From: Flavobacteriales bacterium
GTDB lineage: Bacteria; Bacteroidota; Bacteroidia; Flavobacteriales_D; Crocinitomicaceae
NCBI GenBank assembly: GCA_947500755.1
Contig: CANMTO010000003.1
Coordinates: 1-64,000 of the forward strand
Length of the DNA stretch: 64,000 nt
Direction: 5' to 3'
The position numbers were made by a program, and so were the translations under genes. Shown here in pieces: positions 1 through 64,000 of the stretch. Below the pieces are notes generated by a model. The model did no database searches. It worked only from the letters and a program-made list of their open reading frames with translations, and was not told the origin of the DNA. Each line of letters starts with the position of its first letter. Within the stretch, counting starts at the first letter, position 1.

Positions 1-204
1 CCGTGCTCTTCGCACTAACACATCTTGAATGGTATTATTCAGCATATGCCCCATATGTAGTACCCCGGTAACATTTGGCGGGGGAATTACGACGGTATAG
101 GATTCACGCTCATCCGGGGTGGAATGAAAGTAGTTTTTGGATAACCAATAGGAATACCATTTATTTTCTACTTCTCCGGGAACAAATGTTTTGGGAATTT
201 CCAT
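1..204 (-). CDS. valS: Valine--tRNA ligase, N-terminal fragment (runs off window)
   Basis: Only the first 68 codons are inside the window; the gene reads leftward and continues past base 1. The translation begins [16 protein letters not shown] and contains [13 protein letters not shown], the class I synthetase HIGH-type ATP-binding motif (HMGH) in the context typical of valyl-tRNA synthetase, which charges tRNA-Val in the cytoplasm. The ATG at 204-202 is the natural start because the family begins a few residues before the conserved YxxW segment. The DUF1573 gene lies 60 bp upstream on the same strand. Confidence 0.93.
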
Positions 205-264
205 GACGTTTCTTTGGCGCGAAGATACATATTTCAGCTCAAACAGCTCCGCTCCTTGAACAGT

Positions 265-645
265 CTATTGTTTCTGCGGCAAGACGTTTCCTCGTATGGT
301 GAGCACAACGGGGGGTGCTTTATCGGAGGTAACGGTAATGGTTTTAACAAATTCACCCACGCGTTTTGTGTCGTAAGAAACACTAATCGTACCCGACTTT
401 TTCTTTTTGATCGGGTTTTCAGGCTTCTCCGCGGTCGTGCATCCGCAACTTGTTTGAACATTGGTGATGGTAATTGTTTCACCGGTAGCATTAGTAAACT
501 TAAAGTTGAAGAGCTCTTTAGAGTCGTAAGGAATGTCTTTACGTTCAATTTCGACCAGATCGAACCTTAATATTTTTTTTGAGGTGGATTGGGCCGAGAC
601 AGAAGCGCTAATCAGTAGAAGGAAAAATAATAACAATGATTTCAT
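265..645 (-). CDS. DUF1573 family exported protein
   Basis: A 126-residue protein with a cleavable signal peptide (hydrophobic residues 3-16, probable cut after the ASVSAQ region). The rest is one DUF1573 domain: the central TSCGCTT motif and the later TISVSYDT and VTSDKAPPVVLTIRG segments are the family hallmarks, predicted to form an immunoglobulin-like beta sandwich. DUF1573 proteins are abundant in Bacteroidota envelopes; their function is unknown. It lies upstream of valS on the same strand and downstream of the Nudix gene, so these may be cotranscribed. Confidence 0.85.
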   Translation of the reverse strand: MKSLLLFFLLLISASVSAQSTSKKILRFDLVEIERKDIPYDSKELFNFKFTNATGETITITNVQTSCGCTTAEKPENPIKKKKSGTISVSYDTKRVGEFVKTITVTSDKAPPVVLTIRGNVLPQKQ

Positions 646-694
646 ATGCCAGCTTTTAACAAATTTAATAGAAAAGTGATAAAACTCCTCATGT

Positions 695-1288
695 TCACCT
701 GTGATTTTTAATTTCTTGCCAAATCCATTGAATCATGGGATAAGAATCCGTGATGCATTGTTCCGCATCGGTAAAATCTACAAAAGCCACCTTGGTAATC
801 CCTTCTTTCGTTTGTGGCTTTAGCGTATAGTTGGGTTCAGCAGACATTAGAAACCACGAGGTTTCTTTGAGAACGATTTTGCCTTTCAATGGGTAGAGGT
901 GATGCGTAACGATAGGGGTTAAAGACTGAACCGTTAAATCCAATTGGCCACACTCCTCTGCTACTTCTCTCAACGCTGCCTGCATTGGGAATTCATCACC
1001 CTCAATCCATCCTTTCGGTAAATCCCATACCTTGTTTTTAAAAATTAATAGGAGCTTGTTTTCTGAAAAAACGATGCCCCCAGCCGCCTTAATCACCCTA
1101 AACTGAGCCTTGAATGCGATGAATGTCGTTTGAATAGAAAGTTGGTTATTTGCTTGAGCATGAATAGCTTTCCACCACTTCATGGAAGGACGAACAGAAT
1201 CTCCCGTAACTATTTCACAATCTTGCTGTTCATAACTACCAAGGAAAAGTTTCATTTTCTCAGTAAAAACAATATAATTTTGTGCCAT
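695..1288 (-). CDS. Nudix hydrolase
   Basis: A 197-residue protein. The first 70 residues are an N-terminal extension of unknown function, followed by a Nudix domain. The Nudix box is clear, running from GWIEGDEFPMQAALREV to AEECGQL, with the REVAEECG core that coordinates Mg2+. Such enzymes cleave nucleoside-diphosphate-linked substrates; the substrate cannot be told from sequence. The ATG at 1288 overlaps the pyrE start on the other strand inside the palindrome CCATGG; an internal ATG at codon 12 (1255) is a possible alternative start. Confidence 0.85.
   Translation of the reverse strand: MAQNYIVFTEKMKLFLGSYEQQDCEIVTGDSVRPSMKWWKAIHAQANNQLSIQTTFIAFKAQFRVIKAAGGIVFSENKLLLIFKNKVWDLPKGWIEGDEFPMQAALREVAEECGQLDLTVQSLTPIVTHHLYPLKGKIVLKETSWFLMSAEPNYTLKPQTKEGITKVAFVDFTDAEQCITDSYPMIQWIWQEIKNHR
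1275..1282 (+). promoter_or_regulatory. Bacteroidota -7 promoter element for pyrE
   Basis: TAATTTTG matches the known Bacteroidota consensus TAnnTTTG. It ends only 4 nt before the pyrE ATG at 1287, so transcription starting a few bases downstream would give a leaderless or nearly leaderless mRNA. It lies inside the coding part of the divergent Nudix gene. No convincing -33 element was identified. Confidence 0.55.
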
Positions 1289-1931
1289 GGTTTATGACAA
1301 AGATAGCGCAATGCGCATTGCGGGAGAATTATTACGTATTAAAGCAGTGAAACTTCAACCACAAGAACCATTCACGTGGGCATCCGGATGGAAATCTCCC
1401 ATTTATTGTGACAACCGAAAAGCACTTTCATTTCCTACGGTTAGGACATACATTCGTCAACGCTTAGCCGAAATCGTGGATAAGGAATTTGGGAAACCGG
1501 ATGTAATCGCTGGAATTGCCACTGGAGGAATCCCTCAAGGAGTTTTAGTAGCTCAAGAATTAGGGTTACCTTTCATCTACATACGAAGTAACGTGAAAGA
1601 CCATGGTTTAGGGAATTTAATTGAAGGAACCTATGAAGCGGGTCAAAATGTAGTGGTAGTGGAAGACCTGATTTCCACGGGTGGAAGCAGTTTACAAGGC
1701 GTGCAGGCCTTGAAGGATGCGGGCATGAAAGTTAAAGGACTCGTTGCAATTTTCTCTTATGGATTTCAAACCGCAAAAGAGGCGTTTGATCAGGCAGAGG
1801 TTCCGTTTATTGTTTTATCGGATTATGACCATTTGATTGAGCAAGCGCTGAATTTGGAGTACATTAAAGAAGAAGAATTAGATCAACTAAAAAAATGGAG
1901 AGAAATCCCATCTGATTGGACTCCATCTTGA
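1287..1931 (+). CDS. pyrE: Orotate phosphoribosyltransferase
   Basis: A 214-residue enzyme of pyrimidine biosynthesis that joins orotate to PRPP to make OMP in the cytoplasm. The PRPP-binding loop is VVVVEDLISTGGSS, and the GWKSPIYCDNR segment near residue 35 is typical of PyrE. Length matches the family (about 210). The start codon overlaps that of the divergent Nudix gene by two bases, and a TAATTTTG promoter word sits immediately upstream. Met-9 (ATG at 1311) is an alternative start if the mRNA is not leaderless. An SRPBCC gene follows after 3 nt. Confidence 0.96.
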   Translation: MVYDKDSAMRIAGELLRIKAVKLQPQEPFTWASGWKSPIYCDNRKALSFPTVRTYIRQRLAEIVDKEFGKPDVIAGIATGGIPQGVLVAQELGLPFIYIRSNVKDHGLGNLIEGTYEAGQNVVVVEDLISTGGSSLQGVQALKDAGMKVKGLVAIFSYGFQTAKEAFDQAEVPFIVLSDYDHLIEQALNLEYIKEEELDQLKKWREIPSDWTPS

Positions 1932-1934
1932 CGC

Positions 1935-2330
1935 ATGCACATCCTCAGTAATCAGTTTACCGTTAATTCAACATGCGATAACATGTTAGCGTATCTATCT
2001 TTACCATCGAATCTAGAAAAAATCCTCCCCTCAGAGCGCATCCACGCTTTTGAAGCAGACCAAGACCAATGCAGCTTTACAATTCAAGGAGGCTTCACTA
2101 TTAGCCTTGTATTTGTGTCACGATCAGAGGTTGGCGTGAAGTATAAAAGCGGCGTAAATAGTCCGTTTCCATTTGAATTGAAGATCGATATGGAACCCCT
2201 TGACAATCAATGTACCGGTAAGCTTGAATTTCAGGGGGAAACATCACCATTTATTGCGATGATGGCAAAAGGACCTCTAACAGCCCTGTTTAATGACATG
2301 GGAAAAAACCTTGTAGCTGAATTCAGATAA
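1935..2330 (+). CDS. SRPBCC-like small protein
   Basis: A 131-residue soluble protein with no signal peptide, starting 3 nt after pyrE and therefore probably in its operon. The pattern of an N-terminal strand (FTVNSTCDNMLAYLSLPSN), a long antiparallel core and a C-terminal helix (GPLTALFNDMGKNLVAEF) fits the START/SRPBCC helix-grip fold, and small SRPBCC proteins next to pyrE are common in flavobacteria. Ligand and function are unknown. Its 3' end overlaps the convergent birA gene by 8 bp. Confidence 0.7.
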   Translation: MHILSNQFTVNSTCDNMLAYLSLPSNLEKILPSERIHAFEADQDQCSFTIQGGFTISLVFVSRSEVGVKYKSGVNSPFPFELKIDMEPLDNQCTGKLEFQGETSPFIAMMAKGPLTALFNDMGKNLVAEFR

Positions 2331-3051
2331 CCCACTGGATTTCTCCGTGCTTCAACACAACTTCTTCCGCTTCCGTTTTCAGCACCAAGTGTCCCAAATC
2401 ATCAACACCTTGAATTGTTGCACTCACCTGCCTACCTCGAATGACAAAGGGATACGATTCATTTCGTCGAAACAAGTTCCGTTCATAACGTGCCTTCAAG
2501 GAATCAGAAACAGTACACAAGGCATGATTTGTTGCGAGCGAATCACAAATTGTCCACAAAAAATCTTCCAGTAGCACATGTTTTTCAGTGCATAATTTTA
2601 TGGAGGTGGCATTTAATTCTGGAAATACTTGTTGATTCAAATTAATCCCAACCCCAATAATCGCCGATTTAATGAATGCGCCTTGATTGTTGGTTTCAAT
2701 GAGTATACCTCCAATCTTTGACTGTTCTACATAAAGGTCATTTGGCCATTTAACGCTAGCATTAACGCCATATCGTTGCAATGCCTCAACGATACTTACC
2801 GCGAACCACCAATTGAGCGTAATCCCCTCTAACAATGCCAAATTGTCAGGATAATAGATGAATGAGGCACATAAATTCATCCCTGGGGCAGAATGCCATG
2901 AATTACCGCGCTGTCCGCGCCCTTTTGTTTGAAAATCTGCCAATACTACTGCTCCTTGTTCCGCAATTCCCTTATTGATGAGATTGGCTGCATAATTGTT
3001 AGTAGAATCCACGGATTCAAGTTTGAATACCTGTTTACCGAATTTTAGCAT
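2323..3051 (-). CDS. birA: Biotin--[acetyl-CoA carboxylase] ligase
   Basis: A 242-residue biotin protein ligase that activates biotin with ATP and attaches it to the carboxyl carrier lysine. The biotinyl-AMP binding motif GRGQRGNSW is near residues 43-51, and SVKWPNDLYVEQSKIGGIL is the second family signature. No N-terminal winged-helix region is present, so it is a class I ligase without repressor function. The gene is divergent from rsfS, with about 77 bp between them, and converges on the SRPBCC gene. Confidence 0.93.
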   Translation of the reverse strand: MLKFGKQVFKLESVDSTNNYAANLINKGIAEQGAVVLADFQTKGRGQRGNSWHSAPGMNLCASFIYYPDNLALLEGITLNWWFAVSIVEALQRYGVNASVKWPNDLYVEQSKIGGILIETNNQGAFIKSAIIGVGINLNQQVFPELNATSIKLCTEKHVLLEDFLWTICDSLATNHALCTVSDSLKARYERNLFRRNESYPFVIRGRQVSATIQGVDDLGHLVLKTEAEEVVLKHGEIQWVI

Positions 3052-3102
3052 AATTTATTGCCGCAGGGTGTAAAAACCAAAGGTATATTTAAATTAATGA
3101 AT

Positions 3103-3110
3103 TAGTTTTG
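3103..3110 (+). promoter_or_regulatory. Bacteroidota -7 promoter element for rsfS-ftsH
   Basis: TAGTTTTG fits TAnnTTTG and ends 18 nt before the rsfS ATG, in the intergenic gap with divergent birA. It could drive rsfS, ftsH, cdsA and psd together. Confidence 0.5.
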
Positions 3111-3128
3111 CACCTTGTATAAAAATTA

Positions 3129-3509
3129 ATGGCAAAGAAGAAAAAAGAAATATCGCATTCAGAAATATTAAGCAATTGTATTGTTGAAGGAATGCAAGAA
3201 AACAAAGCAAAGGATATTGTTGTTATAGATTTAAGGAGTTTAGGTTCCGCTGTCTGTGATTTTTTTGTAATCTGCTCTGGAGAATCAAGTACCCAAGTGG
3301 ACGGTATTACCAATGCCATCATGCGATATACCCGTAAAACCATGAAGGAAAAACCTTGGCATACGGAAGGTCAACGCAACAGCGAATGGGTCTTGTTGGA
3401 TTATGTAGATGTCGTTGCGCATGTTTTTTACAAAGATGCGAGGGGATTTTATGAAATCGAAGATCTATGGGCAGACGGTATTCGCACAGACATCCCTAAC
3501 TTAAATTAA
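3129..3509 (+). CDS. rsfS: Ribosome silencing factor RsfS/YbeB
   Basis: A 126-residue protein that binds ribosomal protein L14 and blocks subunit joining when nutrients are scarce. The family core is visible: DIVVIDLRSLGSAVCDFFVIC (broken here at residues 29-49), the EKPWHTEGQRNSEWVLLDY segment, and VVAHVFYKDARGFYEIEDLW. A lysine-rich N-terminus (AKKKKEI) precedes the domain. ftsH starts 5 nt downstream, suggesting one transcript. Confidence 0.93.
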   Translation: MAKKKKEISHSEILSNCIVEGMQENKAKDIVVIDLRSLGSAVCDFFVICSGESSTQVDGITNAIMRYTRKTMKEKPWHTEGQRNSEWVLLDYVDVVAHVFYKDARGFYEIEDLWADGIRTDIPNLN

Positions 3510-3514
3510 GAAGT

Positions 3515-5581
3515 ATGTCAGAAGATAAAAAGAAGAGCGGTTTTTCTGTGTATTGGATCTACGCCCTAGCTGGGGTTGCGTTCATCGCTATTCAATTGTT
3601 TTACAGCGCAGAATCTCGAATAACCGTCGTACGAAAGCAAACACTTTTTGAACTGGTTGATTCCAGTGGTGTCGAAAAAATCACCATCATCAATGACCAA
3701 CGCGCAAACTTCCAACTCAATGGAAGGGGACTTGAATTGGTTAAAACGTTCAAAAAAGGAGAATTTCCAAAGATTTGGAAACAACTTAAAAAAGAGCCTT
3801 CCATCGAAAAGCAAAAAAAGGCCGTAATTGTACTTGAGAATATTGGTGATTTGGGCAATTTTGAGAATAGCCTAGAAAAGGAGCGCGGATTTGAATGTGC
3901 GCGGGACACGGAAACAGACTACTTCGGCACCATTTTAGCCTATTTATTACCCTTTGGTATTATCTTCTTGATTTGGTTTTTTGTCATGCGAAGAATGACG
4001 GGTGGCGGCGGCGCTGGTGGTGGCGGCGGTCAAATCTTCAATATCGGCAAATCTAGGGCTCAATTATACGACAAGGGCAAATCAACGAATATTACGTTCA
4101 AGGATGTGGCAGGTCTTCAAGGTGCAAAAGAGGAAATTGTAGAAATTGTAGAGTTCCTCAAGAATCCAAAAAAATATACAGATATTGGTGCTAAAATCCC
4201 CAAAGGAGCGCTTTTAGTAGGGCCTCCAGGAACAGGTAAAACGTTGTTGGCAAAAGCGGTAGCTGGCGAAGCCAAGGTTCCGTTCTTTTCGCTATCCGGA
4301 TCCGATTTTGTAGAAATGTTTGTAGGCGTTGGAGCGTCACGTGTTCGCGATCTTTTCAGACAAGCAAAAGAAAAAGCACCTTCGATAATCTTTATTGATG
4401 AAATAGATGCCATTGGGCGTGCCCGAGGTAAAAACAACGGGTTCAATTCAAATGATGAACGAGAAAACACCTTGAACCAATTACTCACAGAAATGGATGG
4501 ATTTGGAACCAACAGTGGGGTAATCATTCTTGCGGCAACCAACCGAGCCGACGTATTAGACAGCGCATTGATGCGGGCAGGACGCTTTGATCGCCAGATT
4601 TACGTAGACATGCCTGATTTAAATGAGCGAAAAGAAATTTTCCAAGTACATTTAAAACCCCTAAAACTGGAAGAAGGCTTGGATATTGATTTCTTGGCCA
4701 AACAAACTCCCGGATTTAGTGGGGCAGACATCGCAAACCTGTGTAATGAAGCAGCGCTCATTGCAGCCAGAAAAGAGAAAAAGAAGGTCGCAAAACAAGA
4801 CTTCCTTGACGCGGTGGACCGTATTGTCGGTGGATTGGAAAAAAAGAACAAGATTATCACCAAAAACGAAAAGAAAACGATTGCCATTCATGAAGCTGGA
4901 CATGCTACTATTTCATGGTTATTGGAATATGCCAACCCCCTAGTGAAGGTTACAATTGTTCCTCGCGGACAATCTTTGGGTGCCGCTTGGTATTTACCGG
5001 AAGAACGAAGCATTACGACCACCGAACAGTTATTGGATGAAATGTGCTCTGCCTTAGGTGGACGAGCAGCAGAGGAGTTAGTGTTTTCAAAAATCAGTAC
5101 AGGAGCATTAAGTGATTTAGAAAAAGTAACCAAGCAGGCATATGCCATGGTTTCAATCTATGGATTAAACAAGCGTGTAGGTAATGTTTCATTTTATGAT
5201 TCACAGGGTAGAGATGCCTTTACCAAACCATATTCCGATGAAACGGCTAAAATTATCGATGAGGAAGTCTCATTGTTGATAGAAAGCCAATATCAACGAG
5301 CGTTAAAGATTCTAACAGAGAATAAAGATAAATTGGAACAATTAGCAGAAAAACTCTTAGTTGACGAGGTAATCTTTAAAGAGAATCTGGAAGAAGTTTT
5401 CGGTAAGCGGCAGTGGGAACCGGCAGAAAGCGTAGAGGAAAGCCAACCAACGGTTGAGACCCCTGAAGCTTCAGCACCAACTCCCGAAGTGCCTAACACG
5501 GATGGAGCACCGATTAATAGTACAGAAGAGCCTTCTGGCGAATCCGAATCGACAACTGTTGAAGCGCCTAGTGACCAATAG
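3515..5581 (+). CDS. ftsH: ATP-dependent zinc metalloprotease FtsH
   Basis: A 688-residue membrane protease that degrades misfolded membrane proteins and short-lived regulators. It has a transmembrane helix at about 11-28, a periplasmic domain, a second helix at about 139-157 and a Gly-rich linker. The AAA domain has Walker A GPPGTGKT (236-243), Walker [12 protein letters not shown] and the second region of homology [20 protein letters not shown]. The zinc site HEAGH is at 459-463. The C-terminal 60 residues are a Glu/Pro/Thr/Ser-rich tail not needed for the fold. cdsA follows after 12 nt. Confidence 0.97.
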
Positions 5582-5593
5582 GATTTAATCCGT

Positions 5594-6409
5594 ATGAGTA
5601 ACTTAACACTACGAATCATCACTGGAGCCATCCTGGGAATATTAATCTTGGGATCAGTGTTGGCAGGCCCTTGGATTCAAGGAATTGTTTTCAGTGCTTT
5701 TATGATTGTTGGATTGTTGGAATTCTATCGCATGTGTGACCGACTTTCGGTTGTGCATGTTTCAAAAGAAATGGGTGTATTCATAGGGATTTTCATCTAT
5801 GTGTTATTGCTCGGCATGAGTACAGAACTACTCCCAATCATTTCTATAACTGTCGTATTCCCCCTATTTTTTAGTCTAATACTCGTTGAACTATGGAAGA
5901 AACATCCACAACCCTTACTCAACATTGCCGTGTTGGTGTTGGGAATAATCTACGTGGTCATACCCTTCTATTTAAGCATTGATTTAAACCTGAGAAACAA
6001 CCAATATTTACCGAACGTTGCGGGAATGCTGCTTTTAATTTGGACCAACGATACGATGGCCTATTTTGTTGGAAAAAAATGGGGAAAACATAAATTATTC
6101 GAGCGAATTTCCCCGAAAAAAACCTGGGAAGGCACCCTTGGTGGAATTGTATTTACCTTGTTGTTTGGCTTTATTATAGGAACATACATCAACCAAGGAC
6201 TGACCTTGTTTTGGGTTGTCTCGGCGGTTATTATTGGCCCGTGTGCCATCTTTGGAGATTTGTTGGAATCCTTATTCAAACGGAGTTTAGAAATCAAGGA
6301 TAGTGGAAGTATATTACCTGGTCATGGCGGCGTATTAGACCGCTTTGATGCAGCGCTTTTCAGCATCCCTTTCTTCTATTGTTGGTATATGCTCTATTTT
6401 TATTGGTAA
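5594..6409 (+). CDS. cdsA: Phosphatidate cytidylyltransferase
   Basis: A 271-residue integral membrane enzyme making CDP-diacylglycerol from phosphatidate and CTP. The C-terminal CDS signature is intact: SLFKRSLEIKDSGSILPGHG followed by GVLDRFDA, holding the K-D and D-R-x-D residues. About seven to eight hydrophobic helices precede it. It lies between ftsH and psd; psd starts 9 nt downstream, so two steps of phosphatidylethanolamine synthesis are adjacent. Confidence 0.95.
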   Translation: MSNLTLRIITGAILGILILGSVLAGPWIQGIVFSAFMIVGLLEFYRMCDRLSVVHVSKEMGVFIGIFIYVLLLGMSTELLPIISITVVFPLFFSLILVELWKKHPQPLLNIAVLVLGIIYVVIPFYLSIDLNLRNNQYLPNVAGMLLLIWTNDTMAYFVGKKWGKHKLFERISPKKTWEGTLGGIVFTLLFGFIIGTYINQGLTLFWVVSAVIIGPCAIFGDLLESLFKRSLEIKDSGSILPGHGGVLDRFDAALFSIPFFYCWYMLYFYW

Positions 6410-6418
6410 ATTCACCCC

Positions 6419-7078
6419 ATGAAGTTTCATAAAGAAGGACATGTCATCATGACCATAGCAACCCTTGCCACGGGTATATTAATCGCGGCTATTTGGGTTT
6501 TACTCGGCACATCTATCGTTTGGCTAAGCGTATTATTGGCCCTAATTCCGTTGGTTTTTTTAATATTGGTGGTACAATTTTTTCGGGTTCCGAATAGAAA
6601 AATCGCGGGGAATTACTCCGAAGTTATTTGTCCTGCTGATGGAAAAGTTGTTGTTATTGAACGCGTATTTGAACCGGAATTCATCCAAGAAGAATGCATA
6701 CAGATTTCTATTTTTATGTCTCCTTTAAACGTGCATGCGAATTACGCTCCCATATCGGGGCGTGTGGTATATACCAAGCATCACCAAGGGAGTTATTTAG
6801 TAGCGTGGCATCCGAAAAGTTCAACAGAGAATGAACGATCTACGCTAGTATTGGAAACGGACGCAAAAAAACACGTATTAGTTCGGCAAATAGCGGGTGC
6901 TGTTGCGCGCAGAATTTGCTTCTATGCACGCCAGGATTACGAATACAAAAAGGGCGAGGAATTTGGATTTATAAAATTTGGATCACGAGTTGACGTATTC
7001 CTACCCTTGGATTCTCAGATTCAGGTAAATATTGGTCAAAAAGTTAAAAATCGTGAAGATATTCTTGCAATCATTTAA
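6419..7078 (+). CDS. psd: Phosphatidylserine decarboxylase (short, archaeal-like type)
   Basis: A 219-residue enzyme converting phosphatidylserine to phosphatidylethanolamine at the inner membrane. Two N-terminal hydrophobic segments lie at about 11-55. The self-cleavage Gly-Ser pair is at 188-189 in FIKFGSRVDVF; cleavage there would create the pyruvoyl group and separate beta and alpha chains. SPLNVHANYAPISG (101-114) is the family's conserved core. Size matches the short Psd class rather than the longer E. coli form. Confidence 0.93.
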   Translation: MKFHKEGHVIMTIATLATGILIAAIWVLLGTSIVWLSVLLALIPLVFLILVVQFFRVPNRKIAGNYSEVICPADGKVVVIERVFEPEFIQEECIQISIFMSPLNVHANYAPISGRVVYTKHHQGSYLVAWHPKSSTENERSTLVLETDAKKHVLVRQIAGAVARRICFYARQDYEYKKGEEFGFIKFGSRVDVFLPLDSQIQVNIGQKVKNREDILAII

Positions 7079-7106
7079 TTTCATTACTTTTAAAAAAAAA
7101 TATACC

Positions 7107-7316
7107 ATGAAAAAATTAGTTTTAGCTGTTGCCTTGGTTACCATGAGTGGTTCCCTTGCTTCTAAAGTTTACGCTGCACAAACTGGCGTTAAAATGGAAT
7201 TCAATGATGATGACAAAAAGAAAAAGAAAAAGAAAAAAGGAAGTTGCTCCAGCACTGAACAAAAGAAATGTTGTTCAGGTTCTACGCAGAAATCTGGATG
7301 TAGCGATAAGCATTAA
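7107..7316 (+). CDS. Small exported Lys/Cys-rich protein
   Basis: A 69-residue protein with a clear signal peptide (MKKLVLAVALVTMSGS, probable cut near VYA-AQ). The mature part has an acidic patch and a run of eight lysines (FNDDDKKKKKKKKG), followed by a tail with six cysteines in GSCSS, KKCCSG and SGCSDK contexts. Start at 7107 is preferred over an in-frame upstream start inside psd because it begins the signal peptide. No family recognised; metal binding by the Cys tail is a guess. A strong terminator follows. Confidence 0.7.
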   Translation: MKKLVLAVALVTMSGSLASKVYAAQTGVKMEFNDDDKKKKKKKKGSCSSTEQKKCCSGSTQKSGCSDKH

Positions 7317-7332
7317 TTCAGCACATTCTAAT

Positions 7333-7358
7333 AAAAAAGGGGCCTAGGCCCCTTTTTT
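7333..7358. terminator. Bidirectional rho-independent terminator
   Basis: Perfect hairpin GGGGCC-TA-GGCCCC (7339-7352) flanked by six A on the left and seven T on the right. It works for both the rightward psd/small-protein transcript and the leftward acyl-CoA synthetase gene that converge here. Confidence 0.9.
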
Positions 7359-7360
7359 TA

Positions 7361-9118
7361 TTACTCAAAAATCTCATTGTAGGCTCGGCTATATTTTTCA
7401 AGAATTACCTTCCTTTTCAACTTAAGTGTTGGCGTTAATTCATTGCCTTCAATCGAAAACAACTCCGGTAAGAGCTTGATTTTTTTAAGTTGTTCCCAAT
7501 TTCCCAAATTCCCATTAACCTTTTCTACCTCTTCAAATATTCGTTTGTACACTGCAGGTTCGGCGATTACTTGTTCATTGTTCAGGGCCTCAAATGAAAG
7601 TTCATGTCGCTTGGCCCAAGCGCGTAGGAATGCATAATCAGGAACAATGAATGCTGCAGGGAACTTTTGATTCTCCCCAATCACCATGGCTTGCTCAATA
7701 AAACGAGATTCTTTCAAGGAATTCTCAATCGCTTGAGGCACAATGTATTTCCCTCCTGATGTTTTAAAAATTTCCTTTTTACGATCCGTTATTTTAAGAT
7801 ATTTACCTTCGATGAACTCCCCTATATCCCCAGTTTTCAACCACCCCTCTTCATCAAATACCTCTTTCGTAGCTACTTCATTATTATAGTATCCCATCAT
7901 AACATTGGGGCCCTTCACTAAAATTTCACCGTCTGAAGCAATCATGACCTCAACGTCATCGATCAACGCACCAACGCTACCAAAACGAATTCCGCGTTGA
8001 AATGAATTCACTGAAATCACTGGGGAGGTTTCTGTCATTCCGTACCCTTCAAGAATAGGAATACCCGCCGCAAGGAATATTCGGGATAATCTGGTCTGTA
8101 AAGCCGCGCTTCCGGAGGCAATAGCACGTACATTCCCGCCCAAGGCTTCTTTCCATTTTTTGAAAATTAATGTTCTTGCGATGCCAAGTTTAACATAATA
8201 CCACGAACCTTTACCCGTTTGCTCGTATTCTTCAGCTAACCCTACCGCCCAGAAAAACAGTTTCTTCTTCACCCCTGATAAATCCTCTCCTTTCGCGATA
8301 ATCTTATCATATACCTTTTCAATCAGTCGAGGTACTGCACTGAATACATCGGGCTTAACCTCTCGAATATTATCTCCAATGGTTTCCATAGACTCCGCAA
8401 AATAAATCGACGCCCCGATATACATGTACAAGTAGTGCAGCATTCGTTCGTAAATATGACACACCGGAAGAAAGGACAACACCTTAGAGGACTTATCCGC
8501 TGGGATGGGCTCTTCGCAAGCAAGTACATTGGAAAGCACATTCTTGTGAGAAAGCATCACCCCTTTGGGGTTTCCTGTTGTTCCCGACGTATAAATAATG
8601 GTCAGTAAATCTTCAGGTTTCACCAGGTCCATTCGTTCCTGCACCATCAATTCACTCACCTCATGATTCAGCATAAACAAGGTGTTCCAAGAGCGTACAT
8701 CTCTCAAATCATCAAAGGCATAGACTTCCTTTAGGGTGGTCAGCTGCGGTTTCACTTCAGTTATTTTGTCTGCAATTTCTTGGTTCCCTACGAACATATA
8801 AGCCGCCGAGCAATCGTTTAAAATATAGGCGTAATCTTTGGCGGAAATGGTTGGATATAGGGGCACTAACACCGCCCCAATCTGTTGGACAGCTATGTCT
8901 AATATATTCCACTCATATCGATTCGTAGATGCCACAGCAACGCGATCACCGCTGGAGATCCCCAAATGAATTAGTACTTTGGAAAGTCGCATCGAGCGGT
9001 CTAAAAAATCCATAGTAGAAAGTGCTTGCCATTCGCCATTCACTTTCGTATTGAACATATTCTCTTGCGGAAAATTCTTTAACTGATGATAGGGCACATC
9101 AAATAATCGATTCAACAT
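7361..9118 (-). CDS. Long-chain acyl-CoA synthetase (AMP-forming)
   Basis: A 585-residue ANL-superfamily enzyme that activates fatty acids via acyl-AMP to acyl-CoA. The phosphate-binding loop is YTSGTTGNPKGV at about 176-187; EGYGMTETSP is the A5-type motif, and GWLKTGDIGEF followed by ITDRKKEIFKTSGGKYI are the A7/A8 hinge motifs. The length and C-terminal part match FadD15/LACS-type proteins of Bacteroidota. Upstream on the same strand (45 bp) is a small hypothetical gene. Confidence 0.92.
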   Translation of the reverse strand: MLNRLFDVPYHQLKNFPQENMFNTKVNGEWQALSTMDFLDRSMRLSKVLIHLGISSGDRVAVASTNRYEWNILDIAVQQIGAVLVPLYPTISAKDYAYILNDCSAAYMFVGNQEIADKITEVKPQLTTLKEVYAFDDLRDVRSWNTLFMLNHEVSELMVQERMDLVKPEDLLTIIYTSGTTGNPKGVMLSHKNVLSNVLACEEPIPADKSSKVLSFLPVCHIYERMLHYLYMYIGASIYFAESMETIGDNIREVKPDVFSAVPRLIEKVYDKIIAKGEDLSGVKKKLFFWAVGLAEEYEQTGKGSWYYVKLGIARTLIFKKWKEALGGNVRAIASGSAALQTRLSRIFLAAGIPILEGYGMTETSPVISVNSFQRGIRFGSVGALIDDVEVMIASDGEILVKGPNVMMGYYNNEVATKEVFDEEGWLKTGDIGEFIEGKYLKITDRKKEIFKTSGGKYIVPQAIENSLKESRFIEQAMVIGENQKFPAAFIVPDYAFLRAWAKRHELSFEALNNEQVIAEPAVYKRIFEEVEKVNGNLGNWEQLKKIKLLPELFSIEGNELTPTLKLKRKVILEKYSRAYNEIFE

Positions 9119-9163
9119 ATCAAAATAAATTAGTTAGTAGTCGCTTTAAATGCATAGCAAATC

Positions 9164-9424
9164 TTACTGATTCAAGGTATTTAACCTTTCCAGAAGCATT
9201 TCGGATTTCTGATCAAAGTCGGTGACAATCGCTTTAAAATCAGCTTTTGTTTTCCCTGAATTCATGCGAGAAAGCAACTGGTTGTAGGTAGAAATCACCT
9301 CTTCAATTAACCCCTCTGCTGCTTCCGCTTTATCGTCGTTAACTTCTTGAACATAGATACACTCATCAATCACATCAATGATCATTGCATTGATTTGTTT
9401 TTTTAACGTTCGTTTATTGGCCAT
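9164..9424 (-). CDS. Conserved small helical protein, unknown function
   Basis: An 86-residue, soluble, strongly charged and predicted all-helical protein (ANKRTLKKQINAMIIDVIDE at the N-terminus, KADFKAIVTDFDQKSEMLLE near the C-terminus). No signal peptide or recognisable motif. I recognise the type as a small protein common in Bacteroidota but cannot assign a function. It is upstream of the acyl-CoA synthetase on the same strand and divergent from the rRNA methylase gene. Confidence 0.7.
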   Translation of the reverse strand: MANKRTLKKQINAMIIDVIDECIYVQEVNDDKAEAAEGLIEEVISTYNQLLSRMNSGKTKADFKAIVTDFDQKSEMLLERLNTLNQ

Positions 9425-9483
9425 CGTGTGTTTTTTCCAAATATATTCATTTTAATCGTACCAAAGCGCCCGAAGTAAATCGC

Positions 9484-9491
9484 TACTTTTG
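9484..9491 (+). promoter_or_regulatory. Bacteroidota -7 promoter element ahead of the methylase gene
   Basis: TACTTTTG fits TAnnTTTG and ends 4 nt before the GTG start at 9496, another near-leaderless arrangement. Confidence 0.5.
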
Positions 9492-9495
9492 TACG

Positions 9496-10668
9496 GTGAT
9501 TCAAATCATAACATTAAAGAAAGGAAAAGAAGCTTCCCTGCTCAGAAAACACCCTTGGGTATTTTCAGGGGCCATTGCTTCGAACTGTGAAGCATTAGAG
9601 GATGGGGCACTGGTTTCTGTCCATGGATGGAATGGCACCTTCTTAGCCAAGGGGCACTTTCAGCATGGATCAATCGCCATTCGGATTCTATCCTTTAGCA
9701 ACGAGGAACTCGATCAAACATTTTGGAACCTCCGTTTAAATGGAATGATTGAGTTACGAAAAAACCTGGGTTTATTATCGCACACAAATTCCATTTTCAG
9801 AATTTGCCACGGTGAAGGGGACGAATTGCCGGGATTAATCATTGACTATTATACAGGAGTAGCGGTTATTCAATGCCACTCCATTGGAATGATACAACAT
9901 CTCAAGGAAATAACAGAAGCGCTAAGAATTACCCTTGGGGAATCATTAAGCGCCGTATATCATAAATCTTCAGAGACTTTACCTAAAAGACACGAAGTGC
10001 GCGACGAATATTTGTACGGCCAAGCTACAACGCCACACCGCGCCATGGAGGATGGAATCACCTATGCCATTGACTGGGTTCAAGGACAAAAAACCGGATT
10101 TTTTATCGATCAGCGAGACAATCGGACGCTACTGGGTCAATTATCTAAAGGAAAAAAAGTGCTCAATGCATTCTGTTACTCTGGCGGATTCAGTTTACAA
10201 GCGTTAAAACACGACGCAACCATGGTCTATTCCTTAGACAGCTCTCAGAAAGCCATTGCCTTAGTTGCTGAAAATGTTGCGATTAATGGATTTCAAGACC
10301 GACATGTTTCTGTGGTGGCCGATGCGATGGAATTTATGAAAGATTTACCGGAAGCCTTCGATATCATCATTTTAGATCCTCCTGCCTTTGCGAAGCACCT
10401 GGACAAAAAACACAAAGCGGTGCAGGGATATAAACGGTTAAATGCTCATGCATTGAGGCAAATAAAACCCGGTGGCATGTTAGTTACCTTCTCCTGTTCT
10501 CAAGTAATTGATAAGGCTTTATTCAATCACACGATCATCTCTGCAGCGATTGAATCTAACCGAAAAGTAAAAATACTCTATCAATTACATCAACCTGCAG
10601 ACCATCCAATTGGTGCCTTTCATCCAGAAGGTGAATATTTAAAAGGGTTAGTGGTTTATGTCGAGTAA
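9496..10668 (+). CDS. Class I SAM-dependent rRNA methyltransferase (RlmI/RlmL-like, PUA domain)
   Basis: A 390-residue protein with an N-terminal PUA domain (LKKGKEASLLRKHPWVFSGA) that binds RNA, and a C-terminal Rossmann methyltransferase. Motif I is LNAFCYSGGFSLQAL and motif IV is IILDPPAFAK, typical of the 23S rRNA m5C1962 methylase RlmI; the exact target base is an inference. GTG at 9496 is the only start that keeps the whole PUA domain. It overlaps the downstream MATE gene by 11 nt. Confidence 0.9.
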   Translation: MIQIITLKKGKEASLLRKHPWVFSGAIASNCEALEDGALVSVHGWNGTFLAKGHFQHGSIAIRILSFSNEELDQTFWNLRLNGMIELRKNLGLLSHTNSIFRICHGEGDELPGLIIDYYTGVAVIQCHSIGMIQHLKEITEALRITLGESLSAVYHKSSETLPKRHEVRDEYLYGQATTPHRAMEDGITYAIDWVQGQKTGFFIDQRDNRTLLGQLSKGKKVLNAFCYSGGFSLQALKHDATMVYSLDSSQKAIALVAENVAINGFQDRHVSVVADAMEFMKDLPEAFDIIILDPPAFAKHLDKKHKAVQGYKRLNAHALRQIKPGGMLVTFSCSQVIDKALFNHTIISAAIESNRKVKILYQLHQPADHPIGAFHPEGEYLKGLVVYVE

Positions 10669-11998
10669 TCTCTTACCCTTAACGTATAAGTCTATCCTGA
10701 GTGTAGCCTTACCGATGATGGTTTCTGGATTCATCCAATCGATCGTGCTCATTACGGATTCTGCATTCATAAGTAGGTATAGTATTGAAGGGTTTGATGC
10801 GGTAGGCAATGCTGGATTGGCATATATCACCTTTTACATGATGATGCTTGGAATGTCTGATGGCGCTCAAATCCTCATGGCGAGGAGAATTGGTGAGTCA
10901 AGATCAGACCAACTGGGCAGAATTCTCAATGCAACATGGATTATACTTGGGATACTTGCCGTGATATTTTTTGTCGTACTTACCCTCTATATTCCCTCAT
11001 GGATTAGCTCCTATTCGTTGAATCAGGAGGTAGCAAGGTTACAAGGTGAATTCCTTCAACATCGGTCATTTGCCTTATTCTTTTGCATGATTACTTTAGG
11101 ATTTCAGTCATTTTATCTAGCACGTGGAAAATCTTGGGTGGTATTAATTTCCGCCATAATAACTGCTAGTATGAACATCCTGTTTGATTATCTGCTCATC
11201 TTTGGTATAGGAATATTTCCAGAAATGGGTGTGGCTGGTGCGGCGACTGCCTCGTCGATCGCGGATGGATTGGGAATGGTGTTTTTGGTGATATTTACCA
11301 TTGGTTCAAAAGAAAACAAATCGTACAACTTATTTGGAAGCATAAAAGGGGTTTGGTTTGAGCTAAAGGAATTAATTAGTATCGGAACTCCCCTATTGCT
11401 TCAAGGCTTCTCTGCCCTATTCACGTGGACCTTGTTTTTCACGTGGATTGAACAAATGGGAAAATATCAACTTACTGTGTCACAAAACATACGATCCATT
11501 TACTTTTTGGCTTTTGTTCCAATCTGGGGCTTTGCCGGAACAACCAAAACGTATATTTCTCAATACATAGGAGCGGCAAAGCAACAAGAGCTAACACGAA
11601 TTCAACGCCGCATACAGCTGCTTACACTCCTATTTATGTTGTTAACCTTTCATGGTGCAATTTTCTATCCGGAAACCTTGATATCCATCATTAACCCCCA
11701 CGAGCAATACCTTAAAGACAGCAGTGCTATTCTTCGACTTATTGCAGGTTCTATCTTGTTATATGCACTCGTATCCGTTTATTTCCAAACCATTCATGGA
11801 AGTGGAAATACCGTAGCATCAATGACCATCGAAATAATCTCTGTTGGGATTTATACGCTGAGTGTGTATCTGTTTATTAAAGTTTGGGCCTTCGATATTT
11901 ATCATGTTTGGACCGTTGAATATATCTATTTTGGCACCATGGGACTTTTATCCTATTTATATTTAACCTTATTTTCTTGGAACAATAAACGTATTTAA
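10658..11998 (+). CDS. MATE family efflux transporter
   Basis: A 446-residue membrane protein with about 12 hydrophobic helices in two homologous halves, as in Na+ or H+-coupled multidrug and toxin extrusion proteins. The N-terminal SILSVALPMMVSGFIQSIV and MGVAGAATASSIADGLGMV segments resemble helices of that family. Substrate unknown. It starts inside the end of the methylase gene and its stop is directly followed by the fmt ATG, so the three are probably cotranscribed. Confidence 0.88.
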   Translation: MSSNLLPLTYKSILSVALPMMVSGFIQSIVLITDSAFISRYSIEGFDAVGNAGLAYITFYMMMLGMSDGAQILMARRIGESRSDQLGRILNATWIILGILAVIFFVVLTLYIPSWISSYSLNQEVARLQGEFLQHRSFALFFCMITLGFQSFYLARGKSWVVLISAIITASMNILFDYLLIFGIGIFPEMGVAGAATASSIADGLGMVFLVIFTIGSKENKSYNLFGSIKGVWFELKELISIGTPLLLQGFSALFTWTLFFTWIEQMGKYQLTVSQNIRSIYFLAFVPIWGFAGTTKTYISQYIGAAKQQELTRIQRRIQLLTLLFMLLTFHGAIFYPETLISIINPHEQYLKDSSAILRLIAGSILLYALVSVYFQTIHGSGNTVASMTIEIISVGIYTLSVYLFIKVWAFDIYHVWTVEYIYFGTMGLLSYLYLTLFSWNNKRI

Positions 11999-12943
11999 AT
12001 GGGATTACGGATCGTATTTATGGGGACCCCGGAATTTGCAAGCCACATGCTTAATGGTTTAATTTCGTCAACTCATACGGTAGTTGGAGTGGTTACGGTG
12101 GCTGATAAACCCGCAGGAAGAGGGCAGCAACTTAAAGCAAGTGCTGTTAAAGTAAGGGCGGGCGAAGCCGGTATTCCAATCCTACAACCTAACTCATTGA
12201 AGGACGAGGCCTTCCTGTCGGAATTGGGTGCTTTTAATGCCGATGTATTTGTGGTTGTTGCATTCAGAATGTTACCCGCTGTGGTTTGGCAGATGCCTCC
12301 TAAAGGAACCATAAACCTCCATGCTTCCTGCCTACCCGCCTATCGCGGTGCAGCACCCATCAATTGGGCGATCATTAACGGGGAAACAAAGACTGGATTA
12401 ACGACATTTTTCATTAACGAAGCGATAGACTGCGGAGCGATATTAAACCAGTGCTTTCTCGATATTACGCCCGGATTAACGGCCGGAGCATTGCACGACC
12501 GCATGCTTGACCCTGGGGTGAACTTAATCAAAGAGACCCTTGAAGCCATTGAATTCAATAAGGCACAATCCATTCCTCAAGCGAGTAGTGCTTCAGAAAA
12601 GGAGGCTCCGAAACTCACTAAACTCAACACCCGAATAGCATTTAGCCATACAGGTGAAGAAATCACGAATCTCGTGAATGGATTAAATCCGTATCCAAGC
12701 GCCTATTGTATATTAAAGCACAACCCATCGCAGCGCTTGATGAATTTTAAAATATTTAGCGGCGTGTTTATCGCGGAAAAACACCCTCGCGAGGGGCTTT
12801 CTTCGAATAAAGATGGATTACTCTTCCCGTGTAAGGATGGATATTTCTGTGTGCAAACACTTCAAATGGAAGGAAAGCGCCTCATGAATCACAAAGAATT
12901 CTTAGCAGGGAACGATATAAGTCAATTTACAGTGAGTATATGA
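11999..12943 (+). CDS. fmt: Methionyl-tRNA formyltransferase
   Basis: A 314-residue enzyme that formylates the initiator Met-tRNA using 10-formyl-THF. The signature NLHASCLPAYRGAAPINWAI holds the catalytic Asn and His, and IDCGAIL holds the catalytic Asp. KPAGRGQQLKASAVK and the C-terminal OB-like domain are as expected; full length fits the family. The ATG follows the MATE stop codon with no gap, suggesting translational coupling. Confidence 0.96.
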   Translation: MGLRIVFMGTPEFASHMLNGLISSTHTVVGVVTVADKPAGRGQQLKASAVKVRAGEAGIPILQPNSLKDEAFLSELGAFNADVFVVVAFRMLPAVVWQMPPKGTINLHASCLPAYRGAAPINWAIINGETKTGLTTFFINEAIDCGAILNQCFLDITPGLTAGALHDRMLDPGVNLIKETLEAIEFNKAQSIPQASSASEKEAPKLTKLNTRIAFSHTGEEITNLVNGLNPYPSAYCILKHNPSQRLMNFKIFSGVFIAEKHPREGLSSNKDGLLFPCKDGYFCVQTLQMEGKRLMNHKEFLAGNDISQFTVSI

Positions 12944-12997
12944 TCTTTTATCGGCTTATGATGTTTTCTTTTTAAATAATGTTATTTTTATCCTTGA

Positions 12998-13351
12998 ATG
13001 TCAGATTTCAAATCAAATAGGAAGGAACTTGATGAAGAGTTGGAGAAATTCATGCGATTGCTTGAAGATTTACTTCCTCATTATCATCATTTACTGAACA
13101 AAGAACCGCTCACATCTAAAGAGCTAAAGCGTTTGGGAGAAATTGAACATTATTTAATTGGCGTAAATGCAAAGATCCTTGAAATCAAAAAACGCCTAGA
13201 GCAGGACCTATTTGGGAAATCCTTAGATGTGTATTATAAAACGAAAAGAGAGGCGATTTCGGGAAATCCGCATGCTAAACTAAAATTAGAACGCATGAGG
13301 GATTCTTTTTCGGAGGCGCTGCAGGGTGGTGAAATCTTCAATTTCAATTGA
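12998..13351 (+). CDS. Conserved helical hypothetical protein
   Basis: A 117-residue soluble protein dominated by charged helices (KELDEELEKFMRLLEDLL, then SKELKRLGEIEHYLIG), without signal peptide or known motif. A TATTTTTA promoter-like word at 12983-12990 ends 7 nt before the ATG. It lies between fmt and gpsA, about 36 bp before the latter. Function unknown. Confidence 0.7.
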   Translation: MSDFKSNRKELDEELEKFMRLLEDLLPHYHHLLNKEPLTSKELKRLGEIEHYLIGVNAKILEIKKRLEQDLFGKSLDVYYKTKREAISGNPHAKLKLERMRDSFSEALQGGEIFNFN

Positions 13352-13376
13352 TTTCAATTGATTTCTTAAGAATCAT

Positions 13377-13384
13377 TAACTTTG
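13377..13384 (+). promoter_or_regulatory. Bacteroidota -7 promoter element for gpsA
   Basis: TAACTTTG fits TAnnTTTG and ends 3 nt before the ATG at 13388. Because the in-frame TTG at 13382 lies inside this word, it is unlikely to be the true start. Confidence 0.55.
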
Positions 13385-13387
13385 AAC

Positions 13388-14395
13388 ATGGTTAATACTA
13401 CACAACCGATGCGGATTGGGGTGATTGGAAGTGGAAGCTGGGCCACCGCATTAGTGAAGCTCTTTGCTAACAATCAATCTGAGATTCATTGGTGGGTTCG
13501 TTCCGAAGAATCGATTGCTCACATTCAAGCCTTTAAACACAATCCTAAATACCTGCAATCTGCGGAGCTCGATATTTCAACCTTAAGGTTAAGTAGCTCC
13601 TTAATCGAAGTAATTACAGCAAGTGACTGTTTGGTAGTTGCCGTTCCTGCCGCATTCATTCATGAAGTGTTCAAGCAAATTGACCCCCATGTTTTTGAAG
13701 GCAAACGCATTATCTCAGCGGTCAAGGGCATTATTCCAGAATTCAATGCTATCCCTGCACGATATTTTCATAAAAGTTTTGGTATTCCATATTCAGCCAT
13801 TGGAATTATTTGTGGGCCATGTCATGCGGAAGAGGTTGCATTAGAAAGGCTTTCGTATTTAACCGTGGGTTGCGACGATATCGCACTCGCAGAGCAAGTT
13901 GCTCAATCACTGCGCTGCCGATATATAAAAGTAAGTGTAAGTGAAGATTTATTTGGTGCTGAAATTTCTGCCATACTAAAAAATGTATATGCCATTGCCT
14001 CGGGAATATGTGCAGGACTCGGTTACGGGGATAACTTCCAAGCAGTGCTCGTATCCAATGCCATTCAAGAAATTGAGCGCTTTATTGACGTGGTAAATCC
14101 AGTGCATCGAGATGTGAAAAACAGCGCCTACTTGGGGGATTTATTGGTGACGGCCTATTCTAAATTCTCTAGAAACCGAACCTTTGGATTTATGATAGGA
14201 AAAGGGTATTCAGCCAAAACAGCGTCACTTGAAATCGGTATGATTGCTGAAGGGTACTATGCAACCAAAAGCCTTATGGAAATGAACGAAAAGTTTCAGG
14301 TTGAATTACCCATTTTAACCGCCGTTTATCAAATCATATATGCCAATCGATCTGCCAGAAAAACCATGCAAGAATTAGCAGAAAAACTCAGTTAG
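13388..14395 (+). CDS. gpsA: NAD(P)H-dependent glycerol-3-phosphate dehydrogenase
   Basis: A 335-residue enzyme reducing dihydroxyacetone phosphate to glycerol 3-phosphate for phospholipid synthesis. The nucleotide-binding fingerprint is GVIGSGSWATAL; SAVKGI, ILKNVYAIASG and NSAYLGDLLVTAYSKFSRNR are the conserved substrate and catalytic segments. ATG 13388 is chosen over an upstream TTG that overlaps the promoter word. The next gene, an aspartate kinase, starts 2 nt after the stop. Confidence 0.95.
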   Translation: MVNTTQPMRIGVIGSGSWATALVKLFANNQSEIHWWVRSEESIAHIQAFKHNPKYLQSAELDISTLRLSSSLIEVITASDCLVVAVPAAFIHEVFKQIDPHVFEGKRIISAVKGIIPEFNAIPARYFHKSFGIPYSAIGIICGPCHAEEVALERLSYLTVGCDDIALAEQVAQSLRCRYIKVSVSEDLFGAEISAILKNVYAIASGICAGLGYGDNFQAVLVSNAIQEIERFIDVVNPVHRDVKNSAYLGDLLVTAYSKFSRNRTFGFMIGKGYSAKTASLEIGMIAEGYYATKSLMEMNEKFQVELPILTAVYQIIYANRSARKTMQELAEKLS

Positions 14396-14397
14396 CG

Positions 14398-15663
14398 ATG
14401 AAGGTATTTAAATTTGGGGGAGCATCGGTTAAGGATGCAGAAGCCATTAAAAATGTAGGTTCTATTCTGTTGCAGTTTGAGCAAGAACCCTTATTGGTTG
14501 TCGTCTCCGCGATAGGAAAAACTACCAACAAACTGGAAGAATGTCTTACCTATTTACTCGGTCAAGATCAACTGAAATATGACCATAGCGTTCATGCCTT
14601 GCGTGACTTTCATATTGATATTGCCGGCGCCTTGTTTCATGACCATCACGGCAAAGTATTCCGATTTATCGACGACATTTTTGAACAGCTAAAAAATAAA
14701 TTCGACAAACCCCGCGCCGAACAACACTCCTTTGAATATGACCAACTTGTTTCGCTCGGAGAGGTGCTTTCGTCCTTTATCATCAATGAATACGTACTCG
14801 AACTTGGATTAAAATCCGAATGGTTAGATGCCCGCCGTTTAATCCGAACAGACCATCACTATCAGGAAGCCAATATAAATTGGGAGAAAAGTGAGGCACT
14901 TATTACAGCGCTCTTGGAATCTACCGTTGAACAAACCAATACCTTCATCACTCAAGGATTTATTGGGCATACCGCAGAGGGGTTCAGTACGACGCTTGGA
15001 AGAGAAGGTTCTGATTACTCAGCTGCCATCTTCGCGTATTGTACTAACGCCACAGAGGTAACCATTTGGAAGGATGTTCCGGGAATGCTGAACGCAGACC
15101 CGAAGTACTTTGACAACACGACGTTGTTATCAAAAATTTCTTACCGAGAAGCCATAGAATTGGCATACTTCGGAGCGAGTGTTATTCACCCAAAAACCAT
15201 TAAACCGCTTCAAAATAAAAAGATTCCTCTCTACGTAAAAAGTTTTATTGCTCCGGAAGAGGCTGGAACAACGATACAATCTGAAGGAGGGAACGACCAC
15301 TTAATTCCATCTTTTATTGTAAAGAAAAATCAAGTATTGATTACCATCAGTTCCTTAGATTTTTCCTTCATTAATGAAGATGCTTTGGCCAAAATCTTTG
15401 AGGTTTTTTATACCACGCGAATCAAGATTAATCTCATGCAAAATTCCGCTTTGAACTTTTCTGTATTGGTGGATGGGGACAAAGTACATATGGACACACT
15501 GATTAAGCATCTAAACCCCACCTTTACCTGCAAATACAACGAAGGAGTTGAATTAGTCACAATCAGGCATTATAACCAAGCCACGGTGGTTCAAATGACC
15601 GCGAATCGTGAGGTGTTGCTAGAACAGCGCTCCCGTCAAACGGCACGCTTCGTAATCCGATAG
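14398..15663 (+). CDS. Aspartate kinase
   Basis: A 421-residue amino-acid kinase phosphorylating aspartate, the first step to lysine, threonine and methionine. KFGGASVKD at the N-terminus is the kinase signature; GFIGHTAEGFSTTLGREGSD and EVTIWKDVPGMLNADPKY are substrate-binding regions. The C-terminal about 120 residues (from VLITISSLDFSF) look like an ACT-type regulatory region, suggesting feedback control. It is monofunctional, with no homoserine dehydrogenase domain. It follows gpsA by 2 nt. Confidence 0.93.
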   Translation: MKVFKFGGASVKDAEAIKNVGSILLQFEQEPLLVVVSAIGKTTNKLEECLTYLLGQDQLKYDHSVHALRDFHIDIAGALFHDHHGKVFRFIDDIFEQLKNKFDKPRAEQHSFEYDQLVSLGEVLSSFIINEYVLELGLKSEWLDARRLIRTDHHYQEANINWEKSEALITALLESTVEQTNTFITQGFIGHTAEGFSTTLGREGSDYSAAIFAYCTNATEVTIWKDVPGMLNADPKYFDNTTLLSKISYREAIELAYFGASVIHPKTIKPLQNKKIPLYVKSFIAPEEAGTTIQSEGGNDHLIPSFIVKKNQVLITISSLDFSFINEDALAKIFEVFYTTRIKINLMQNSALNFSVLVDGDKVHMDTLIKHLNPTFTCKYNEGVELVTIRHYNQATVVQMTANREVLLEQRSRQTARFVIR

Positions 15664-15705
15664 GAAATACCTTGTTTGTGGTATTAAAAATTGAAATAGT
15701 TAGGG

Positions 15706-15713
15706 TAATTTTA
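15706..15713 (+). promoter_or_regulatory. Promoter-like -7 word ahead of feoA
   Basis: TAATTTTA is a near match to TAnnTTTG (last base differs) and ends 4 nt before the feoA ATG. No Fur-box-like palindrome was recognised nearby. Confidence 0.35.
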
Positions 15714-15717
15714 CAAC

Positions 15718-15951
15718 ATGTTACTCAATGAACTTAAGGTAGGAGAACAAGCCAATATCCTTTTCATTAGCGATGATGTCTTCCGAACCAAATTACTCGA
15801 AATGGGAATTATGCCCGGCACCTTGGTCACCTTGCACTTGAAGGCCCCATTTAAGGGACCAATTGCTTTTTCATACCAAAACACCTTGCTGTCTATCCGC
15901 AACGAAGATGCCCAGCAAATTTCTGTCGATAAACTGAGTTTACAGGCATGA
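15718..15951 (+). CDS. feoA: Ferrous iron transport protein A
   Basis: A 77-residue SH3-like cytoplasmic protein. The conserved LLEMGIMPGTLVTL motif and the hydrophobic C-terminal ISVDKL strand are typical of FeoA, which assists FeoB in Fe2+ uptake. It overlaps feoB by 4 nt (ATGA-type overlap), indicating coupled translation. Confidence 0.93.
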   Translation: MLLNELKVGEQANILFISDDVFRTKLLEMGIMPGTLVTLHLKAPFKGPIAFSYQNTLLSIRNEDAQQISVDKLSLQA

Positions 15952-17888
15952 AAATCGCGCTTTTCGGCAATCCAAATACAGGAAAAAGCACTGTATTTAA
16001 TCTGTTAACCGGATTGAGGCAAAAGATTGGTAATTTCCCTGGCGTTACCGTAGAACAGAAGAGTGGCGTACTTCATATAAAAGGCGCTTCGCATGAACTC
16101 ATTGATGTGCCCGGGGTTTACAGTATTTATCCCTCAAACAAGGAGGAAAAAGTGGTATTCGACCTTCTTTTTAACGCCTCAGAATCAGACAAACCACAGC
16201 TGGGAATCTTAGTAGCCGATGCTTCGAATTTATCGAGAAGCTTATTCTTTTTTAGTCAGTTGATTGACAGTGGGCTCCCCATGGTATTGGTGATTAACAT
16301 GTACGATATCTCCCAAAAAAAAGGCATCAACATTGATTTAGCAGCACTTCAAGCTACGTTTAGCCAAACGCCCATTGTCATAATGAATGCTCGTGTAGGT
16401 TTGGGAAAAGAACGCTTAGTGCAGGCGATTTCAGAACAGCTTAACGCCTTGAAGGTAGAATCGACCAAGGTGACAAACACCCTTAAAAAGTTATCGGATT
16501 TAGCGGGTCAAGAGAAAGAAGCCAATGCCCGAAACACGTATCTCGGAACCATACTCAACAAAGTGATCCAGGTGAAAGAGGTTCCGGTTCGTACCCATCC
16601 ACTGGATCGGTGGTTCACCCATCCAATTGCGGGTTATGTCATCTTTGCTTCCATTCTATTCATTATATTCCAGTTTGTCTTCTCCTTTGCAGCCTTTCCT
16701 ATGGATGCCATCGAACTTGGATTTGAATGGTTAACGCTTTGGCTCAGAGATATCCTGCCTGATGGTCCCTTGTCTGCATTAATTTGTGAGGGAATACTCC
16801 CGGGAATCAGTGGCGTCTTGGTGTTTATCCCTCAAATTGGCATCTTATTTTTCTTTATTGCCCTGTTAGAAGATTCCGGATATCTTGCCCGAGCCGTATT
16901 CCTAATGGACCGTTTGGTTCGCCCCTTCGGCCTCAATGGACGCAGTGTTGTTCCGCTGCTATCCAGCATGGCCTGTGCCATTCCTGGAGTTATGGCCACG
17001 CGGGGAATCCCCAACTACAAGGAGCGATTGATTACCATATTTGTTGCGCCTTTAATGAGTTGCAGTGCTCGGATTCCTGTATTCACCTTACTGATTGGCT
17101 TAGTGATTCCAAAGATGAAATTACTGGGCTTTATACAACTGCAAGGACTCGTGCTCTTGGGTCTATACCTACTGGGAATTGTATCGGCTTTGTTCATTGC
17201 TTGGGTAATGAAATTGATGATTAACCAAGAAAAACGTTCCTATTACCTGATGGAAATTCCAGAATTTAAACGCCCGCTTTGGCGAAATATCTTCCTAACC
17301 GTATTAGAGAAAATCAAGGTGTTTACCACAGAAGCCGGGGGAATAATCCTCGCTATATCCATAGTACTATGGGCACTCGCAAGCTATGGCCCACGGGAGC
17401 AACGACGACAAGCGATACAAGCCTTGAAAACAACAGATACATACATGCAGGTAAGTCAGGAAGAACAAGACGGGTTAAAAAACGCGGTGCTCCTCGAAAA
17501 TTCTTACATCGGAATTGTGGGTAAAGGCATTGAGCCAATGATTAAACCCATTGGGTATGATTGGAAAATCGGAATAGCCTTGATTACCTCATTTGCTGCA
17601 CGTGAAGTTTTCGTAGGTTCATTGTCAACAATATACGCCAATGGAGGATCGGGCAATGACCTAAAACTAAGCTCCAAACTAAAACAACAAAAAAATCCAG
17701 ATGGGACTTTAGTGTTTTCTTTGCGTTCAGGAATTTCATTGATGGTGTTTTATGTATATGCCATGCAATGCCTTTCTACCCTCGCGATTGTTAAGCGGGA
17801 AACAAAATCTTGGAAATGGCCGTTGTTACAGGTGCTATTTTTTGGACTGATGGCCTATGCGGGTGCGTGGATTTGTTTTAATATTTGA
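15948..17888 (+). CDS. feoB: Ferrous iron transport protein B
   Basis: A 646-residue inner-membrane Fe2+ transporter. The N-terminal G domain has G1 GNPNTGKS (7-14), G3 DVPGVYS and G4 NMYD. The membrane part includes two Gate-type repeats with the conserved Cys-bearing segments SSMACAIPGVMATRG and MSCSARIPVF. Slightly shorter than E. coli FeoB but normal for Bacteroidota. A 41-aa Cys-rich membrane protein follows within 25 nt. Confidence 0.96.
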   Translation: MKIALFGNPNTGKSTVFNLLTGLRQKIGNFPGVTVEQKSGVLHIKGASHELIDVPGVYSIYPSNKEEKVVFDLLFNASESDKPQLGILVADASNLSRSLFFFSQLIDSGLPMVLVINMYDISQKKGINIDLAALQATFSQTPIVIMNARVGLGKERLVQAISEQLNALKVESTKVTNTLKKLSDLAGQEKEANARNTYLGTILNKVIQVKEVPVRTHPLDRWFTHPIAGYVIFASILFIIFQFVFSFAAFPMDAIELGFEWLTLWLRDILPDGPLSALICEGILPGISGVLVFIPQIGILFFFIALLEDSGYLARAVFLMDRLVRPFGLNGRSVVPLLSSMACAIPGVMATRGIPNYKERLITIFVAPLMSCSARIPVFTLLIGLVIPKMKLLGFIQLQGLVLLGLYLLGIVSALFIAWVMKLMINQEKRSYYLMEIPEFKRPLWRNIFLTVLEKIKVFTTEAGGIILAISIVLWALASYGPREQRRQAIQALKTTDTYMQVSQEEQDGLKNAVLLENSYIGIVGKGIEPMIKPIGYDWKIGIALITSFAAREVFVGSLSTIYANGGSGNDLKLSSKLKQQKNPDGTLVFSLRSGISLMVFYVYAMQCLSTLAIVKRETKSWKWPLLQVLFFGLMAYAGAWICFNI

Positions 17889-17912
17889 TGAAAAAATCGC
17901 TAATATTGACCT

Positions 17913-18038
17913 ATGATTCAACCATTATTCGTTTCCATACTAATACTTACCTCAATTGGATTCCTTGTGTGGAAGTTCTTTTTGCGAAAGAAAGCATGTA
18001 ATTCATGTGCGATTAATACAAAAAAAATCCCTAAGTAA
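17913..18038 (+). CDS. FeoB-associated Cys-rich membrane protein
   Basis: A 41-residue ORF with one N-terminal transmembrane helix (PLFVSILILTSIGFLVWKFF) followed by a short basic tail RKKACNSCAINTKK containing a CxxC pair. Small proteins of exactly this layout directly follow feoB in many bacteria and are annotated as FeoB-associated Cys-rich membrane proteins; the role in iron uptake is unproven. A TAATATTG word ends 4 nt before its ATG. Its stop overlaps the corA start by one base (TAATG). Confidence 0.85.
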   Translation: MIQPLFVSILILTSIGFLVWKFFLRKKACNSCAINTKKIPK

Positions 18039-19069
18039 TGGAAGTTTTCGGGTGCGAACTCTATAAATATAATCATTGCTTTTACTCGATTAAAAATGAT
18101 GACATTAGTTACTTTGCCACAGATTTTCTTGAAGCAGAGTTGGATGAAGACCATGTGAATTGGTTAAACATCCATGATTTAAGCGACCATGAATCAATTA
18201 AAAAACTGTGCTCCAAGTTGCATATCGAAAAGATAAGTATGGAGAACATCTACATTCAACAGCGGAGACCTAAGGTTGAAGAGTATTCGAACTATATTTA
18301 TTTCAGTGTGATATTTACAGATTTAAAGGGTTCCTCACCGTTCATGTTTAGTGAAAATCAAGTCACATTTTTTCTGGGAGCTGACTATTTGATTACCCTG
18401 CAGGATGGGTTTAAAGGGTATTTTGACAGCGTTCGGGACCGAATTGAATTTGCAAAAGGAAAAATCAGGAGGCAGAAATCTGATTTTCTACTGTATCGTT
18501 GTATGGAGTCGATTCTAGACAATTATTATCAAATCATTGATGAAGTGGCGGAGATATCCAATAAAATTGAGGAACGCTTGCAGGAGCATGAAGATAAATT
18601 AATTCTGAATGACATCGAAAATCAAAAACGAAAGCTAATTCAATTAAGGATAATTTCTCGGCCCCTCAGGGATATCACCGAACAATTAAATGGGAGCGAA
18701 ACACAACTCATTGATAAAGATAACTTGCGGTATTTTAAGTCCTTAGACAACCATTGCAAGAACCTCGTATCTGAAATCGACAGCCAAATCCAAATTCTAG
18801 ATGGGCTCGCGAATTTCTATTATGCGGCTCAAGGACAACGCATGAATGAAATCATGAAGGTATTGACTATTGTAAGTGCCATATTCATCCCACTAACCTT
18901 TATTGTGGGTATCTACGGAATGAACTTTGAATATATGCCTGAGTTGAAAAAGAAATATGGCTATGCTACGGTGCTTATTGTAATGGCAATTTCGGCCATT
19001 CTTATGTTTTTATACTTTGTAAAAAAAGGATGGCTTAAAAAGAGTGATTACCATTTGGACAATGAATGA
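18038..19069 (+). CDS. corA: CorA-type magnesium/divalent cation transporter
   Basis: A 343-residue protein with a large cytoplasmic N-terminal domain rich in helices and two C-terminal transmembrane helices (about 276-296 and 310-330). The signature GMN is at 294-296 in YGMNFEYMPE, which forms the selectivity entrance. CorA proteins are homopentameric Mg2+/Co2+ channels. It starts at the stop of the Feo-associated protein and overlaps the following TrmH-like gene by 4 nt, so divalent-metal uptake genes are linked. Confidence 0.94.
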   Translation: MEVFGCELYKYNHCFYSIKNDDISYFATDFLEAELDEDHVNWLNIHDLSDHESIKKLCSKLHIEKISMENIYIQQRRPKVEEYSNYIYFSVIFTDLKGSSPFMFSENQVTFFLGADYLITLQDGFKGYFDSVRDRIEFAKGKIRRQKSDFLLYRCMESILDNYYQIIDEVAEISNKIEERLQEHEDKLILNDIENQKRKLIQLRIISRPLRDITEQLNGSETQLIDKDNLRYFKSLDNHCKNLVSEIDSQIQILDGLANFYYAAQGQRMNEIMKVLTIVSAIFIPLTFIVGIYGMNFEYMPELKKKYGYATVLIVMAISAILMFLYFVKKGWLKKSDYHLDNE

Positions 19070-19758
19070 TAGGTGAAGAGAACGCGTATGTGCTTGAGAA
19101 ATTTCGGGAAATATTAACCCCTCACAAGGTTGAATTATTTAAACGAATTGCAGAAGACAGAACGAGGCATATCAGTATAGCCTTAGAGGATCTCTTTCAT
19201 GAGCACAATGCCTCTGCCGTGATTCGAAGTTGCGACTGTTTTGGCATCCAGGACCTGTATACCATTGAAGACAAAAACAAGTATGTCCTTCAGCGCAACA
19301 TCGCTTTGGGTTCGGGAAGATGGATCGATCTACACCGATTTACGAATAAAGAAACAGCGTCTTCGGATTGTATAGATCACCTCAGAGCTCAGGGCTATAA
19401 AATTGTTGCAACCTCACCCCATGCCCATGCGTATACCGCGGAAACGCTTCCCCTTGAAGCCCCTGTTGCCTTATTCTTCGGGACCGAACGACGCGGACTT
19501 AGCGATGAGATTTTATCTATTGCTGATTATCATTTAGCGATTCCGATGTATGGATTTACCGAGAGTTTAAACCTTTCTGTTTCCGTTGCAATCGTCTTAC
19601 AAGGTTTAAGAAATAGACTTCACCAAGGCTCCATTGATTGGAAATTGAGCCAAGAAGCGCAGGACGCTTTACAAATCGTTTGGAGTACGCGCATATTAAA
19701 TGGGGGCGAAGCGCTTGAAAAGCAATTTAGAACTACGTATTTCGAAAAAGAATTTTAA
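19066..19758 (+). CDS. TrmH-family tRNA/rRNA 2'-O-methyltransferase (SPOUT)
   Basis: A 230-residue SPOUT-fold methylase. The three knot motifs are visible: ALEDLFHEHNASAVIRSCD, FFGTERRGLSDE and IPMYGFTESLNLSVSVAI. The closest known activity is tRNA Gm18 methylation (TrmH), but the exact substrate cannot be fixed by sequence alone. It overlaps corA by 4 nt. Confidence 0.88.
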   Translation: MIGEENAYVLEKFREILTPHKVELFKRIAEDRTRHISIALEDLFHEHNASAVIRSCDCFGIQDLYTIEDKNKYVLQRNIALGSGRWIDLHRFTNKETASSDCIDHLRAQGYKIVATSPHAHAYTAETLPLEAPVALFFGTERRGLSDEILSIADYHLAIPMYGFTESLNLSVSVAIVLQGLRNRLHQGSIDWKLSQEAQDALQIVWSTRILNGGEALEKQFRTTYFEKEF

Positions 19759-19763
19759 CTTTG
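19756..19763 (+). promoter_or_regulatory. Bacteroidota -7 promoter element for the bTHX gene
   Basis: TAACTTTG fits TAnnTTTG and lies at the end of the upstream methylase gene (its stop codon TAA is 19756-19758). It ends 30 nt before the ATG, leaving a normal leader. Confidence 0.5.
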
Positions 19764-19793
19764 CATATATAATGGAACTACAATACACAGAAC

Positions 19794-20009
19794 ATGGGAA
19801 AAGGAGATAAAAAAACTGCAAAAGGAAAGCGAATAATTGGTTCATACGGGAACGTTCGCAAGAGAAAACCGAGTGAATCTGCAGTTTTAGCGGCTAAAGT
19901 TAGCTCAGAAAAAGCAGAGAAACCCGCAGCAGAGAAAAAACCTGCAGCGAAGAAAGCTACCACTGCTAAGAAAACAACGACGAAGAAAGCTACAAGCGAA
20001 ACTAAATAA
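19794..20009 (+). CDS. 30S ribosomal protein bTHX with extended Lys/Ala tail
   Basis: A 71-residue very basic protein. The first 25 residues (MGKGDKKTAKGKRIIGSYGN) match the small ribosomal protein bTHX, whose usual length is about 25-45. The remaining residues form a histone-H1-like tail of AEKK, PAAKKA and TTKKA repeats. No signal peptide. A terminator follows directly. The tail could bind RNA or DNA; that is inference. Confidence 0.82.
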   Translation: MGKGDKKTAKGKRIIGSYGNVRKRKPSESAVLAAKVSSEKAEKPAAEKKPAAKKATTAKKTTTKKATSETK

Positions 20010-20033
20010 GCTGTCTAACGACGGCTTTTTTTT
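20010..20033 (+). terminator. Rho-independent terminator after bTHX
   Basis: Hairpin GCTGTC-TAAC-GACGGC (one G-U pair) followed by eight T. It begins one base after the bTHX stop codon and separates it from serC. Confidence 0.85.
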
Positions 20034-20054
20034 ATTTACATAATTCTACTCATC

Positions 20055-21119
20055 ATGAAACATAATTTTGGCGCAGGTCCCTGCATTTTACCGCAAGATG
20101 TATTCAAAGAATCTGCAGAAGCGGTGCTTAATTTTAATGGCTTATCCATTCTGGAAGTATCGCATAGACACAAAGACTTTGTGGCGGTAATGGATGAAGC
20201 AATGGCGCTTACCAAAAAAGCATTGAATGTTCCAGAAGGGTACTCCGTTGCCTTTCTACAAGGAGGCGCAACCCTAGGGTTTACGATTGCTGCGCTGAAC
20301 ATGATGCGAGATACCAAACGAGCGGGATATATCAATACGGGTACGTGGGCTTCTGGTGCAATTAAAGAAGCTAAAAAAGTAGGCGTATCTGTAGATGTTT
20401 TCGCAAGTTCTGAAGACCGGAGATTCACCTATATTCCAAAAAATTATGAAATTCCGACCGATGTAGACTATATTCACTTTACGTCGAATAATACCATTTA
20501 CGGAACCCAGTTTCAAGATTTTCCTAAAACAGATCTTCCTTTAGTTTGTGATATGTCTTCTGATATATTTTCCAAAGAAATCAATGTTGCTGATTTTGAT
20601 TTGATTTATGCTGGCGCGCAGAAGAACCTTGGTCCAGCGGGTGCCACCTTGTATATCGTAAAAGATGAAATGCTAGGTAAATCTACCTCTCCGTTCATGC
20701 CTACTTATTTAGATTTAAAACAACAAATAGATAAGGAATCCATGCTGAATACACCACCGGTGTTTTCTGTATATGTGGCGATGCTCAACCTCCGAAACCT
20801 TATGGCAAATGGAGGAGTTAAGGACATGGAGGCTCGGAATAATGCAAAATCAGCGCTATTGTATGCTGAAATCGACCGTAATTCACAATTCAAAGGAGCC
20901 GTTGAACGTGAAGACCGATCACACATGAACATTACCTTTTTACTCGAAGATGAGGCTGGTGCGTCTATTTTTGATGCGATGTGGAAAGAAGCCGGAATCG
21001 TTGGTCTGCCCGGACATCGCTCTGTTGGTGGATATCGCGCTTCAATGTATAATGCCTTACCTATTGAAAGTGTACAGGTTTTGGTAGATGTTATGAAAGA
21101 ATTTGAACGAAAAGCATAA
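20055..21119 (+). CDS. serC: Phosphoserine aminotransferase
   Basis: A 354-residue PLP enzyme converting 3-phosphohydroxypyruvate to phosphoserine. The start MKHNFGAGPCILP is typical of SerC, and the PLP-binding lysine lies in YAGAQKNLGPAG. GLPGHRSVGGYRASMYNALP is the C-terminal family signature. Length is normal. It is followed immediately by serA, pairing two consecutive steps of serine synthesis. Confidence 0.95.
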   Translation: MKHNFGAGPCILPQDVFKESAEAVLNFNGLSILEVSHRHKDFVAVMDEAMALTKKALNVPEGYSVAFLQGGATLGFTIAALNMMRDTKRAGYINTGTWASGAIKEAKKVGVSVDVFASSEDRRFTYIPKNYEIPTDVDYIHFTSNNTIYGTQFQDFPKTDLPLVCDMSSDIFSKEINVADFDLIYAGAQKNLGPAGATLYIVKDEMLGKSTSPFMPTYLDLKQQIDKESMLNTPPVFSVYVAMLNLRNLMANGGVKDMEARNNAKSALLYAEIDRNSQFKGAVEREDRSHMNITFLLEDEAGASIFDAMWKEAGIVGLPGHRSVGGYRASMYNALPIESVQVLVDVMKEFERKA

Positions 21120-21122
21120 GTG

Positions 21123-22079
21123 ATGAAAATACTTGCAAACGATGGAATTTCCGCTGCTGGCCAACAGGCACTAGAAAATGCAGGATATACAGTCATTACG
21201 ACTAAAGTAGCACAAGATGAGATTCCAAACTACCTCAACACCGAAGGAGTAGAAATCCTTTTGGTGCGAAGTGCAACCACAGCAAGAGCTGCGTTAATTG
21301 ACGCTTGCCCGAACTTAAAATTAATCGGAAGAGGTGGTGTAGGTATGGACAACATTGATGTAAGCTATGCCCGAGAAAAAGGAATCACGGTGATCAACAC
21401 GCCTGCATCTTCTTCTCAATCTGTTGCGGAATTAGTAATGGGCCATTTATTTGCAATTTCTCGCTTTTTACATGATAGCTTCAAACACATGGAGCACGGT
21501 GATTTTTCAACCTTAAAAAAGAACTACGGCAAAGGGGTAGAATTACGAGGTAAAACCATTGGGATTCTTGGATTTGGTCGAATCGGGCAAAGTTTAGCGT
21601 CGTATGCCCTTGGTGCAGGAATGAATGTAGTTCCAATTACGCACACTGAAAAAGAATACGAAATTCCGGTATTAATCGGAAACGGCACCCAGGTACTGGT
21701 TAAACTCCAAAGCGCAACGATGCGCAATGAAACCCTTGGATTACTTGACTATTTATCGATTCACGTTCCAAAACAAGCGAATGGATCCGCGGTCATTGGA
21801 TCTTCGGAATTCAGCGCCATGAAACGCGGTATTCGATTGGTTAACGCAGCTCGAGGCGGAGTAATTGATGAACAAGCCTTATTGGATGCCTTAGCGAATG
21901 GCACCGTAGCGGCAGCGGCTTTAGACGTGTTTAACAACGAACCTAATCCCGACCAACGATTAATAAGCCATCCAAATATAGCGTGCACCCCACACATTGG
22001 TGCAGCGACCAATGAAGCGCAGGACCGAATCGGTGAAGAATTAGCCGAACTGATTATTGGTCAATTCGGCCGCTTCTAA
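21123..22079 (+). CDS. serA: D-3-phosphoglycerate dehydrogenase
   Basis: A 318-residue NAD-dependent 2-hydroxyacid dehydrogenase without ACT domain. GILGFGRIGQSLA is the nucleotide-binding motif; NAARGGVIDEQALLDAL and TPHIGAATNEAQDR carry the Arg, Glu and His catalytic set. ATG at 21123, three bases after the serC stop, is preferred over an in-frame GTG at 21120. It catalyses the first step of serine synthesis, next to serC. Confidence 0.92.
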   Translation: MKILANDGISAAGQQALENAGYTVITTKVAQDEIPNYLNTEGVEILLVRSATTARAALIDACPNLKLIGRGGVGMDNIDVSYAREKGITVINTPASSSQSVAELVMGHLFAISRFLHDSFKHMEHGDFSTLKKNYGKGVELRGKTIGILGFGRIGQSLASYALGAGMNVVPITHTEKEYEIPVLIGNGTQVLVKLQSATMRNETLGLLDYLSIHVPKQANGSAVIGSSEFSAMKRGIRLVNAARGGVIDEQALLDALANGTVAAAALDVFNNEPNPDQRLISHPNIACTPHIGAATNEAQDRIGEELAELIIGQFGRF

Positions 22080-22086
22080 CAATTTA

Positions 22087-22539
22087 TTACGCTTGAATTT
22101 CGATTCCGATGATTTCGTCGCCTTGACGAATGTCATCTAATATGTCCAACCCTTCAGTTACTTTGCCAAAGCACGTATGATTTCTATCTAAATGTGCCGT
22201 GTTATTTCTTGAATGACATACAAAAAACTGCGATCCTCCGGTGTTTCTTCCGGAATGCGCCATCGATAAAACACCACGGTCGTGATGCTGTAATTCCCCA
22301 TCTAATTCACAATCGATTTGGTAACCTGGTCCGCCCGTACCTGGCATTCCTGAAGCTCCAGGACGAGAATTTGGACATCCTCCCTGAATAACAAAATCAG
22401 GAATAACTCGATGCCATGTGAGGTTATTATAATATCCCTCTTCTGCCAACTTTTTAAAATTAGCTACGGTAGTTGGTGCATCGGTATCGTAAAGATCCGC
22501 TACCATGTTTCCTTTTGATGTTTTAATAATTGCTTTCAT
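22087..22539 (-). CDS. Peptidyl-prolyl cis-trans isomerase (cyclophilin)
   Basis: A 150-residue cytoplasmic cyclophilin (PpiB type). Catalytic segments FVIQGGCPNS and GRNTGGSQFFV are intact, and HLDRNHTCFGKV fits the substrate groove. ATG at 22539 is chosen over a TTG six codons upstream because the TTG is part of the promoter word TATTTTTG. Without signal peptide it should act in the cytoplasm. Convergent with serA. Confidence 0.93.
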   Translation of the reverse strand: MKAIIKTSKGNMVADLYDTDAPTTVANFKKLAEEGYYNNLTWHRVIPDFVIQGGCPNSRPGASGMPGTGGPGYQIDCELDGELQHHDRGVLSMAHSGRNTGGSQFFVCHSRNNTAHLDRNHTCFGKVTEGLDILDDIRQGDEIIGIEIQA

Positions 22540-22554
22540 TGAATAAATTTTTGA

Positions 22555-22562
22555 CAAAAATA
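22555..22562 (-). promoter_or_regulatory. Bacteroidota -7 promoter element for the cyclophilin gene
   Basis: On the minus strand this reads TATTTTTG, a perfect TAnnTTTG, ending 15 nt upstream of the ATG at 22539. Confidence 0.55.
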
Positions 22563-22632
22563 CATCGGATTGCTGTTGAAAACTCGGTTAATAAGATAAA
22601 ACATAGAAAAAAAATAATCACGAAACCTTCGC

Positions 22633-22640
22633 TATTTTTG
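22633..22640 (+). promoter_or_regulatory. Bacteroidota -7 promoter element
   Basis: TATTTTTG, a perfect TAnnTTTG, ends 28 nt before the ATG at 22669; divergent from the cyclophilin promoter. Confidence 0.55.
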
Positions 22641-22668
22641 TAGCTTACCACAAATACTCAGTTAAACG

Positions 22669-23205
22669 ATGTTTTCCAGTATTTTAAAGAAAAAGTTAAG
22701 CGAAGATCAAGTTTCGAATATTTTCATCAACGGAATATTTGATGTGATTGATCGCGGATTTGAGTTGGTTGCAGGAGCGATTAACGAAGATCCATGCTTC
22801 ATCAGCTCACCTTCCATAGACCCCAAGAACGTAAATGAATTCGCCCTGATTGTAATTACAGGGAATATCATTGAAATGGAACGTATATTCGACGGTCAAT
22901 CTGGCTCCAGAGTAATCAACCTAGTATACGACAAACTTGCGAGCGTATACAAAATGGAAGAGCTAGAAATGCGTCAATTAATCCAAGACTATAAGTCGTA
23001 CATGAAACGCGTGAACATTCCATCTAAAACCACCCTTTATGCGATGTCGAAGGCGGTATTTCATAAATATGGGCTAAATGAGTATCAGGATGATTACTTT
23101 AAGCGCATGAATACGCCAAATCCGGTTTTCCTAAAACGCATCGACGAGTTAATTGCACCCTTCTTATGGAACTGGGAGGCGTTCTTCAAAAAGTATCGAA
23201 TCTAA
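22669..23205 (+). CDS. Conserved hypothetical protein
   Basis: A 178-residue soluble protein, no signal peptide or membrane segment. It has a mixed alpha/beta N-terminal half (NEFALIVITGNIIEMERIFD) and a helical C-terminal half ending in APFLWNWEAFFKKYRI. No recognised domain; I can only say it has normal codon use and its own promoter and terminator, so it is a monocistronic gene. Confidence 0.72.
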   Translation: MFSSILKKKLSEDQVSNIFINGIFDVIDRGFELVAGAINEDPCFISSPSIDPKNVNEFALIVITGNIIEMERIFDGQSGSRVINLVYDKLASVYKMEELEMRQLIQDYKSYMKRVNIPSKTTLYAMSKAVFHKYGLNEYQDDYFKRMNTPNPVFLKRIDELIAPFLWNWEAFFKKYRI

Positions 23206-23216
23206 GCTATTGAATA

Positions 23217-23245
23217 AAAAAAAAGGGGACTTCGGTCCCCTTTTT
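23217..23245. terminator. Rho-independent terminator with UUCG loop
   Basis: Hairpin GGGGAC-TTCG-GTCCCC (23225-23240), with eight A before and five T after. It separates the convergent hypothetical and POT-transporter genes and can act on both strands. Confidence 0.92.
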
Positions 23246-23264
23246 AATTGCTTACAGAAACTGC

Positions 23265-24647
23265 CTAGCGAATGCCGTGCATTAATTTCAATATTTTCTT
23301 GTTCAGTAAAATCATGATTAAACCGAGACCCATCACAAACCCAGCAATCGTGGCAAAGATTGTTGAAGCGCCCAAGGACTCTACAACGGATGCAACAAAA
23401 CCGCCGATAATGTTCGCAAGAAAGGAGGCCAATAACCATACTCCCATCATTAAGGATGCGAATTTGGGATGAGAAAGCTTTGTTACAACCGACAATCCAA
23501 CAGGAGACAAACAAAGCTCACCAATGGTATGTAATAAATAGGTCATAACCAACCATACTAAAGATGCTTTAATATTCACATCATCCACGTTTCCTCCACG
23601 TTCTGCCACAGCTGCTAACATAAAGAAAAACCCAATTCCCAATAAAATCATTCCTAACCCCATTTTAATTGGTGTTGATAATTTTTTACCGAGCTTGCTG
23701 GTCCAAAACAAGGCGAATAAAGGTGCTAAAGCAACGATAAACAGCGGATTAACCGACTGAAACCATGCTGTTGGAATTTCAAAACCGAGTACTACGCGAT
23801 TAATATATTTATCGGTGTACAGCGATAGCGAAGAGCCCGCCTGCTCAAATCCAGCCCAAAAGAAGACTACGAATGCCGTTAGAATAAAAATAACAATGTG
23901 TCGTTGACGATCCTCTTTCGATACGGGTTTAACCTCCTCAACTCCTTTTGACTCATCCTTTTTTGTCGCTGGATACCTGCCTATATCCTTAAGGTATTTT
24001 TGTGCAAGCCCATTAAACAATACCTGCCCAAGAAGCATTCCAATTCCTGAAATCAAGAATCCATACTTATACCCATAGGTAATGATTTTTCCTGCTGCAT
24101 CCCGTGTAGCAAAAATACCATCACTAAAGTATCCAATGGCCAAGGGGGCTAAAAATGCGCCAAGGTTAATTCCCATATAAAAAATAGAAAAGGCCGCATC
24201 TCGGCGCGGATCATTATCCGAGTACAGTCTACCTACAAGCGTTGAGATATTTGGTTTAAAAAATCCATTCCCAATAATTAACAGCAACAACCCCATGTAC
24301 AACCCCGTGTGCGTGTTTAAGGCAAACAGCGTAAATTGGCCGAGCATCATCGTGATCCCTCCTATAGTAATCGCTTTTCGTTGACCTATGTATTGATCAG
24401 CTAACCACCCTCCGATGAGCGGCGTAAAATACACGAAACCTGTGAAAAATCCATAAATAAGCGACGCATCCTTTTCATCAATCGCTAATCCTCCCTCAAA
24501 ATAAGACTTTGTTAAGTATAATATTAAGATCCCACGCATTCCGTAATAACTGAAACGTTCCCACATTTCGGTGAAAAACAATAAATAAAGGGCTTTTGGG
24601 TGACCTTTTTTTTCTGAATGATTGTCATCTATACTCACAGTACTCAT
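23265..24647 (-). CDS. Proton-dependent oligopeptide transporter (POT/PTR2 family)
   Basis: A 460-residue MFS-fold transporter for di/tripeptides driven by the proton gradient. The ExxERFxYY motif appears as EMWERFSYYG near residue 29, and GNGFFKPNISTLVGRLY is the PTR2 signature. About 12-14 transmembrane helices. Peptide specificity cannot be read from the sequence. Monocistronic, ended by the UUCG terminator. Confidence 0.93.
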   Translation of the reverse strand: MSTVSIDDNHSEKKGHPKALYLLFFTEMWERFSYYGMRGILILYLTKSYFEGGLAIDEKDASLIYGFFTGFVYFTPLIGGWLADQYIGQRKAITIGGITMMLGQFTLFALNTHTGLYMGLLLLIIGNGFFKPNISTLVGRLYSDNDPRRDAAFSIFYMGINLGAFLAPLAIGYFSDGIFATRDAAGKIITYGYKYGFLISGIGMLLGQVLFNGLAQKYLKDIGRYPATKKDESKGVEEVKPVSKEDRQRHIVIFILTAFVVFFWAGFEQAGSSLSLYTDKYINRVVLGFEIPTAWFQSVNPLFIVALAPLFALFWTSKLGKKLSTPIKMGLGMILLGIGFFFMLAAVAERGGNVDDVNIKASLVWLVMTYLLHTIGELCLSPVGLSVVTKLSHPKFASLMMGVWLLASFLANIIGGFVASVVESLGASTIFATIAGFVMGLGLIMILLNKKILKLMHGIR

Positions 24648-24722
24648 AGCTTAGTTTTAAAGATTATTGTTGCCGAATATACAAAAAATCATCTTACTGA
24701 ACGATTTTTCTTAATTCCCTCT

Positions 24723-24730
24723 TAATTTTG
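24723..24730 (+). promoter_or_regulatory. Bacteroidota -7 promoter element for the TatD-like gene
   Basis: TAATTTTG matches TAnnTTTG and ends 7 nt before the ATG at 24738. Confidence 0.5.
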
Positions 24731-24737
24731 AATTTAA

Positions 24738-25352
24738 ATGAACTTTTACAACGCGCACACCCACAGAATCCCTGATAATCACATTGGAATTTACCAAAGT
24801 GACGCTGAATACACCGCGAGCTGGTTCTCTGTTGGTGTGCATCCTTGGCAAGCAGCTGTTAAGCCGCTTAGCGAAATAATCCCAGCCATGTACCATCAGA
24901 ACTGCCGGGCGCTTGGCGAAGTTGGCTTGGATCGCCTCAAAGGACCTTCCATAGAAATCCAACACGCAATGCTCATAGCCCAACTCTCCCTTGCCAATGA
25001 ACTGCAAAAACCAGTCATCTTTCACCTGGTACGCGCATGGGACGAATTTTATTCATTACTTAAATCGCAGCAACATACTCCTTGGATTATTCATGGATTT
25101 AATTCCCCCAAACAAGTTACACGCCTAATACAAACCAAGGTTTTCTTTAGTCTCGGTCCTGCCAGCCTGCAAAACCCACACATGCAATCAATCCTAAGTA
25201 AAATTCCATTGAATCGAATCTTATTTGAAACCGATGATACCGCTGTAGACATCAATGAAGTATATCAAGACTATTCGTTAGCAACCTCTACCCCACTCGC
25301 GGAGGTACATGCTCAAATTGAACAGAATTTTTTGGCTATTTTTGGGGCATGA
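24738..25352 (+). CDS. TatD-family metal-dependent hydrolase (short form)
   Basis: A 204-residue amidohydrolase-fold protein, shorter than the usual 250-260 of TatD DNases. The metal motifs are present: NAHTHR (HxH), GEVGLDRLKG with the Glu ligand, PVIFHLVRAWDEF, WIIHGFNSP and LFETDDTA with the final Asp. The family includes 3'-5' DNases and quality-control hydrolases; the substrate here is not known. It overlaps tcdA by 4 nt. Confidence 0.85.
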   Translation: MNFYNAHTHRIPDNHIGIYQSDAEYTASWFSVGVHPWQAAVKPLSEIIPAMYHQNCRALGEVGLDRLKGPSIEIQHAMLIAQLSLANELQKPVIFHLVRAWDEFYSLLKSQQHTPWIIHGFNSPKQVTRLIQTKVFFSLGPASLQNPHMQSILSKIPLNRILFETDDTAVDINEVYQDYSLATSTPLAEVHAQIEQNFLAIFGA

Positions 25353-26071
25353 GTCATTGGTTAGAACGTTCTGAACTCTTGGTGGGGTCAAACACCCTTA
25401 ATAAATTGGCAAACGCTCACGTTATGATCGTTGGTTTAGGTGGAATCGGATCTTTTGCGGGTGAATTCATTGCCCGTGCAGGAATTGGTACGCTAACCCT
25501 AATCGACGGAGATGCCTTTGATCCAACCAATAAAAACCGACAATTAACGGCCTTAGATTCCACGATTGGTAGAAACAAGGCTGTGGTTCTTGGTGAACGA
25601 ATTAAGGACATCAATCCAGAAATTAACCTGCATATCATTGAAGAATTTGTGCTTCCCGAACGCGTTTGGGAGCTCTTAGCTGAATATAAACCAGATTATG
25701 TGATGGATTGTATTGATTCGGTAACTCCAAAACTTGCATGGTTATTTGCCTGTAAACGCCTAAAAATAAAAATCATTAGCCATTTAGGAGCTGGGGGGAA
25801 ATCCGATCCATCCACCGTAAAGGTTGTAAACTTGGCAGATACGCACAACTGCAAGTTAGGGGCTCATATTAAAAAGCGCATGAAACGACAAGGAGCATCG
25901 CTTCGGGGAATAAAAGCTGTTTTTTCCTCGGAAATCCAAGATAAAAAATCGCTTAAAATGACTGACGGAACAAAGTTCAAGAAGTCATTCTATGGTACCA
26001 TTAGTTACATGCCTGCGCTCTTTGGCTTGCATGGTGCGGCGGAAGTGATCCGATACTTATCATCGCGTTGA
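25349..26071 (+). CDS. tcdA: tRNA threonylcarbamoyladenosine dehydratase
   Basis: A 240-residue E1-like ThiF/MoeB-fold enzyme that cyclises t6A37 to ct6A in tRNA using ATP. The ATP-binding GLGGIGSFAGEFIARAGIG and the DGDAFDPTNKNRQ segment are family features; GAGGKSDPS follows. It overlaps the TatD-like gene by an ATGA junction, so the two are co-translated. Confidence 0.92.
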   Translation: MSHWLERSELLVGSNTLNKLANAHVMIVGLGGIGSFAGEFIARAGIGTLTLIDGDAFDPTNKNRQLTALDSTIGRNKAVVLGERIKDINPEINLHIIEEFVLPERVWELLAEYKPDYVMDCIDSVTPKLAWLFACKRLKIKIISHLGAGGKSDPSTVKVVNLADTHNCKLGAHIKKRMKRQGASLRGIKAVFSSEIQDKKSLKMTDGTKFKKSFYGTISYMPALFGLHGAAEVIRYLSSR

Positions 26072-26130
26072 ATCATAATTTTGTATAGAATTTTAACGGA
26101 ATTAATAGGCGTTCGAAGAAATCAAAACCG

Positions 26131-26138
26131 TACCTTTG
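26131..26138 (+). promoter_or_regulatory. Bacteroidota -7 promoter element for the heme A synthase gene
   Basis: TACCTTTG fits TAnnTTTG and ends 3 nt before the ATG at 26142. An in-frame TTG at 26136 lies within it and is rejected as start. Confidence 0.5.
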
Positions 26139-26141
26139 ACT

Positions 26142-27152
26142 ATGGAATATTCAAGGCGCTTTCTCCGCTTTCAATGGATCACGTTAATCGGCTTATTTTT
26201 GGTCATTTGCGCCGGGAGTTTTGTGCGCATTACCGGTTCAGGCATGGGCTGTCCGGATTGGCCCAAATGTTTTGGACAATGGATTCCACCTACAGCAGAA
26301 GAGCAACTTCCGTCTAATTATTTGTCTATTTTTCAGGAAAAACGCGCTAAAAAGGCAGTGAAGTTCTGCAATTTTTTGACGGCCATAGGCATGGAAGAAA
26401 CGGCTGAGAAAATCAAGGCAGACCCCACCCTACTGAAAGAAGAGCCTTTTAATGCAGCGAGAACGTACACGGAGTACATCAATCGGTTGCTGGGTTTTCT
26501 TGCTGGAAACCTGATGTTAGCTGGGTTCTTTTGGAGCCTGCTTTTCTATCGAAAGCGCTGGCTTTTAACCCTTTCTGCAATAAACTTGGTACTCATCGCT
26601 GTGGAGGCGTGGTTTGGTTCTATTGTCGTTGCCACGAACTTGGTGCCCTGGACCATAACTGTCCATTTATTCCTGGCTTTGGTCATTTTACTGATTCAGA
26701 TGTATCTGATTTACCGCATTTCTCCAAAACACGGAACGAAAATCTTAGTGAATCCTCTAACGTTTTACATCTGGTGGGCAGTATTCGCAATTACCTTTTA
26801 CCAAATGTTTCTTGGAACTCAGGTCCGCGAGTATATTGATGCATTAACTAAGCAGGGCTTGGGGAGGGATGCTTGGAGCGATTATTTGGGAATTGAATTC
26901 TTAATTCACCGAAGTTTCAGTTGGCTGGTACTTATTTTACTTGTATATTTAGGTTGGAAAAATGAGAAAGAATCTAAACTCCGTATTATTCGTTGGGCCT
27001 TCGTGATCTTAAGCATCGAACTTTTTGCGGGTGTGCTCTTAGCTTATTTTGATTTACCCGGCCTTGTGCAAACGGCCCATCTTGTATTTGCTACCATTCT
27101 CTTAGGAATCCTGGGAATGGGTGTCTATCGATTTAAAAAACAGCTAACATAA
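26142..27152 (+). CDS. COX15/CtaA-type heme A synthase
   Basis: A 336-residue membrane protein with eight predicted helices that oxidises heme O to heme A for cytochrome oxidases. RITGSGMGCPDWPKCFG near the N-terminus is a CtaA/COX15 hallmark. Candidate heme-ligand His residues appear in TVHLFLALVI, LIHRSFSW and QTAHLVFAT. The first helix motif usually written E-x-x-H-R is EYINRLLG here, with Asn at the His position. No other cytochrome oxidase assembly gene is adjacent. Confidence 0.88.
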   Translation: MEYSRRFLRFQWITLIGLFLVICAGSFVRITGSGMGCPDWPKCFGQWIPPTAEEQLPSNYLSIFQEKRAKKAVKFCNFLTAIGMEETAEKIKADPTLLKEEPFNAARTYTEYINRLLGFLAGNLMLAGFFWSLLFYRKRWLLTLSAINLVLIAVEAWFGSIVVATNLVPWTITVHLFLALVILLIQMYLIYRISPKHGTKILVNPLTFYIWWAVFAITFYQMFLGTQVREYIDALTKQGLGRDAWSDYLGIEFLIHRSFSWLVLILLVYLGWKNEKESKLRIIRWAFVILSIELFAGVLLAYFDLPGLVQTAHLVFATILLGILGMGVYRFKKQLT

Positions 27153-27168
27153 CTTAACGATTAACCCT

Positions 27169-28203
27169 ATGAAACTACTACTACTCTTACCTATCGCATT
27201 TGTGAGCCCATTGTTGTGGGGACAAATCAGTTTAGACCAAACAGACATGCCCTCTGTTGGAGATTATATTCCTCGAAAAAGCGATACCATGACGGTATTG
27301 CCTGGCCCTGGCGGAAGCGGTCCCAACCAGGTTTGGAACTTTACCACCTTGAGTAATTACGTGATTACGGAAAATACAACGGTAGTGTCGGTAGCCTCTA
27401 CGCCGAATGGAAATCAATTTGGATCTTCAAATATGGCCATGACCAATGACAACGCGAGTTACTTGTATTTCAATAAAAATGCGCAAAGCTTTAGCACACA
27501 AGGGTTCTCTGGGGATTTATTAGGTACGGGCGTAATTAATGCGGTGTTCAATCCGGATTTAACCTTGCATCAATTTCCTCGAACCTTTGGGTCTAGTTTC
27601 AGCGATACCTACGTCATTGATATTATTGTTCCCGGTGCAGCCATCAATCCCTTGGTGAGTCAGATACGTTTCAAGCGATCTTCGATGGTTCACGACACCA
27701 CCGATGCGTGGGGGAAAATAACCACACCGCACGGCACTTACGATGTGTTGCGCATTCACACCACGGAAACGTTCACCGATTCAATCTGGGCTCAACCCAT
27801 CTTTCCACCTACCTGGAGTTTGGTGAGCACGAATTCGGACCTAACCAACAGTTATTCTTGGGTAGGTAAAGGCGGTAAATTAGCCATTGCGGAGATGAGT
27901 TTTGACACCTTAGGTTTACCCAAAATCTTTAAGTGGACGGAACTTCCTGGGATTGGGGTAGGACTGGAAGAATCCAGTGTTGACATCCTTGAAATTTACC
28001 CGAATCCATGTGAAACTGTATTAACCATGCGTACGCAAGAAAAAAAGGTTGGTAGTGAATTTAGCATCATGAATGCCTTGGGTAAGATAGTTTCCACGGG
28101 AGTAATCACAGAAGTAAATCAATCCATAAACATAGCGCATCTGGCCCCAGGTAGCTATGCACTTTGTGTTGGAGAAAACCATCAGCGTTTCATCAAGCTA
28201 TAA
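27169..28203 (+). CDS. Secreted protein with T9SS type A sorting domain
   Basis: A 344-residue exported protein: signal peptide (MKLLLLLPIAFVSPLLWG), a beta-rich region of unknown fold, and a C-terminal type A sorting domain starting at about residue 272 with LEIYPNPCETVL and ending SYALCVGENHQRFIKL. The tail directs export through the type IX system and removal at the cell surface. Function of the main domain unknown. It starts 16 nt after the heme A synthase gene. Confidence 0.85.
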   Translation: MKLLLLLPIAFVSPLLWGQISLDQTDMPSVGDYIPRKSDTMTVLPGPGGSGPNQVWNFTTLSNYVITENTTVVSVASTPNGNQFGSSNMAMTNDNASYLYFNKNAQSFSTQGFSGDLLGTGVINAVFNPDLTLHQFPRTFGSSFSDTYVIDIIVPGAAINPLVSQIRFKRSSMVHDTTDAWGKITTPHGTYDVLRIHTTETFTDSIWAQPIFPPTWSLVSTNSDLTNSYSWVGKGGKLAIAEMSFDTLGLPKIFKWTELPGIGVGLEESSVDILEIYPNPCETVLTMRTQEKKVGSEFSIMNALGKIVSTGVITEVNQSINIAHLAPGSYALCVGENHQRFIKL

Positions 28204-28301
28204 ACACTTAGGTGAATATTCATAATTATTGATAAATTCCTTTTACTTTAGCGGTAGGAATGAATGTCATTTCGAGAATAATTTGTTTTAAATATTCATT
28301 T

Positions 28302-29681
28302 ATGAGAACAATCACCCTACTTTCTACGATTTTGGTCTCTTTCTGTTTTTTTTCTCAAACAATAAGCCAAGAAGAGCAGAAATTATATGAGAAAATAATG
28401 GAGTATAGAGCTAGCAAAGGATTAGGATTAATCCCCCTTTCTGGTTCACTTACAATTGTCGCGCAAACGCATGTCAAAGATTTGAAAATCAATAATCCAA
28501 CTAATAATTTATGCAACATGCATAGCTGGTCGAGTAATGGATCTTGGAGCTCATGTTGTTACACATCTGATCATAAACAAGCCTCGTGTATGTGGAATAA
28601 GCCAAAGGAATTGACTTCATACTTAGGCTCTGGTTATGAAATAGCCTTTGGATCATCGAATGCAAAAATAACCGCAGAAGACGCTTTGAATGGATGGAAA
28701 AATAGTTAAGGGCATAATGCTGTAATAATTAATCAAGGAATTTGGGCCAATAATATATGGAAAGCGATTGGAATAGGAATTACAGACGGCTATGCAGTCG
28801 TATGGTTTGGAGAAGATCTTGATTACGCAGAGACCCCAATATTAGTTCAAAATACAATTGAAAATAAAGTTGTTAGTTCTAATTCAAAATGCGCGGGTAG
28901 CACTTCCAATTCAACTACAACAACGAATACATATAACACACAAAGTGAGCTCTCAGAATTAAAAAGCAAGGTAAGTCTCCTTAATTCTGAAGTAGCGAAA
29001 AAGGAAGGAACCATCGCGAAATTAAACCGAGAAGTTGCTACATTAAGCAGTGAAAAGTATCAATTAGATGCTGCAAAAACCAACTTAACGTATTCTGTCA
29101 ACTCTTTACAACAGCAATACATACAAAAAGACGCACAGTACAATACACTAAAAAATGAATTCAATGAATTGTCAGACCGCAGAACTTCTGTCAAGAAAAG
29201 TAAATACAACGCGGATGAATTTCATGTGCTCACGTTTAAAATAGGCTTAAATACCTTTTATCCAAGCATCAACCCAATCAGTCTGGGTAAATTCAATGCC
29301 TCCTTACTAAGTTATGGCGCTGAAACAATGCTAGGGTTTAATTTTGGAGATTCATACCGAAGGAATTCCATCGGAATCACCTTGCGAGCCAACCAAACCA
29401 ATCGATTTTTAACACAAGCATTTGATTCCAGCGCTTCAAACCCTATTCAGTATTATGATGCCGAACTTACTACCCTTATTCGGGAATGGCTATCCATTGG
29501 AGTTGGCGCAACAGTAATTTCGGCCTATGGAGCAACAAGCCATCAAATTACACCCTCCGCCAGCCTTGGCTTGTGCCTGGGTCCTAAAAACTGGAAAATT
29601 CAACTTACCCAACAAGCTGGGCTTAACTCAGATAAAAAAATTATCGGTCGAGCATCTGTGGGCATTGCGCTTCGGTTATAA
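28302..29681 (+). pseudogene. CAP-domain / coiled-coil / barrel-like protein, broken by one in-frame stop
   Basis: One reading frame runs from ATG 28302 to 29681 except for a single TAA at 28707-28709. Upstream: signal peptide (MRTITLLSTILVSFCFF) and the first two thirds of a CAP/SCP domain ending GWKNS. Downstream the same frame resumes exactly with GHNAVIINQGIW, which completes the conserved W-x-N-S-x-G-H-x-x-x-I motif. Then come GYAVVWFGEDLDY, a coiled coil (about 28950-29160) and a beta-rich C-terminal domain from NADEFHVLTFKIG. No frame change is needed. It is either a recent nonsense mutation (for example AAA to TAA), a sequencing error, or two separate products. Confidence 0.8.
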
Positions 29682-29722
29682 ATAAGATCTTTTGGGATGC
29701 AACCCTGCTTAAACTAAATAAG

Positions 29723-29730
29723 TAATTTTG
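29723..29730 (+). promoter_or_regulatory. Bacteroidota -7 promoter element for the bestrophin gene
   Basis: TAATTTTG matches TAnnTTTG and ends 4 nt before the ATG at 29735, implying a leaderless or nearly leaderless mRNA. Confidence 0.55.
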
Positions 29731-29734
29731 TATC

Positions 29735-30592
29735 ATGATTAAATATAACCCCAAAAGTTGGTTGACCATAATATTTTCGTTTCACAAAAGTGACACCGTT
29801 CGAATCTTGTGGAAGGAGCTGATATACATTGCGGTACTAACAGCCATAATCACTGCGCTAGAACTGCATTTTTACCCTACCTCATCGGTTCTAAAGAATT
29901 TAACTTCGGTCTATTCCTTATTGGGATTTGTAATTTCTTTACTGCTGGTATTTCGAACGAATACGGCCTATGATCGCTGGTGGGAAGGACGAAAACTTTG
30001 GGGATCCGTGGTGAATGATTCGCGTAATCTATCCAGTTTGCTGTCCTCGCTTGATTTAAACGCCTCGGAGCGAACCTATTATACGGAATTAATCATCGCT
30101 TTTTCTAAAAGCATGAAGGAACATTTAAGACGGAATAAGCTAGATCTCCCCTTTCCGCTCGATGAATCAGCCTCCGCGAGGAATCAACCGTTATGGATCG
30201 CACATGAGCTGCGTAAAGCCTTGCATGAGTTGCGGGCCACGGATCGCATTGACTCCATTCAATGGCAACAACTCAGTCGACATTTGGATCAATTGATTGA
30301 TAGCTTAGGAGCCTGTGAACGGATTCTGAATACTCCTATTCCCTTTTCTTACAGTTTATTTTTCAAGAAATTCATTTTTATTTATGTGGTCACGATGCCC
30401 CTTGCCTTCGTGGAGTTATTCGAATATTGGTCTGTCTTGATATCAACCTTTGTATTTTATGCCCTTGTCTCTATGGAAATTCTTGCCGAGGAAATAGAAG
30501 ATCCTTTCGGAATGGATGATAATGATCTACCCCTTGATGATATTTGTGAACGAATCGAAGAAGGGACCAAACAGATGTTAACAAGGTCTTAA
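29735..30592 (+). CDS. Bestrophin-family ion channel
   Basis: A 285-residue membrane protein of the bestrophin/UPF0187 family, pentameric ion channels. The family core VFRTNTAYDRWWEGRKLWG is at about residues 72-90, after two N-terminal helices, and SVLISTFVFYALVSMEILAEE followed by DPFGMDDNDLPLD is the C-terminal signature. Ion selectivity cannot be told. Monocistronic by position. Confidence 0.92.
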   Translation: MIKYNPKSWLTIIFSFHKSDTVRILWKELIYIAVLTAIITALELHFYPTSSVLKNLTSVYSLLGFVISLLLVFRTNTAYDRWWEGRKLWGSVVNDSRNLSSLLSSLDLNASERTYYTELIIAFSKSMKEHLRRNKLDLPFPLDESASARNQPLWIAHELRKALHELRATDRIDSIQWQQLSRHLDQLIDSLGACERILNTPIPFSYSLFFKKFIFIYVVTMPLAFVELFEYWSVLISTFVFYALVSMEILAEEIEDPFGMDDNDLPLDDICERIEEGTKQMLTRS

Positions 30593-30639
30593 CCAACATT
30601 ACAAATCAAACTTTTCCTGATAACAAAAAAGCGTTGTAA

Positions 30640-31446
30640 ATGAATAAAATTGCCATACTTACATTCATACTTGGTTCTATACCTCTCGTATTCGGTCAAG
30701 TATTAAACATAGACCGTAAAAATGGGGATGACACCGTATTTCACAGGAATATAATTAGCTTGAATTTTGGGTTTAGTTTGGACAAGCAAAAACGTAACTT
30801 GATTGAATTTTCAAGCCAACTGGAAAACGACTTTTTTTTCAAGAAAAACAGCTTGGTTTGGATTACCCTAGCACAAACAGATGCGGCGTTCAATGGTGGG
30901 ACAATTCTTGAAAACAATGGGTATATGCAAATGCGGTTAAGAGATAATGATAAGCGCAGGGTTTACCCAGACTTTTACATGCAATATCAATGGAATGGCG
31001 TATGGGGGCTTCAGAACCGTGGACTGGCAGGATGTAATGCAAGATTTAAATTTTGGGAAGACAAAACCGATGATTTATATGCCGGAATTGGCGTGTTTTA
31101 TGAATACGAAAAATGGAATCCAACCTTAACTGCTTTTGCATTTTCAGAAGATACCTTAACCGTGGTTTACAGAGCCATTCCAAGATTAAACTTGACCGCA
31201 AAAACTGCATTTAAATTAAAAGACGGTATAGATTTTAGTGGGAGTACATTTGTTCAATTCCCAATGAATGACCAATTTTCCAATTTCTTTAACCCCCGCT
31301 GGTTTATAGACGCTAATGTATATTTCACCATAACAAAACACTTATCCATTCGGGTGCATTATGATCATAATTTTGATGCTTACCGACCGCTTCCCATTGA
31401 ACAATTATACTATAACTTCAATATGGGATTTCAGCTAAAATGGTAG
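30640..31446 (+). CDS. Outer-membrane beta-barrel-like protein
   Basis: A 268-residue exported protein with a signal peptide (MNKIAILTFILGSIPLVFG) and alternating hydrophobic strands ending in YYNFNMGFQLKW, a terminal aromatic-rich strand typical of outer-membrane barrels. The YPDFYMQYQWNGVWGLQNRG segment resembles DUF481-like proteins, but the assignment is weak. No motif for a transported substrate. Confidence 0.6.
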   Translation: MNKIAILTFILGSIPLVFGQVLNIDRKNGDDTVFHRNIISLNFGFSLDKQKRNLIEFSSQLENDFFFKKNSLVWITLAQTDAAFNGGTILENNGYMQMRLRDNDKRRVYPDFYMQYQWNGVWGLQNRGLAGCNARFKFWEDKTDDLYAGIGVFYEYEKWNPTLTAFAFSEDTLTVVYRAIPRLNLTAKTAFKLKDGIDFSGSTFVQFPMNDQFSNFFNPRWFIDANVYFTITKHLSIRVHYDHNFDAYRPLPIEQLYYNFNMGFQLKW

Positions 31447-31523
31447 GTAAACGTTACATAGGCAAATAACATAATGTTTTCCCTAACTTTAACATTCGTT
31501 TTACCCTAACAACATTTCACCGT

Positions 31524-31697
31524 ATGTTACACGTTGCACTAATTGTTGCTGTAGTCGTTTTTTTACTATACTTTTTGGGCGGAGGTAGTTTAGAAGATTC
31601 CCTTCGCAAAGGGTTAGGCTGTGGCGTGAATGTCATAATCTTTCTAGTCTTACTTGCCGTAGTAGGGGTTTTGTTGCTGTTATTTGCTGTAAGTTAA
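31524..31697 (+). CDS. Small two-helix membrane protein
   Basis: A 57-residue ORF: a first hydrophobic helix (LHVALIVAVVVFLLYFLGGG), a short charged loop LEDSLRKGLGCG, and a second helix (NVIIFLVLLAVVGVLLLLFA). It starts 78 nt after the barrel gene and ends 6 nt before aat, consistent with an operon with aat. Not recognised; the coherent amphipathic layout supports a real gene. Confidence 0.55.
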   Translation: MLHVALIVAVVVFLLYFLGGGSLEDSLRKGLGCGVNVIIFLVLLAVVGVLLLLFAVS

Positions 31698-31703
31698 TAT
31701 TGG

Positions 31704-32315
31704 ATGTCATCGAATAAAACTCCGCTAACATGGGAGCAACTTTACAACAATTACCTTGAAGGTTATTTTCCGATGGCCGATGAATCGGGTGAAATTACTT
31801 GGCATTCGCCAGTGTTCAGGGCTGTGTTTTCTATAACTAATTATAAGCCTAAGAAATCGCTGAGGGCTTGTTTAAAACCCGAAGTTTTTCATTGGTCAAT
31901 TAACCACGCATTTGAAGACGTTATTCGTTCATGTGCGCAGCCAAGAAGCGAACATGATGGAACTTGGATAACTGACGAATTAATTAATGCCTATCTTGAA
32001 CTTCATCGCCAAGGTTTTGCGCACTCCATAGAGGTCTACCAGGGCAATGTACTTGTTGGCGGACTATACGGCGTTCAAATTGGCAGCGCGTTTTTTGGAG
32101 AATCTATGTTTTCTATGGTTCCAAACGCCTCAAAAGTTGCATTTCATCACTTGATGCAACTCTTGAAGGAAAACAACTATATGCTGATGGATTCACAATA
32201 CCTTAATGACCATACAGAAATGTTGGGTGCCGTAGAGATCCCTGATTTTGTTTTTACTGCCTTGTTAAAGCAAGCTCGAACTGTACCAAATAAATTTAGC
32301 CACTCAAGGGAATAA
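31704..32315 (+). CDS. aat: Leucyl/phenylalanyl-tRNA--protein transferase
   Basis: A 203-residue N-end-rule enzyme that adds Leu or Phe to proteins starting with Arg or Lys, marking them for ClpAP. GYFPMADESGEITWHSP at the N-terminus, DGTWITDELINAYLELHRQG and GGLYGVQIGSAFFGESMFS are the family's main signatures. Length is typical of the short bacterial form. It follows a small membrane protein by 6 nt. Confidence 0.95.
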   Translation: MSSNKTPLTWEQLYNNYLEGYFPMADESGEITWHSPVFRAVFSITNYKPKKSLRACLKPEVFHWSINHAFEDVIRSCAQPRSEHDGTWITDELINAYLELHRQGFAHSIEVYQGNVLVGGLYGVQIGSAFFGESMFSMVPNASKVAFHHLMQLLKENNYMLMDSQYLNDHTEMLGAVEIPDFVFTALLKQARTVPNKFSHSRE

Positions 32316-32376
32316 AAGTCAGTAGATGCCTCCCATAGTTTTTCAAACTCCGGACTAAACGCTATTTGGTATTCCC

Positions 32377-33267
32377 TCATCTTAAATCAACACTTGTATT
32401 TTTACTTAGCACTAATTCCACCCTTCTATTTAAACTTTTGTTGACTTCCGTATCATTCTTTGCAAGGGGTTGTGTATCACCCTTACCCTCATAACTGAGC
32501 CTATTGTTAGAAATCCCATGTTGGATTAAGTAATCACAAATTGCTTTTGCACGACCTTCGCTGAGTGCCTTATTATACGCTTTACTTCCCTCCGCACTTG
32601 AATGTCCAATAAAATGAGCATTCAGGGAAGGGTTATACCTTAAGTAATTTACAAGCGCATTTAATGCAGCGGTAGATTTAGGTAATATGGTGGTTTTATC
32701 GAAAGCAAAGTAGATTTTATCAAGTAAATCCTTAAGTTGACAAGGGTCTTCAAGGTCTTCATCGCCGTAATACGGGAACAAATTCTCCTTTTCAGGAAAC
32801 AAAAATAATTTAGCCGTATCATTGATTATTCTTCCAACATACTGCTCCGCATCCACCGTGTTTTGCCTATTCGTTCTAAAATTCAACACGAAGGTACTGT
32901 CCTCCATCCATTGGAGATTATTGACTTTAATTTCATACCCCCACGTTGCTTTGCGCAAGATAAACTCAATCTGTTTGCGCGTGTAGCATGGTGGAATAAT
33001 CACAAATTGCAGCATTTTATCGAAATCTCCAACCAAATAATAGCCGCGAATTATACGAGCCACATCAGCGCCCACAGGAGACATCACTGGATTTCTCCAT
33101 GATGCTTTTGGGAATGTTGAAGCCAGCGTATCCGTTTTTTGATTTGAATTTGCTATATTATTAGGTTTTTGTTGATTCGTAACGGAAGGAGTACGATCAC
33201 ACGAATAAGACACGTATAATCCAAGAACTACTGAAATTGTATAAATAAAATTGTGCAATTTCGGCAT
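32377..33267 (-). CDS. OmpA-family lipoprotein
   Basis: A 296-residue protein. The start at 33267 gives a lipoprotein signal (MPKLHNFIYTISVVLGLYVS ending at lipobox YSC, Cys about residue 22); an upstream in-frame extension adds an unlikely second hydrophobic stretch. The C-terminal about 110 residues are an OmpA peptidoglycan-binding domain (HFIGHSSAEGSKAYNKALSE, GRAKAICDYL, SLNRRVELVL). The middle is unknown. It would tether the outer membrane to peptidoglycan. Convergent with aat. Confidence 0.85.
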   Translation of the reverse strand: MPKLHNFIYTISVVLGLYVSYSCDRTPSVTNQQKPNNIANSNQKTDTLASTFPKASWRNPVMSPVGADVARIIRGYYLVGDFDKMLQFVIIPPCYTRKQIEFILRKATWGYEIKVNNLQWMEDSTFVLNFRTNRQNTVDAEQYVGRIINDTAKLFLFPEKENLFPYYGDEDLEDPCQLKDLLDKIYFAFDKTTILPKSTAALNALVNYLRYNPSLNAHFIGHSSAEGSKAYNKALSEGRAKAICDYLIQHGISNNRLSYEGKGDTQPLAKNDTEVNKSLNRRVELVLSKNTSVDLR

Positions 33268-33410
33268 AAAGTAAGTAAGGTTGAGTTTAATCAAAATTAG
33301 CAAAAACAGAGAAACAAAGATCACATATCTAAACCGATTAAATAAAATGAGTGGATTAGTAATCGTATTAAATACCATTTTGATAGCAACAGAAAAAACT
33401 CAAATAAAAT

Positions 33411-33554
33411 TCAACAGAATCTAAGCACCCAAAAGATCCATTAACGCTTGAAGAAAAAATCGATCACATGAACGAGCAATTAAAGAGGCTAACGGAGCAA
33501 TTAAATCAATCAAAGAACCCCTACGCTTCTTCGTTCGAATTCGAATCGATGTAA
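33411..33554 (+). other. Short coiled-coil coding fragment in an otherwise gene-free stretch (33268-33766)
   Basis: An open stretch of about 47 codons with no good start; the only ATG (33468) would give 28 residues. It reads EEKIDHMNEQLKRLTEQLN followed by a short tail. It looks like a truncated remnant of a coiled-coil protein rather than an intact gene. The rest of the interval holds the promoter region of the next gene and nothing else I can support. Confidence 0.3.
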
Positions 33555-33708
33555 CGAAAGGTTTTATCCGTGTGAATATGTAATTTGATTTTTTTCAATC
33601 CAAGCCTCCACATACAACTATCAAAAACAACAGTAGCGTCATTGAGCATTATGTTTTTGATAAGTATACATTTTCATGAGAAAAATTCAGATTTGTATAA
33701 ATTCTATT

Positions 33709-33728
33709 GTTACTTTGCTAAAAAACAA
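33709..33728 (+). promoter_or_regulatory. 20-bp upstream element shared with 42364-42383
   Basis: The sequence GTTACTTTGCTAAAAAACAA lies 39 nt before the ATG of the secreted protein gene at 33767. An 18/20 match (GTTACCTTACTAAAAAACAA) lies 50 nt before the lipoprotein gene at 42433. It may be a shared promoter or operator; function is inference. Confidence 0.35.
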
Positions 33729-33766
33729 CGCACTTTAATTAAATTCACACTTAAATTAGATCACAA

Positions 33767-34141
33767 ATGAATACGCTTTACCTCCTTTCTTTTTTAGTTA
33801 CTAGTTTTCTTCCGCCGGCACACAAAAGCCTCTGTAGTATTGATCCGCAAAAAGCATATTCACAGAATATCTTAGGCAAAAATGTTGGGTATTATGTGAA
33901 CATCAAAAACAATGCAACACGCGAAGTGGATGGCATTAAGTGGACTGCTTATTTTTATAATAATTTTGACGACCTGAAAGGAACTAAATTAGGATCTTGG
34001 GAATCAGGAAATTTTATAAGTCCTGTAGCCACTGGAGAATCTATCACCGACCTTGAAGGGGCTTGGGTAGATGGTGCCACGAAGGTTTATATTAAAATTA
34101 CACGGGTTCATTTTACGGATGGAACCACATGTGGAAAGTAA
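33767..34141 (+). CDS. Small secreted protein of unknown function
   Basis: A 124-residue protein with a hydrophobic N-terminal export signal (NTLYLLSFLVTSFLP) and a predicted immunoglobulin-like beta domain (YYVNIKNNATREVDGIKWTA, then VYIKITRVHFTDG). Two cysteines, near residue 23 and at the penultimate region TTCGK, could pair. It converges on the zincin-like gene with a 6-nt gap. No family recognised. Confidence 0.65.
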   Translation: MNTLYLLSFLVTSFLPPAHKSLCSIDPQKAYSQNILGKNVGYYVNIKNNATREVDGIKWTAYFYNNFDDLKGTKLGSWESGNFISPVATGESITDLEGAWVDGATKVYIKITRVHFTDGTTCGK

Positions 34142-34147
34142 TAAACG

Positions 34148-35251
34148 TTATCCACAACAATATTCCTCCAAATAATCCAACAACAGCATATCGTCCAAAT
34201 GACCAATAAACGTTAGGTCGTCATGCAAATGATCTTGAGCGGACAAAAAATAAGATAGCATATAAGGCTTTAGTTCGTTATCCATTAACTCCCATATATT
34301 TGCTATGCGGTGATGAACCATATAATGTAAATCATGACTGTAGCGTTCTGGATGCAATGGCTCTAGATTATTTTCATGAAGTAACGGTACAATATTCAAC
34401 TGCTTAAAATAAGCCATTAGGTGAATTTTAGGTTCAGTTTTTAAAGAACCATTTTCCAAAAACCATGGGATGCTGTAGTTGGAATAATGGGTTAATATAC
34501 GGTATGAATGGTTAGGCATTAGACGTTTAAAAAACAACCAAATCCAATGTGAAAGATCCATTTTCATTAAATCAAGTAAATGTTCCGAGGCGTTTTTCCC
34601 TTTCCGTTCTTCAAAAAAGAGCGCATTGAATATATACGCGCCATATTCGTACACTCTTGAAAAAACCTCCTCTAAATCGACACGTTCAACTTGATTTTGT
34701 TCCATAGCGTTTAACATCCATGCTACATCACTGGCAAGCATTTTATTTAATTCTACGTCCGTTTTTTCGCTATCCGAACCTAGAAATAAGGCCTCTCCAT
34801 ACAAAGCAATCCCTTCGTCTCGTAATAAGGTAAAAAAATACATGAGCGCCCAAAAAAAGTCAGTTTTTTCCGCAACAAGAAGCAACCGAACCGATTGGTA
34901 ATTCGTAAGGTATTTTCTGTGTGAATCTTCAATGGTAAGAATATCTAACCCATGAATAATCTCATGCAGAATAGTTCGATTCACAACCGATAATTGACGA
35001 TTATTTCTTGGCGCAAATCCTTCCAACCAAAAGGAATTAAAAGCAATATGGAATTTATGTTTTGAAGATTTTTCAATAAGAAACTTCGCCATCCAATCGT
35101 GATTATCTGCATCGTGCTCCACCGATAAATTAATTTTGATTGGATAAGAAATATAAAAAAGCTCAACGTTTTTGTTGAACAACTCACGAATTGATTTTCT
35201 CTGAACGGGTATTATATCCCTACATGATTTATCAAAGGTTATCGTGATCAT
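34148..35251 (-). CDS. Putative HExxH zincin-like metalloprotease
   Basis: A 367-residue cytoplasmic-looking protein without signal peptide. HEIIH at 96-100 is preceded by a hydrophobic helix start (RTIL), and LRDEGIALYGEA at about 143-154 supplies a candidate third zinc ligand (Glu of DEGIA) at the spacing seen in zincins. No close family was recognised; the remainder is helical and rich in aromatic residues. Proteolytic activity is inference from the two motifs. Neighbours are accessory genes of unknown role. Confidence 0.65.
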   Translation of the reverse strand: MITITFDKSCRDIIPVQRKSIRELFNKNVELFYISYPIKINLSVEHDADNHDWMAKFLIEKSSKHKFHIAFNSFWLEGFAPRNNRQLSVVNRTILHEIIHGLDILTIEDSHRKYLTNYQSVRLLLVAEKTDFFWALMYFFTLLRDEGIALYGEALFLGSDSEKTDVELNKMLASDVAWMLNAMEQNQVERVDLEEVFSRVYEYGAYIFNALFFEERKGKNASEHLLDLMKMDLSHWIWLFFKRLMPNHSYRILTHYSNYSIPWFLENGSLKTEPKIHLMAYFKQLNIVPLLHENNLEPLHPERYSHDLHYMVHHRIANIWELMDNELKPYMLSYFLSAQDHLHDDLTFIGHLDDMLLLDYLEEYCCG

Positions 35252-35376
35252 GAAGCTAATTGAATTAATGCTAAAATATAGAAAGCAACAAATTAAATGT
35301 AACTTTTTTCTATTATTGTGTTATGTAGCGATTTTTTCTTCGTAGTTGTCGCTGTGTATGAACAATAATACCCCAC

Positions 35377-35949
35377 ATGGAAAACAAAAAATTAAAAAAG
35401 AATAAGATTCTTTGGGTTGGCGATGCTGGTTTCAGTACCTATCAACATTTAAATTCAACGATAAAAGCACAATTTGATAACGAAATTCTTTTGTATGATG
35501 AAATACCTGAAGAAGTAAATGCAGCGATAAAAACTATAAAAAACAAGGAACACCCCGTTGAATATACGGAACGTGAGTTGAGACGCGCTATGGAGGCTCA
35601 TTGCAATAAAGAAACATACGATTTACTAGTTGGAAGTCCAATTGAATTATTATTCAATAGTGTTCTTTCCTATTATGCAAATCAACTTAAAAATAAAACA
35701 TATGAAAATAAAAACCACCTAAGCATAAATAAGGTTTTTGAATCCTCCAGGTATAAAAAAGCGCCCCAAGTACGCAACGAACGGGTTGTTTTTTTAACGG
35801 TGGAAGATGTATTCAAAGACCTTCAATCAGAAATGAAACAATCGATGGAAGTAAATAAGTATTTTTTTAAAGATAGCTTCGAATTAGCAATGAATCAAAA
35901 TAATACAAACCAATTTTTCTTCGATTATTTGGATGAATCAGGAAATTAA
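35377..35949 (+). CDS. Hypothetical protein upstream of the sigma factor
   Basis: A 190-residue soluble protein of unknown function. The N-terminus KNKILWVGDAGFSTYQHLNS with a following DNEILLYDEIPEE resembles a receiver- or Rossmann-like beta-alpha start, but the invariant residues of response-regulator receivers cannot be confirmed. Codon use is AT-rich. It ends 28 nt before the sigma factor gene, so both may belong to one transcript. Confidence 0.6.
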   Translation: MENKKLKKNKILWVGDAGFSTYQHLNSTIKAQFDNEILLYDEIPEEVNAAIKTIKNKEHPVEYTERELRRAMEAHCNKETYDLLVGSPIELLFNSVLSYYANQLKNKTYENKNHLSINKVFESSRYKKAPQVRNERVVFLTVEDVFKDLQSEMKQSMEVNKYFFKDSFELAMNQNNTNQFFFDYLDESGN

Positions 35950-35977
35950 TTTTTTTACCTTTTAAACTTATTTATAC

Positions 35978-36577
35978 TTGAACAGAGACCTCTTTTTTAA
36001 GGAAATTATACGAAGAAATGAAAATAGACTTCGTAGAAAAATTGCAAAAACATTTTATAACGGTGTCAACATAGATGACATCTATCAGGATCTATGTATT
36101 CATATATTGAATAAAATTAGATCAGAACAAGAGGGAACACTTCCACGATGGGAGTCTGAGGCATGGTTGCTTTCAGTAACTAGTAATTTTTGTATTGATA
36201 TCCTTCGAAAAATAAAATCGAAGAAACGAAAAGGAGTTGAAATTAAGAGCTATACGGATGATTCTTCCGAAATGGACCGTAAGACTTACCAAGGAGGATA
36301 TGCCGATTACTCGGATAACGACCCCTCAAAAACTATCAAAGAAATTGACTTAAGCGAGGGATTTCGTTCGCTTAAGGAACGAGACAGAACCCTAATCACC
36401 CTGCGTTATCTGCAAGGGAAATCAATTAAAGAAATTGATGAACTTACTGGGCTAACCAATAGTGCCGTGTATATCAAACGTGCAATTGCACAACTTCGCG
36501 CCAGCATCGATATCGATTCTTACCTCGATCAATTCGATGAATTATATCCTACGGATTTCGACGATCTGGAGGCTTAA
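35978..36577 (+). CDS. ECF-type sigma-70 family sigma factor
   Basis: A 199-residue protein with sigma region 2 (YNGVNIDDIYQDLCIHILNK, then WESEAWLLSVTSNFCIDILR) and sigma region 4 (RDRTLITLRYLQGKSIKEID then LTGLTNSAVYIKRAIAQLR). An acidic linker separates them, and the C-terminus is acidic (DELYPTDFDDLEA). The only start after the preceding in-frame stop is TTG at 35978. No anti-sigma gene with a recognisable domain is adjacent; the AAA ATPase follows after 74 bp. Confidence 0.85.
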   Translation: MNRDLFFKEIIRRNENRLRRKIAKTFYNGVNIDDIYQDLCIHILNKIRSEQEGTLPRWESEAWLLSVTSNFCIDILRKIKSKKRKGVEIKSYTDDSSEMDRKTYQGGYADYSDNDPSKTIKEIDLSEGFRSLKERDRTLITLRYLQGKSIKEIDELTGLTNSAVYIKRAIAQLRASIDIDSYLDQFDELYPTDFDDLEA

Positions 36578-36651
36578 CTTAACAACTTTATTTTTTCACC
36601 CTTTGTTATGTGATTTATTACATGACGTAGTATCTCCTGTCTTTTTTTCAA

Positions 36652-38331
36652 ATGAAGCAACACGCATCTAACTCCAAAACAATGAAAATTACCGAAGCGT
36701 TAAACACCATATATAAACAATCCAAAAGTTCCGGATTACAGCCTGAATTAATGAAGGAACTCAAAAAGGAAATCAATGTAGTTGCTAAATTCACAAATAG
36801 CTCCACGCAAGAGGCCTTCGTTTTTGCCATTGTTTGCTCTATGAATTTATTCGGAGAAAACGTTGAATCACACGATTTAATTCGATTTTTCGACGTTACC
36901 CCCTTTGAGTTGATGGATTATTTAAAATCATTGAATAAGCTCAGTGAGCGCAGCATTATAATCAAGCGAAAAAATCGTCGCCGTTTTGAGGATGCCTTGA
37001 GAAAATACCACTATGTAGTGAACCCAAAAATTCTCGACGCAATCATCTCGGAAGAACCTTTTCCCGCAGAAATAGAAAGTAAAATCACCGATGTGATTGA
37101 AGTGCTGGAGAAAATGCACGAGGCATGTCAAGAATGCATTGCTGAAACCATTGACACGAACGATCTGCACGGTGAAATGGAGGAGTTAATTGAAGGGAAC
37201 AAACACTTTCCCCTAATCACCACCGTAAAAAACCTCGATTTAGAGCCGATTGACCGCATTATTTACTTCTTTATCATTTGGAAATCCGTGAACGGTTCGA
37301 TGAATATCGATATGGATGAACCACTCAATTCCTTCTTTAAACGATCCTCAAATCGCGTGCAATACATGCAGGGGATATTTAACGGAAGTAACAAATTAAT
37401 CAAGCAAAACTTAGTCGACTATACCAGTGGCCGCTTCTTTAATGACATTGACCTATCCCTTTCTGACTCCTCCTTGAATTTGTTGAAAGAACACGGTGTA
37501 ATTTTGCATCGACGAAAAAACAACAACGGAACCATTAGTCCAGATTCGATCGCAGCGAAGACCTTAGTATATGAGGCTGAGGAATCCAAACAAATCGATG
37601 AACTCCGCGCCATGATGGCAACGGAGTGCTACCACGATTTAATGCAGCGATTAAAAGCCAAAGCTTTACCACAGAACTTGAACATTCTTTTGTTTGGTGC
37701 CCCGGGTACCGGAAAAACCGAGACGGTGTATCAATTAGCGAAAGCTTCGGGAAGAGAAATCATGAAAGTGGAAATTAGTCAATCAAAATCCATGTGGTTT
37801 GGTGAAAGTGAGAAATTAATTAAAAAGATCTTCCGCGATTATGCCGAATTAGATAAACAAAATGAGCTAACCCCAATCTTGTTATTTAATGAGGCGGATG
37901 CCATTTTATCATCACGAAAGACCAATAATGCGAGTGCGGTTTCTCAAACAGAAAATGCAATTCAAAATATTCTATTAGAGGAATTAGAGAATTTTAAAGG
38001 GATCTTTATCGCGACTACAAACTTAGCGGAAAACCTAGACCGTGCATTTGATCGACGCTTTCTCTTTAAAATTAAATTCAACCGTCCAAGTGTAGCGTCA
38101 AGAGCTGCCATTTGGCAAGATAAAATGGCGAGTATCAGCCCTGACGATGCCTTAAACCTTTCCAAGGACTTTGAACTTTCCGGGGGGCAAATTGACAACG
38201 TGATTAGAAAAGCCGAAATTCAAATGCTATTAAAAAACACCACGTGTACCCTAGAGGAATTAAAACAGTTCTGTGCACAAGAAATCATTTTGCAAAAAGG
38301 GTTCAATAGTATTGGATTTGGTAAGGGTTAA
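36652..38331 (+). CDS. AAA-family ATPase with large N-terminal domain
   Basis: A 559-residue protein. Residues 1-330 are a helical N-terminal region of unknown function; the C-terminal AAA domain has Walker A GAPGTGKT (349-356) and a Walker B strand PILLFNEADA in which Asn-413 replaces the usual Asp before Glu-414, followed by IATTNLAENLDRAFDRRFLF with sensor and Arg-finger positions. ATP hydrolysis is therefore still plausible. An alternative start is the ATG at 36682. The next gene is a small membrane protein. Confidence 0.88.
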   Translation: MKQHASNSKTMKITEALNTIYKQSKSSGLQPELMKELKKEINVVAKFTNSSTQEAFVFAIVCSMNLFGENVESHDLIRFFDVTPFELMDYLKSLNKLSERSIIIKRKNRRRFEDALRKYHYVVNPKILDAIISEEPFPAEIESKITDVIEVLEKMHEACQECIAETIDTNDLHGEMEELIEGNKHFPLITTVKNLDLEPIDRIIYFFIIWKSVNGSMNIDMDEPLNSFFKRSSNRVQYMQGIFNGSNKLIKQNLVDYTSGRFFNDIDLSLSDSSLNLLKEHGVILHRRKNNNGTISPDSIAAKTLVYEAEESKQIDELRAMMATECYHDLMQRLKAKALPQNLNILLFGAPGTGKTETVYQLAKASGREIMKVEISQSKSMWFGESEKLIKKIFRDYAELDKQNELTPILLFNEADAILSSRKTNNASAVSQTENAIQNILLEELENFKGIFIATTNLAENLDRAFDRRFLFKIKFNRPSVASRAAIWQDKMASISPDDALNLSKDFELSGGQIDNVIRKAEIQMLLKNTTCTLEELKQFCAQEIILQKGFNSIGFGKG

Positions 38332-38405
38332 GTTCCTTAATTCCTCGTCTGAAATGACATGTTACCCATTCTGAACATGCTGTACGTACTAAAATCGATG
38401 AGTAT

Positions 38406-38798
38406 ATGAACCACGCATTAAACCAGTTTAAGAAAAATCGTCCCGAAGAATATCAAGAATATAAGGGTTACCAACGCAGGTATTCGCAGATTTCCCTTGG
38501 ATTTTATTCCGCTTGTGTTACTGCTACGGGTGTTGTGTTAGTGTCATTTGTGTATTTCGGTTCCCTTGGAGGGATATTAATCATGCTTGGCTTGTTCGGG
38601 TGTTTGGTTTGGTTATACAGAAAACTATCTCATATACGCTCCGTGCTGAAGCTTTCTATTGCTTTATTAGAAATGACCTTTAATGACCAAATCAATATTC
38701 CTCTCGAAACACTGGCGCAACTGAAAGACATATTTAGGGAAGATCTTGAAGAAAATAAGCCTTTAGTTCCTCATACCTTTAAGGAAATACAACGTTAG
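38406..38798 (+). CDS. Small membrane protein of unknown function
   Basis: A 130-residue protein with a basic N-terminus (NHALNQFKKNRPEEYQEYKG) and two adjacent hydrophobic helices (SLGFYSACVTATGVVLVSFV and LGGILIMLGLFGCLVWLY), followed by a helical cytoplasmic tail. Not recognised. It lies 74 bp after the AAA ATPase gene. Confidence 0.6.
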   Translation: MNHALNQFKKNRPEEYQEYKGYQRRYSQISLGFYSACVTATGVVLVSFVYFGSLGGILIMLGLFGCLVWLYRKLSHIRSVLKLSIALLEMTFNDQINIPLETLAQLKDIFREDLEENKPLVPHTFKEIQR

Positions 38799-38869
38799 CC
38801 ACCCCTTTAAATACACCCAATAAAAACAATGAGCCACCTTCAATGGATTGATTACGGGTAATTCAGTAC

Positions 38870-39034
38870 TTACCCTTCCGCCTTCCATGTGGTGTAATTG
38901 AATGGTCGATCTAGCGCCAACACAATATACAGGGCTTCATTAATCGTATATTGTTCTTAATAAAAGCGCTTGGGATTAATGGTAGTTAGCATGCTGTTCA
39001 CTTCACTATCCTTCGTACTATTTGGTAAAAGTTT
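38870..39034 (-). pseudogene. Decayed coding fragment
   Basis: Read leftward, this stretch encodes LLPNSTKDSEVNSMLTTIN then PKRFY, an in-frame stop, and EQYTINEALYIVLALDRPF with a further short tail before a second stop. The two parts share one frame and have protein-like composition, so it is probably the C-terminal remnant of a lost gene. Too short to name. It fills most of the gap between the membrane protein and pntB. Confidence 0.35.
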
Positions 39035-39051
39035 TTACTACTTAAATGGGT

Positions 39052-40452
39052 TTATTGATTTGACTTGAGAAATCCTAATATTTTATCAACGCTTTCTTTT
39101 GCATCACCATAGAGCATCTGAGCATTAGGTTTGTAGAACAAGGGGTTTTCAACGCCTGCATACCCAGCAGACATTGATCGTTTCATTATGATTACTTGTT
39201 CCGCTTTCCACGCTTTGATAACTGGCATGCCGTATATGGGACTTGAAGGATCGTCCTCCGCACCCGGATTTACTATGTCGTTTGCACCAATTACCATAAC
39301 GATATCTGTACTTGACATGTCATCATTGATTTCATCCATTTCCATAACAATATCGTATGGTACATTTGCTTCGGCTAACAAAACATTCATATGCCCAGGA
39401 AGGCGTCCAGCGACAGGATGAATGGCAAAACGAACTGTCTTACCTGTTTTTTGTAATTCTTTAACCATTTCATAAATCGGGTATTGTGCTTTGGCAACTG
39501 CCATTCCATAACCCGGAACTACTACTATTGTCTTTGCTTCTTTTAATAATTGTGATACTTCACCGTGCATTAACGCTGTAATTTCTCCTTCAATCAAAGT
39601 AGCTTCTGTATTTGTGGAAATTGTACCAAATCCCCCAAGAATTACAGACACAAATGACCTATTCATTGCTTTACACATAATTATTGAAAGAATTGCCCCT
39701 GAACTTCCAACTAAAGCCCCCGTAATAATTAACAAATCATTCCCTAGCATAAATCCGGCTGAAGACGCTGCCCATCCTGAATAGGAATTTAACATCGATA
39801 CGACCACTGGCATATCTGCACCTCCTATTGCCATGACTAAAAAATATCCAATAAGCCCGGCAATAAAAGTCATTACAATAAGATAATTCAATCCAAAATC
39901 ATTTGCAGAAATCACAAAAAATACACCCAATACTATACAAACTAATACTAAAAAGATATTCAAGAAATGACGCCCCTTAAATATCAAGGACTTACTAGAA
40001 ATTTTACCTTCAAGCTTTCCCCATGCTACAATCGATCCTGTGAAGGTAATAGCGCCAATAAAAACACCAATAAAAACTTCAGTTAGGTGTATAGTTTTTT
40101 CAAGGTTCGTTATTTCTTTAATTCCGACATCTAGATATGAACCAATCCCCACAAGAACAGCGGCTAACCCAACAAAGCTGTGAAGAATAGCAACTAATTG
40201 AGGCATTGACTCCATCTTTACACGTTGCGCGAGAACAATCCCAATAAAAGAGGCTGAAACGATAGCCACAATTATGTATATATGGCCTTCTACATCCTTT
40301 CCAAAAACAGTAGCTGCTATAGCAACTAGCATTCCAAGAATTCCATAAAGAACTCCTCTCTTGGATGATTCAATAGATGATAAGCCACCCAGACTTAAAA
40401 TAAATAATATGCTTGCAAAGACGTATGCTGCAGTTTGTATTCCTGAGATCAT
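39052..40452 (-). CDS. pntB: NAD(P) transhydrogenase subunit beta
   Basis: A 466-residue inner-membrane subunit of the proton-translocating transhydrogenase that makes NADPH from NADH. The N-terminal half has about nine helices, and the C-terminal half is the NADP-binding domain III with [40 protein letters not shown] and [13 protein letters not shown]. It starts 6 nt after pntA, on the same strand. Length is normal. Confidence 0.96.
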
Positions 40453-40458
40453 AATTGA

Positions 40459-41991
40459 TTATTTTTTAAACATTTTTAACATTCGCTGTGTTACGAAAAA
40501 TCCTCCAACAATATTTATGCATGCAAAGAAAATGGCTATAAAAGCTAAAATACTGCTTAAATTGAGGTTGTCTTTTGTTTGTAGTAAGCCTCCAACAACT
40601 ATAATTCCGCTAATGGCATTTGTAACAGCCATTAATGGTGTATGCAATGAATGGGCAACATTCCATATTACCTGCCATCCTATAAATACAGCCAAGACAA
40701 ATACAGTAAAATGCTGCATAAATTCAGCAGGGGCAACCTGACCTAAGCCCAATAACAATAATCCGATACATCCTAGTTTAATGAGCATCGACAAACCATT
40801 GTTTTTATTCTTATTTTTAATAATCTCTTTTTGTTCCTCTTTACTAGTATTTACAGCTTGAGGTTTTGTTGGACTAACAGGTAAAGGTTTTGGCGGCCAA
40901 TTAACTTGACCGTTGTGTGTTACCATTGCTCTAGAGACAATCGTATCCTCCATATTAATATTCCAATTTTCAGCTTTTCCCATATCTTCCAACATGTGAC
41001 ACAAATTATTACCGTATAGTTGAGAAGCTTGCGCTGGCAACTGATTTATTTTACCAATAATGGTGACTCCATTTTCTGTTGTAAAAATTTCTCCATCCGT
41101 TGTTAAAGCACAGTTTCCTCCTGACGATGCAGCTAAATCCACGATTACAGAGCCCGGTTTCATGACGGCAACATGGCTCGCTAAAATTAATTTTGGCGCT
41201 TCACGACCTGGAATTTGAGCAGTAGTAATAATAATATCGACCTCAGCCGCTTGTGCTTTAAACAATGCCATTTCTGCAGCAATAAATTCTTCGCTCATTT
41301 CTTTTGAATAACCAGAATCTGTCGCACCGTCTTCATTGATATCAACGGTCAGAAATTGAGCCCCCATTGATTGTATTTGCTCAGCAACTTCTTTTCGAGT
41401 ATCAAAAGCTCTGACAATTGCTCCCAAAGAATTTGCTGCACCAATCGCTGCTAATCCTGCAACACCAGCCCCAATTACTAAGACTTTTGCCGGTTCCACC
41501 TTTCCTGCAGCAGTAATTTGCCCATTCAAGAACCGTCCAAAATAAAATGCCGCTTCAATTACAGAACGGTATCCAGCGATGTTCGCCATGGAGGATAAAA
41601 CATCAACTTTTTGAGCTCTAGAAATTCTAGGTATGGCATCCATTGCGAGGGCACTTACATTCTTCTCCGCTAATTTTTGAAGAAGTTCTTGGTTTTGCGC
41701 AGGTCTTAAAAAACTTAATAGAACAGTTCCGCTTTGCAGCATTTCAAGCTCCTTTAACGTTGGTTCATTTACCTTTAAAATTATAGCTGAATGATTGTAG
41801 ACATCAATAGCATCATTTACAATTTTGGCTCCTGAATTTTCAAATTGAAGATCTGAAAAATTTGCTTTTTCTCCAGCTTTACGTTGGATAACTACTTCAA
41901 AACCTAGTTTGAGCAATCGTTTTACTGTTTGTGGGGTAGCCGCTACTCGAGATTCATTCACTAAAATTTCAGATGGAATTCCTACGATCAT
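40459..41991 (-). CDS. pntA: NAD(P) transhydrogenase subunit alpha (fused alpha1-alpha2 form)
   Basis: A 510-residue subunit. The N-terminal NAD-binding domain I has [20 protein letters not shown] and the family N-terminus [20 protein letters not shown]. The C-terminal about 100 residues hold three to four membrane helices (domain II part), so the split form seen in some bacteria is fused here. A charged linker with [15 protein letters not shown] joins them. Transcribed with pntB; the 441-bp upstream gap is divergent from a lipoprotein gene. Confidence 0.96.
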
Positions 41992-42432
41992 GGTATTTTA
42001 ATAATATTTATAATTCCAAAACAAATAATTTTCATCAATGTTTTTATAATTATTGAGTTAGGGTAAATATAATCACCATCAAATTCAGGAAAATGGCCTA
42101 GTGGGGCGCTGTAGATAAACAACGCATTATTTTAAATAATTTTTTTTGAGTTGAAAATCAATCCCAAGGTTCACTTCTAAAGATAAATCAATGATTTTAC
42201 GTCTCGGATATTAAAGTATTAAACAATAAATTGACAGGCTTTATATTTTCGCAAACCATGTATTTCGGCGCTATTTTTTTTTATTTCGACTGAGGTTTCA
42301 CCCGCGAAATCGAGGATTTTAAAATACAATTAAGGACTTAAATGTTTTATTGTCAATAATTTAGTTACCTTACTAAAAAACAAGTTATTTAATCATTGAG
42401 ATAGGCTATACCCTATTTCCAAACCAAAACGT
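41992..42432. other. Intergenic region between pntA and the lipoprotein gene
   Basis: AT-rich divergent promoter region. It contains TATTTTCG, a near match to TAnnTTTG, at about 42243-42250 and the element GTTACCTTACTAAAAAACAA at 42364-42383 that is also found upstream of 33767. A 28-codon open stretch on the minus strand ending at 42127 may be a coding remnant. Nothing else is supported. Confidence 0.4.
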
Positions 42433-42981
42433 ATGAAAAAACTATTATTATGTTTTATAGTATCCGCATCATTAATTGCTTGTACAAACCAAGAAACAAA
42501 AAAAGCTAAAAATTCTGTAGCGGACAAAGACACCGGAACCTGGACTTCTTTAGACTCAAAAACAATTAAAGTAAGAAAATTACTTGAATACTATGTCAAA
42601 AATGACACAAGCGTCGTTTATGAAATAGTTGTAGATACGATGAAGTTTAGCGATCAATTAGCCAATAACCAAGAGAACGGAGTAACTAAAGTAAATACAG
42701 GAGGTCGTGTTGGATTTGCGCAAATCACTCGAAATGATCATCAATTTTTTAGTGATATTACTTTAACCACCGATAATATAAAAACTTTTGTTGGCAAGGA
42801 TGGCGGTATAGCTACATTGTATTGGGGTATGTGGTCTGGAAAGGGAAAATATACAAAAAACAAATGTACCGTTCCTGTTCATTTATATTTCTTTTGGAAA
42901 GGTGATAAAATTATAAGTGGCGGTCGTTTTGTAGATCCTACTGTATCAAAAGAGGAGTTTGCGGCATCTCAAAAAAAATAA
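42433..42981 (+). CDS. Lipoprotein of unknown function
   Basis: A 182-residue exported lipoprotein with signal MKKLLLCFIVSASLIAC (lipobox Cys-17). A low-complexity Lys/Asn linker (NQETKKAKNSVADKDTG) is followed by a compact alpha/beta domain (TIKVRKLLEYYVKNDTSVVY, then GGIATLYWGMWSGKG and VPVHLYFFWKGDKIISGGRF) reminiscent of SnoaL/NTF2-like folds, but not confidently so. A terminator lies 33 bp downstream. Confidence 0.7.
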   Translation: MKKLLLCFIVSASLIACTNQETKKAKNSVADKDTGTWTSLDSKTIKVRKLLEYYVKNDTSVVYEIVVDTMKFSDQLANNQENGVTKVNTGGRVGFAQITRNDHQFFSDITLTTDNIKTFVGKDGGIATLYWGMWSGKGKYTKNKCTVPVHLYFFWKGDKIISGGRFVDPTVSKEEFAASQKK

Positions 42982-43013
42982 CTAGTTCAATTTAAGTTTG
43001 GAAAAGTACGACT

Positions 43014-43045
43014 GAGACCTCTAGTGATAGGGGTCTCTTTTTTTT
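43014..43045 (+). terminator. Rho-independent terminator
   Basis: Stem GAGACC (43014-43019) pairs with GGTCTC (43032-43037), then a run of T. It follows the lipoprotein gene. Confidence 0.7.
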
Positions 43046-43188
43046 CTACAAGCTCGCGCAGGCTAACAAGGTGTCTATTGATAAGCTTCAACCAAATTCT
43101 GACCTTGAACCCAAGAATATTGCAAACTATTTACAGCTAAGTTTTTAAAACAATCAATATGTTGGACGTGGCTTTCATAGCAGTTTAA

Positions 43189-43450
43189 CATGGGACTTTC
43201 GGTTTTTCCAACGAAATCCCTACTTGGGAGTTCGGAAGGCCTGAATTATCGAAATTTTTGAGGGAGGAGATAGAGGCAATAGTAAGTGATCATGTGGATT
43301 TTCCTCGCTATAATTACGTTGAAACAAAACTCATTGTGATTCAGCTTAATTGAGTTTAACGAATACTTAGTCGGCTCCATAAAAAAATTAGCTAGCAATA
43401 ACGACCTCTTAGCGCCAATCATAAAATTTCGCTTCAGAACCACCGATTAA
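43189..43450 (+). pseudogene. Frameshifted gene remnant
   Basis: Frame 1 (43189-43353) reads GTFGFSNEIPTWEFGRPELS and then KFLREEIEAIVSDHVDFPRY, ending at TGA with IVIQLN. A +1 shift continues at once as EFNEYLVGSIKKLASNND and LLAPIIKFRFRTTD to a stop at 43448-43450. Continuity across the shift indicates one decayed gene's C-terminal end. Upstream frames also show short protein-like pieces. The family is not recognised. The rest of 42982-43656 holds nothing further I can support. Confidence 0.4.
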
Positions 43451-43656
43451 TTTGAAAGGAAATAGTCTTAACTTCAGTGAACAAACAATATAAAAAAACG
43501 TCCCAAGCCTAATCATTAAACCCTAGTTTCTTGAGGAACAAAGACACGTGATTAAATGTTTTTTTTCAAGTTTTTACCCGAGTTTTCACGGTGGTGGTTT
43601 TGTTTCTCATAGGATAAATACTACATTGAATTTAATTACTAAAAAATTACATGTAA

Positions 43657-45330
43657 TCATTGTTTAATCAGTAATTGCGTGGATGATTCTAACAGTGTAT
43701 TCACTTGAATCAAATAAATCCCTGAAGGTAAAAAGGTCAAATCAACACATTGTTTACTTGTCGTTGGAACTGATGAATTATACACACAAGACCCAATTGA
43801 ATTAATAATGGATAAAGATTGGATTGAAGTATAGCTTTCAATAGTTAATAAATTTTGACATGGATTCGGATAAATCACGAGTTTATTGTTTGATGGCTGC
43901 AAATCGTTCAAACCAACAAATTGTCCGAACGGATTAAGATGGTGGGCGTAAATGTCATATTGACCTTCTCTTTTATCTTGCCAGGCATAAATAGATCCTC
44001 CTTTTCCATCTGGAATATTTTTTGGATGCGATTGAGTATCATCCGCATTTGAAACAAATACGCCATTCAATTGCCACAATATATTGCCCATTGGATCCAC
44101 ACGTTGACTCTTTACATCCCAATCGTTAGAAGTTGAATCTTGCCAAGTTATGATGACACCTCCATTTCCGTCGGAGCAAATGTTGGGATTTATTTGGGAA
44201 TAAGGGGAGAGTGAAATGGGAATTCCGTCTGTTGACCATTGCAGGTTGCCTTGAGGAGATATTTTTTGGGCATATATATCAGTCATTCCACTTCTACTGT
44301 CTTTCCATGTCAAAACCAAGCCCCCAATACTCGTCGTGCTAACAATGTCTACTGCGCTTTGGTTCCCAGCTGCACCGCAAATTTCAAGACCATTCGCAAG
44401 CCAATTTGTACTGCCGTTAAAACTGATACTTTGAGCAAATATATCATAATCAAGTCCTGATCTTTCGTCTGCCCAAGCAACATAAATTCCATTATGAACG
44501 CTATCGGGATCAATTTTTGGATTAGTTTGAGTACCGATGTTGTTGCAAATGACCAAGCCACCCTCTCCCCATAGTCTAGTTCCGGCTGAATTAAGGTGTT
44601 GCGCATAAATATCGTAATCTACCAGCGACCTATTGTCCTGCCAAACAACATAAACACCTCCTTGACCGTCCTTTTGCAGCTTTACATTAAGACGATCACC
44701 GAATGCTAATGGTCCGGGAATTATGGAAGCAGCAATTCCTGAAGGATTCCATAGCGCTTGACCATTTGGGTTTAAATGCTGTCCCCAAATATCCCATGCT
44801 CCCATCAAAGAATCGTATTGTTCCCAAAAGATAAATGCACCCCCATTTCCATCTGACGCAATTTTCTCGTTATGCTCGCGAACAACTTTTGTCGCAACAG
44901 GGGCCCCATTGTTTTGCCAAAGAATGTTTCCATTGGGCCCAACTCTTTGGGCATAAATATCCCTTTCGCCATTGTTTCGTCTATCCGACCATGCGACAAT
45001 GGCTCCATCTAGCATGTCTGTGCATATATTTGGGGTACTTTGATCGGCTGTATTATTACACAATACAATTCCGTTATTGTTCCATAATTCTATTCCATTG
45101 GAATCCAATTGTTGCATATAAATATCTGGATTGCCACTTCCTTGGCGGGCATCTTTCCAAACTAAGAAAGCCCCGTGTTTACCGTTTCCATCTAAACGAA
45201 CATCGCTTTGTTTTCCATTGGACGTGCAAACGGAAGTATTGATTTGGGTGCTTTCAACCCATTGTGACAAGGAAATTAACGGTAAAAAAAGCCCGTATAA
45301 AAAGGACATAAAACAGATTTTCATTTTCAA
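43657..45330 (-). CDS. T9SS type A cargo with eight WxDxR/DIYAQ repeats
   Basis: A 557-residue secreted protein: signal peptide (about MKMKICFMSFLYGLFLPLIS), then eight repeats of roughly 55 residues, each with GG-x-VxxW-x-D-x-R and a DIYAQ-type segment followed by NGxxxW. This is the repeat layout of a beta-propeller, here probably eight-bladed. A type A sorting tail begins at about LVIYPNPCQNLLTIES and ends in LLIKQ. Surface exposure via T9SS is expected; the ligand is unknown. An adjacent gene encodes a second propeller-like protein. Confidence 0.85.
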   Translation of the reverse strand: MKMKICFMSFLYGLFLPLISLSQWVESTQINTSVCTSNGKQSDVRLDGNGKHGAFLVWKDARQGSGNPDIYMQQLDSNGIELWNNNGIVLCNNTADQSTPNICTDMLDGAIVAWSDRRNNGERDIYAQRVGPNGNILWQNNGAPVATKVVREHNEKIASDGNGGAFIFWEQYDSLMGAWDIWGQHLNPNGQALWNPSGIAASIIPGPLAFGDRLNVKLQKDGQGGVYVVWQDNRSLVDYDIYAQHLNSAGTRLWGEGGLVICNNIGTQTNPKIDPDSVHNGIYVAWADERSGLDYDIFAQSISFNGSTNWLANGLEICGAAGNQSAVDIVSTTSIGGLVLTWKDSRSGMTDIYAQKISPQGNLQWSTDGIPISLSPYSQINPNICSDGNGGVIITWQDSTSNDWDVKSQRVDPMGNILWQLNGVFVSNADDTQSHPKNIPDGKGGSIYAWQDKREGQYDIYAHHLNPFGQFVGLNDLQPSNNKLVIYPNPCQNLLTIESYTSIQSLSIINSIGSCVYNSSVPTTSKQCVDLTFLPSGIYLIQVNTLLESSTQLLIKQ

Positions 45331-45377
45331 TTTTTAAATATTTTGATTACCATTCATGTTATTAACGCTAGATTAAT

Positions 45378-47120
45378 CTATCTAATCAAGTGAAAAAAGC
45401 CAAAAAACTTTTCTGGTTTTAAGGTCGTAAGTCGATAGGTGTAAACGCCATCTTTTAAATCTTGTCCATCTTGGTCTTTACCTTTCCAATCATTATTATA
45501 AGCTGTTGATTGAAAAACAACTGTTCCCCATCTGTTTAAAATAATTAATGCTGAATTCGCCGGTAGGTTCTCTATATAGAAATGTTCGTTGATACTGTCG
45601 TTATTTGGGGTAAAGACATTTGGAATTAAAATAGGGCCGAGGTCAACATAGGTGTCTTCACAGGAATAAACAACGGCATCGTTAATGACGGCAAAATAGC
45701 CATCTGTCTTCCCTAAATTGTTTAGCGCTAACCCTCCAAAATCCGGAATCAATTTATAAAATCCAGCAGCATAAATTTTTCCAGAGGGAGCCAAATCCAC
45801 AGAATTACATCGGTCAGAACTATCGGAACTTCCGCCTGTAATTGTCCATAGCCAATTACCATCTTTAGAAATTCGTGAAACAAAACTCGAAATTCCTCCC
45901 GAATCAGGAGTTTCAATTACAGATCCAAAATTAGCTTTTTGTCCGATGTCACCTACCACATAAACTTTACAGTCTTTATTGGCATACACATCATTGCCTC
46001 GTTCGCTACCTGCATCAGAACCAGCACGTTTTCCCCAAATACAGGTTCCATTATTGGCATCTAGTTTTAGAACAAAGACATCTCTTTTGTCGTAATTTTT
46101 TACCAGTACATTATCAATTTGAAACTCATTTCTATGTTCACCAACCAAGTAAACATGCCCCAAACTATCAACAGTAATTCCATTAGCCCAATCATCTTTA
46201 TTGCTGCCTGCACTTTTCGCCCAAAGAATAGTTCCTGTATCATCCATCTTTAATGCAAAGAAATCATGTCCCCCATTTGATGTTAGTGAAAAGTTTCCAA
46301 AAGTTTGTGTGAAATCAAATCCCCCACCTACATACACTTGATTTTGTTCATCAATGCAAATTGCAATATCTCGTTCTACATATTTATTTGCTGAAAGATC
46401 AAAAGGAAGATCGCCAAAGTTTTTCCCCCATAAAAAAGCACCTGTCGGGTCCATTTTTGCAATCCAATATTTGTATAAACGTTGGTCTGGATCAGTCTCG
46501 ATAGGAAAAGGAAGCCCACTGTTTCCTAACGTCAATATTCCTTGTTGCCCAAACGAATTATTAAATCCAGCAAAATAAAACCCCGCCACGTATATAAAAC
46601 CCAAACCATCGACGGCTATATCTAATCCCTGATTGTCTAAAATTCCACCTGTATAATTTGCCCAAAGAATGTTCCCATTGTTTTTGTCAAGTTTGGCAAT
46701 TACACATTCATCGTTTCCATTGTTTCCCAAAGGAACTCCCCCTAAGGTCATATTATCCCAAAAGGTCCCAGTGATATAAATATCGCCATTCATGTCAACA
46801 TCCATTCCTAGCAATCGATCATCGTAGTTTTGTCCAAAGGCTTTTGCCCACAAGCAAATACCCGATGAGGTATATTTAGCAACAAACATTTCTTTACCAC
46901 CAGGGTGAATATTGGGAACAATGATATTATTTCCAAAATTAAAATCGGGAAGTTCAGATCCTACATAACCGGAAACGATGATATTGCCTGCTAAATCGGT
47001 TTTAACGGTTATGCATTTATCAGATTGATCTGCTGAAATTGCCCCAACAAAATCCCATGTTTGAGCATGAATTATCGTGTTAAATGAGAGAGAAAGAACT
47101 AAAAATAGTTTTATTTTCAT
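45378..47120 (-). CDS. T9SS type B (gliding/CHU_C) secreted beta-propeller protein
   Basis: A 580-residue protein with signal peptide (MKIKLFLVLSLSFNTIIHA), repeated DVDMNGDIYITGTF- and VDGLGFIYVAGFY-like blades (SBBP-type propeller), and a C-terminal gliding-associated domain (IPNVFTPNNDSINEHFYIEN, then NRWGTVVFQS). The latter is the type B sorting signal. Cargo of type IX export, probably on the cell surface. Transcribed leftward ahead of the type A propeller gene, 47 bp apart. Confidence 0.87.
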   Translation of the reverse strand: MKIKLFLVLSLSFNTIIHAQTWDFVGAISADQSDKCITVKTDLAGNIIVSGYVGSELPDFNFGNNIIVPNIHPGGKEMFVAKYTSSGICLWAKAFGQNYDDRLLGMDVDMNGDIYITGTFWDNMTLGGVPLGNNGNDECVIAKLDKNNGNILWANYTGGILDNQGLDIAVDGLGFIYVAGFYFAGFNNSFGQQGILTLGNSGLPFPIETDPDQRLYKYWIAKMDPTGAFLWGKNFGDLPFDLSANKYVERDIAICIDEQNQVYVGGGFDFTQTFGNFSLTSNGGHDFFALKMDDTGTILWAKSAGSNKDDWANGITVDSLGHVYLVGEHRNEFQIDNVLVKNYDKRDVFVLKLDANNGTCIWGKRAGSDAGSERGNDVYANKDCKVYVVGDIGQKANFGSVIETPDSGGISSFVSRISKDGNWLWTITGGSSDSSDRCNSVDLAPSGKIYAAGFYKLIPDFGGLALNNLGKTDGYFAVINDAVVYSCEDTYVDLGPILIPNVFTPNNDSINEHFYIENLPANSALIILNRWGTVVFQSTAYNNDWKGKDQDGQDLKDGVYTYRLTTLKPEKFFGFFHLIR

Positions 47121-47342
47121 ATTTATTCATAGGAGTTCAAAAGCTGATATTTAAAGTGACTATGCTTTAATCCTATATTAAATATATGTTAATTTTTTGT
47201 GATTAAAAATTAAAAAATTAATGTTTTGGCTTACAAGACTTTACGCTAAAGATTTAAAATCACTTTTACGCTCAAATATCTTCCATATTGAACACCCCAC
47301 TTCGCCCGCTCAATGGATTTTTCGGGATATATTTTAGTTTGA

Positions 47343-47486
47343 TTAAATGACTTTGGTATAAGCAACATCCGTTAGATTTTCAGTACTAATGTAGCTATTC
47401 ATAAAGTTTTTACGATTAAATGCTTTTACATTAGCGCCAATTCCCGTGCTTAACAATGTGTAGGCAGGTATACCGGATTTTTCCAT
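47343..47486 (-). pseudogene. Short remnant ORF in the 47121-47596 gap
   Basis: A 47-codon leftward ORF beginning MEKSGIPAYTLLSTGIGANV and ending in DVAYTKVI, with natural-looking composition but preceded directly by an in-frame stop eight codons upstream. No intact family member is recognised at this length; treat it as a probable C-terminal remnant. The rest of the gap is AT-rich and holds the promoter of the next gene. Confidence 0.35.
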
Positions 47487-47596
47487 ATCTTCTATTAGGC
47501 GTTTTAATTAAAAAAGTTACCTGAACTATTTTACATATATTTATGTAGTAAACAAGTTCACTTTAACAAGGTATTTGACCAATATTTTTTGTTATT

Positions 47597-48718
47597 ATGA
47601 AGCGTTATTTTGTGATTTTTTGTATTCTTTTTTGTGCGCATGGGAACCTCGTGCACAGTCAAACTACTCAAGAAGATTCGATCAATCGCAGATTAATCTT
47701 TAAAAATCTGGTTGGTTACAGCCTGGGAGGCCCTAGCTTTTTGTCGATTAATTATGAGCATTATTTTAACCACAATTGGAGTATTGAAGCGGGGCTAGGT
47801 TCGGTAATATTCATTTCAGGTGTCCATGTCGGAACAAGGTATTATTTGGGTAATAGCAAACATCCAACAAGATTTGCTCCATATTTAGGCGCAGCAATAG
47901 GTGCTGCCTCAATTATTGGTGGTGGTGGTTCGGGTGGAATTGATGGTTATGGTACCTTGGTTGCCTATGCGCCTCTGGGAATTCAATACATTTCAAAGAA
48001 TGGTTTTGCTTTTTCGCTAGAAGGGGCAGGAATGTTTTTGGATAATGAGTTATTGCCTATGGGTGCTATTCGCTTGTTCTTCCCAATAGAAAGACTTAAG
48101 AATTCGAGACCAAAAGCTGAGAGAAGACCTAAACATAATACTCTGCCAAAATCGAAGTCTAATTACTACAACGTAGGCATTAATCTTTTTTCGTTTATTA
48201 AACCTAATTATATGAAGGAATTGACCCCTGATCGCTTTTTTTCTTCTAATTCCAGCGTTGATTTTTTTATTGAAAAGGAATTTTCTTCAAAATTTGCCTT
48301 GCGTTTTCCTATTAGAATAGGATTTAATTCCAAGCATGATTGGGTTAGTACTGTTAATCAGGATATCTATCGATCGGCTAGAAAAACGATAATTGGAGAC
48401 CTGGGTGTCGAACCGATATTCTATGTTTATAGTAGAAAGAAGTTAACAGGTTTGGTTGCCACAAGTGTTTGTTTAGGAATAGCACGCAACATTCTTAAAG
48501 ATGACCTTGGTGGAACAAATTATCAATATCATGCTGGGGGCACGCTTCCGTACACAAAATTTGGATGTTCCCTTGGGATACGATGGTCATTTACAAGGTT
48601 TTTACAGTTGAGGTTGGAATATGGAGGGTATATTGCTAATAATCTCCATGGAAAATTCTATACCGGCTTATCTGGCAAGTGCTTCTTAGTATATCACTTT
48701 GGAGGCAAGAAAAAATAA
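47597..48718 (+). CDS. Outer-membrane protein with two barrel-like halves
   Basis: A 373-residue exported protein with signal peptide (MKRYFVIFCILFCAHGNLVH). The first half (about 30-170) and second half (about 195-373) are both strand-rich and end in aromatic residues, separated by a basic linker (RLKNSRPKAERRPKHNTLPK). This suggests two small OMP domains joined in one chain; no family assigned. A glycine-rich loop GGGGSGGIDGYG lies in the first half. Confidence 0.6.
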   Translation: MKRYFVIFCILFCAHGNLVHSQTTQEDSINRRLIFKNLVGYSLGGPSFLSINYEHYFNHNWSIEAGLGSVIFISGVHVGTRYYLGNSKHPTRFAPYLGAAIGAASIIGGGGSGGIDGYGTLVAYAPLGIQYISKNGFAFSLEGAGMFLDNELLPMGAIRLFFPIERLKNSRPKAERRPKHNTLPKSKSNYYNVGINLFSFIKPNYMKELTPDRFFSSNSSVDFFIEKEFSSKFALRFPIRIGFNSKHDWVSTVNQDIYRSARKTIIGDLGVEPIFYVYSRKKLTGLVATSVCLGIARNILKDDLGGTNYQYHAGGTLPYTKFGCSLGIRWSFTRFLQLRLEYGGYIANNLHGKFYTGLSGKCFLVYHFGGKKK

Positions 48719-48858
48719 TTAATGTGATGAAGTAAGAAAAAAAACTTTATTTGTAATAAAATAAAGTTAATAGCACGTGTAACCAATTAATAATAAAAAG
48801 AAAAGCCTCTGTCCCAAAGAGCATCTAAACATATTACCCTACCTTAAACTCATTACTT

Positions 48859-50313
48859 ATGAAATTATTACTACTCTCAATTCTCTGTTTTCTAAACGTC
48901 ATCGCATTTGGTCAGAATCAAATTACTTGGGGCATAACATCTGATGTTTCCATGTCCATGTACGGATACAATTTCCCGAGAATAGTTAAGGACGGGGGTG
49001 GTGACCCCCTTATCTCATGGACACACAATAGTAACATGTATTTTGCCCGTTGGAATGGGTCTGGATTTACGAATCCTATCACTCTGAACAGTTTCCCGAT
49101 CGCTGGAGCAGGATGGATGGGACCAGACATCGCCTCAAAAGGAGATACTATTTTTGCGGTTTATAAAAAAACGCCAGAAGGCGACACGAGTAGTCATGTG
49201 TGGTGTGTTGGCTCATTTGACGGAGGCATGACCTTTACCCCCCCTGTCAGAGTGGACTATATCGGTAATAATATTTGTCGATTTCCAACTGTAACAATAG
49301 ATGGTATGGGGAATCCTATCGTTGGATTTATGCGATTGGACGCAGGTTTTGGCAATGCTCAATGGGTCGTTTCGAAGTCTACGAACTTAGGCGCATCTTT
49401 TTCCACTGATGTACTTGCTAGTGGTTGGAGTAGTGGTACTTCCGAGGTATGCGATTGCTGCCCAAGTAAAATTGTTGCCGATGGCAATACAGTAGCGATG
49501 CCCTATAGAGATAATAACAGTAATATTCGAGACTCATGGGTAGGAATATCAACAGACGGTGGTGCTAACTTTCTTGGTGGGATGGATGTAGATCAACAAG
49601 GATGGATGCTGATGTCTTGTCCTTCCTCAGGACCTGATGCGGTCATTATTGGCGATAATCTTTATACAACTTATATGAGTGGTGCGTCTGGATCATCACG
49701 AGTATCTTACAATATTTCCTCCATTTCTGCTTTGACTGGTTCGAATGCCATTCCATTGGCTCAGCCGATGGCAGTAACGTCTCAAAATTTCCCACGCATT
49801 GATAGCGACTTGAATTCTATGGCTTTTGCATGGAAACAAGTTTCGGGTGGACAACAGGAATTGGCCATACAATTTACGGAAAATCTTGCAGGCGGAATAA
49901 ACCCTCTTTTGGAAATTGTAGATATTAATAATATTGGTGCAGTTGATATAATGATGAACAATGGAACTATTTGGCTTGTTTGGGAAGACCCTTCTTCTGG
50001 AACAGTTAAATATAGAAGCGGAACGTATACGCAATCTTTAGGAAATAAACCCGTTGAAAATTTCCAATCCTATCTAAAGGTTCAACCCAATCCATCATCT
50101 GATGTATGGAAAATAAACGGCATTTCTCAATCTCAGCGAATTCAATATGATCTATCAACGATTAGTGGCGAAATAATTGAGCGTAATTCAGTTGCTAATT
50201 TTGATAGTAAATTCAATATTGAATTGGAGAATTCGGGGTTAAATTCAGGAATTTATTATTTAATCATTTCCGATGATTATTCCATTGAAACGCTTAAATT
50301 GGTGAAACAATAA
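48859..50313 (+). CDS. T9SS type A cargo with sialidase-like repeats
   Basis: A 484-residue secreted protein: signal peptide (MKLLLLSILCFLNVIAFG), a six- or seven-blade propeller-like region with Asp-box-like pieces (for example SFDGGMTFTPP, STNLGASFST and STDGGANFLGG), a CDCCPSK Cys cluster, and a type A sorting tail beginning LKVQPNPSSDVWKI and ending LKLVKQ. Sialidase activity is not claimed: catalytic residues were not identified. Confidence 0.82.
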   Translation: MKLLLLSILCFLNVIAFGQNQITWGITSDVSMSMYGYNFPRIVKDGGGDPLISWTHNSNMYFARWNGSGFTNPITLNSFPIAGAGWMGPDIASKGDTIFAVYKKTPEGDTSSHVWCVGSFDGGMTFTPPVRVDYIGNNICRFPTVTIDGMGNPIVGFMRLDAGFGNAQWVVSKSTNLGASFSTDVLASGWSSGTSEVCDCCPSKIVADGNTVAMPYRDNNSNIRDSWVGISTDGGANFLGGMDVDQQGWMLMSCPSSGPDAVIIGDNLYTTYMSGASGSSRVSYNISSISALTGSNAIPLAQPMAVTSQNFPRIDSDLNSMAFAWKQVSGGQQELAIQFTENLAGGINPLLEIVDINNIGAVDIMMNNGTIWLVWEDPSSGTVKYRSGTYTQSLGNKPVENFQSYLKVQPNPSSDVWKINGISQSQRIQYDLSTISGEIIERNSVANFDSKFNIELENSGLNSGIYYLIISDDYSIETLKLVKQ

Positions 50314-50394
50314 GCGTTCTAAATTTGCAAGTTAAATAGAGCAAAAAACATAAAAAACGGCCCTCCGACTTCGCTCAGAGTTAATTTTTTAAAG

Positions 50395-50468
50395 TGGTCC
50401 CACTTGGAATCGAACCAAGCACCTACTGATTATGAGTCAGTTGCTCTAACCGAATGAGCTATAGGACC
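50395..50468 (-). tRNA. tRNA with CAT anticodon (elongator Met, or Ile2 if lysidinylated)
   Basis: On the minus strand the 74-nt cloverleaf begins GGTCCTATAGCTC and has loop CTCATAA with anticodon CAT, T-arm GGTTCGATTCC and acceptor TGGGACC with discriminator A; CCA is not encoded. All seven acceptor pairs form (one G-U). The G1-C72 pair rules out an initiator tRNA. Met or Ile2 cannot be decided here. Confidence 0.92.
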
Positions 50469-50493
50469 AATGTTACTTTACAGCAACGTATTT
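50457..50493. repeat. 37-bp direct repeat, copy A (tRNA 5' end plus upstream flank)
   Basis: This copy covers the first 12 nt of the tRNA and 25 bp upstream. A second copy lies 95 bp away (50552-50588), with one mismatch. Confidence 0.85.
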
Positions 50494-50551
50494 AAGATTC
50501 CACATCCTATAGCGAATTGCTTGTGCCAACCGAACGTAGTGAGCGTAGGTA

Positions 50552-50588
50552 AGCTATAGGACCAATGTTACTTTACAGCAAGGTATTT
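50552..50588. repeat. 37-bp direct repeat, copy B (broken tRNA 5' end)
   Basis: Copy of 50457-50493. It is followed on the tRNA side by GTAGTGAGCGTAGG-like sequence and then AACCGA, which also occurs in the tRNA D-loop region, so it looks like a disrupted second tRNA copy. TCCTATAGC at 50505-50513 and GCTATAGGA at 50553-50561 form an inverted repeat around it. Confidence 0.75.
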
Positions 50589-50642
50589 CAAATTTACGTT
50601 TACTGGACTGCAAAAATAAACAAATCTTACAATTATAGTAGC

Positions 50643-51542
50643 TTAATAAATCAAACTAATTTTTCCTTCAGTGATTCGCGCCGCCACTAATCTCCCACCC
50701 TTTGCTACAGAATAATCCAAACAAATGGCATGCTCATTAACAATTTTTGGAATTCCGCTCAACCAATAATGACCAAAAAAAACAGGTTTATCTGAAGTAA
50801 AAACAGAACGATCTACACCTTCCGGCATGGGATCATCCACTAAGGCTTCTGGACATTCCATGACGCCCTGCCCCATGGTCTCTTTTTTTGTGGCCCACCA
50901 GCGTAATCGACACTCTTCCCGTAAAATCCCTTCTTTATCAACCATGTATTGGCCTTCCGGAAGTTTATGTTCCGGTCCTTTTAAAGTTTCTTCTACGGGC
51001 TTAAATCCTGGCAATTCTTTTTGATAACAGTTGGCTAAAAATTCATCACTTAATCCCTCTTCGGTTGGACGATAATTTTTCTTCAACCATATTATATTAT
51101 CGTCATTCCAATACGCATGTACCATTTTGCAGTGATCTAATTCCAAGAACATGGGAAGGTGTTTGAACCACGTTAAGAACATATCCCATTCTTTAGGGAA
51201 AGGACGGAATTGTTCTAAGGTTTTTAGGTGCTGTTTTATCTTTTCTACACTATGTTCGCGAAAATAACCACCCTCTATTTTATTTTTTGTAGCAAAACAA
51301 ACGGCATTAAACTCGTGATTTCCCATGATGGCTTGAGCAAACCCTGCGTCCACCATGTCCTTTACGATGTGCAATACCCCTCGAATGTTAGGGCCACGAT
51401 CAATGAAGTCTCCCAGAAAAATAGCCTGACGTGAGGAATGCTGATAAACGCCATTCAATCGTTGATATCCTAACTTTTGGAGCAAGATTTCCAATTCGTC
51501 CGCATGTCCGTGAATATCGCCGATAATATCGAAGTTGGTCAT
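50643..51542 (-). CDS. ApaH/PrpE-like metallophosphoesterase
   Basis: A 299-residue calcineurin-fold phosphatase. Metal-binding motifs GDIHGHADE (near 8-16), GDFIDRGPN and GNHEFNA are intact and in order. Closest known types are diadenosine tetraphosphatases and PrpE, but length and middle region differ, so the substrate is open. Promoter word TATCTTTG on this strand ends 13 nt before the start. Confidence 0.88.
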   Translation of the reverse strand: MTNFDIIGDIHGHADELEILLQKLGYQRLNGVYQHSSRQAIFLGDFIDRGPNIRGVLHIVKDMVDAGFAQAIMGNHEFNAVCFATKNKIEGGYFREHSVEKIKQHLKTLEQFRPFPKEWDMFLTWFKHLPMFLELDHCKMVHAYWNDDNIIWLKKNYRPTEEGLSDEFLANCYQKELPGFKPVEETLKGPEHKLPEGQYMVDKEGILREECRLRWWATKKETMGQGVMECPEALVDDPMPEGVDRSVFTSDKPVFFGHYWLSGIPKIVNEHAICLDYSVAKGGRLVAARITEGKISLIY

Positions 51543-51555
51543 AGATTTATCTTAA

Positions 51556-51563
51556 CAAAGATA
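51556..51563 (-). promoter_or_regulatory. Bacteroidota -7 promoter element for the phosphoesterase
   Basis: Minus strand TATCTTTG, a perfect TAnnTTTG, 13 nt before the ATG at 51542. Confidence 0.5.
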
Positions 51564-51594
51564 CCTAAGACCGCAATATTACGCGTTCTTTTAT

Positions 51595-51602
51595 TATTTT
51601 CG
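51595..51602 (+). promoter_or_regulatory. Promoter-like -7 word ahead of the 51.6-59.5 kb run
   Basis: TATTTTCG (one mismatch to TAnnTTTG) ends 15 nt before the amphi-Trp ATG. It is the only promoter-like word seen before the whole following gene run. Confidence 0.4.
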
Positions 51603-51617
51603 TACAAAACAAAATTT

Positions 51618-51830
51618 ATGGAGGACAGAGACATTAACAAGGCGTATTCTAAGGAAGAGTTTGTGAGTAAACTGAGACGACTTGCCGACTGTATCGAAAA
51701 AAATGAGAACTTTCGGATTTCAGTCGCTGGTGAAGCACTTTACGTTCCGGATAAAGCAACATTTTCTATCGAACACGAACGTTCAGAGGGTTCTCACGAA
51801 CTAGAGTTTCAAGTGAAATGGGAAGATTAA
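51618..51830 (+). CDS. amphi-Trp domain protein
   Basis: A 70-residue protein. The pattern AYSKEEFVSKLRRLADCIEK, then a glycine turn and VPDKATFSIEHERSEGSHEL ending in EFQVKWED matches the small amphi-Trp domain, which ends in a conserved Trp. ATG 51618 is preferred; an upstream extension reaches into the divergent phosphoesterase. Function unknown. The transglutaminase-like gene follows after 16 nt, so it may be the first gene of that operon. Confidence 0.8.
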   Translation: MEDRDINKAYSKEEFVSKLRRLADCIEKNENFRISVAGEALYVPDKATFSIEHERSEGSHELEFQVKWED

Positions 51831-51846
51831 TAGATCGAAATTCATT

Positions 51847-52797
51847 TTGTCAGAACTCAATATTTATATTTTAATGTTAGTTGCCTGTGTTATCTACTTG
51901 AACACGGGCTTTACATTCAAAAGAAAAGGTGCCTCCATTGCTGGACATCATAATCTTTTAATTATTGAGCAACTAACTGCCAAGGCAAGTAAGCCTAAAA
52001 ATTATCGGACAGCTCCAGGTTCATACGCTAGCTATGGATATAATGTAGAAGGCAGTATATTGGGTGAAAAGGCTACATTTAGATATACCTTTCCTTTTAC
52101 GAATAAAGGTAATGTAACCTTTCGAACAGAAATATCAACAGCAGAAATGTCCGAATTAGTTAGTGGTTTTGGTGTTCACAACTCTTGCTTTGCGCCTGTA
52201 TCTGATGGATGCTATGCAATTCAAACCACTGATTCAACGTATTTGTATGAACACATGAATCGCGATGGTTTTTTTTATCGATCAAATCAAACGTACGATT
52301 ATGGTGTGGATTTTAACGAGATAATTCGATTGTCTGTAAATTTATCTAAAGAAATCGCAACGTTTATCGTTCAGGAACTTGGCTCCAATGATTCTTATGA
52401 TAACCGGGTTATGGCTGCATTGAATTTTGTTCAATTTATACCCTATGGTCAACCAAATTTCAACGCCGGAGAATATGCCTATTTTGGGGTATCCATGCCG
52501 CATGAATCGTTTGTAATTTCATATAGCGATTGCGACAGCAAGTCCGTATTATTCTGTGGTATTTTAAAAGAGTTAATTGAGAATGCATCTGAAAATATAA
52601 TCATGGTTTATTGTACCATGGAAGGAGTGCATCATATGATTGTAGGGGTTTATGGCTTAGGTTTTTCAGGTAGAACACACATCCACAACGGAAAACCCTA
52701 TTTACTGTTAGAAACAACCGCTCCGATATCCTTAGAAAAACAACAACAAATCAATTTTGAGAATATTCATGTTTTTAACTTAACATTCCATGGTTGA
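51847..52797 (+). CDS. Transglutaminase-like membrane-anchored protein (first of two)
   Basis: A 316-residue protein with a weak N-terminal membrane segment (IYILMLVACVIYLNT) and a C-terminal transglutaminase-like core: Cys-229 in SYSDCDSKSVLF, His-262/263 in EGVHHMIVGV and Glu-289 in YLLLETTAP, matching the Cys-His-Asp/Glu triad. The start is TTG at 51847 (or ATG 51874). Residues 30-210 are of unknown fold. It overlaps the next gene by 8 nt. Peptidase or cross-linking activity is inferred, not shown. Confidence 0.75.
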   Translation: MSELNIYILMLVACVIYLNTGFTFKRKGASIAGHHNLLIIEQLTAKASKPKNYRTAPGSYASYGYNVEGSILGEKATFRYTFPFTNKGNVTFRTEISTAEMSELVSGFGVHNSCFAPVSDGCYAIQTTDSTYLYEHMNRDGFFYRSNQTYDYGVDFNEIIRLSVNLSKEIATFIVQELGSNDSYDNRVMAALNFVQFIPYGQPNFNAGEYAYFGVSMPHESFVISYSDCDSKSVLFCGILKELIENASENIIMVYCTMEGVHHMIVGVYGLGFSGRTHIHNGKPYLLLETTAPISLEKQQQINFENIHVFNLTFHG

Positions 52798-53575
52798 GGT
52801 ATTCAAGTGGTTCGGGACCTTGTCTCCCATGGAGGGGTGGGCTATTTTTATTGGTTTATGCTTGTTCATGACGATTATTCCGTATTATGGTTTAATAAAA
52901 CGGATTCTAATAATATTTTTCACGAATGAATCTCCGGAAATCGTAGATTTCAGTTGGCGAATAGCTCCAGATTATTTAATCCATCAAGCAGCAGAGAAGG
53001 AATACTACTATCATCCAGGTCAAGGCTTAGTTTACATTGGCTGTCCCATTATTTTAACATGGCAAGTAAAGGGAGCCTATAGAATTGATATCCATCCCGA
53101 TTATGCTAAACTCAAACAAAATAGTTTAATAACCGTAATTCGAGAAAAAGGAAATGTATATACCTTGTGTGCCTATACGTTAAAAGGTAAAATAGCGCAA
53201 AAACTATCTATTCCAGATGAGTTAGTGGTACGCCTAAACACAAGTCATTTTGGGGGTTCAAACGCGTTTAACCAACCTGAATCTAGGGTTCTAGTAAATA
53301 AAACAGGTAAATCGAAATTTAAGGGTAACTCTTATACTACTTCATATACTTTTTCGCTTATCAAGAAATTTGTGCCTAAGTACATACGGATGCGCCTTGT
53401 TTCAAAACGCTTACAACTTAAAATGGTAGATAATCCAATGAAAAATGAAATAAATAGCTATATTCGAGAGCAAAAAATTGTAAAAGGATATAACTTCAAC
53501 CCTTCCAAATACAACGAGCGCTTAATTACCGAGAATAAACTTTTTAAAAATAAAACAAATGAGCGAGAACAATAA
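52790..53575 (+). CDS. Membrane protein with Ig-like domain
   Basis: A 261-residue protein with one N-terminal helix (GWAIFIGLCLFMTIIPYYGL) and then a probable immunoglobulin-like beta domain (VYIGCPIILTWQVKGAYRID followed by NVYTLCAYTLKGK), with a charged C-terminal region (KFVPKYIRMRLVSKRLQL). No enzyme motif. It overlaps the preceding gene by 8 nt and the next by 17 nt, strong signs of co-translation. Confidence 0.6.
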   Translation: MVEVFKWFGTLSPMEGWAIFIGLCLFMTIIPYYGLIKRILIIFFTNESPEIVDFSWRIAPDYLIHQAAEKEYYYHPGQGLVYIGCPIILTWQVKGAYRIDIHPDYAKLKQNSLITVIREKGNVYTLCAYTLKGKIAQKLSIPDELVVRLNTSHFGGSNAFNQPESRVLVNKTGKSKFKGNSYTTSYTFSLIKKFVPKYIRMRLVSKRLQLKMVDNPMKNEINSYIREQKIVKGYNFNPSKYNERLITENKLFKNKTNEREQ

Positions 53576-54920
53576 TTCCATTGGGATGAATGAACTAGTT
53601 GATTACAAAAAAACAGAATACGGTCCTTTCATGAAATTCATCATGGAAGCCTTATGGAAATGTGGCGGTTCTGATAAAAAAATTCTGGAATACGCACCAT
53701 ATTCTGACCATATAAAACATGCGGGAATTGGTGGAGTGGTTCTTGCTACCACGGTAATGGCTGTGTTGGCGATGGGATTTGCGATGCAAACTATTTTTGC
53801 TAGTCCGGACCCCAGCGGTGCTATTGACCCTATTACGGGGGAGGTTGCACTCAAAGGCAATCTATGGATTACTGTCCCCGTTGCTCTTATTTGGGGGCTA
53901 ATTATTTTTAACCTAGACCGATTCATTGTTTCCACCGTTAAAGGCGATGGAACAGAGAATATAACCATCCTGCCTAAAAAAGGAAAGTCAAGCGAATTAT
54001 TGGCAATGGCACCGAGGCTTTTTATGGCTATTGTGATTGGATTAACCATTTCAGCGCCTTTGGAAACCTATATCTTTAAACGCGAAATATACCGAGAATG
54101 GAAATTATCTATGGACCAGCTAGCCATTAGCAAAACGTATGAGATAAAACAAACTGAATCAGTTAGAACAAAGGAAATTGATGAGGCTCTTGCAAAACTT
54201 GAAAATGATTATCAAAAACAAGCGGTAATTGTTGGGGAATTAAGAAAAGCATACGTAGAGGAAACCACAGGTATGAGGGGAGGAAGGGGCGAGGGCCCTG
54301 AAGCGAAGGCGATCAAATTACAACTCGACAAAGAAGAACGAAACCTTTCCCTCATTGATTCCCAAAGAGAAGAATTCCGTGCAGAGCTTGCGAAAAAACA
54401 GCAAGACACCAAGAAACAGCAAGATGCTATTAAAAAGAAAATCACCACGGAAAAACCTGGTTTCTTAGATCAAATCATGATGTTAGAACGATTAGCGGCG
54501 AATGGTAAAAAAGTCCCAAAATTTGATCCAGTAAAAAATGAAGTAATCAAAGGAAAGGAAGATGAGATTTACGGAAAGGCATCAGCACCGATTTGGTTGG
54601 TACGCATCCTTTTCATGATTATTGAGGTGGCTCCTGTAATTTTCAAATTCATGTTAAACAAATCTTCATATGATTGGATGCAACAAAATGTTGAACAAAT
54701 TCTTGAAGCTAAACAAGGAATTTCGTTGCATGAAGTTATTGATGAGAACAATAATATGCACAGATATCGTGAAAATTATAATGCCATGCGTATTGCCGAG
54801 GTTGCAAAACACCAAAATGATTTGGAAAAGGAAAATGCGAAACATGCGATGAGCCTGTATGCCGCCAAAGAAAAGGAGGAAATTGATAAGGACCCAAATA
54901 AATTTGTGAAGAACGATTAA
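53559..54920 (+). CDS. DUF4407 membrane protein
   Basis: A 453-residue protein with three N-terminal helices (about 46-66, 92-112, 146-165), a long charged coiled coil (about 190-300), and a fourth helix near 345-365 (IWLVRILFMIIEVAPVIFKF). The IFNLDRFIVSTVKGDG segment after helix 2 is typical of DUF4407. The family is of unknown function. It overlaps the upstream gene by 17 nt. Confidence 0.85.
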   Translation: MSENNNSIGMNELVDYKKTEYGPFMKFIMEALWKCGGSDKKILEYAPYSDHIKHAGIGGVVLATTVMAVLAMGFAMQTIFASPDPSGAIDPITGEVALKGNLWITVPVALIWGLIIFNLDRFIVSTVKGDGTENITILPKKGKSSELLAMAPRLFMAIVIGLTISAPLETYIFKREIYREWKLSMDQLAISKTYEIKQTESVRTKEIDEALAKLENDYQKQAVIVGELRKAYVEETTGMRGGRGEGPEAKAIKLQLDKEERNLSLIDSQREEFRAELAKKQQDTKKQQDAIKKKITTEKPGFLDQIMMLERLAANGKKVPKFDPVKNEVIKGKEDEIYGKASAPIWLVRILFMIIEVAPVIFKFMLNKSSYDWMQQNVEQILEAKQGISLHEVIDENNNMHRYRENYNAMRIAEVAKHQNDLEKENAKHAMSLYAAKEKEEIDKDPNKFVKND

Positions 54921-54947
54921 GCGAAGTCATCACTATATTTTGATTAA

Positions 54948-56012
54948 ATGACTGGTCCTCATATCGTCTACGGTAAGTTTAGAGGTAACTTTAAAACTAA
55001 ACAACGTGGGTTCTTAGGACGGGCAGATAGCCCGCCAACAGATAATACCCATACGGTACAAGTATATCAAGGAACCCTTGATGCTTCAGATTTTTTTACT
55101 GAATTCAAACCACAAGATTATCGGAAACTAAAGAGTTTTGTGCTCTCTAATGTCCCAAACGTTACTATAAACCCCGGGCAACATGGCCCGTTCATTGGAA
55201 ATCAACTTTTTACCTTTACTCAATTAATCTTGGTAGAACCTAAGATTATCAAAACCTACGACATCGATGGCGAAACCTATGGGGAGGTAGAATCGATGGC
55301 TTATGGTAAAACCTATGCGTCGCCACAAATAAAGAAACTTAAGCCAGATCCTTTTAATGATTTAGGATATAGCGACAACCAACCATGGTATCATTCGAAT
55401 AATGGATGCGTAAACAGCGGTATTACTGGTTGTGGAACGATGTATCAGGGGTGTAAAACGAATTTTTGGAAAATCCTGGGCTTACTTCTCCTGTTGCTTT
55501 TGCTTTTGGGTTTTATTCGTGCATGCAATAACATTGCAAATGATAAGCAGGCCTGTGTTAATGCTGATCTTGCCAAAAAAGAAAGAATAGAAAAGGAAAA
55601 AGAAGTAGAAGAAACAAAACAGCAATATGATTTGAATCTAAAAAATTCCTTAGCAAATGTATCTACGATTTATTTTTACAGAAATTCAGCCGATATCCAT
55701 ATAAATTCAACGGGAATGAACGGCACCGTAGATCGTCTAGCAGAAGTTATTGAGGCCTATGACGATAAATCGTTTGTGTTAGAAGGTCATCAAGATGAAA
55801 AGTCTATTGAATTAACAGGATTGGATATTAAACGCGCTGAAAAAATTAAACATATTCTAATCTTAAAAGGTATTGATGAACAACAAATCTCTGTCGTTGG
55901 AAGGCAAAACAAAGATGCAATCCCTATGCCCTTGTACAAATTTATGGATGATAAGGGAACCCGTGAATACAATCAAAATATGAAAGTTACCATCAGAGTA
56001 AGAAAGCAATAA
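54948..56012 (+). CDS. Paralog pair member A: unknown domain, Cys/Gly linker, Leu-rich helix, OmpA-like domain
   Basis: A 354-residue protein. Residues 1-145 form an unknown domain shared with the next gene product; the linker has Cys-154, -162 and -169, followed by a nearly pure-Leu helix (about 174-191), a coiled coil and a C-terminal OmpA-like domain (FVLEGHQDEKSIELTGLDIK, then QNMKVTIRV; the usual NR pair is degenerate). No signal peptide, so the N-domain is probably cytoplasmic and the OmpA part periplasmic. Gap to the next gene is 2 nt. Confidence 0.75.
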   Translation: MTGPHIVYGKFRGNFKTKQRGFLGRADSPPTDNTHTVQVYQGTLDASDFFTEFKPQDYRKLKSFVLSNVPNVTINPGQHGPFIGNQLFTFTQLILVEPKIIKTYDIDGETYGEVESMAYGKTYASPQIKKLKPDPFNDLGYSDNQPWYHSNNGCVNSGITGCGTMYQGCKTNFWKILGLLLLLLLLLGFIRACNNIANDKQACVNADLAKKERIEKEKEVEETKQQYDLNLKNSLANVSTIYFYRNSADIHINSTGMNGTVDRLAEVIEAYDDKSFVLEGHQDEKSIELTGLDIKRAEKIKHILILKGIDEQQISVVGRQNKDAIPMPLYKFMDDKGTREYNQNMKVTIRVRKQ

Positions 56013-56014
56013 GC

Positions 56015-57121
56015 ATGGGAATAGGAGCATATAAATATCTCGTTAAAGGTGCATTTGAAGGAACATTTACTACCCTTCAAGAAGAACCATTGACTACATC
56101 ATCAATCATCCCTGCTGGTGACGAGCATAAAATCACCATTCATAGAGGAATCATTTCTCATTCCACACAAATTACTGAAGAAGAATACCAACACGCATTG
56201 AGCTCCTTGTACTTCAATGAAGTACAAAACATAGAAATTCAACGCTCACCCTATTGGCCTTTAACAAATGATGCCATCTTTTCGCTACACGGCATGAAAC
56301 TAGCGGATGTTGAGGTTAGCCAAGTTACTCGCATGAATGATAAAACTATTGCTACCCTCAAAGGAACAGTTTTCTCCAAAGTGAGTCAAATGGACTTTGA
56401 TGTATCGGTTGGTACGCGCGATGAGCCCGATGAAAATAGGTATGTGAAAAATCAGTGGAACGATCAAAAGTGGTCAAAGAATGGCGGGTGTAATCGAGGT
56501 TTAGGGAATAGCATCCAAAACTCCCTAAGCGGATGTTCTCCGGGAGGTTGTAATACGCCCTCTGGGTGCTTAAAATGGTTACTTTACTTATTACTATTGC
56601 TGCTGCTATTGGGTTTGCTCGGACAGTGTACTCAGTTCGGGCGCACCTTACATTGTTACTACAATGCTTGGAAAGAAAAAAAAGAAATTTTAAAACTCCA
56701 GGAAAAGAAAGACAAACTCATAGAAAAGATTGAAAAGACTAAAAAAGAAACAACACCGTGTGGTAAAATCAGTGATCCCAATGGAAAAAACACGCCTAAA
56801 TCGTACACCTTTGATTTAGGTCAAAAGAGCGGTACCTTGCGTTTACGTTATGAAATGTATGAAATTCCGGATCGGATTGAAGTGATATATGATGGCAAAC
56901 TCGTTGCCCTTACTAACGATCAGCGTTTTAATCCAATTACTGTAAATAGGAAAAAATATAATTTGGATTATTTGGTTCCCATGGGGTATGCACAAGGCAG
57001 TGGTGAATTGAAATTCGATTACCATTACAATAAAAACAAACCTACTGAATTGCTAGTACGGGTTATACCGAGTAGGGAATTCGAAACAACAGAATGGACT
57101 ATTGATATTTTTTGCCCATGA
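56015..57121 (+). CDS. Paralog pair member B: same N-domain and Leu-rich helix, different C-terminal domain
   Basis: A 368-residue protein. The N-terminal domain aligns with the upstream gene product (for example HKITIHRG against HTVQVYQG). A linker with Cys-159, -174, -179 and -185 precedes a Leu-rich helix at about 186-204. A charged coil and a beta-rich C-terminal domain (about 247-368) follow, with YEMYEIPDRIEVIYDGKLVA and closing IDIFCP. The latter resembles beta-sandwich binding domains but is unassigned. Confidence 0.7.
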   Translation: MGIGAYKYLVKGAFEGTFTTLQEEPLTTSSIIPAGDEHKITIHRGIISHSTQITEEEYQHALSSLYFNEVQNIEIQRSPYWPLTNDAIFSLHGMKLADVEVSQVTRMNDKTIATLKGTVFSKVSQMDFDVSVGTRDEPDENRYVKNQWNDQKWSKNGGCNRGLGNSIQNSLSGCSPGGCNTPSGCLKWLLYLLLLLLLLGLLGQCTQFGRTLHCYYNAWKEKKEILKLQEKKDKLIEKIEKTKKETTPCGKISDPNGKNTPKSYTFDLGQKSGTLRLRYEMYEIPDRIEVIYDGKLVALTNDQRFNPITVNRKKYNLDYLVPMGYAQGSGELKFDYHYNKNKPTELLVRVIPSREFETTEWTIDIFCP

Positions 57122-58086
57122 TAATCGGAACTTACATATTCGGAATACCGAAGGAGCTTCTAAACCGTTTACCTGAAGAGGTAGCGCGCAGGCAAACATT
57201 CATCTTCAATATGTTGGGGCTGATGTTGATCGTTTTAGCGTTATTAGGTGCTGCATCAGGTCTAATCTTTGGTCTTGTTATATTCAACCATTGGGTGCTG
57301 GCAATCGCCTGCGGAATTTTCTTGGGTGGTGTGTTTTTTTTATTGCTTCAATTGCTGTTATTCCTTTCATTACAAACTCGATATAAAAATTTAAAAGAAC
57401 AGCTTTCTGATATGGAAAGTTTATACAATGACTATAAGGGGCTAAACATGACGACTTTATCAGATGAAGAAGCGTTAGAGATTGTTAGTAATTATAGATT
57501 AACGGCCAGTGCTTCTCAAATTAAAAATGAACCCAATCCGTTCCATCTCTCTCAGTTATTAATTTCGGCTGCCATTGTTTCCCTTGCCTTATTGTTATCA
57601 TTTATTGTTGCCAGTGCAATTGAAATTTGGATGTTCCGACACTCACTCAATGAAAAATTTTATGAGATTAAACATTCAACTGAATTGAATCATCTAGCAA
57701 AAGACTACCAACAACAAGGATATACATCGTTTAATGCGCAGAAAATGGAAGCATATTGGACGCTAAAGATGGTAGATAATTCAACAGGAGAAGTGTTCAA
57801 ACTCATTCATTGCCATTCCTTACTTATGACATTTGATGTGTTAATGGCGGGTATTGGGAACACGAAAGTACTGATCGACTTATTATTTGCTTGTGTTTTT
57901 CTAATTCCATACATACTAGTAAAGAAAAGTGATGAAATCTCAGGTGGTGAATTATTAAAACAAGTTACCATTGATTCAATAAGTACGAGCTTACTCATGC
58001 ATTTGCTTTCAACCAGAGAAATACAACGGGCTAAACATAACATAGAAACGGAATACAATTACTCCGAAACCCTAGGCTTAAAATGA
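57118..58086 (+). CDS. DUF4407-like membrane protein (second)
   Basis: A 322-residue protein with two N-terminal helices, a third near 150-170 (LLISAAIVSLALLLSFIVAS) and a fourth near 250 (KVLIDLLFACVFLIPYILVK). Topology and the fourth-helix motif resemble the DUF4407 protein two genes upstream, so a divergent paralog is likely. ATG 57118 gives an ATGA overlap with the previous stop; an in-frame TTG at 57112 is less attractive. Confidence 0.65.
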   Translation: MIIGTYIFGIPKELLNRLPEEVARRQTFIFNMLGLMLIVLALLGAASGLIFGLVIFNHWVLAIACGIFLGGVFFLLLQLLLFLSLQTRYKNLKEQLSDMESLYNDYKGLNMTTLSDEEALEIVSNYRLTASASQIKNEPNPFHLSQLLISAAIVSLALLLSFIVASAIEIWMFRHSLNEKFYEIKHSTELNHLAKDYQQQGYTSFNAQKMEAYWTLKMVDNSTGEVFKLIHCHSLLMTFDVLMAGIGNTKVLIDLLFACVFLIPYILVKKSDEISGGELLKQVTIDSISTSLLMHLLSTREIQRAKHNIETEYNYSETLGLK

Positions 58087-59006
58087 AAGAAAAGAAATCA
58101 CTTTTCAGGTCATTGAATTTGCTCTTTTGGTTAACCTTAGGATTAATAATACTTTGTGTATTACCTAAGTTAAATAACAAGCTTTTTAGTGATCAAGATT
58201 TTGATCGCTGGTATACTCGTTTTGATACTACCATTGTCGCAGTTGATTCGTTCTATATCGCACAAGACACCTCGAATATTATTGATGTCGTTGATACCAA
58301 TAAAATAACAAAAGATACGCTTAGAAGAAAAATGAAATTTATCCATTGGAAATGGGTAGACTATAATGGGACACGTTGCGATGTGTCTTTTAGTGTTCCT
58401 GAAGAAGAACTCGAGAAGGCTAAAGGGTTTAGAGAAGGATATATTTTTATAGGAAGAGCTCAACTTTATCAAGATTTCATTGATGCTTGTAAAATCCCAC
58501 TTTACAGACTGAATGAAGCGTTGGAAAAAGAAATGAATAAACGTGGGTTAACAGGGCAAGATCGATTGGATTTTCTTGTAACAGCCATACAAACCCCAAA
58601 ATATACTACGGTAACGGATAATAGTTGTGGAAATCAAGGTTCTTGTCAACCGGGTGGATGTTGCGGATACATTCAACCGTTTGCTATTTATACACCAACA
58701 GAGTTTATTTTTGCCAGAACGGGCGATTGCGATACAAAATCGCTGATATGTTATGCATTACTAAAAATGCAAGGGGTTCGTGCTGCAATGCTTACGGGAA
58801 AGGCGGCTAGTTCAAACAATGAAATGCCTGGTGGTCATGCCATGCTCGGTGTAGCCGGTTATCCACCAGTAATTCCTAGTAAACATCTTACCTTTCGGGG
58901 TGAAATGTATTATCCTTGGGAGACAACAAATTTTTATACCACCTGTCAACTTGGGAATATGCGAATGTGGTCGGTATGGATCAATTGGGAAGTAACTTAT
59001 AATTAA
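58083..59006 (+). CDS. Transglutaminase-like membrane protein (second)
   Basis: A 307-residue protein with an N-terminal helix (NLLFWLTLGLIILCVL, about 12-27). The triad is clear: Cys-216 in ARTGDCDTKSL, His-252 in PGGHAMLGV and Glu-280 in YYPWETTN. A Cys/Gly-rich stretch CGNQGSCQPGGCCG (182-195) lies before the active Cys. ATGA overlap with the upstream gene. Activity inferred only. Confidence 0.8.
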   Translation: MKEKKSLFRSLNLLFWLTLGLIILCVLPKLNNKLFSDQDFDRWYTRFDTTIVAVDSFYIAQDTSNIIDVVDTNKITKDTLRRKMKFIHWKWVDYNGTRCDVSFSVPEEELEKAKGFREGYIFIGRAQLYQDFIDACKIPLYRLNEALEKEMNKRGLTGQDRLDFLVTAIQTPKYTTVTDNSCGNQGSCQPGGCCGYIQPFAIYTPTEFIFARTGDCDTKSLICYALLKMQGVRAAMLTGKAASSNNEMPGGHAMLGVAGYPPVIPSKHLTFRGEMYYPWETTNFYTTCQLGNMRMWSVWINWEVTYN

Positions 59007-59018
59007 AAATAAATAACT

Positions 59019-59489
59019 ATGGAAACATTAAATGTAATAATTGCGGCACTGGTAACCATTTTCTACCTGATGTTAGCCACAAGGATTCTCTCGGCGTTTT
59101 TTCGAAAAATAACTAACCCACTCAATCACGCCACAGGAATTCTGTTAATATTTACCTTAATCGGTTTTGGAATTAACTTACATGATTTTTCAGAAATCGC
59201 TGTTAGTTCCTTCTTTTTTTATACAAGTACAGGGAATTGGTTTTATGCAATTTCGTTCTATTTGCTTTTTGCCTTGATTGCCTTTGTTTTTTCGTTTCTA
59301 TTATTTCGCTCTAGTTTTTTGTTAATGAACTGGGCTACACCTGAAAATGAAAAAGCTGAATTGGGAAAAAACAACATCATTCTTGCCTTAACGCATGGAG
59401 TCGTTTTTGTCCTCTTATGCTATGTGTTAAGTTCACCGATTACTATTCTTGCCAATACGATGATCGGATATTCTGATTTATCAAATTAA
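59019..59489 (+). CDS. Four-helix membrane protein
   Basis: A 156-residue protein with four hydrophobic segments (about 5-25, 38-60, 70-100, 120-145) and few charged loops. It starts 12 nt after the second transglutaminase-like gene and is the last member of the tight run. Not recognised. A 148-bp gap with no clear terminator follows. Confidence 0.65.
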   Translation: METLNVIIAALVTIFYLMLATRILSAFFRKITNPLNHATGILLIFTLIGFGINLHDFSEIAVSSFFFYTSTGNWFYAISFYLLFALIAFVFSFLLFRSSFLLMNWATPENEKAELGKNNIILALTHGVVFVLLCYVLSSPITILANTMIGYSDLSN

Positions 59490-59636
59490 CGGCATTTGCT
59501 TAAATTTTAAGATAAGCCTTGCCCTAACATTTTTCTTTATTCAAGTTAGTTTTCCATTAACGGATAGCACGGGTCTTAGTAGATCGCCTGTAACATAACT
59601 TATTTAAGATTTAATGGTTATAGCTTGGCTACTCTT

Positions 59637-60650
59637 TTACCTACCCAATACCTCATCCCAATAATATCCAAAATCTACCTTATCCCATTGCGCTTGACGA
59701 TGCATGGAGGTGCGAATAATTCGATTCTGCAACAAGGTACATTCGAATCCCATTAATGGCGTATGTATTTTCTCTCTGGTAAACTTGCTTAATAAACCGA
59801 AACGTAAATCGTAGACGATCAATTTATTTTTTTTGCTTTCGATTAAACAATAGTCATTTGTTACTCGATGCAGGTTTTTTGTTTGATTTCTTCCTATCCA
59901 TTTCAGTTCATTAATTCGATGTGACCCTCGCGTTAAAATCATTGGTTTCTCATGAATGGTAGCATTGAACAAGGATCGATAGGCAACGATATATTCGGAT
60001 TCATTCTCCCCTAGCACATACCAATAAAAACTGGTAAAAGGCATTGGGGTAACCATCATTCGATTGACCTTAATATGTTTTTCGCTCATATATTGAGTTG
60101 CATCATACCAAACATAACACTTAACAAGTGCCCCAATGACCAAATAGGATGTAGAATAAATCAATCCGATTCGATTGAGTCTTCTTCGCTTTGCGCTATT
60201 TCTATCCAAGCGCATCGCCCAAATGAGCAGCACCATAAATGGAACGGTGTACAAGGGGTCAATTACAAATACCGAATTGAAGGTTATTCTAGCCTCCAAT
60301 GGCCATAGGAATTGAGTTCCGTAATTGGTAAACATGTCGAGTATAGGGTGAGTAACAATCCCCCAGAAAAACAGCTGCGTCCACAACCAAAATCCGTGGG
60401 TTCCCTTAGTCGCCCAATTTAATATCCAACCAAGGAATGGTGATACTAACACGGAAAAAAGCAGGGAGTGAGAAAATCCACGGTGAACCAATGCAGCCTC
60501 CATCGGATGAAAGAACGCACGAAAGAATACATCGAGGTCTGGAATAGTTCCGGCGATCGCTCCCCAGAGCACTGCGCGATTCCCCATTTTTCTTCCGGCA
60601 ACTAATTCCCCAATTGCACCTCCTAATACAATTTGTGTTAGTGAATCCAT
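59637..60650 (-). CDS. Membrane-bound metal-dependent hydrolase (DUF457-type)
   Basis: A 337-residue protein with the N-terminal MDSLTQIVLGGAIGELVAGR, IAGTIPDLDVFFR and HRGFSHSLLF motifs typical of inner-membrane metal-dependent hydrolases (YdjM/DUF457 type). His and Asp residues in these motifs are the presumed metal ligands. Substrate unknown. Its first 128 bp recur at 62707-62834. A promoter-like word TAATTTTA ends 4 nt upstream of the ATG. Confidence 0.85.
   Translation of the reverse strand: MDSLTQIVLGGAIGELVAGRKMGNRAVLWGAIAGTIPDLDVFFRAFFHPMEAALVHRGFSHSLLFSVLVSPFLGWILNWATKGTHGFWLWTQLFFWGIVTHPILDMFTNYGTQFLWPLEARITFNSVFVIDPLYTVPFMVLLIWAMRLDRNSAKRRRLNRIGLIYSTSYLVIGALVKCYVWYDATQYMSEKHIKVNRMMVTPMPFTSFYWYVLGENESEYIVAYRSLFNATIHEKPMILTRGSHRINELKWIGRNQTKNLHRVTNDYCLIESKKNKLIVYDLRFGLLSKFTREKIHTPLMGFECTLLQNRIIRTSMHRQAQWDKVDFGYYWDEVLGR
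60523..60650. repeat. 128-bp direct repeat, copy 1
   Basis: By eye this is base-for-base identical to 62707-62834. It covers the first 128 bp of the hydrolase gene and is the intact gene's own 5' end. Confidence 0.9.
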
Positions 60651-60789
60651 TCGTTAAAATTACAACGGTTAGGCTATATAACTATGTTACCCATAAAAGA
60701 AACCTTCAGTTTTGTGTAAAGAAATAAGTTAGGGTGGTGTTTTCAATTATGGATTGCTTTAATTTTGCTTAACATCAAATTCCTAATTA

Positions 60790-62541
60790 ATGAAACGCAC
60801 GTTTTTACGTTCCTTTTTCGAACTCCCTTTTACTGAATTATCAGAAAATTCCGTTCGGTCATCCCAACCTAAAAAGTCCCTATTTTCTCACATAGTAGTT
60901 GATGTTTTGGATGATGAGTTATGGGGCTCTAAGGTAAGTATTCTAGGAAATTCCCTAATTATACTTGCTATCCTACTAAGTACATTGGATTACATTCTAA
61001 GTAACGGTGCAGGTGGATACTTAATTTCCAATAACCCCTTGAAATTCGCTATTGCAGGTTTCTTTCTAATGGAATTCATTCTCAGAATCTGTTATGCAAA
61101 AGCACTTGGATACGCACCTTCAGCACCACTAACTTACTTATTCTCATTCTTAGGTATAATCGATCTTCTAAGCTTGACACCCATAATACTGGATGTTTTT
61201 TCAGTGCCTTTTGTAAGTACCCTAGGTGCATTGCGAATTCTCAGGCTTTGGCGAGTAGCCCGCTACATCCCTTCGTTTAGCGTAATTTCAAATGCATTCA
61301 ATGCTCGAAAAGAAGATATTATCACTTCGCTACTTGGTGTTGTCTTGCTTTCATTGACCCTTTCTGCCCTAATATTCCATTTTGAAAACGCAAATACAGA
61401 AAGTTCATTTAAAAATATTTTGGAAGTATTCATCTGGTCTATTGGTAAGTATACGGGAGATTATGGAGCAATTGCGGTCAAAAATCCAATTAGCGATATG
61501 GGAAAGTTTATTGCTACCATTAATGGCTTACTAGGTATTGCTTTGTTCGCTCTTCCTGCAGGGCTTCTTGCATCGGCATTTATTGAACAATTGGAGGAAA
61601 AACGTAAAATGCAAACAATTAATGAACGCATCAAAAAAATTGAAAAACACTTTGCTAAACTCACCGGTGGAGGAAAGCATTTTAAATACAAAACTCATCC
61701 ACGCTATGCCTCAACGGACTACATTCAAAGCAAATTTTTGTTGAGTGAAAGTGAACTATTTGAATGTATCCGCGAAGCGCAATGTTTGAGATTTCGGGCA
61801 TTAAAATCAAGCCCTGAACGCAGCGTTTCTGATATTCGCATTATTGAATCATTCAAATCGAATTGCGCATATGGATACCGTCAATTCAATGATGAAAGTA
61901 ATATCGTGCTAATTAATGCGATTGGACATAATGAACGTGGGATTTCTCATTTCTCTTATACCTTAGCTAAGGGATTAAATCTAAACTTCATCGCACGGGA
62001 ATTCGAACTTTTAAATAAATCAGGTGCAAGTATCGGGGGAAACGCTTCCAAAGAATATGAACGTTTTCTAGCAAATGATATCACAACGTTCAATCCAACA
62101 CTGTTAGAATTTCTTCAGGACATTGATTCGTTTAATGAAAATACATTTTTTATTATTTTATCCTCCGCGGCTTCGGGTAGAAAAGATATTATTCTCGAAT
62201 ATGGAAATGATATAAACACTGTCGGATGGGACCCTGAAAAAACTACTTTATCGTCAGAAACTTTATTAAATAAGGTGATAAATCAAGTAACAGAAGGATT
62301 ATCCGATGTTCAATATACAGGGTCAAATCAAATTAAAGTCACTCAAGGTTTTAGTTTAGATGAAAATACCATTGGACTCAATATGGACAACTCGCTTCAA
62401 CGCTTGATTCATAAAAAAACACAGGCCAATGTAATTACTCTTTACGTTAACATTCGCATCTTAACCGGTGAAGACAATCTATATTACAGCGCTGCAACAG
62501 CTTTAGGTAATATTATCGAACAGATCAAAACACTTGATTAA
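60790..62541 (+). CDS. Voltage-gated-type ion channel with large unknown C-terminal domain
   Basis: A 583-residue protein. Six transmembrane helices span about 45-265, with an S4-like segment LGALRILRLWRVAR carrying Arg-149, -152, -155 and -158. The pore loop reads SIGKYTGDYGAI (217-228), which lacks the classical TVGYGD order. Residues 270-300 form a basic coil, and the remaining about 280 residues are an unknown domain (NIVLINAIGHNERGISHFSY near 371-390). The gene lies between the two 128-bp repeats. Confidence 0.8.
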   Translation: MKRTFLRSFFELPFTELSENSVRSSQPKKSLFSHIVVDVLDDELWGSKVSILGNSLIILAILLSTLDYILSNGAGGYLISNNPLKFAIAGFFLMEFILRICYAKALGYAPSAPLTYLFSFLGIIDLLSLTPIILDVFSVPFVSTLGALRILRLWRVARYIPSFSVISNAFNARKEDIITSLLGVVLLSLTLSALIFHFENANTESSFKNILEVFIWSIGKYTGDYGAIAVKNPISDMGKFIATINGLLGIALFALPAGLLASAFIEQLEEKRKMQTINERIKKIEKHFAKLTGGGKHFKYKTHPRYASTDYIQSKFLLSESELFECIREAQCLRFRALKSSPERSVSDIRIIESFKSNCAYGYRQFNDESNIVLINAIGHNERGISHFSYTLAKGLNLNFIAREFELLNKSGASIGGNASKEYERFLANDITTFNPTLLEFLQDIDSFNENTFFIILSSAASGRKDIILEYGNDINTVGWDPEKTTLSSETLLNKVINQVTEGLSDVQYTGSNQIKVTQGFSLDENTIGLNMDNSLQRLIHKKTQANVITLYVNIRILTGEDNLYYSAATALGNIIEQIKTLD

Positions 62542-62660
62542 ACAAATAATTCACATCGCTAACTGCATGCGCTCCGAAGCAATCTGAACTAGAATTTACT
62601 CCTGAGTTTTTTCAACGAAATCGCTTTTTGGAATTTTCTGTCTTTTAGAGCCTACCTACT

Positions 62661-62834
62661 TCATATACAAGCCTTCAGCAAATCTCCTGATATCATCTTG
62701 ACTCTGAAGAATACATCGAGGTCTGGAATAGTTCCGGCGATCGCTCCCCAGAGCACTGCGCGATTCCCCATTTTTCTTCCGGCAACTAATTCCCCAATTG
62801 CACCTCCTAATACAATTTGTGTTAGTGAATCCAT
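62661..62834 (-). pseudogene. Truncated copy of the hydrolase gene 5' end
   Basis: Starting at ATG 62834 it encodes the first 43 residues of the hydrolase (to DLDVFFR), then runs into foreign sequence VKMISGDLLKACI and stops. It keeps a perfect promoter word (minus strand TATTTTTG, 62841-62848) 6 nt upstream, better than that of the intact gene, so this may be the original 5' end. Confidence 0.85.
62707..62834. repeat. 128-bp direct repeat, copy 2
   Basis: Identical by eye to 60523-60650 and in the same orientation. The flanks diverge at once on both sides (AAAG... against GAAG... on the left). Confidence 0.9.
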
Positions 62835-62884
62835 GATGTTCAAAAATACAATTCGTAATTCACGCCACATTGCAACATTACCTT

Positions 62885-62892
62885 TATTTTTG
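62885..62892 (+). promoter_or_regulatory. Bacteroidota -7 promoter element
   Basis: TATTTTTG, a perfect TAnnTTTG, ends 13 nt before the ATG at 62906 and probably drives the small gene and the DUF262 gene. Confidence 0.5.
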
Positions 62893-62905
62893 TAGAAATC
62901 CCAAG

Positions 62906-63289
62906 ATGAGCGCTCCGTTAGAATGTACTAAAGTCAAGGAAAAGATTGCTGTTGATGAACAAATAAAAACCTTTGAAGTCACCGAAAAACAGGTGATTGT
63001 TCATTGTTCCTTACATAGCCCCAACGGAACCTATCTTCGAATTTGGAAAAGCACCTATTTGAAAACAGAAAGCGGTCAGCACTGTCCCTTAGTAACATGG
63101 AAAGGAATCACGCTCGCTCCCCAATGGATGCCTTCTAGTGAAGAATATACCCGATTCACCTTAATTTTCACAGGACTCCCTTCCGATTGCAAACAATTTT
63201 CACTCATTGAAGATATCCCTGAAGACCATGGATTTGTAAAACACGGGATTCAACGTAATGGATCAGACATTTATCAGGTAGCGCTTTAA
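62906..63289 (+). CDS. Small hypothetical protein upstream of the DUF262 gene
   Basis: A 127-residue soluble protein: EKIAVDEQIKTFEVTEKQVI at the start and a beta-rich middle (YLRIWKSTYLKTESGQHCPL). No family recognised. ATG 62906 is preferred because a TATTTTTG word lies upstream; an in-frame upstream start is inside the 5' region. It is followed 10 nt later by the DUF262 gene, so a joint role in defence is possible. Confidence 0.6.
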   Translation: MSAPLECTKVKEKIAVDEQIKTFEVTEKQVIVHCSLHSPNGTYLRIWKSTYLKTESGQHCPLVTWKGITLAPQWMPSSEEYTRFTLIFTGLPSDCKQFSLIEDIPEDHGFVKHGIQRNGSDIYQVAL

Positions 63290-63299
63290 ATAATCACAT

Positions 63300-64000
63300 A
63301 TGAAAGAATTACAAACCTTGCATTCCATCTTTAATCACCGGGTATTCAGAATCCCCGACTACCAGAGAGGCTATGCATGGAAAGAAAAACAACTCACTGA
63401 TTTTTGGGAGGATTTAATCAACCTTGATTCCGAACGTTACCACTATACCGGAGTATTGTCAATTAAAACATTTTCTGCTGACATTGCAAAGCAGTGGGAA
63501 GATGCTACATGGCTAATCGAAGACCGCGGATATGCACCTTGCCATATTGTAGACGGGCAGCAACGACTTACAACGATTTCTATTTTCATTCAGTGTTTAA
63601 TCGAAACATGCAGATCCTTAAACCCAACGAAATTGGATCACGAATTATTCATAAGCAGTTATTCGCTAAATGAAATACTATCCCAATACCTTGTTGAAAT
63701 CCAAGGGCCAAACAAGCTTATTAAAACCTATAAATTTGGGTATGAAGTCGATAATCCTTCCTATGAATTTTTAATTCATAGAATCTTTAATAATGATACA
63801 TCTAACCGCTTAGAAGAAACATATTATACGCTCAATCTAGAAAATGCCAAAGCTTTTTTTCTTGAGAATCTAAAAACGCAGGTTGAAGAAGAGGGCCCAG
63901 ACATATTATCCGAGTTATTCAAAAAACTCACACAACGCTTGATGTTTAATCTCTATGAGATTTCAGACGACTTCGATGTGTTTGTGGCATTTGAAACCAT
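63300..64000 (+). CDS. DUF262/GmrSD-type endonuclease, N-terminal part (runs off window)
   Basis: About 233 codons are visible and the frame stays open to the window end. IPDYQRGYAW (18-27) and the later IVDGQQRLTT are the two DUF262 signatures of GmrS-like NTP-dependent nucleases, and the FVAFET near the end is the third conserved piece. These proteins are type IV restriction components against modified phage DNA. Whether the C-terminal HNH half is present lies outside the window. Confidence 0.9.
   Translation, partial: MKELQTLHSIFNHRVFRIPDYQRGYAWKEKQLTDFWEDLINLDSERYHYTGVLSIKTFSADIAKQWEDATWLIEDRGYAPCHIVDGQQRLTTISIFIQCLIETCRSLNPTKLDHELFISSYSLNEILSQYLVEIQGPNKLIKTYKFGYEVDNPSYEFLIHRIFNNDTSNRLEETYYTLNLENAKAFFLENLKTQVEEEGPDILSELFKKLTQRLMFNLYEISDDFDVFVAFET

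Follow-up and report, generated by a model that had tools for sequence, protein, structure and literature searches.

The window analyzed, a stretch of 64,000 nucleotides from a Flavobacteriales bacterium (CANMTO010000003.1), carries at 51847-59489 a block of eight open reading frames, all confirmed at these coordinates on the forward strand. They are listed here together with the gene preceding them and a segment of d44.

51618..51830, + strand: amphi-Trp domain protein, possible accessory gene (TIGR04354, 46.4 bits; cut-off 31)
51847..52797, + strand: tgA, N-terminal hydrophobic segment and transglutaminase-like domain with Cys, His and Glu residues (profile comparison)
52790..53575, + strand: ig, membrane segment and putative Ig-like module pairing with DUF4407 (profile comparison, HMM)
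53559..54920, + strand: d44, DUF4407 membrane protein with four transmembrane (TM) helices (PF14362, 183.8 bits)
54105..54449, + strand: apparently exchangeable coil cassette of d44, amino acids about 183-297 (identity to L032)
54948..56012, + strand: omp, N-domain, Cys-containing juxtamembrane segment, one TM helix and C-terminal OmpA domain (PF00691, 28.6 bits)
56015..57121, + strand: par, N-domain and TM helix as in omp, different C-terminal domain (omp-par profile match)
57112..58086, + strand: d44b, DUF4407-like membrane protein, possible start at ATG 57118 (equals Y of the compact version, 97%)
58083..59006, + strand: tgB, N-terminal TM helix and transglutaminase-like cysteine-peptidase domain, predicted periplasmic (equals the C-terminal half of compact T)
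59019..59489, + strand: d350, DUF350-like multi-helix membrane protein (PF03994, 25.6 bits; cut-off 26)

As a first-pass annotation had claimed, these are tightly linked membrane-protein genes: they overlap or nearly touch (successive intergenic gaps of -8, -17, +27, +2, -10, -4 and +12), and a simple hydropathy cut finds one or more hydrophobic segments in every product (one each in tgA, ig, omp, par and tgB, four each in d44 and d44b, and three in d350, where four were counted by eye). With the in-frame ATG 57118 as the start of d44b, its overlap of -10 with par becomes one of ATGA. All intergenic gaps were identical in the sister operon L032, against which dN/dS was 0.10-0.37 across all eight genes; the genes are under purifying selection.

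Two further genomes of the genus (L032 and L100) have all eight genes in the same order, and another family of the class possesses a seven-gene version in order (L170), in which one N-domain protein replaces omp and par; the refuting condition set earlier, that the genes would not co-occur in other genomes, was examined and did not refute the claim. A compact version, commoner than the window-type version, has the order small gene, DUF4407, DUF4407-like, N-domain plus OmpA, N-domain plus transglutaminase, and DUF350. By profile comparison, omp equals compact Z (98%), d350 equals D (96.4%) and tgB the C-terminal half of T (99.9%), tgA matched T at 95%, and X of the compact loci matched the ig profile weakly (7-17%). 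Common to both versions is a core of DUF4407, DUF4407-like, N-domain, transglutaminase and DUF350 proteins; tgA is confined to the window-type version, with relatives in L032, L100, L094 and L170. In an order sample compared by eye, 19 of 24 transglutaminase matches had a DUF4407 gene no more than about 5 kb away, the chance of such proximity per match being taken as 1.2%. The recurring gene order together with this proximity thus identifies the block as a conserved system. In the phylum, two of eight matches of the T profile (G228 and G079) were lone transglutaminase domains, and a first search with omp mostly retrieved other OmpA domains. No description of the system was found in the literature searched, and there was no PADLOC match, in good agreement with the earlier remark that no named system with this gene set was known.

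The eight products were run against the Pfam, NCBIfam and PADLOC profile libraries, and Pfam gave no relevant match for tgA, ig or par. The Transglut_core profile (PF01841, cut-off 23 bits) scored 15.1 bits in tgB and gave no match in tgA, as it scored 14.4 bits in compact T of L108 and gave none in that of L103. Nevertheless, tgA and tgB share a transglutaminase core (profile match 92.6%), and the annotation of two transglutaminase-like proteins stands. In the single-chain model of T of L108, the mean pLDDT was above 90 over most of residues 311-550. The fold comparison was made on the compact T model, to which tgB is linked by its profile homology, and returned 3kd4 (Z 10.0), LapG chains (Z 8.4-8.9, over the whole domain), transglutaminase 2 (Z 8.5) and animal transglutaminases (Z 7.4-8.5), values within 1 being treated as ties. 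The transglutaminase core is thus predicted to fold like bacterial cysteine peptidases such as 3kd4 and LapG, although acyl transfer instead of proteolysis could be its activity. A PDB sequence search with T retrieved nothing relevant, and Foldseek with T gave no match at E<=0.001, the best being PNGase (0.023). A match of tgA to IDH (0.0043) was under the cut-off and was dropped. Across 30 sequences, Cys, His and Glu each reached a conservation of at least 90%, Glu (E523 in T of L108) being the third conserved residue. The LapG-type BTLCP triad is Cys-His-Asp, with Asp as the usual third residue; the enzymes of the block share its Cys and His and have Glu in the third place. Three helices precede the enzyme domain in the model of T of L108, and T of L122 has an apparent N-terminal J-domain, recognized by eye; these features fit an N-terminus inside and an enzyme outside.

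The claim of two DUF4407-type proteins was supported by d44, above the cut-off of 31.3 bits, and weakly by d44b (20.5 bits), whose compact counterpart Y of L103 exceeded the cut-off (34.4 bits). A SLATT match of d44b (0.0045), under the cut-off, was dropped. In the single-chain model of d44 (mean pLDDT 74.5), helices 174-237 and 247-297, which lie between TM3 and TM4, make up a long coiled-coil hairpin. The charges around TM1 and TM2 fit the topology proposed below, those around TM3 are even (3 and 3), and those around TM4 lean slightly in the opposite direction (3 before, 2 after). The structure matches of the DUF4407 model were coiled-coil look-alikes, such as ABC transporters, and gave no functional hint; a MotA-like arrangement was considered and was absent among them, which is no proof against it.

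Within d44, it is chiefly in this hairpin that the sister operons differ. The coil of d44 shares 29% amino acid identity with that of L032, against 95-100% in the three other regions, and nucleotide identity over 54147-54446 was 38-43% per 100 nt; on this comparison, the coil appears to have been exchanged as a cassette. Assembly chimerism may produce such a difference in metagenome-assembled genomes, but the reading frames stay open and the pattern was seen again in a second genus. The pairs L105/L116, L107/L109, L111/L112 and L106/L115 showed no such exchange.

The paralogous pair with a common N-domain described earlier was recovered as omp and par (profile match 98% over 222 columns), and omp does end in an OmpA domain, its score exceeding the cut-off of 27.2 bits, as did those of Z of L103 (63.4) and L108 (77.0). 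What we take to be the wall-binding Asp and Arg motif was recognized by eye in omp/Z. An OmpA-type Z was not found in L113, L117, L121 or L122, nor did OmpA match the N-domain proteins of L170 or L178; the wall anchor is therefore not universal. As for the putative four-helix protein, its membrane nature held, and its identity is now given as DUF350-like, its score lying just under the cut-off and those of its compact counterparts at 27.3 (L103) and 21.4 bits (L108).

Although ig itself gave no Pfam Ig match, its strand pattern, judged by eye, and its match to similar modules allowed us to name it putatively Ig-like, which agrees with the earlier claim. In profile comparison, ig matched its counterparts at DUF4407 loci of the kinase and E1 types at 92-95%. 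An ig HMM retrieved ten non-training matches at E<=0.05, all of which immediately precede a DUF4407 gene, and three ORFs at E 0.05 to 1, none of them so placed. Elsewhere, the Ig-like and DUF4407 genes are preceded by kinase, PP2C and vWA genes or by an E1-JAB set, or are followed by a GH18 gene (L174 and L185); the pair is thus a wider chassis with different contexts. A kinase accompanies it in six loci (L090, L093, L098, L140, L176 and L177), five of which additionally have PP2C and/or vWA; above Pfam cut-offs were PP2C and kinase in L098 and the kinase in L177, while L090 and the vWA of L177 were sub-threshold, L140 and L176 were assigned by similarity between loci, and L093 by eye. No recognized partner accompanied the d44 match in 24 of 65 fetched loci.

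We propose, with somewhat less than even confidence, that the block encodes one inner-membrane complex, in which a periplasmic cysteine peptidase of transglutaminase fold, anchored to the wall, is under the control of a membrane sensor whose periplasmic rod is exchangeable; we infer the topology, the assembly, the proteolysis and the trigger. The Ig-like and DUF4407 proteins would form the sensor chassis, with the Ig module on the cytoplasmic side and the coiled-coil hairpin projecting into the periplasm as the recognition rod. d44b and d350 would complete the membrane core, and the OmpA domain of omp would fasten the complex to peptidoglycan. The signal would be relayed at the cytoplasmic face by the N-domains that omp and par carry, and in the compact version by that of the enzyme too. 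Contact of the rod with its cue, or a change in the distance from membrane to wall, would then set the enzyme free to cut an envelope protein. DUF4407, DUF350, the N-domain and the Ig-like module, families of unknown function, would thereby become parts of one testable machine.

A close parallel to this proposal is LapG/LapD, in which a transglutaminase-like cysteine protease is controlled from inside out, as the block links a predicted periplasmic enzyme to inner-membrane proteins. Unlike LapG, however, the enzyme of the block is membrane-anchored, its third conserved residue is Glu, and its membrane partners are different. Pfam detected no LapG-family or c-di-GMP domain among the block products at E<=1, and no c-di-GMP receptor partner among the eight products or the gene at 60790.

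The same elements might instead serve as an anti-phage or kin-discrimination system, in which the coil would recognize a variable foreign protein at the envelope, the infected cell then being stopped by the enzyme or by a membrane lesion. Its patchy occurrence in the genus (at least seven genomes with a tgB match, its own included, and at least 20 without among those listed), the coil exchange between sister operons and an AbiEii near L032 point in this direction, as does the presence of the chassis beside kinase/PP2C/vWA and E1-JAB modules, which are known from conflict systems (for TerY-P, PMC11090510). We nonetheless regard this reading as unlikely: ten scanned proteins, including all eight of the block, had no match in PADLOC-DB 2.0.0 at E<=1, and no relatives were found of omp in the plasmid collection or of T in plasmids, phages and viral contigs. 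Nor was the suggested location in defence islands borne out, PADLOC families numbering 104 among 111 neighbour proteins (111 of 113 listed ORFs at 23 loci, including 4 enzyme-only or dyad loci; 7 long ORFs skipped) against 148 among 111 control proteins (111 of 114 ORFs, drawn from 14 genomes at 20 regions), a crude comparison that counts families, not proteins, and has a type I restriction set among its controls. The secretion-related reading once offered likewise gained no evidence. If the domains were acyl transferases, they would cross-link proteins of the envelope or tether these to the wall, in repair or reinforcement; the animal transglutaminases among the fold matches, the OmpA anchor and the GH18 enzyme found with the chassis, which may point to wall or surface material, agree with this, but the best matches were the putative bacterial protease 3kd4 and LapG, Z values within 1 counting as ties, and the operon holds no obvious acceptor or donor protein, making it quite improbable.

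Least probable, in our judgment, is an envelope stress device responding to membrane damage, with the enzyme secondary and a logic resembling that of DUF350 operons in the phage-shock protein (PSP) network. The available part of the description of PSP-associated DUF350 (YjfL) operons places this membrane protein in envelope-linked operons, as in the block, together with a potassium channel, its partners there being PspA, polyamine enzymes and the channel (PMC11237479); the text of that paper nowhere mentions transglutaminase. An Ion_trans gene does lie at 60790, and a gene related to it occurs near L172; however, an opposite-strand gene separates the Ion_trans gene from the block, in G531 it sits on a different contig, and no match to it was obtained in G448, where the block is complete. 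It was rejected as a block member for these reasons. The patchy distribution also argues against such a device. PspA was absent from the block's Pfam matches; for the neighbours, the commonest 25 of 122 families were covered.

Returning to the sensor-controlled peptidase, its chassis may have wider significance. It is possible, if somewhat doubtful, that an undescribed class of bacterial envelope surveillance systems is built on the Ig-DUF4407 pair as its chassis, with the coil as a recombining recognition cassette comparable to a variable receptor tip, and with kinase-phosphatase-vWA, ubiquitin-like conjugation, GH18 or wall-anchored cysteine peptidase plus DUF350 as interchangeable outputs. 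One membrane chassis would then serve different outputs with an exchangeable segment in its probable sensor and, if confirmed, would offer bacteria a new way to act on the envelope, possibly against phages. Genes of the kinds found in the TerY-P triad (vWA, PP2C and a Ser/Thr kinase with zinc ribbon) accompany the same chassis at other loci; in the block of the window, Pfam and NCBIfam detected none of the three, and DUF4407 is not mentioned in the available part of the TerY-P account (PMC11090510). The proposed outputs lie beside the Ig-DUF4407 pair at the loci described above. ZorA and ZorB of Zorya are inner-membrane proteins with an OmpA-type wall anchor, as in the possible defence setting of the block. 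In contrast to Zorya, the block has no PADLOC match and no helicase or nuclease match among its eight products, and the model shows DUF4407 as a coiled-coil hairpin protein. The amphi-Trp gene, which gave no match in L100, lies 16 nt upstream of tgA and is found upstream of tgA in L032 and L094 too.

The block (51847-59489, forward strand), located on contig C3 (genome size 2.56 Mb) and preceded at 16 nt by an amphi-Trp gene, was made up of eight ORFs in the order tgA (transglutaminase-like), ig (Ig-like), d44 (DUF4407), omp (N-domain plus OmpA), par (N-domain paralogue of omp), d44b (DUF4407-like), tgB (transglutaminase-like), and d350 (DUF350-like). The gene junctions were -8, -17, +27, +2, -10, -4, and +12 nt, the -10 junction before d44b becoming ATGA if ATG 57118 is its start. 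L032, a locus of the same genus (same contig as G454:C5), carried the block with amino acid identities of 78-96% per gene, dN/dS values of 0.10-0.37 for the eight genes, and all seven junction lengths identical, and the tight coupling proposed in the first-pass annotation, with overlaps or gaps up to +27 nt, was upheld.

Co-occurrence in other genomes, whose absence would have refuted the first-pass annotation, was likewise confirmed, as the complete block was found in L032 and L100, and another locus (L094) carried amphi-Trp, tgA, ig, and the d44 start before its contig ended. In L170, from a different family of the same class, seven genes were arranged as tgA-ig-d44-N-domain protein-d44b-tgB-d350, each matched by a window protein at E of at most 6e-20; omp (5e-21) and par (4e-24) both matched the one N-domain protein of L170, which had no OmpA match. 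Among 249 genomes of the order, 24 tgB matches were detected in 23 genomes and d44 matches in 48, and 19 of the 24 tgB matches lay within about 5 kb of a d44 match on the same contig when the two tables were compared by eye (chance near 1e-32, taking 1.2% per tgB match). As for the five exceptions, the contig ended beside the cluster in G401 (L118), the contigs were split in G412, whose DUF4407 contig (L142) ends in the start of the enzyme gene, the tgB relative sat on a different contig in G531, and G347 and G487 had no DUF4407 match, their enzyme adjoining a DUF350-like gene. The block is thus well supported as a conserved multi-gene membrane system. No description of DUF4407 together with transglutaminase, nor of this gene set, was found in the literature searched, most subscription journals and preprints being outside its coverage; TerY-P is described in PMC11090510.

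A compact layout, X-K-Y-Z-T-D, was commoner than that of the window, and its genes were assigned by profile comparison with the window proteins.

Compact genes and their window counterparts (profile comparison)
K: d44, 100%
Y: d44b, 97%
Z: omp, 98%
T: tgB (99.9%) fused to an N-domain like those of omp, par, and Z
D: d350, 96.4%

The N-domain of T gave 94% with Z, 79% with par, and 39.8% with omp; in the window, N-domain and enzyme are separate genes (par, tgB). The T profile matched 8 of 395 genomes of the phylum, including the window's own: G041 had the compact version; G068 and G253 had K, Y, and T together with a small gene lacking any match, no Z, and a D match in G068 only; two family f34 genomes (L123, L124) had the enzyme beside DUF350 alone, and G228 and G079 lone transglutaminase domains. 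The Y profile matched 33 of 295 genomes of the class, some being plain DUF4407 genes; among the 18 of these regions that were fetched, L169, L171, and L178 proved compact or nearly so, and L170 was of the window type. A tandem pair of Z-type proteins, the second with a reduced N-domain, was observed in one compact cluster (L171, 9601-11665).

An HMM built from ig and six clear relatives was searched against 1088 ORFs from the multi-gene loci that had been fetched, the control regions being excluded. With the training genes, and a second copy of one of them, set aside, ten ORFs matched at E<=0.05; each of the ten immediately precedes a DUF4407 gene of the same orientation.

ORFs matched by the ig HMM
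L098, L090, L176, L177: C-terminal part of kinase gene
L093, L140: separate gene near kinase
L091: gene after E1-like and JAB-like genes
L174: gene within a set ending in GH18
L113, L102: X gene of compact loci

ThiF, GH18, PP2C and kinase of L098, and kinase of L177 were above the Pfam cut-offs; JAB, PP2C and kinase of L090, and vWA of L177 were below; L176 and L140 were labelled by similarity to other loci, and L093 and the vWA of L090 by eye. In profile comparison, the ig alignment gave 95.4% with the modules of other systems and 7-17% with the X alignments. The 65 fetched loci with a d44 match, a non-random set picked from the matches, comprised 24 with a tgB match, 5 tgB-type loci cut at contig ends (L088, L094, L127, L128, L142), 6 kinase-type, 1 E1-JAB, 2 GH18 (L174, L185), 3 with Y but no enzyme (L089, L172, L173), and 24 without a recognised partner. 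L091 (4113-9523) encodes an E1-like ThiF, a JAB-like protein, an unmatched 242-aa protein, and then a Cys-containing Ig-like protein with DUF4407, which places a ubiquitin-like conjugation set next to a membrane protein. The GH18 glycoside hydrolase genes (L174, 5311-7074; L185, 4433-6202) run in the same direction as the DUF4407 and Ig-like genes that they accompany, and GH18 is possibly a further output of this chassis of Ig-like module and DUF4407.

In the d44 model, four helices span the membrane and a coiled-coil hairpin (174-237, 247-297) separates TM3 from TM4. An N-terminus-inside orientation fitted the charges of TM1 and TM2; the periplasmic location of the hairpin stays a prediction because the TM3 charges were even and those of TM4 slightly contrary. 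Most 100-nt bins of the block were 86-99% identical between the window and L032, with a drop to 38-43% at 54147-54446; correspondingly, d44 was 95% (18-80), 100% (100-175), 29% (coil, 183-297), and 100% (342-449) identical in amino acids. In a second genus, L106 and L111 shared 91% in TM4 and the C-terminus and 25% in the coil, the L106 coil having 66-74% identity with the coils of L105, L116, and L114, which belong to a different genus; the exchange extended further, as TM2-TM3 of L106 was nearer L105 (86%) than L111 (69%). Outside the coil, L117 grouped with L113, L121, and L122, and its coil was nearest to L102-L104 (31-34%). Coil exchange was absent in four other close pairs. The pattern resembles recombination among discrete types of coil. 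After the coil, the window and L032 differ most within the block at tgB nt 58447-58646 (69-78%), a patch that lies shortly before the catalytic Cys and, in this one pair, would fit a coil-enzyme contact.

T from L108, modelled with AlphaFold on 30 sequences (mean pLDDT 80.3), showed a beta-rich N-domain, three consecutive membrane-length helices, and a confident C-terminal domain. Foldseek with this model returned nothing at E<=0.001; realignment of the top chains gave Z 10.0 with 3kd4, a putative protease from Parabacteroides (rmsd 2.7 over 140 residues), and Z 8.4-8.9 with LapG chains (rmsd 3.3-3.7 over 133-136 residues, domain-spanning). Conservation of Cys469, His497, and Glu523 reached 90% or more across the 30 T sequences, one of which is truncated at a contig end. 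The T of L122 (8327-10237) starts with an apparent DnaJ J-domain bearing an HPD motif, as aligned by eye, which suggests possible chaperone recruitment on the cytoplasmic side. The odd helix number, the related N-domain before OmpA in Z, and this apparent J-domain argue for a topology with the N-terminus inside and the enzyme outside. Gly-Cys pairs directly before a membrane helix were seen in omp and par (window 54948-57121), many Z, and several T proteins, and are a possible metal or redox site.

We tentatively regard the enzyme as a peptidase controlled by the chassis, which is the most likely mechanism. That the block is a defence system is the main rival, one we consider rather unlikely; an AbiEii gene near the L032 block speaks for it. 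This gene and an adjacent one, possibly AbiEi because one neighbour protein matches AbiEi, occupy L032 441-2091 and precede the amphi-Trp gene by about 1.4 kb. Against it, 111 neighbour proteins matched 104 PADLOC families at E<=1e-5 versus 148 for 111 control proteins, and therefore the neighbourhoods gave no defence-island sign in this comparison; the location in defence islands raised at first pass was not borne out.

Distribution of the block is patchy: tgB matched seven genomes of the genus including its own, most of which carry the compact version, and no match was listed for at least 20 others. The flanking genes at 50643, 59637, and 60790 were themselves accessory: out of 61 genomes in the genus, 8, 17, and 13 had a match, respectively, with weak channel-domain matches counted for 60790. 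Gene 59637 (59640-60650), on the opposite strand, had its first 45 codons repeated at 62700-62834 (98% identical in protein), beyond the ion-channel gene 60790-62541 on its far side from gene 59637; the channel gene may have arrived via an insertion duplicating the end of gene 59637, and G454 has the same 45-codon repeat (96%).
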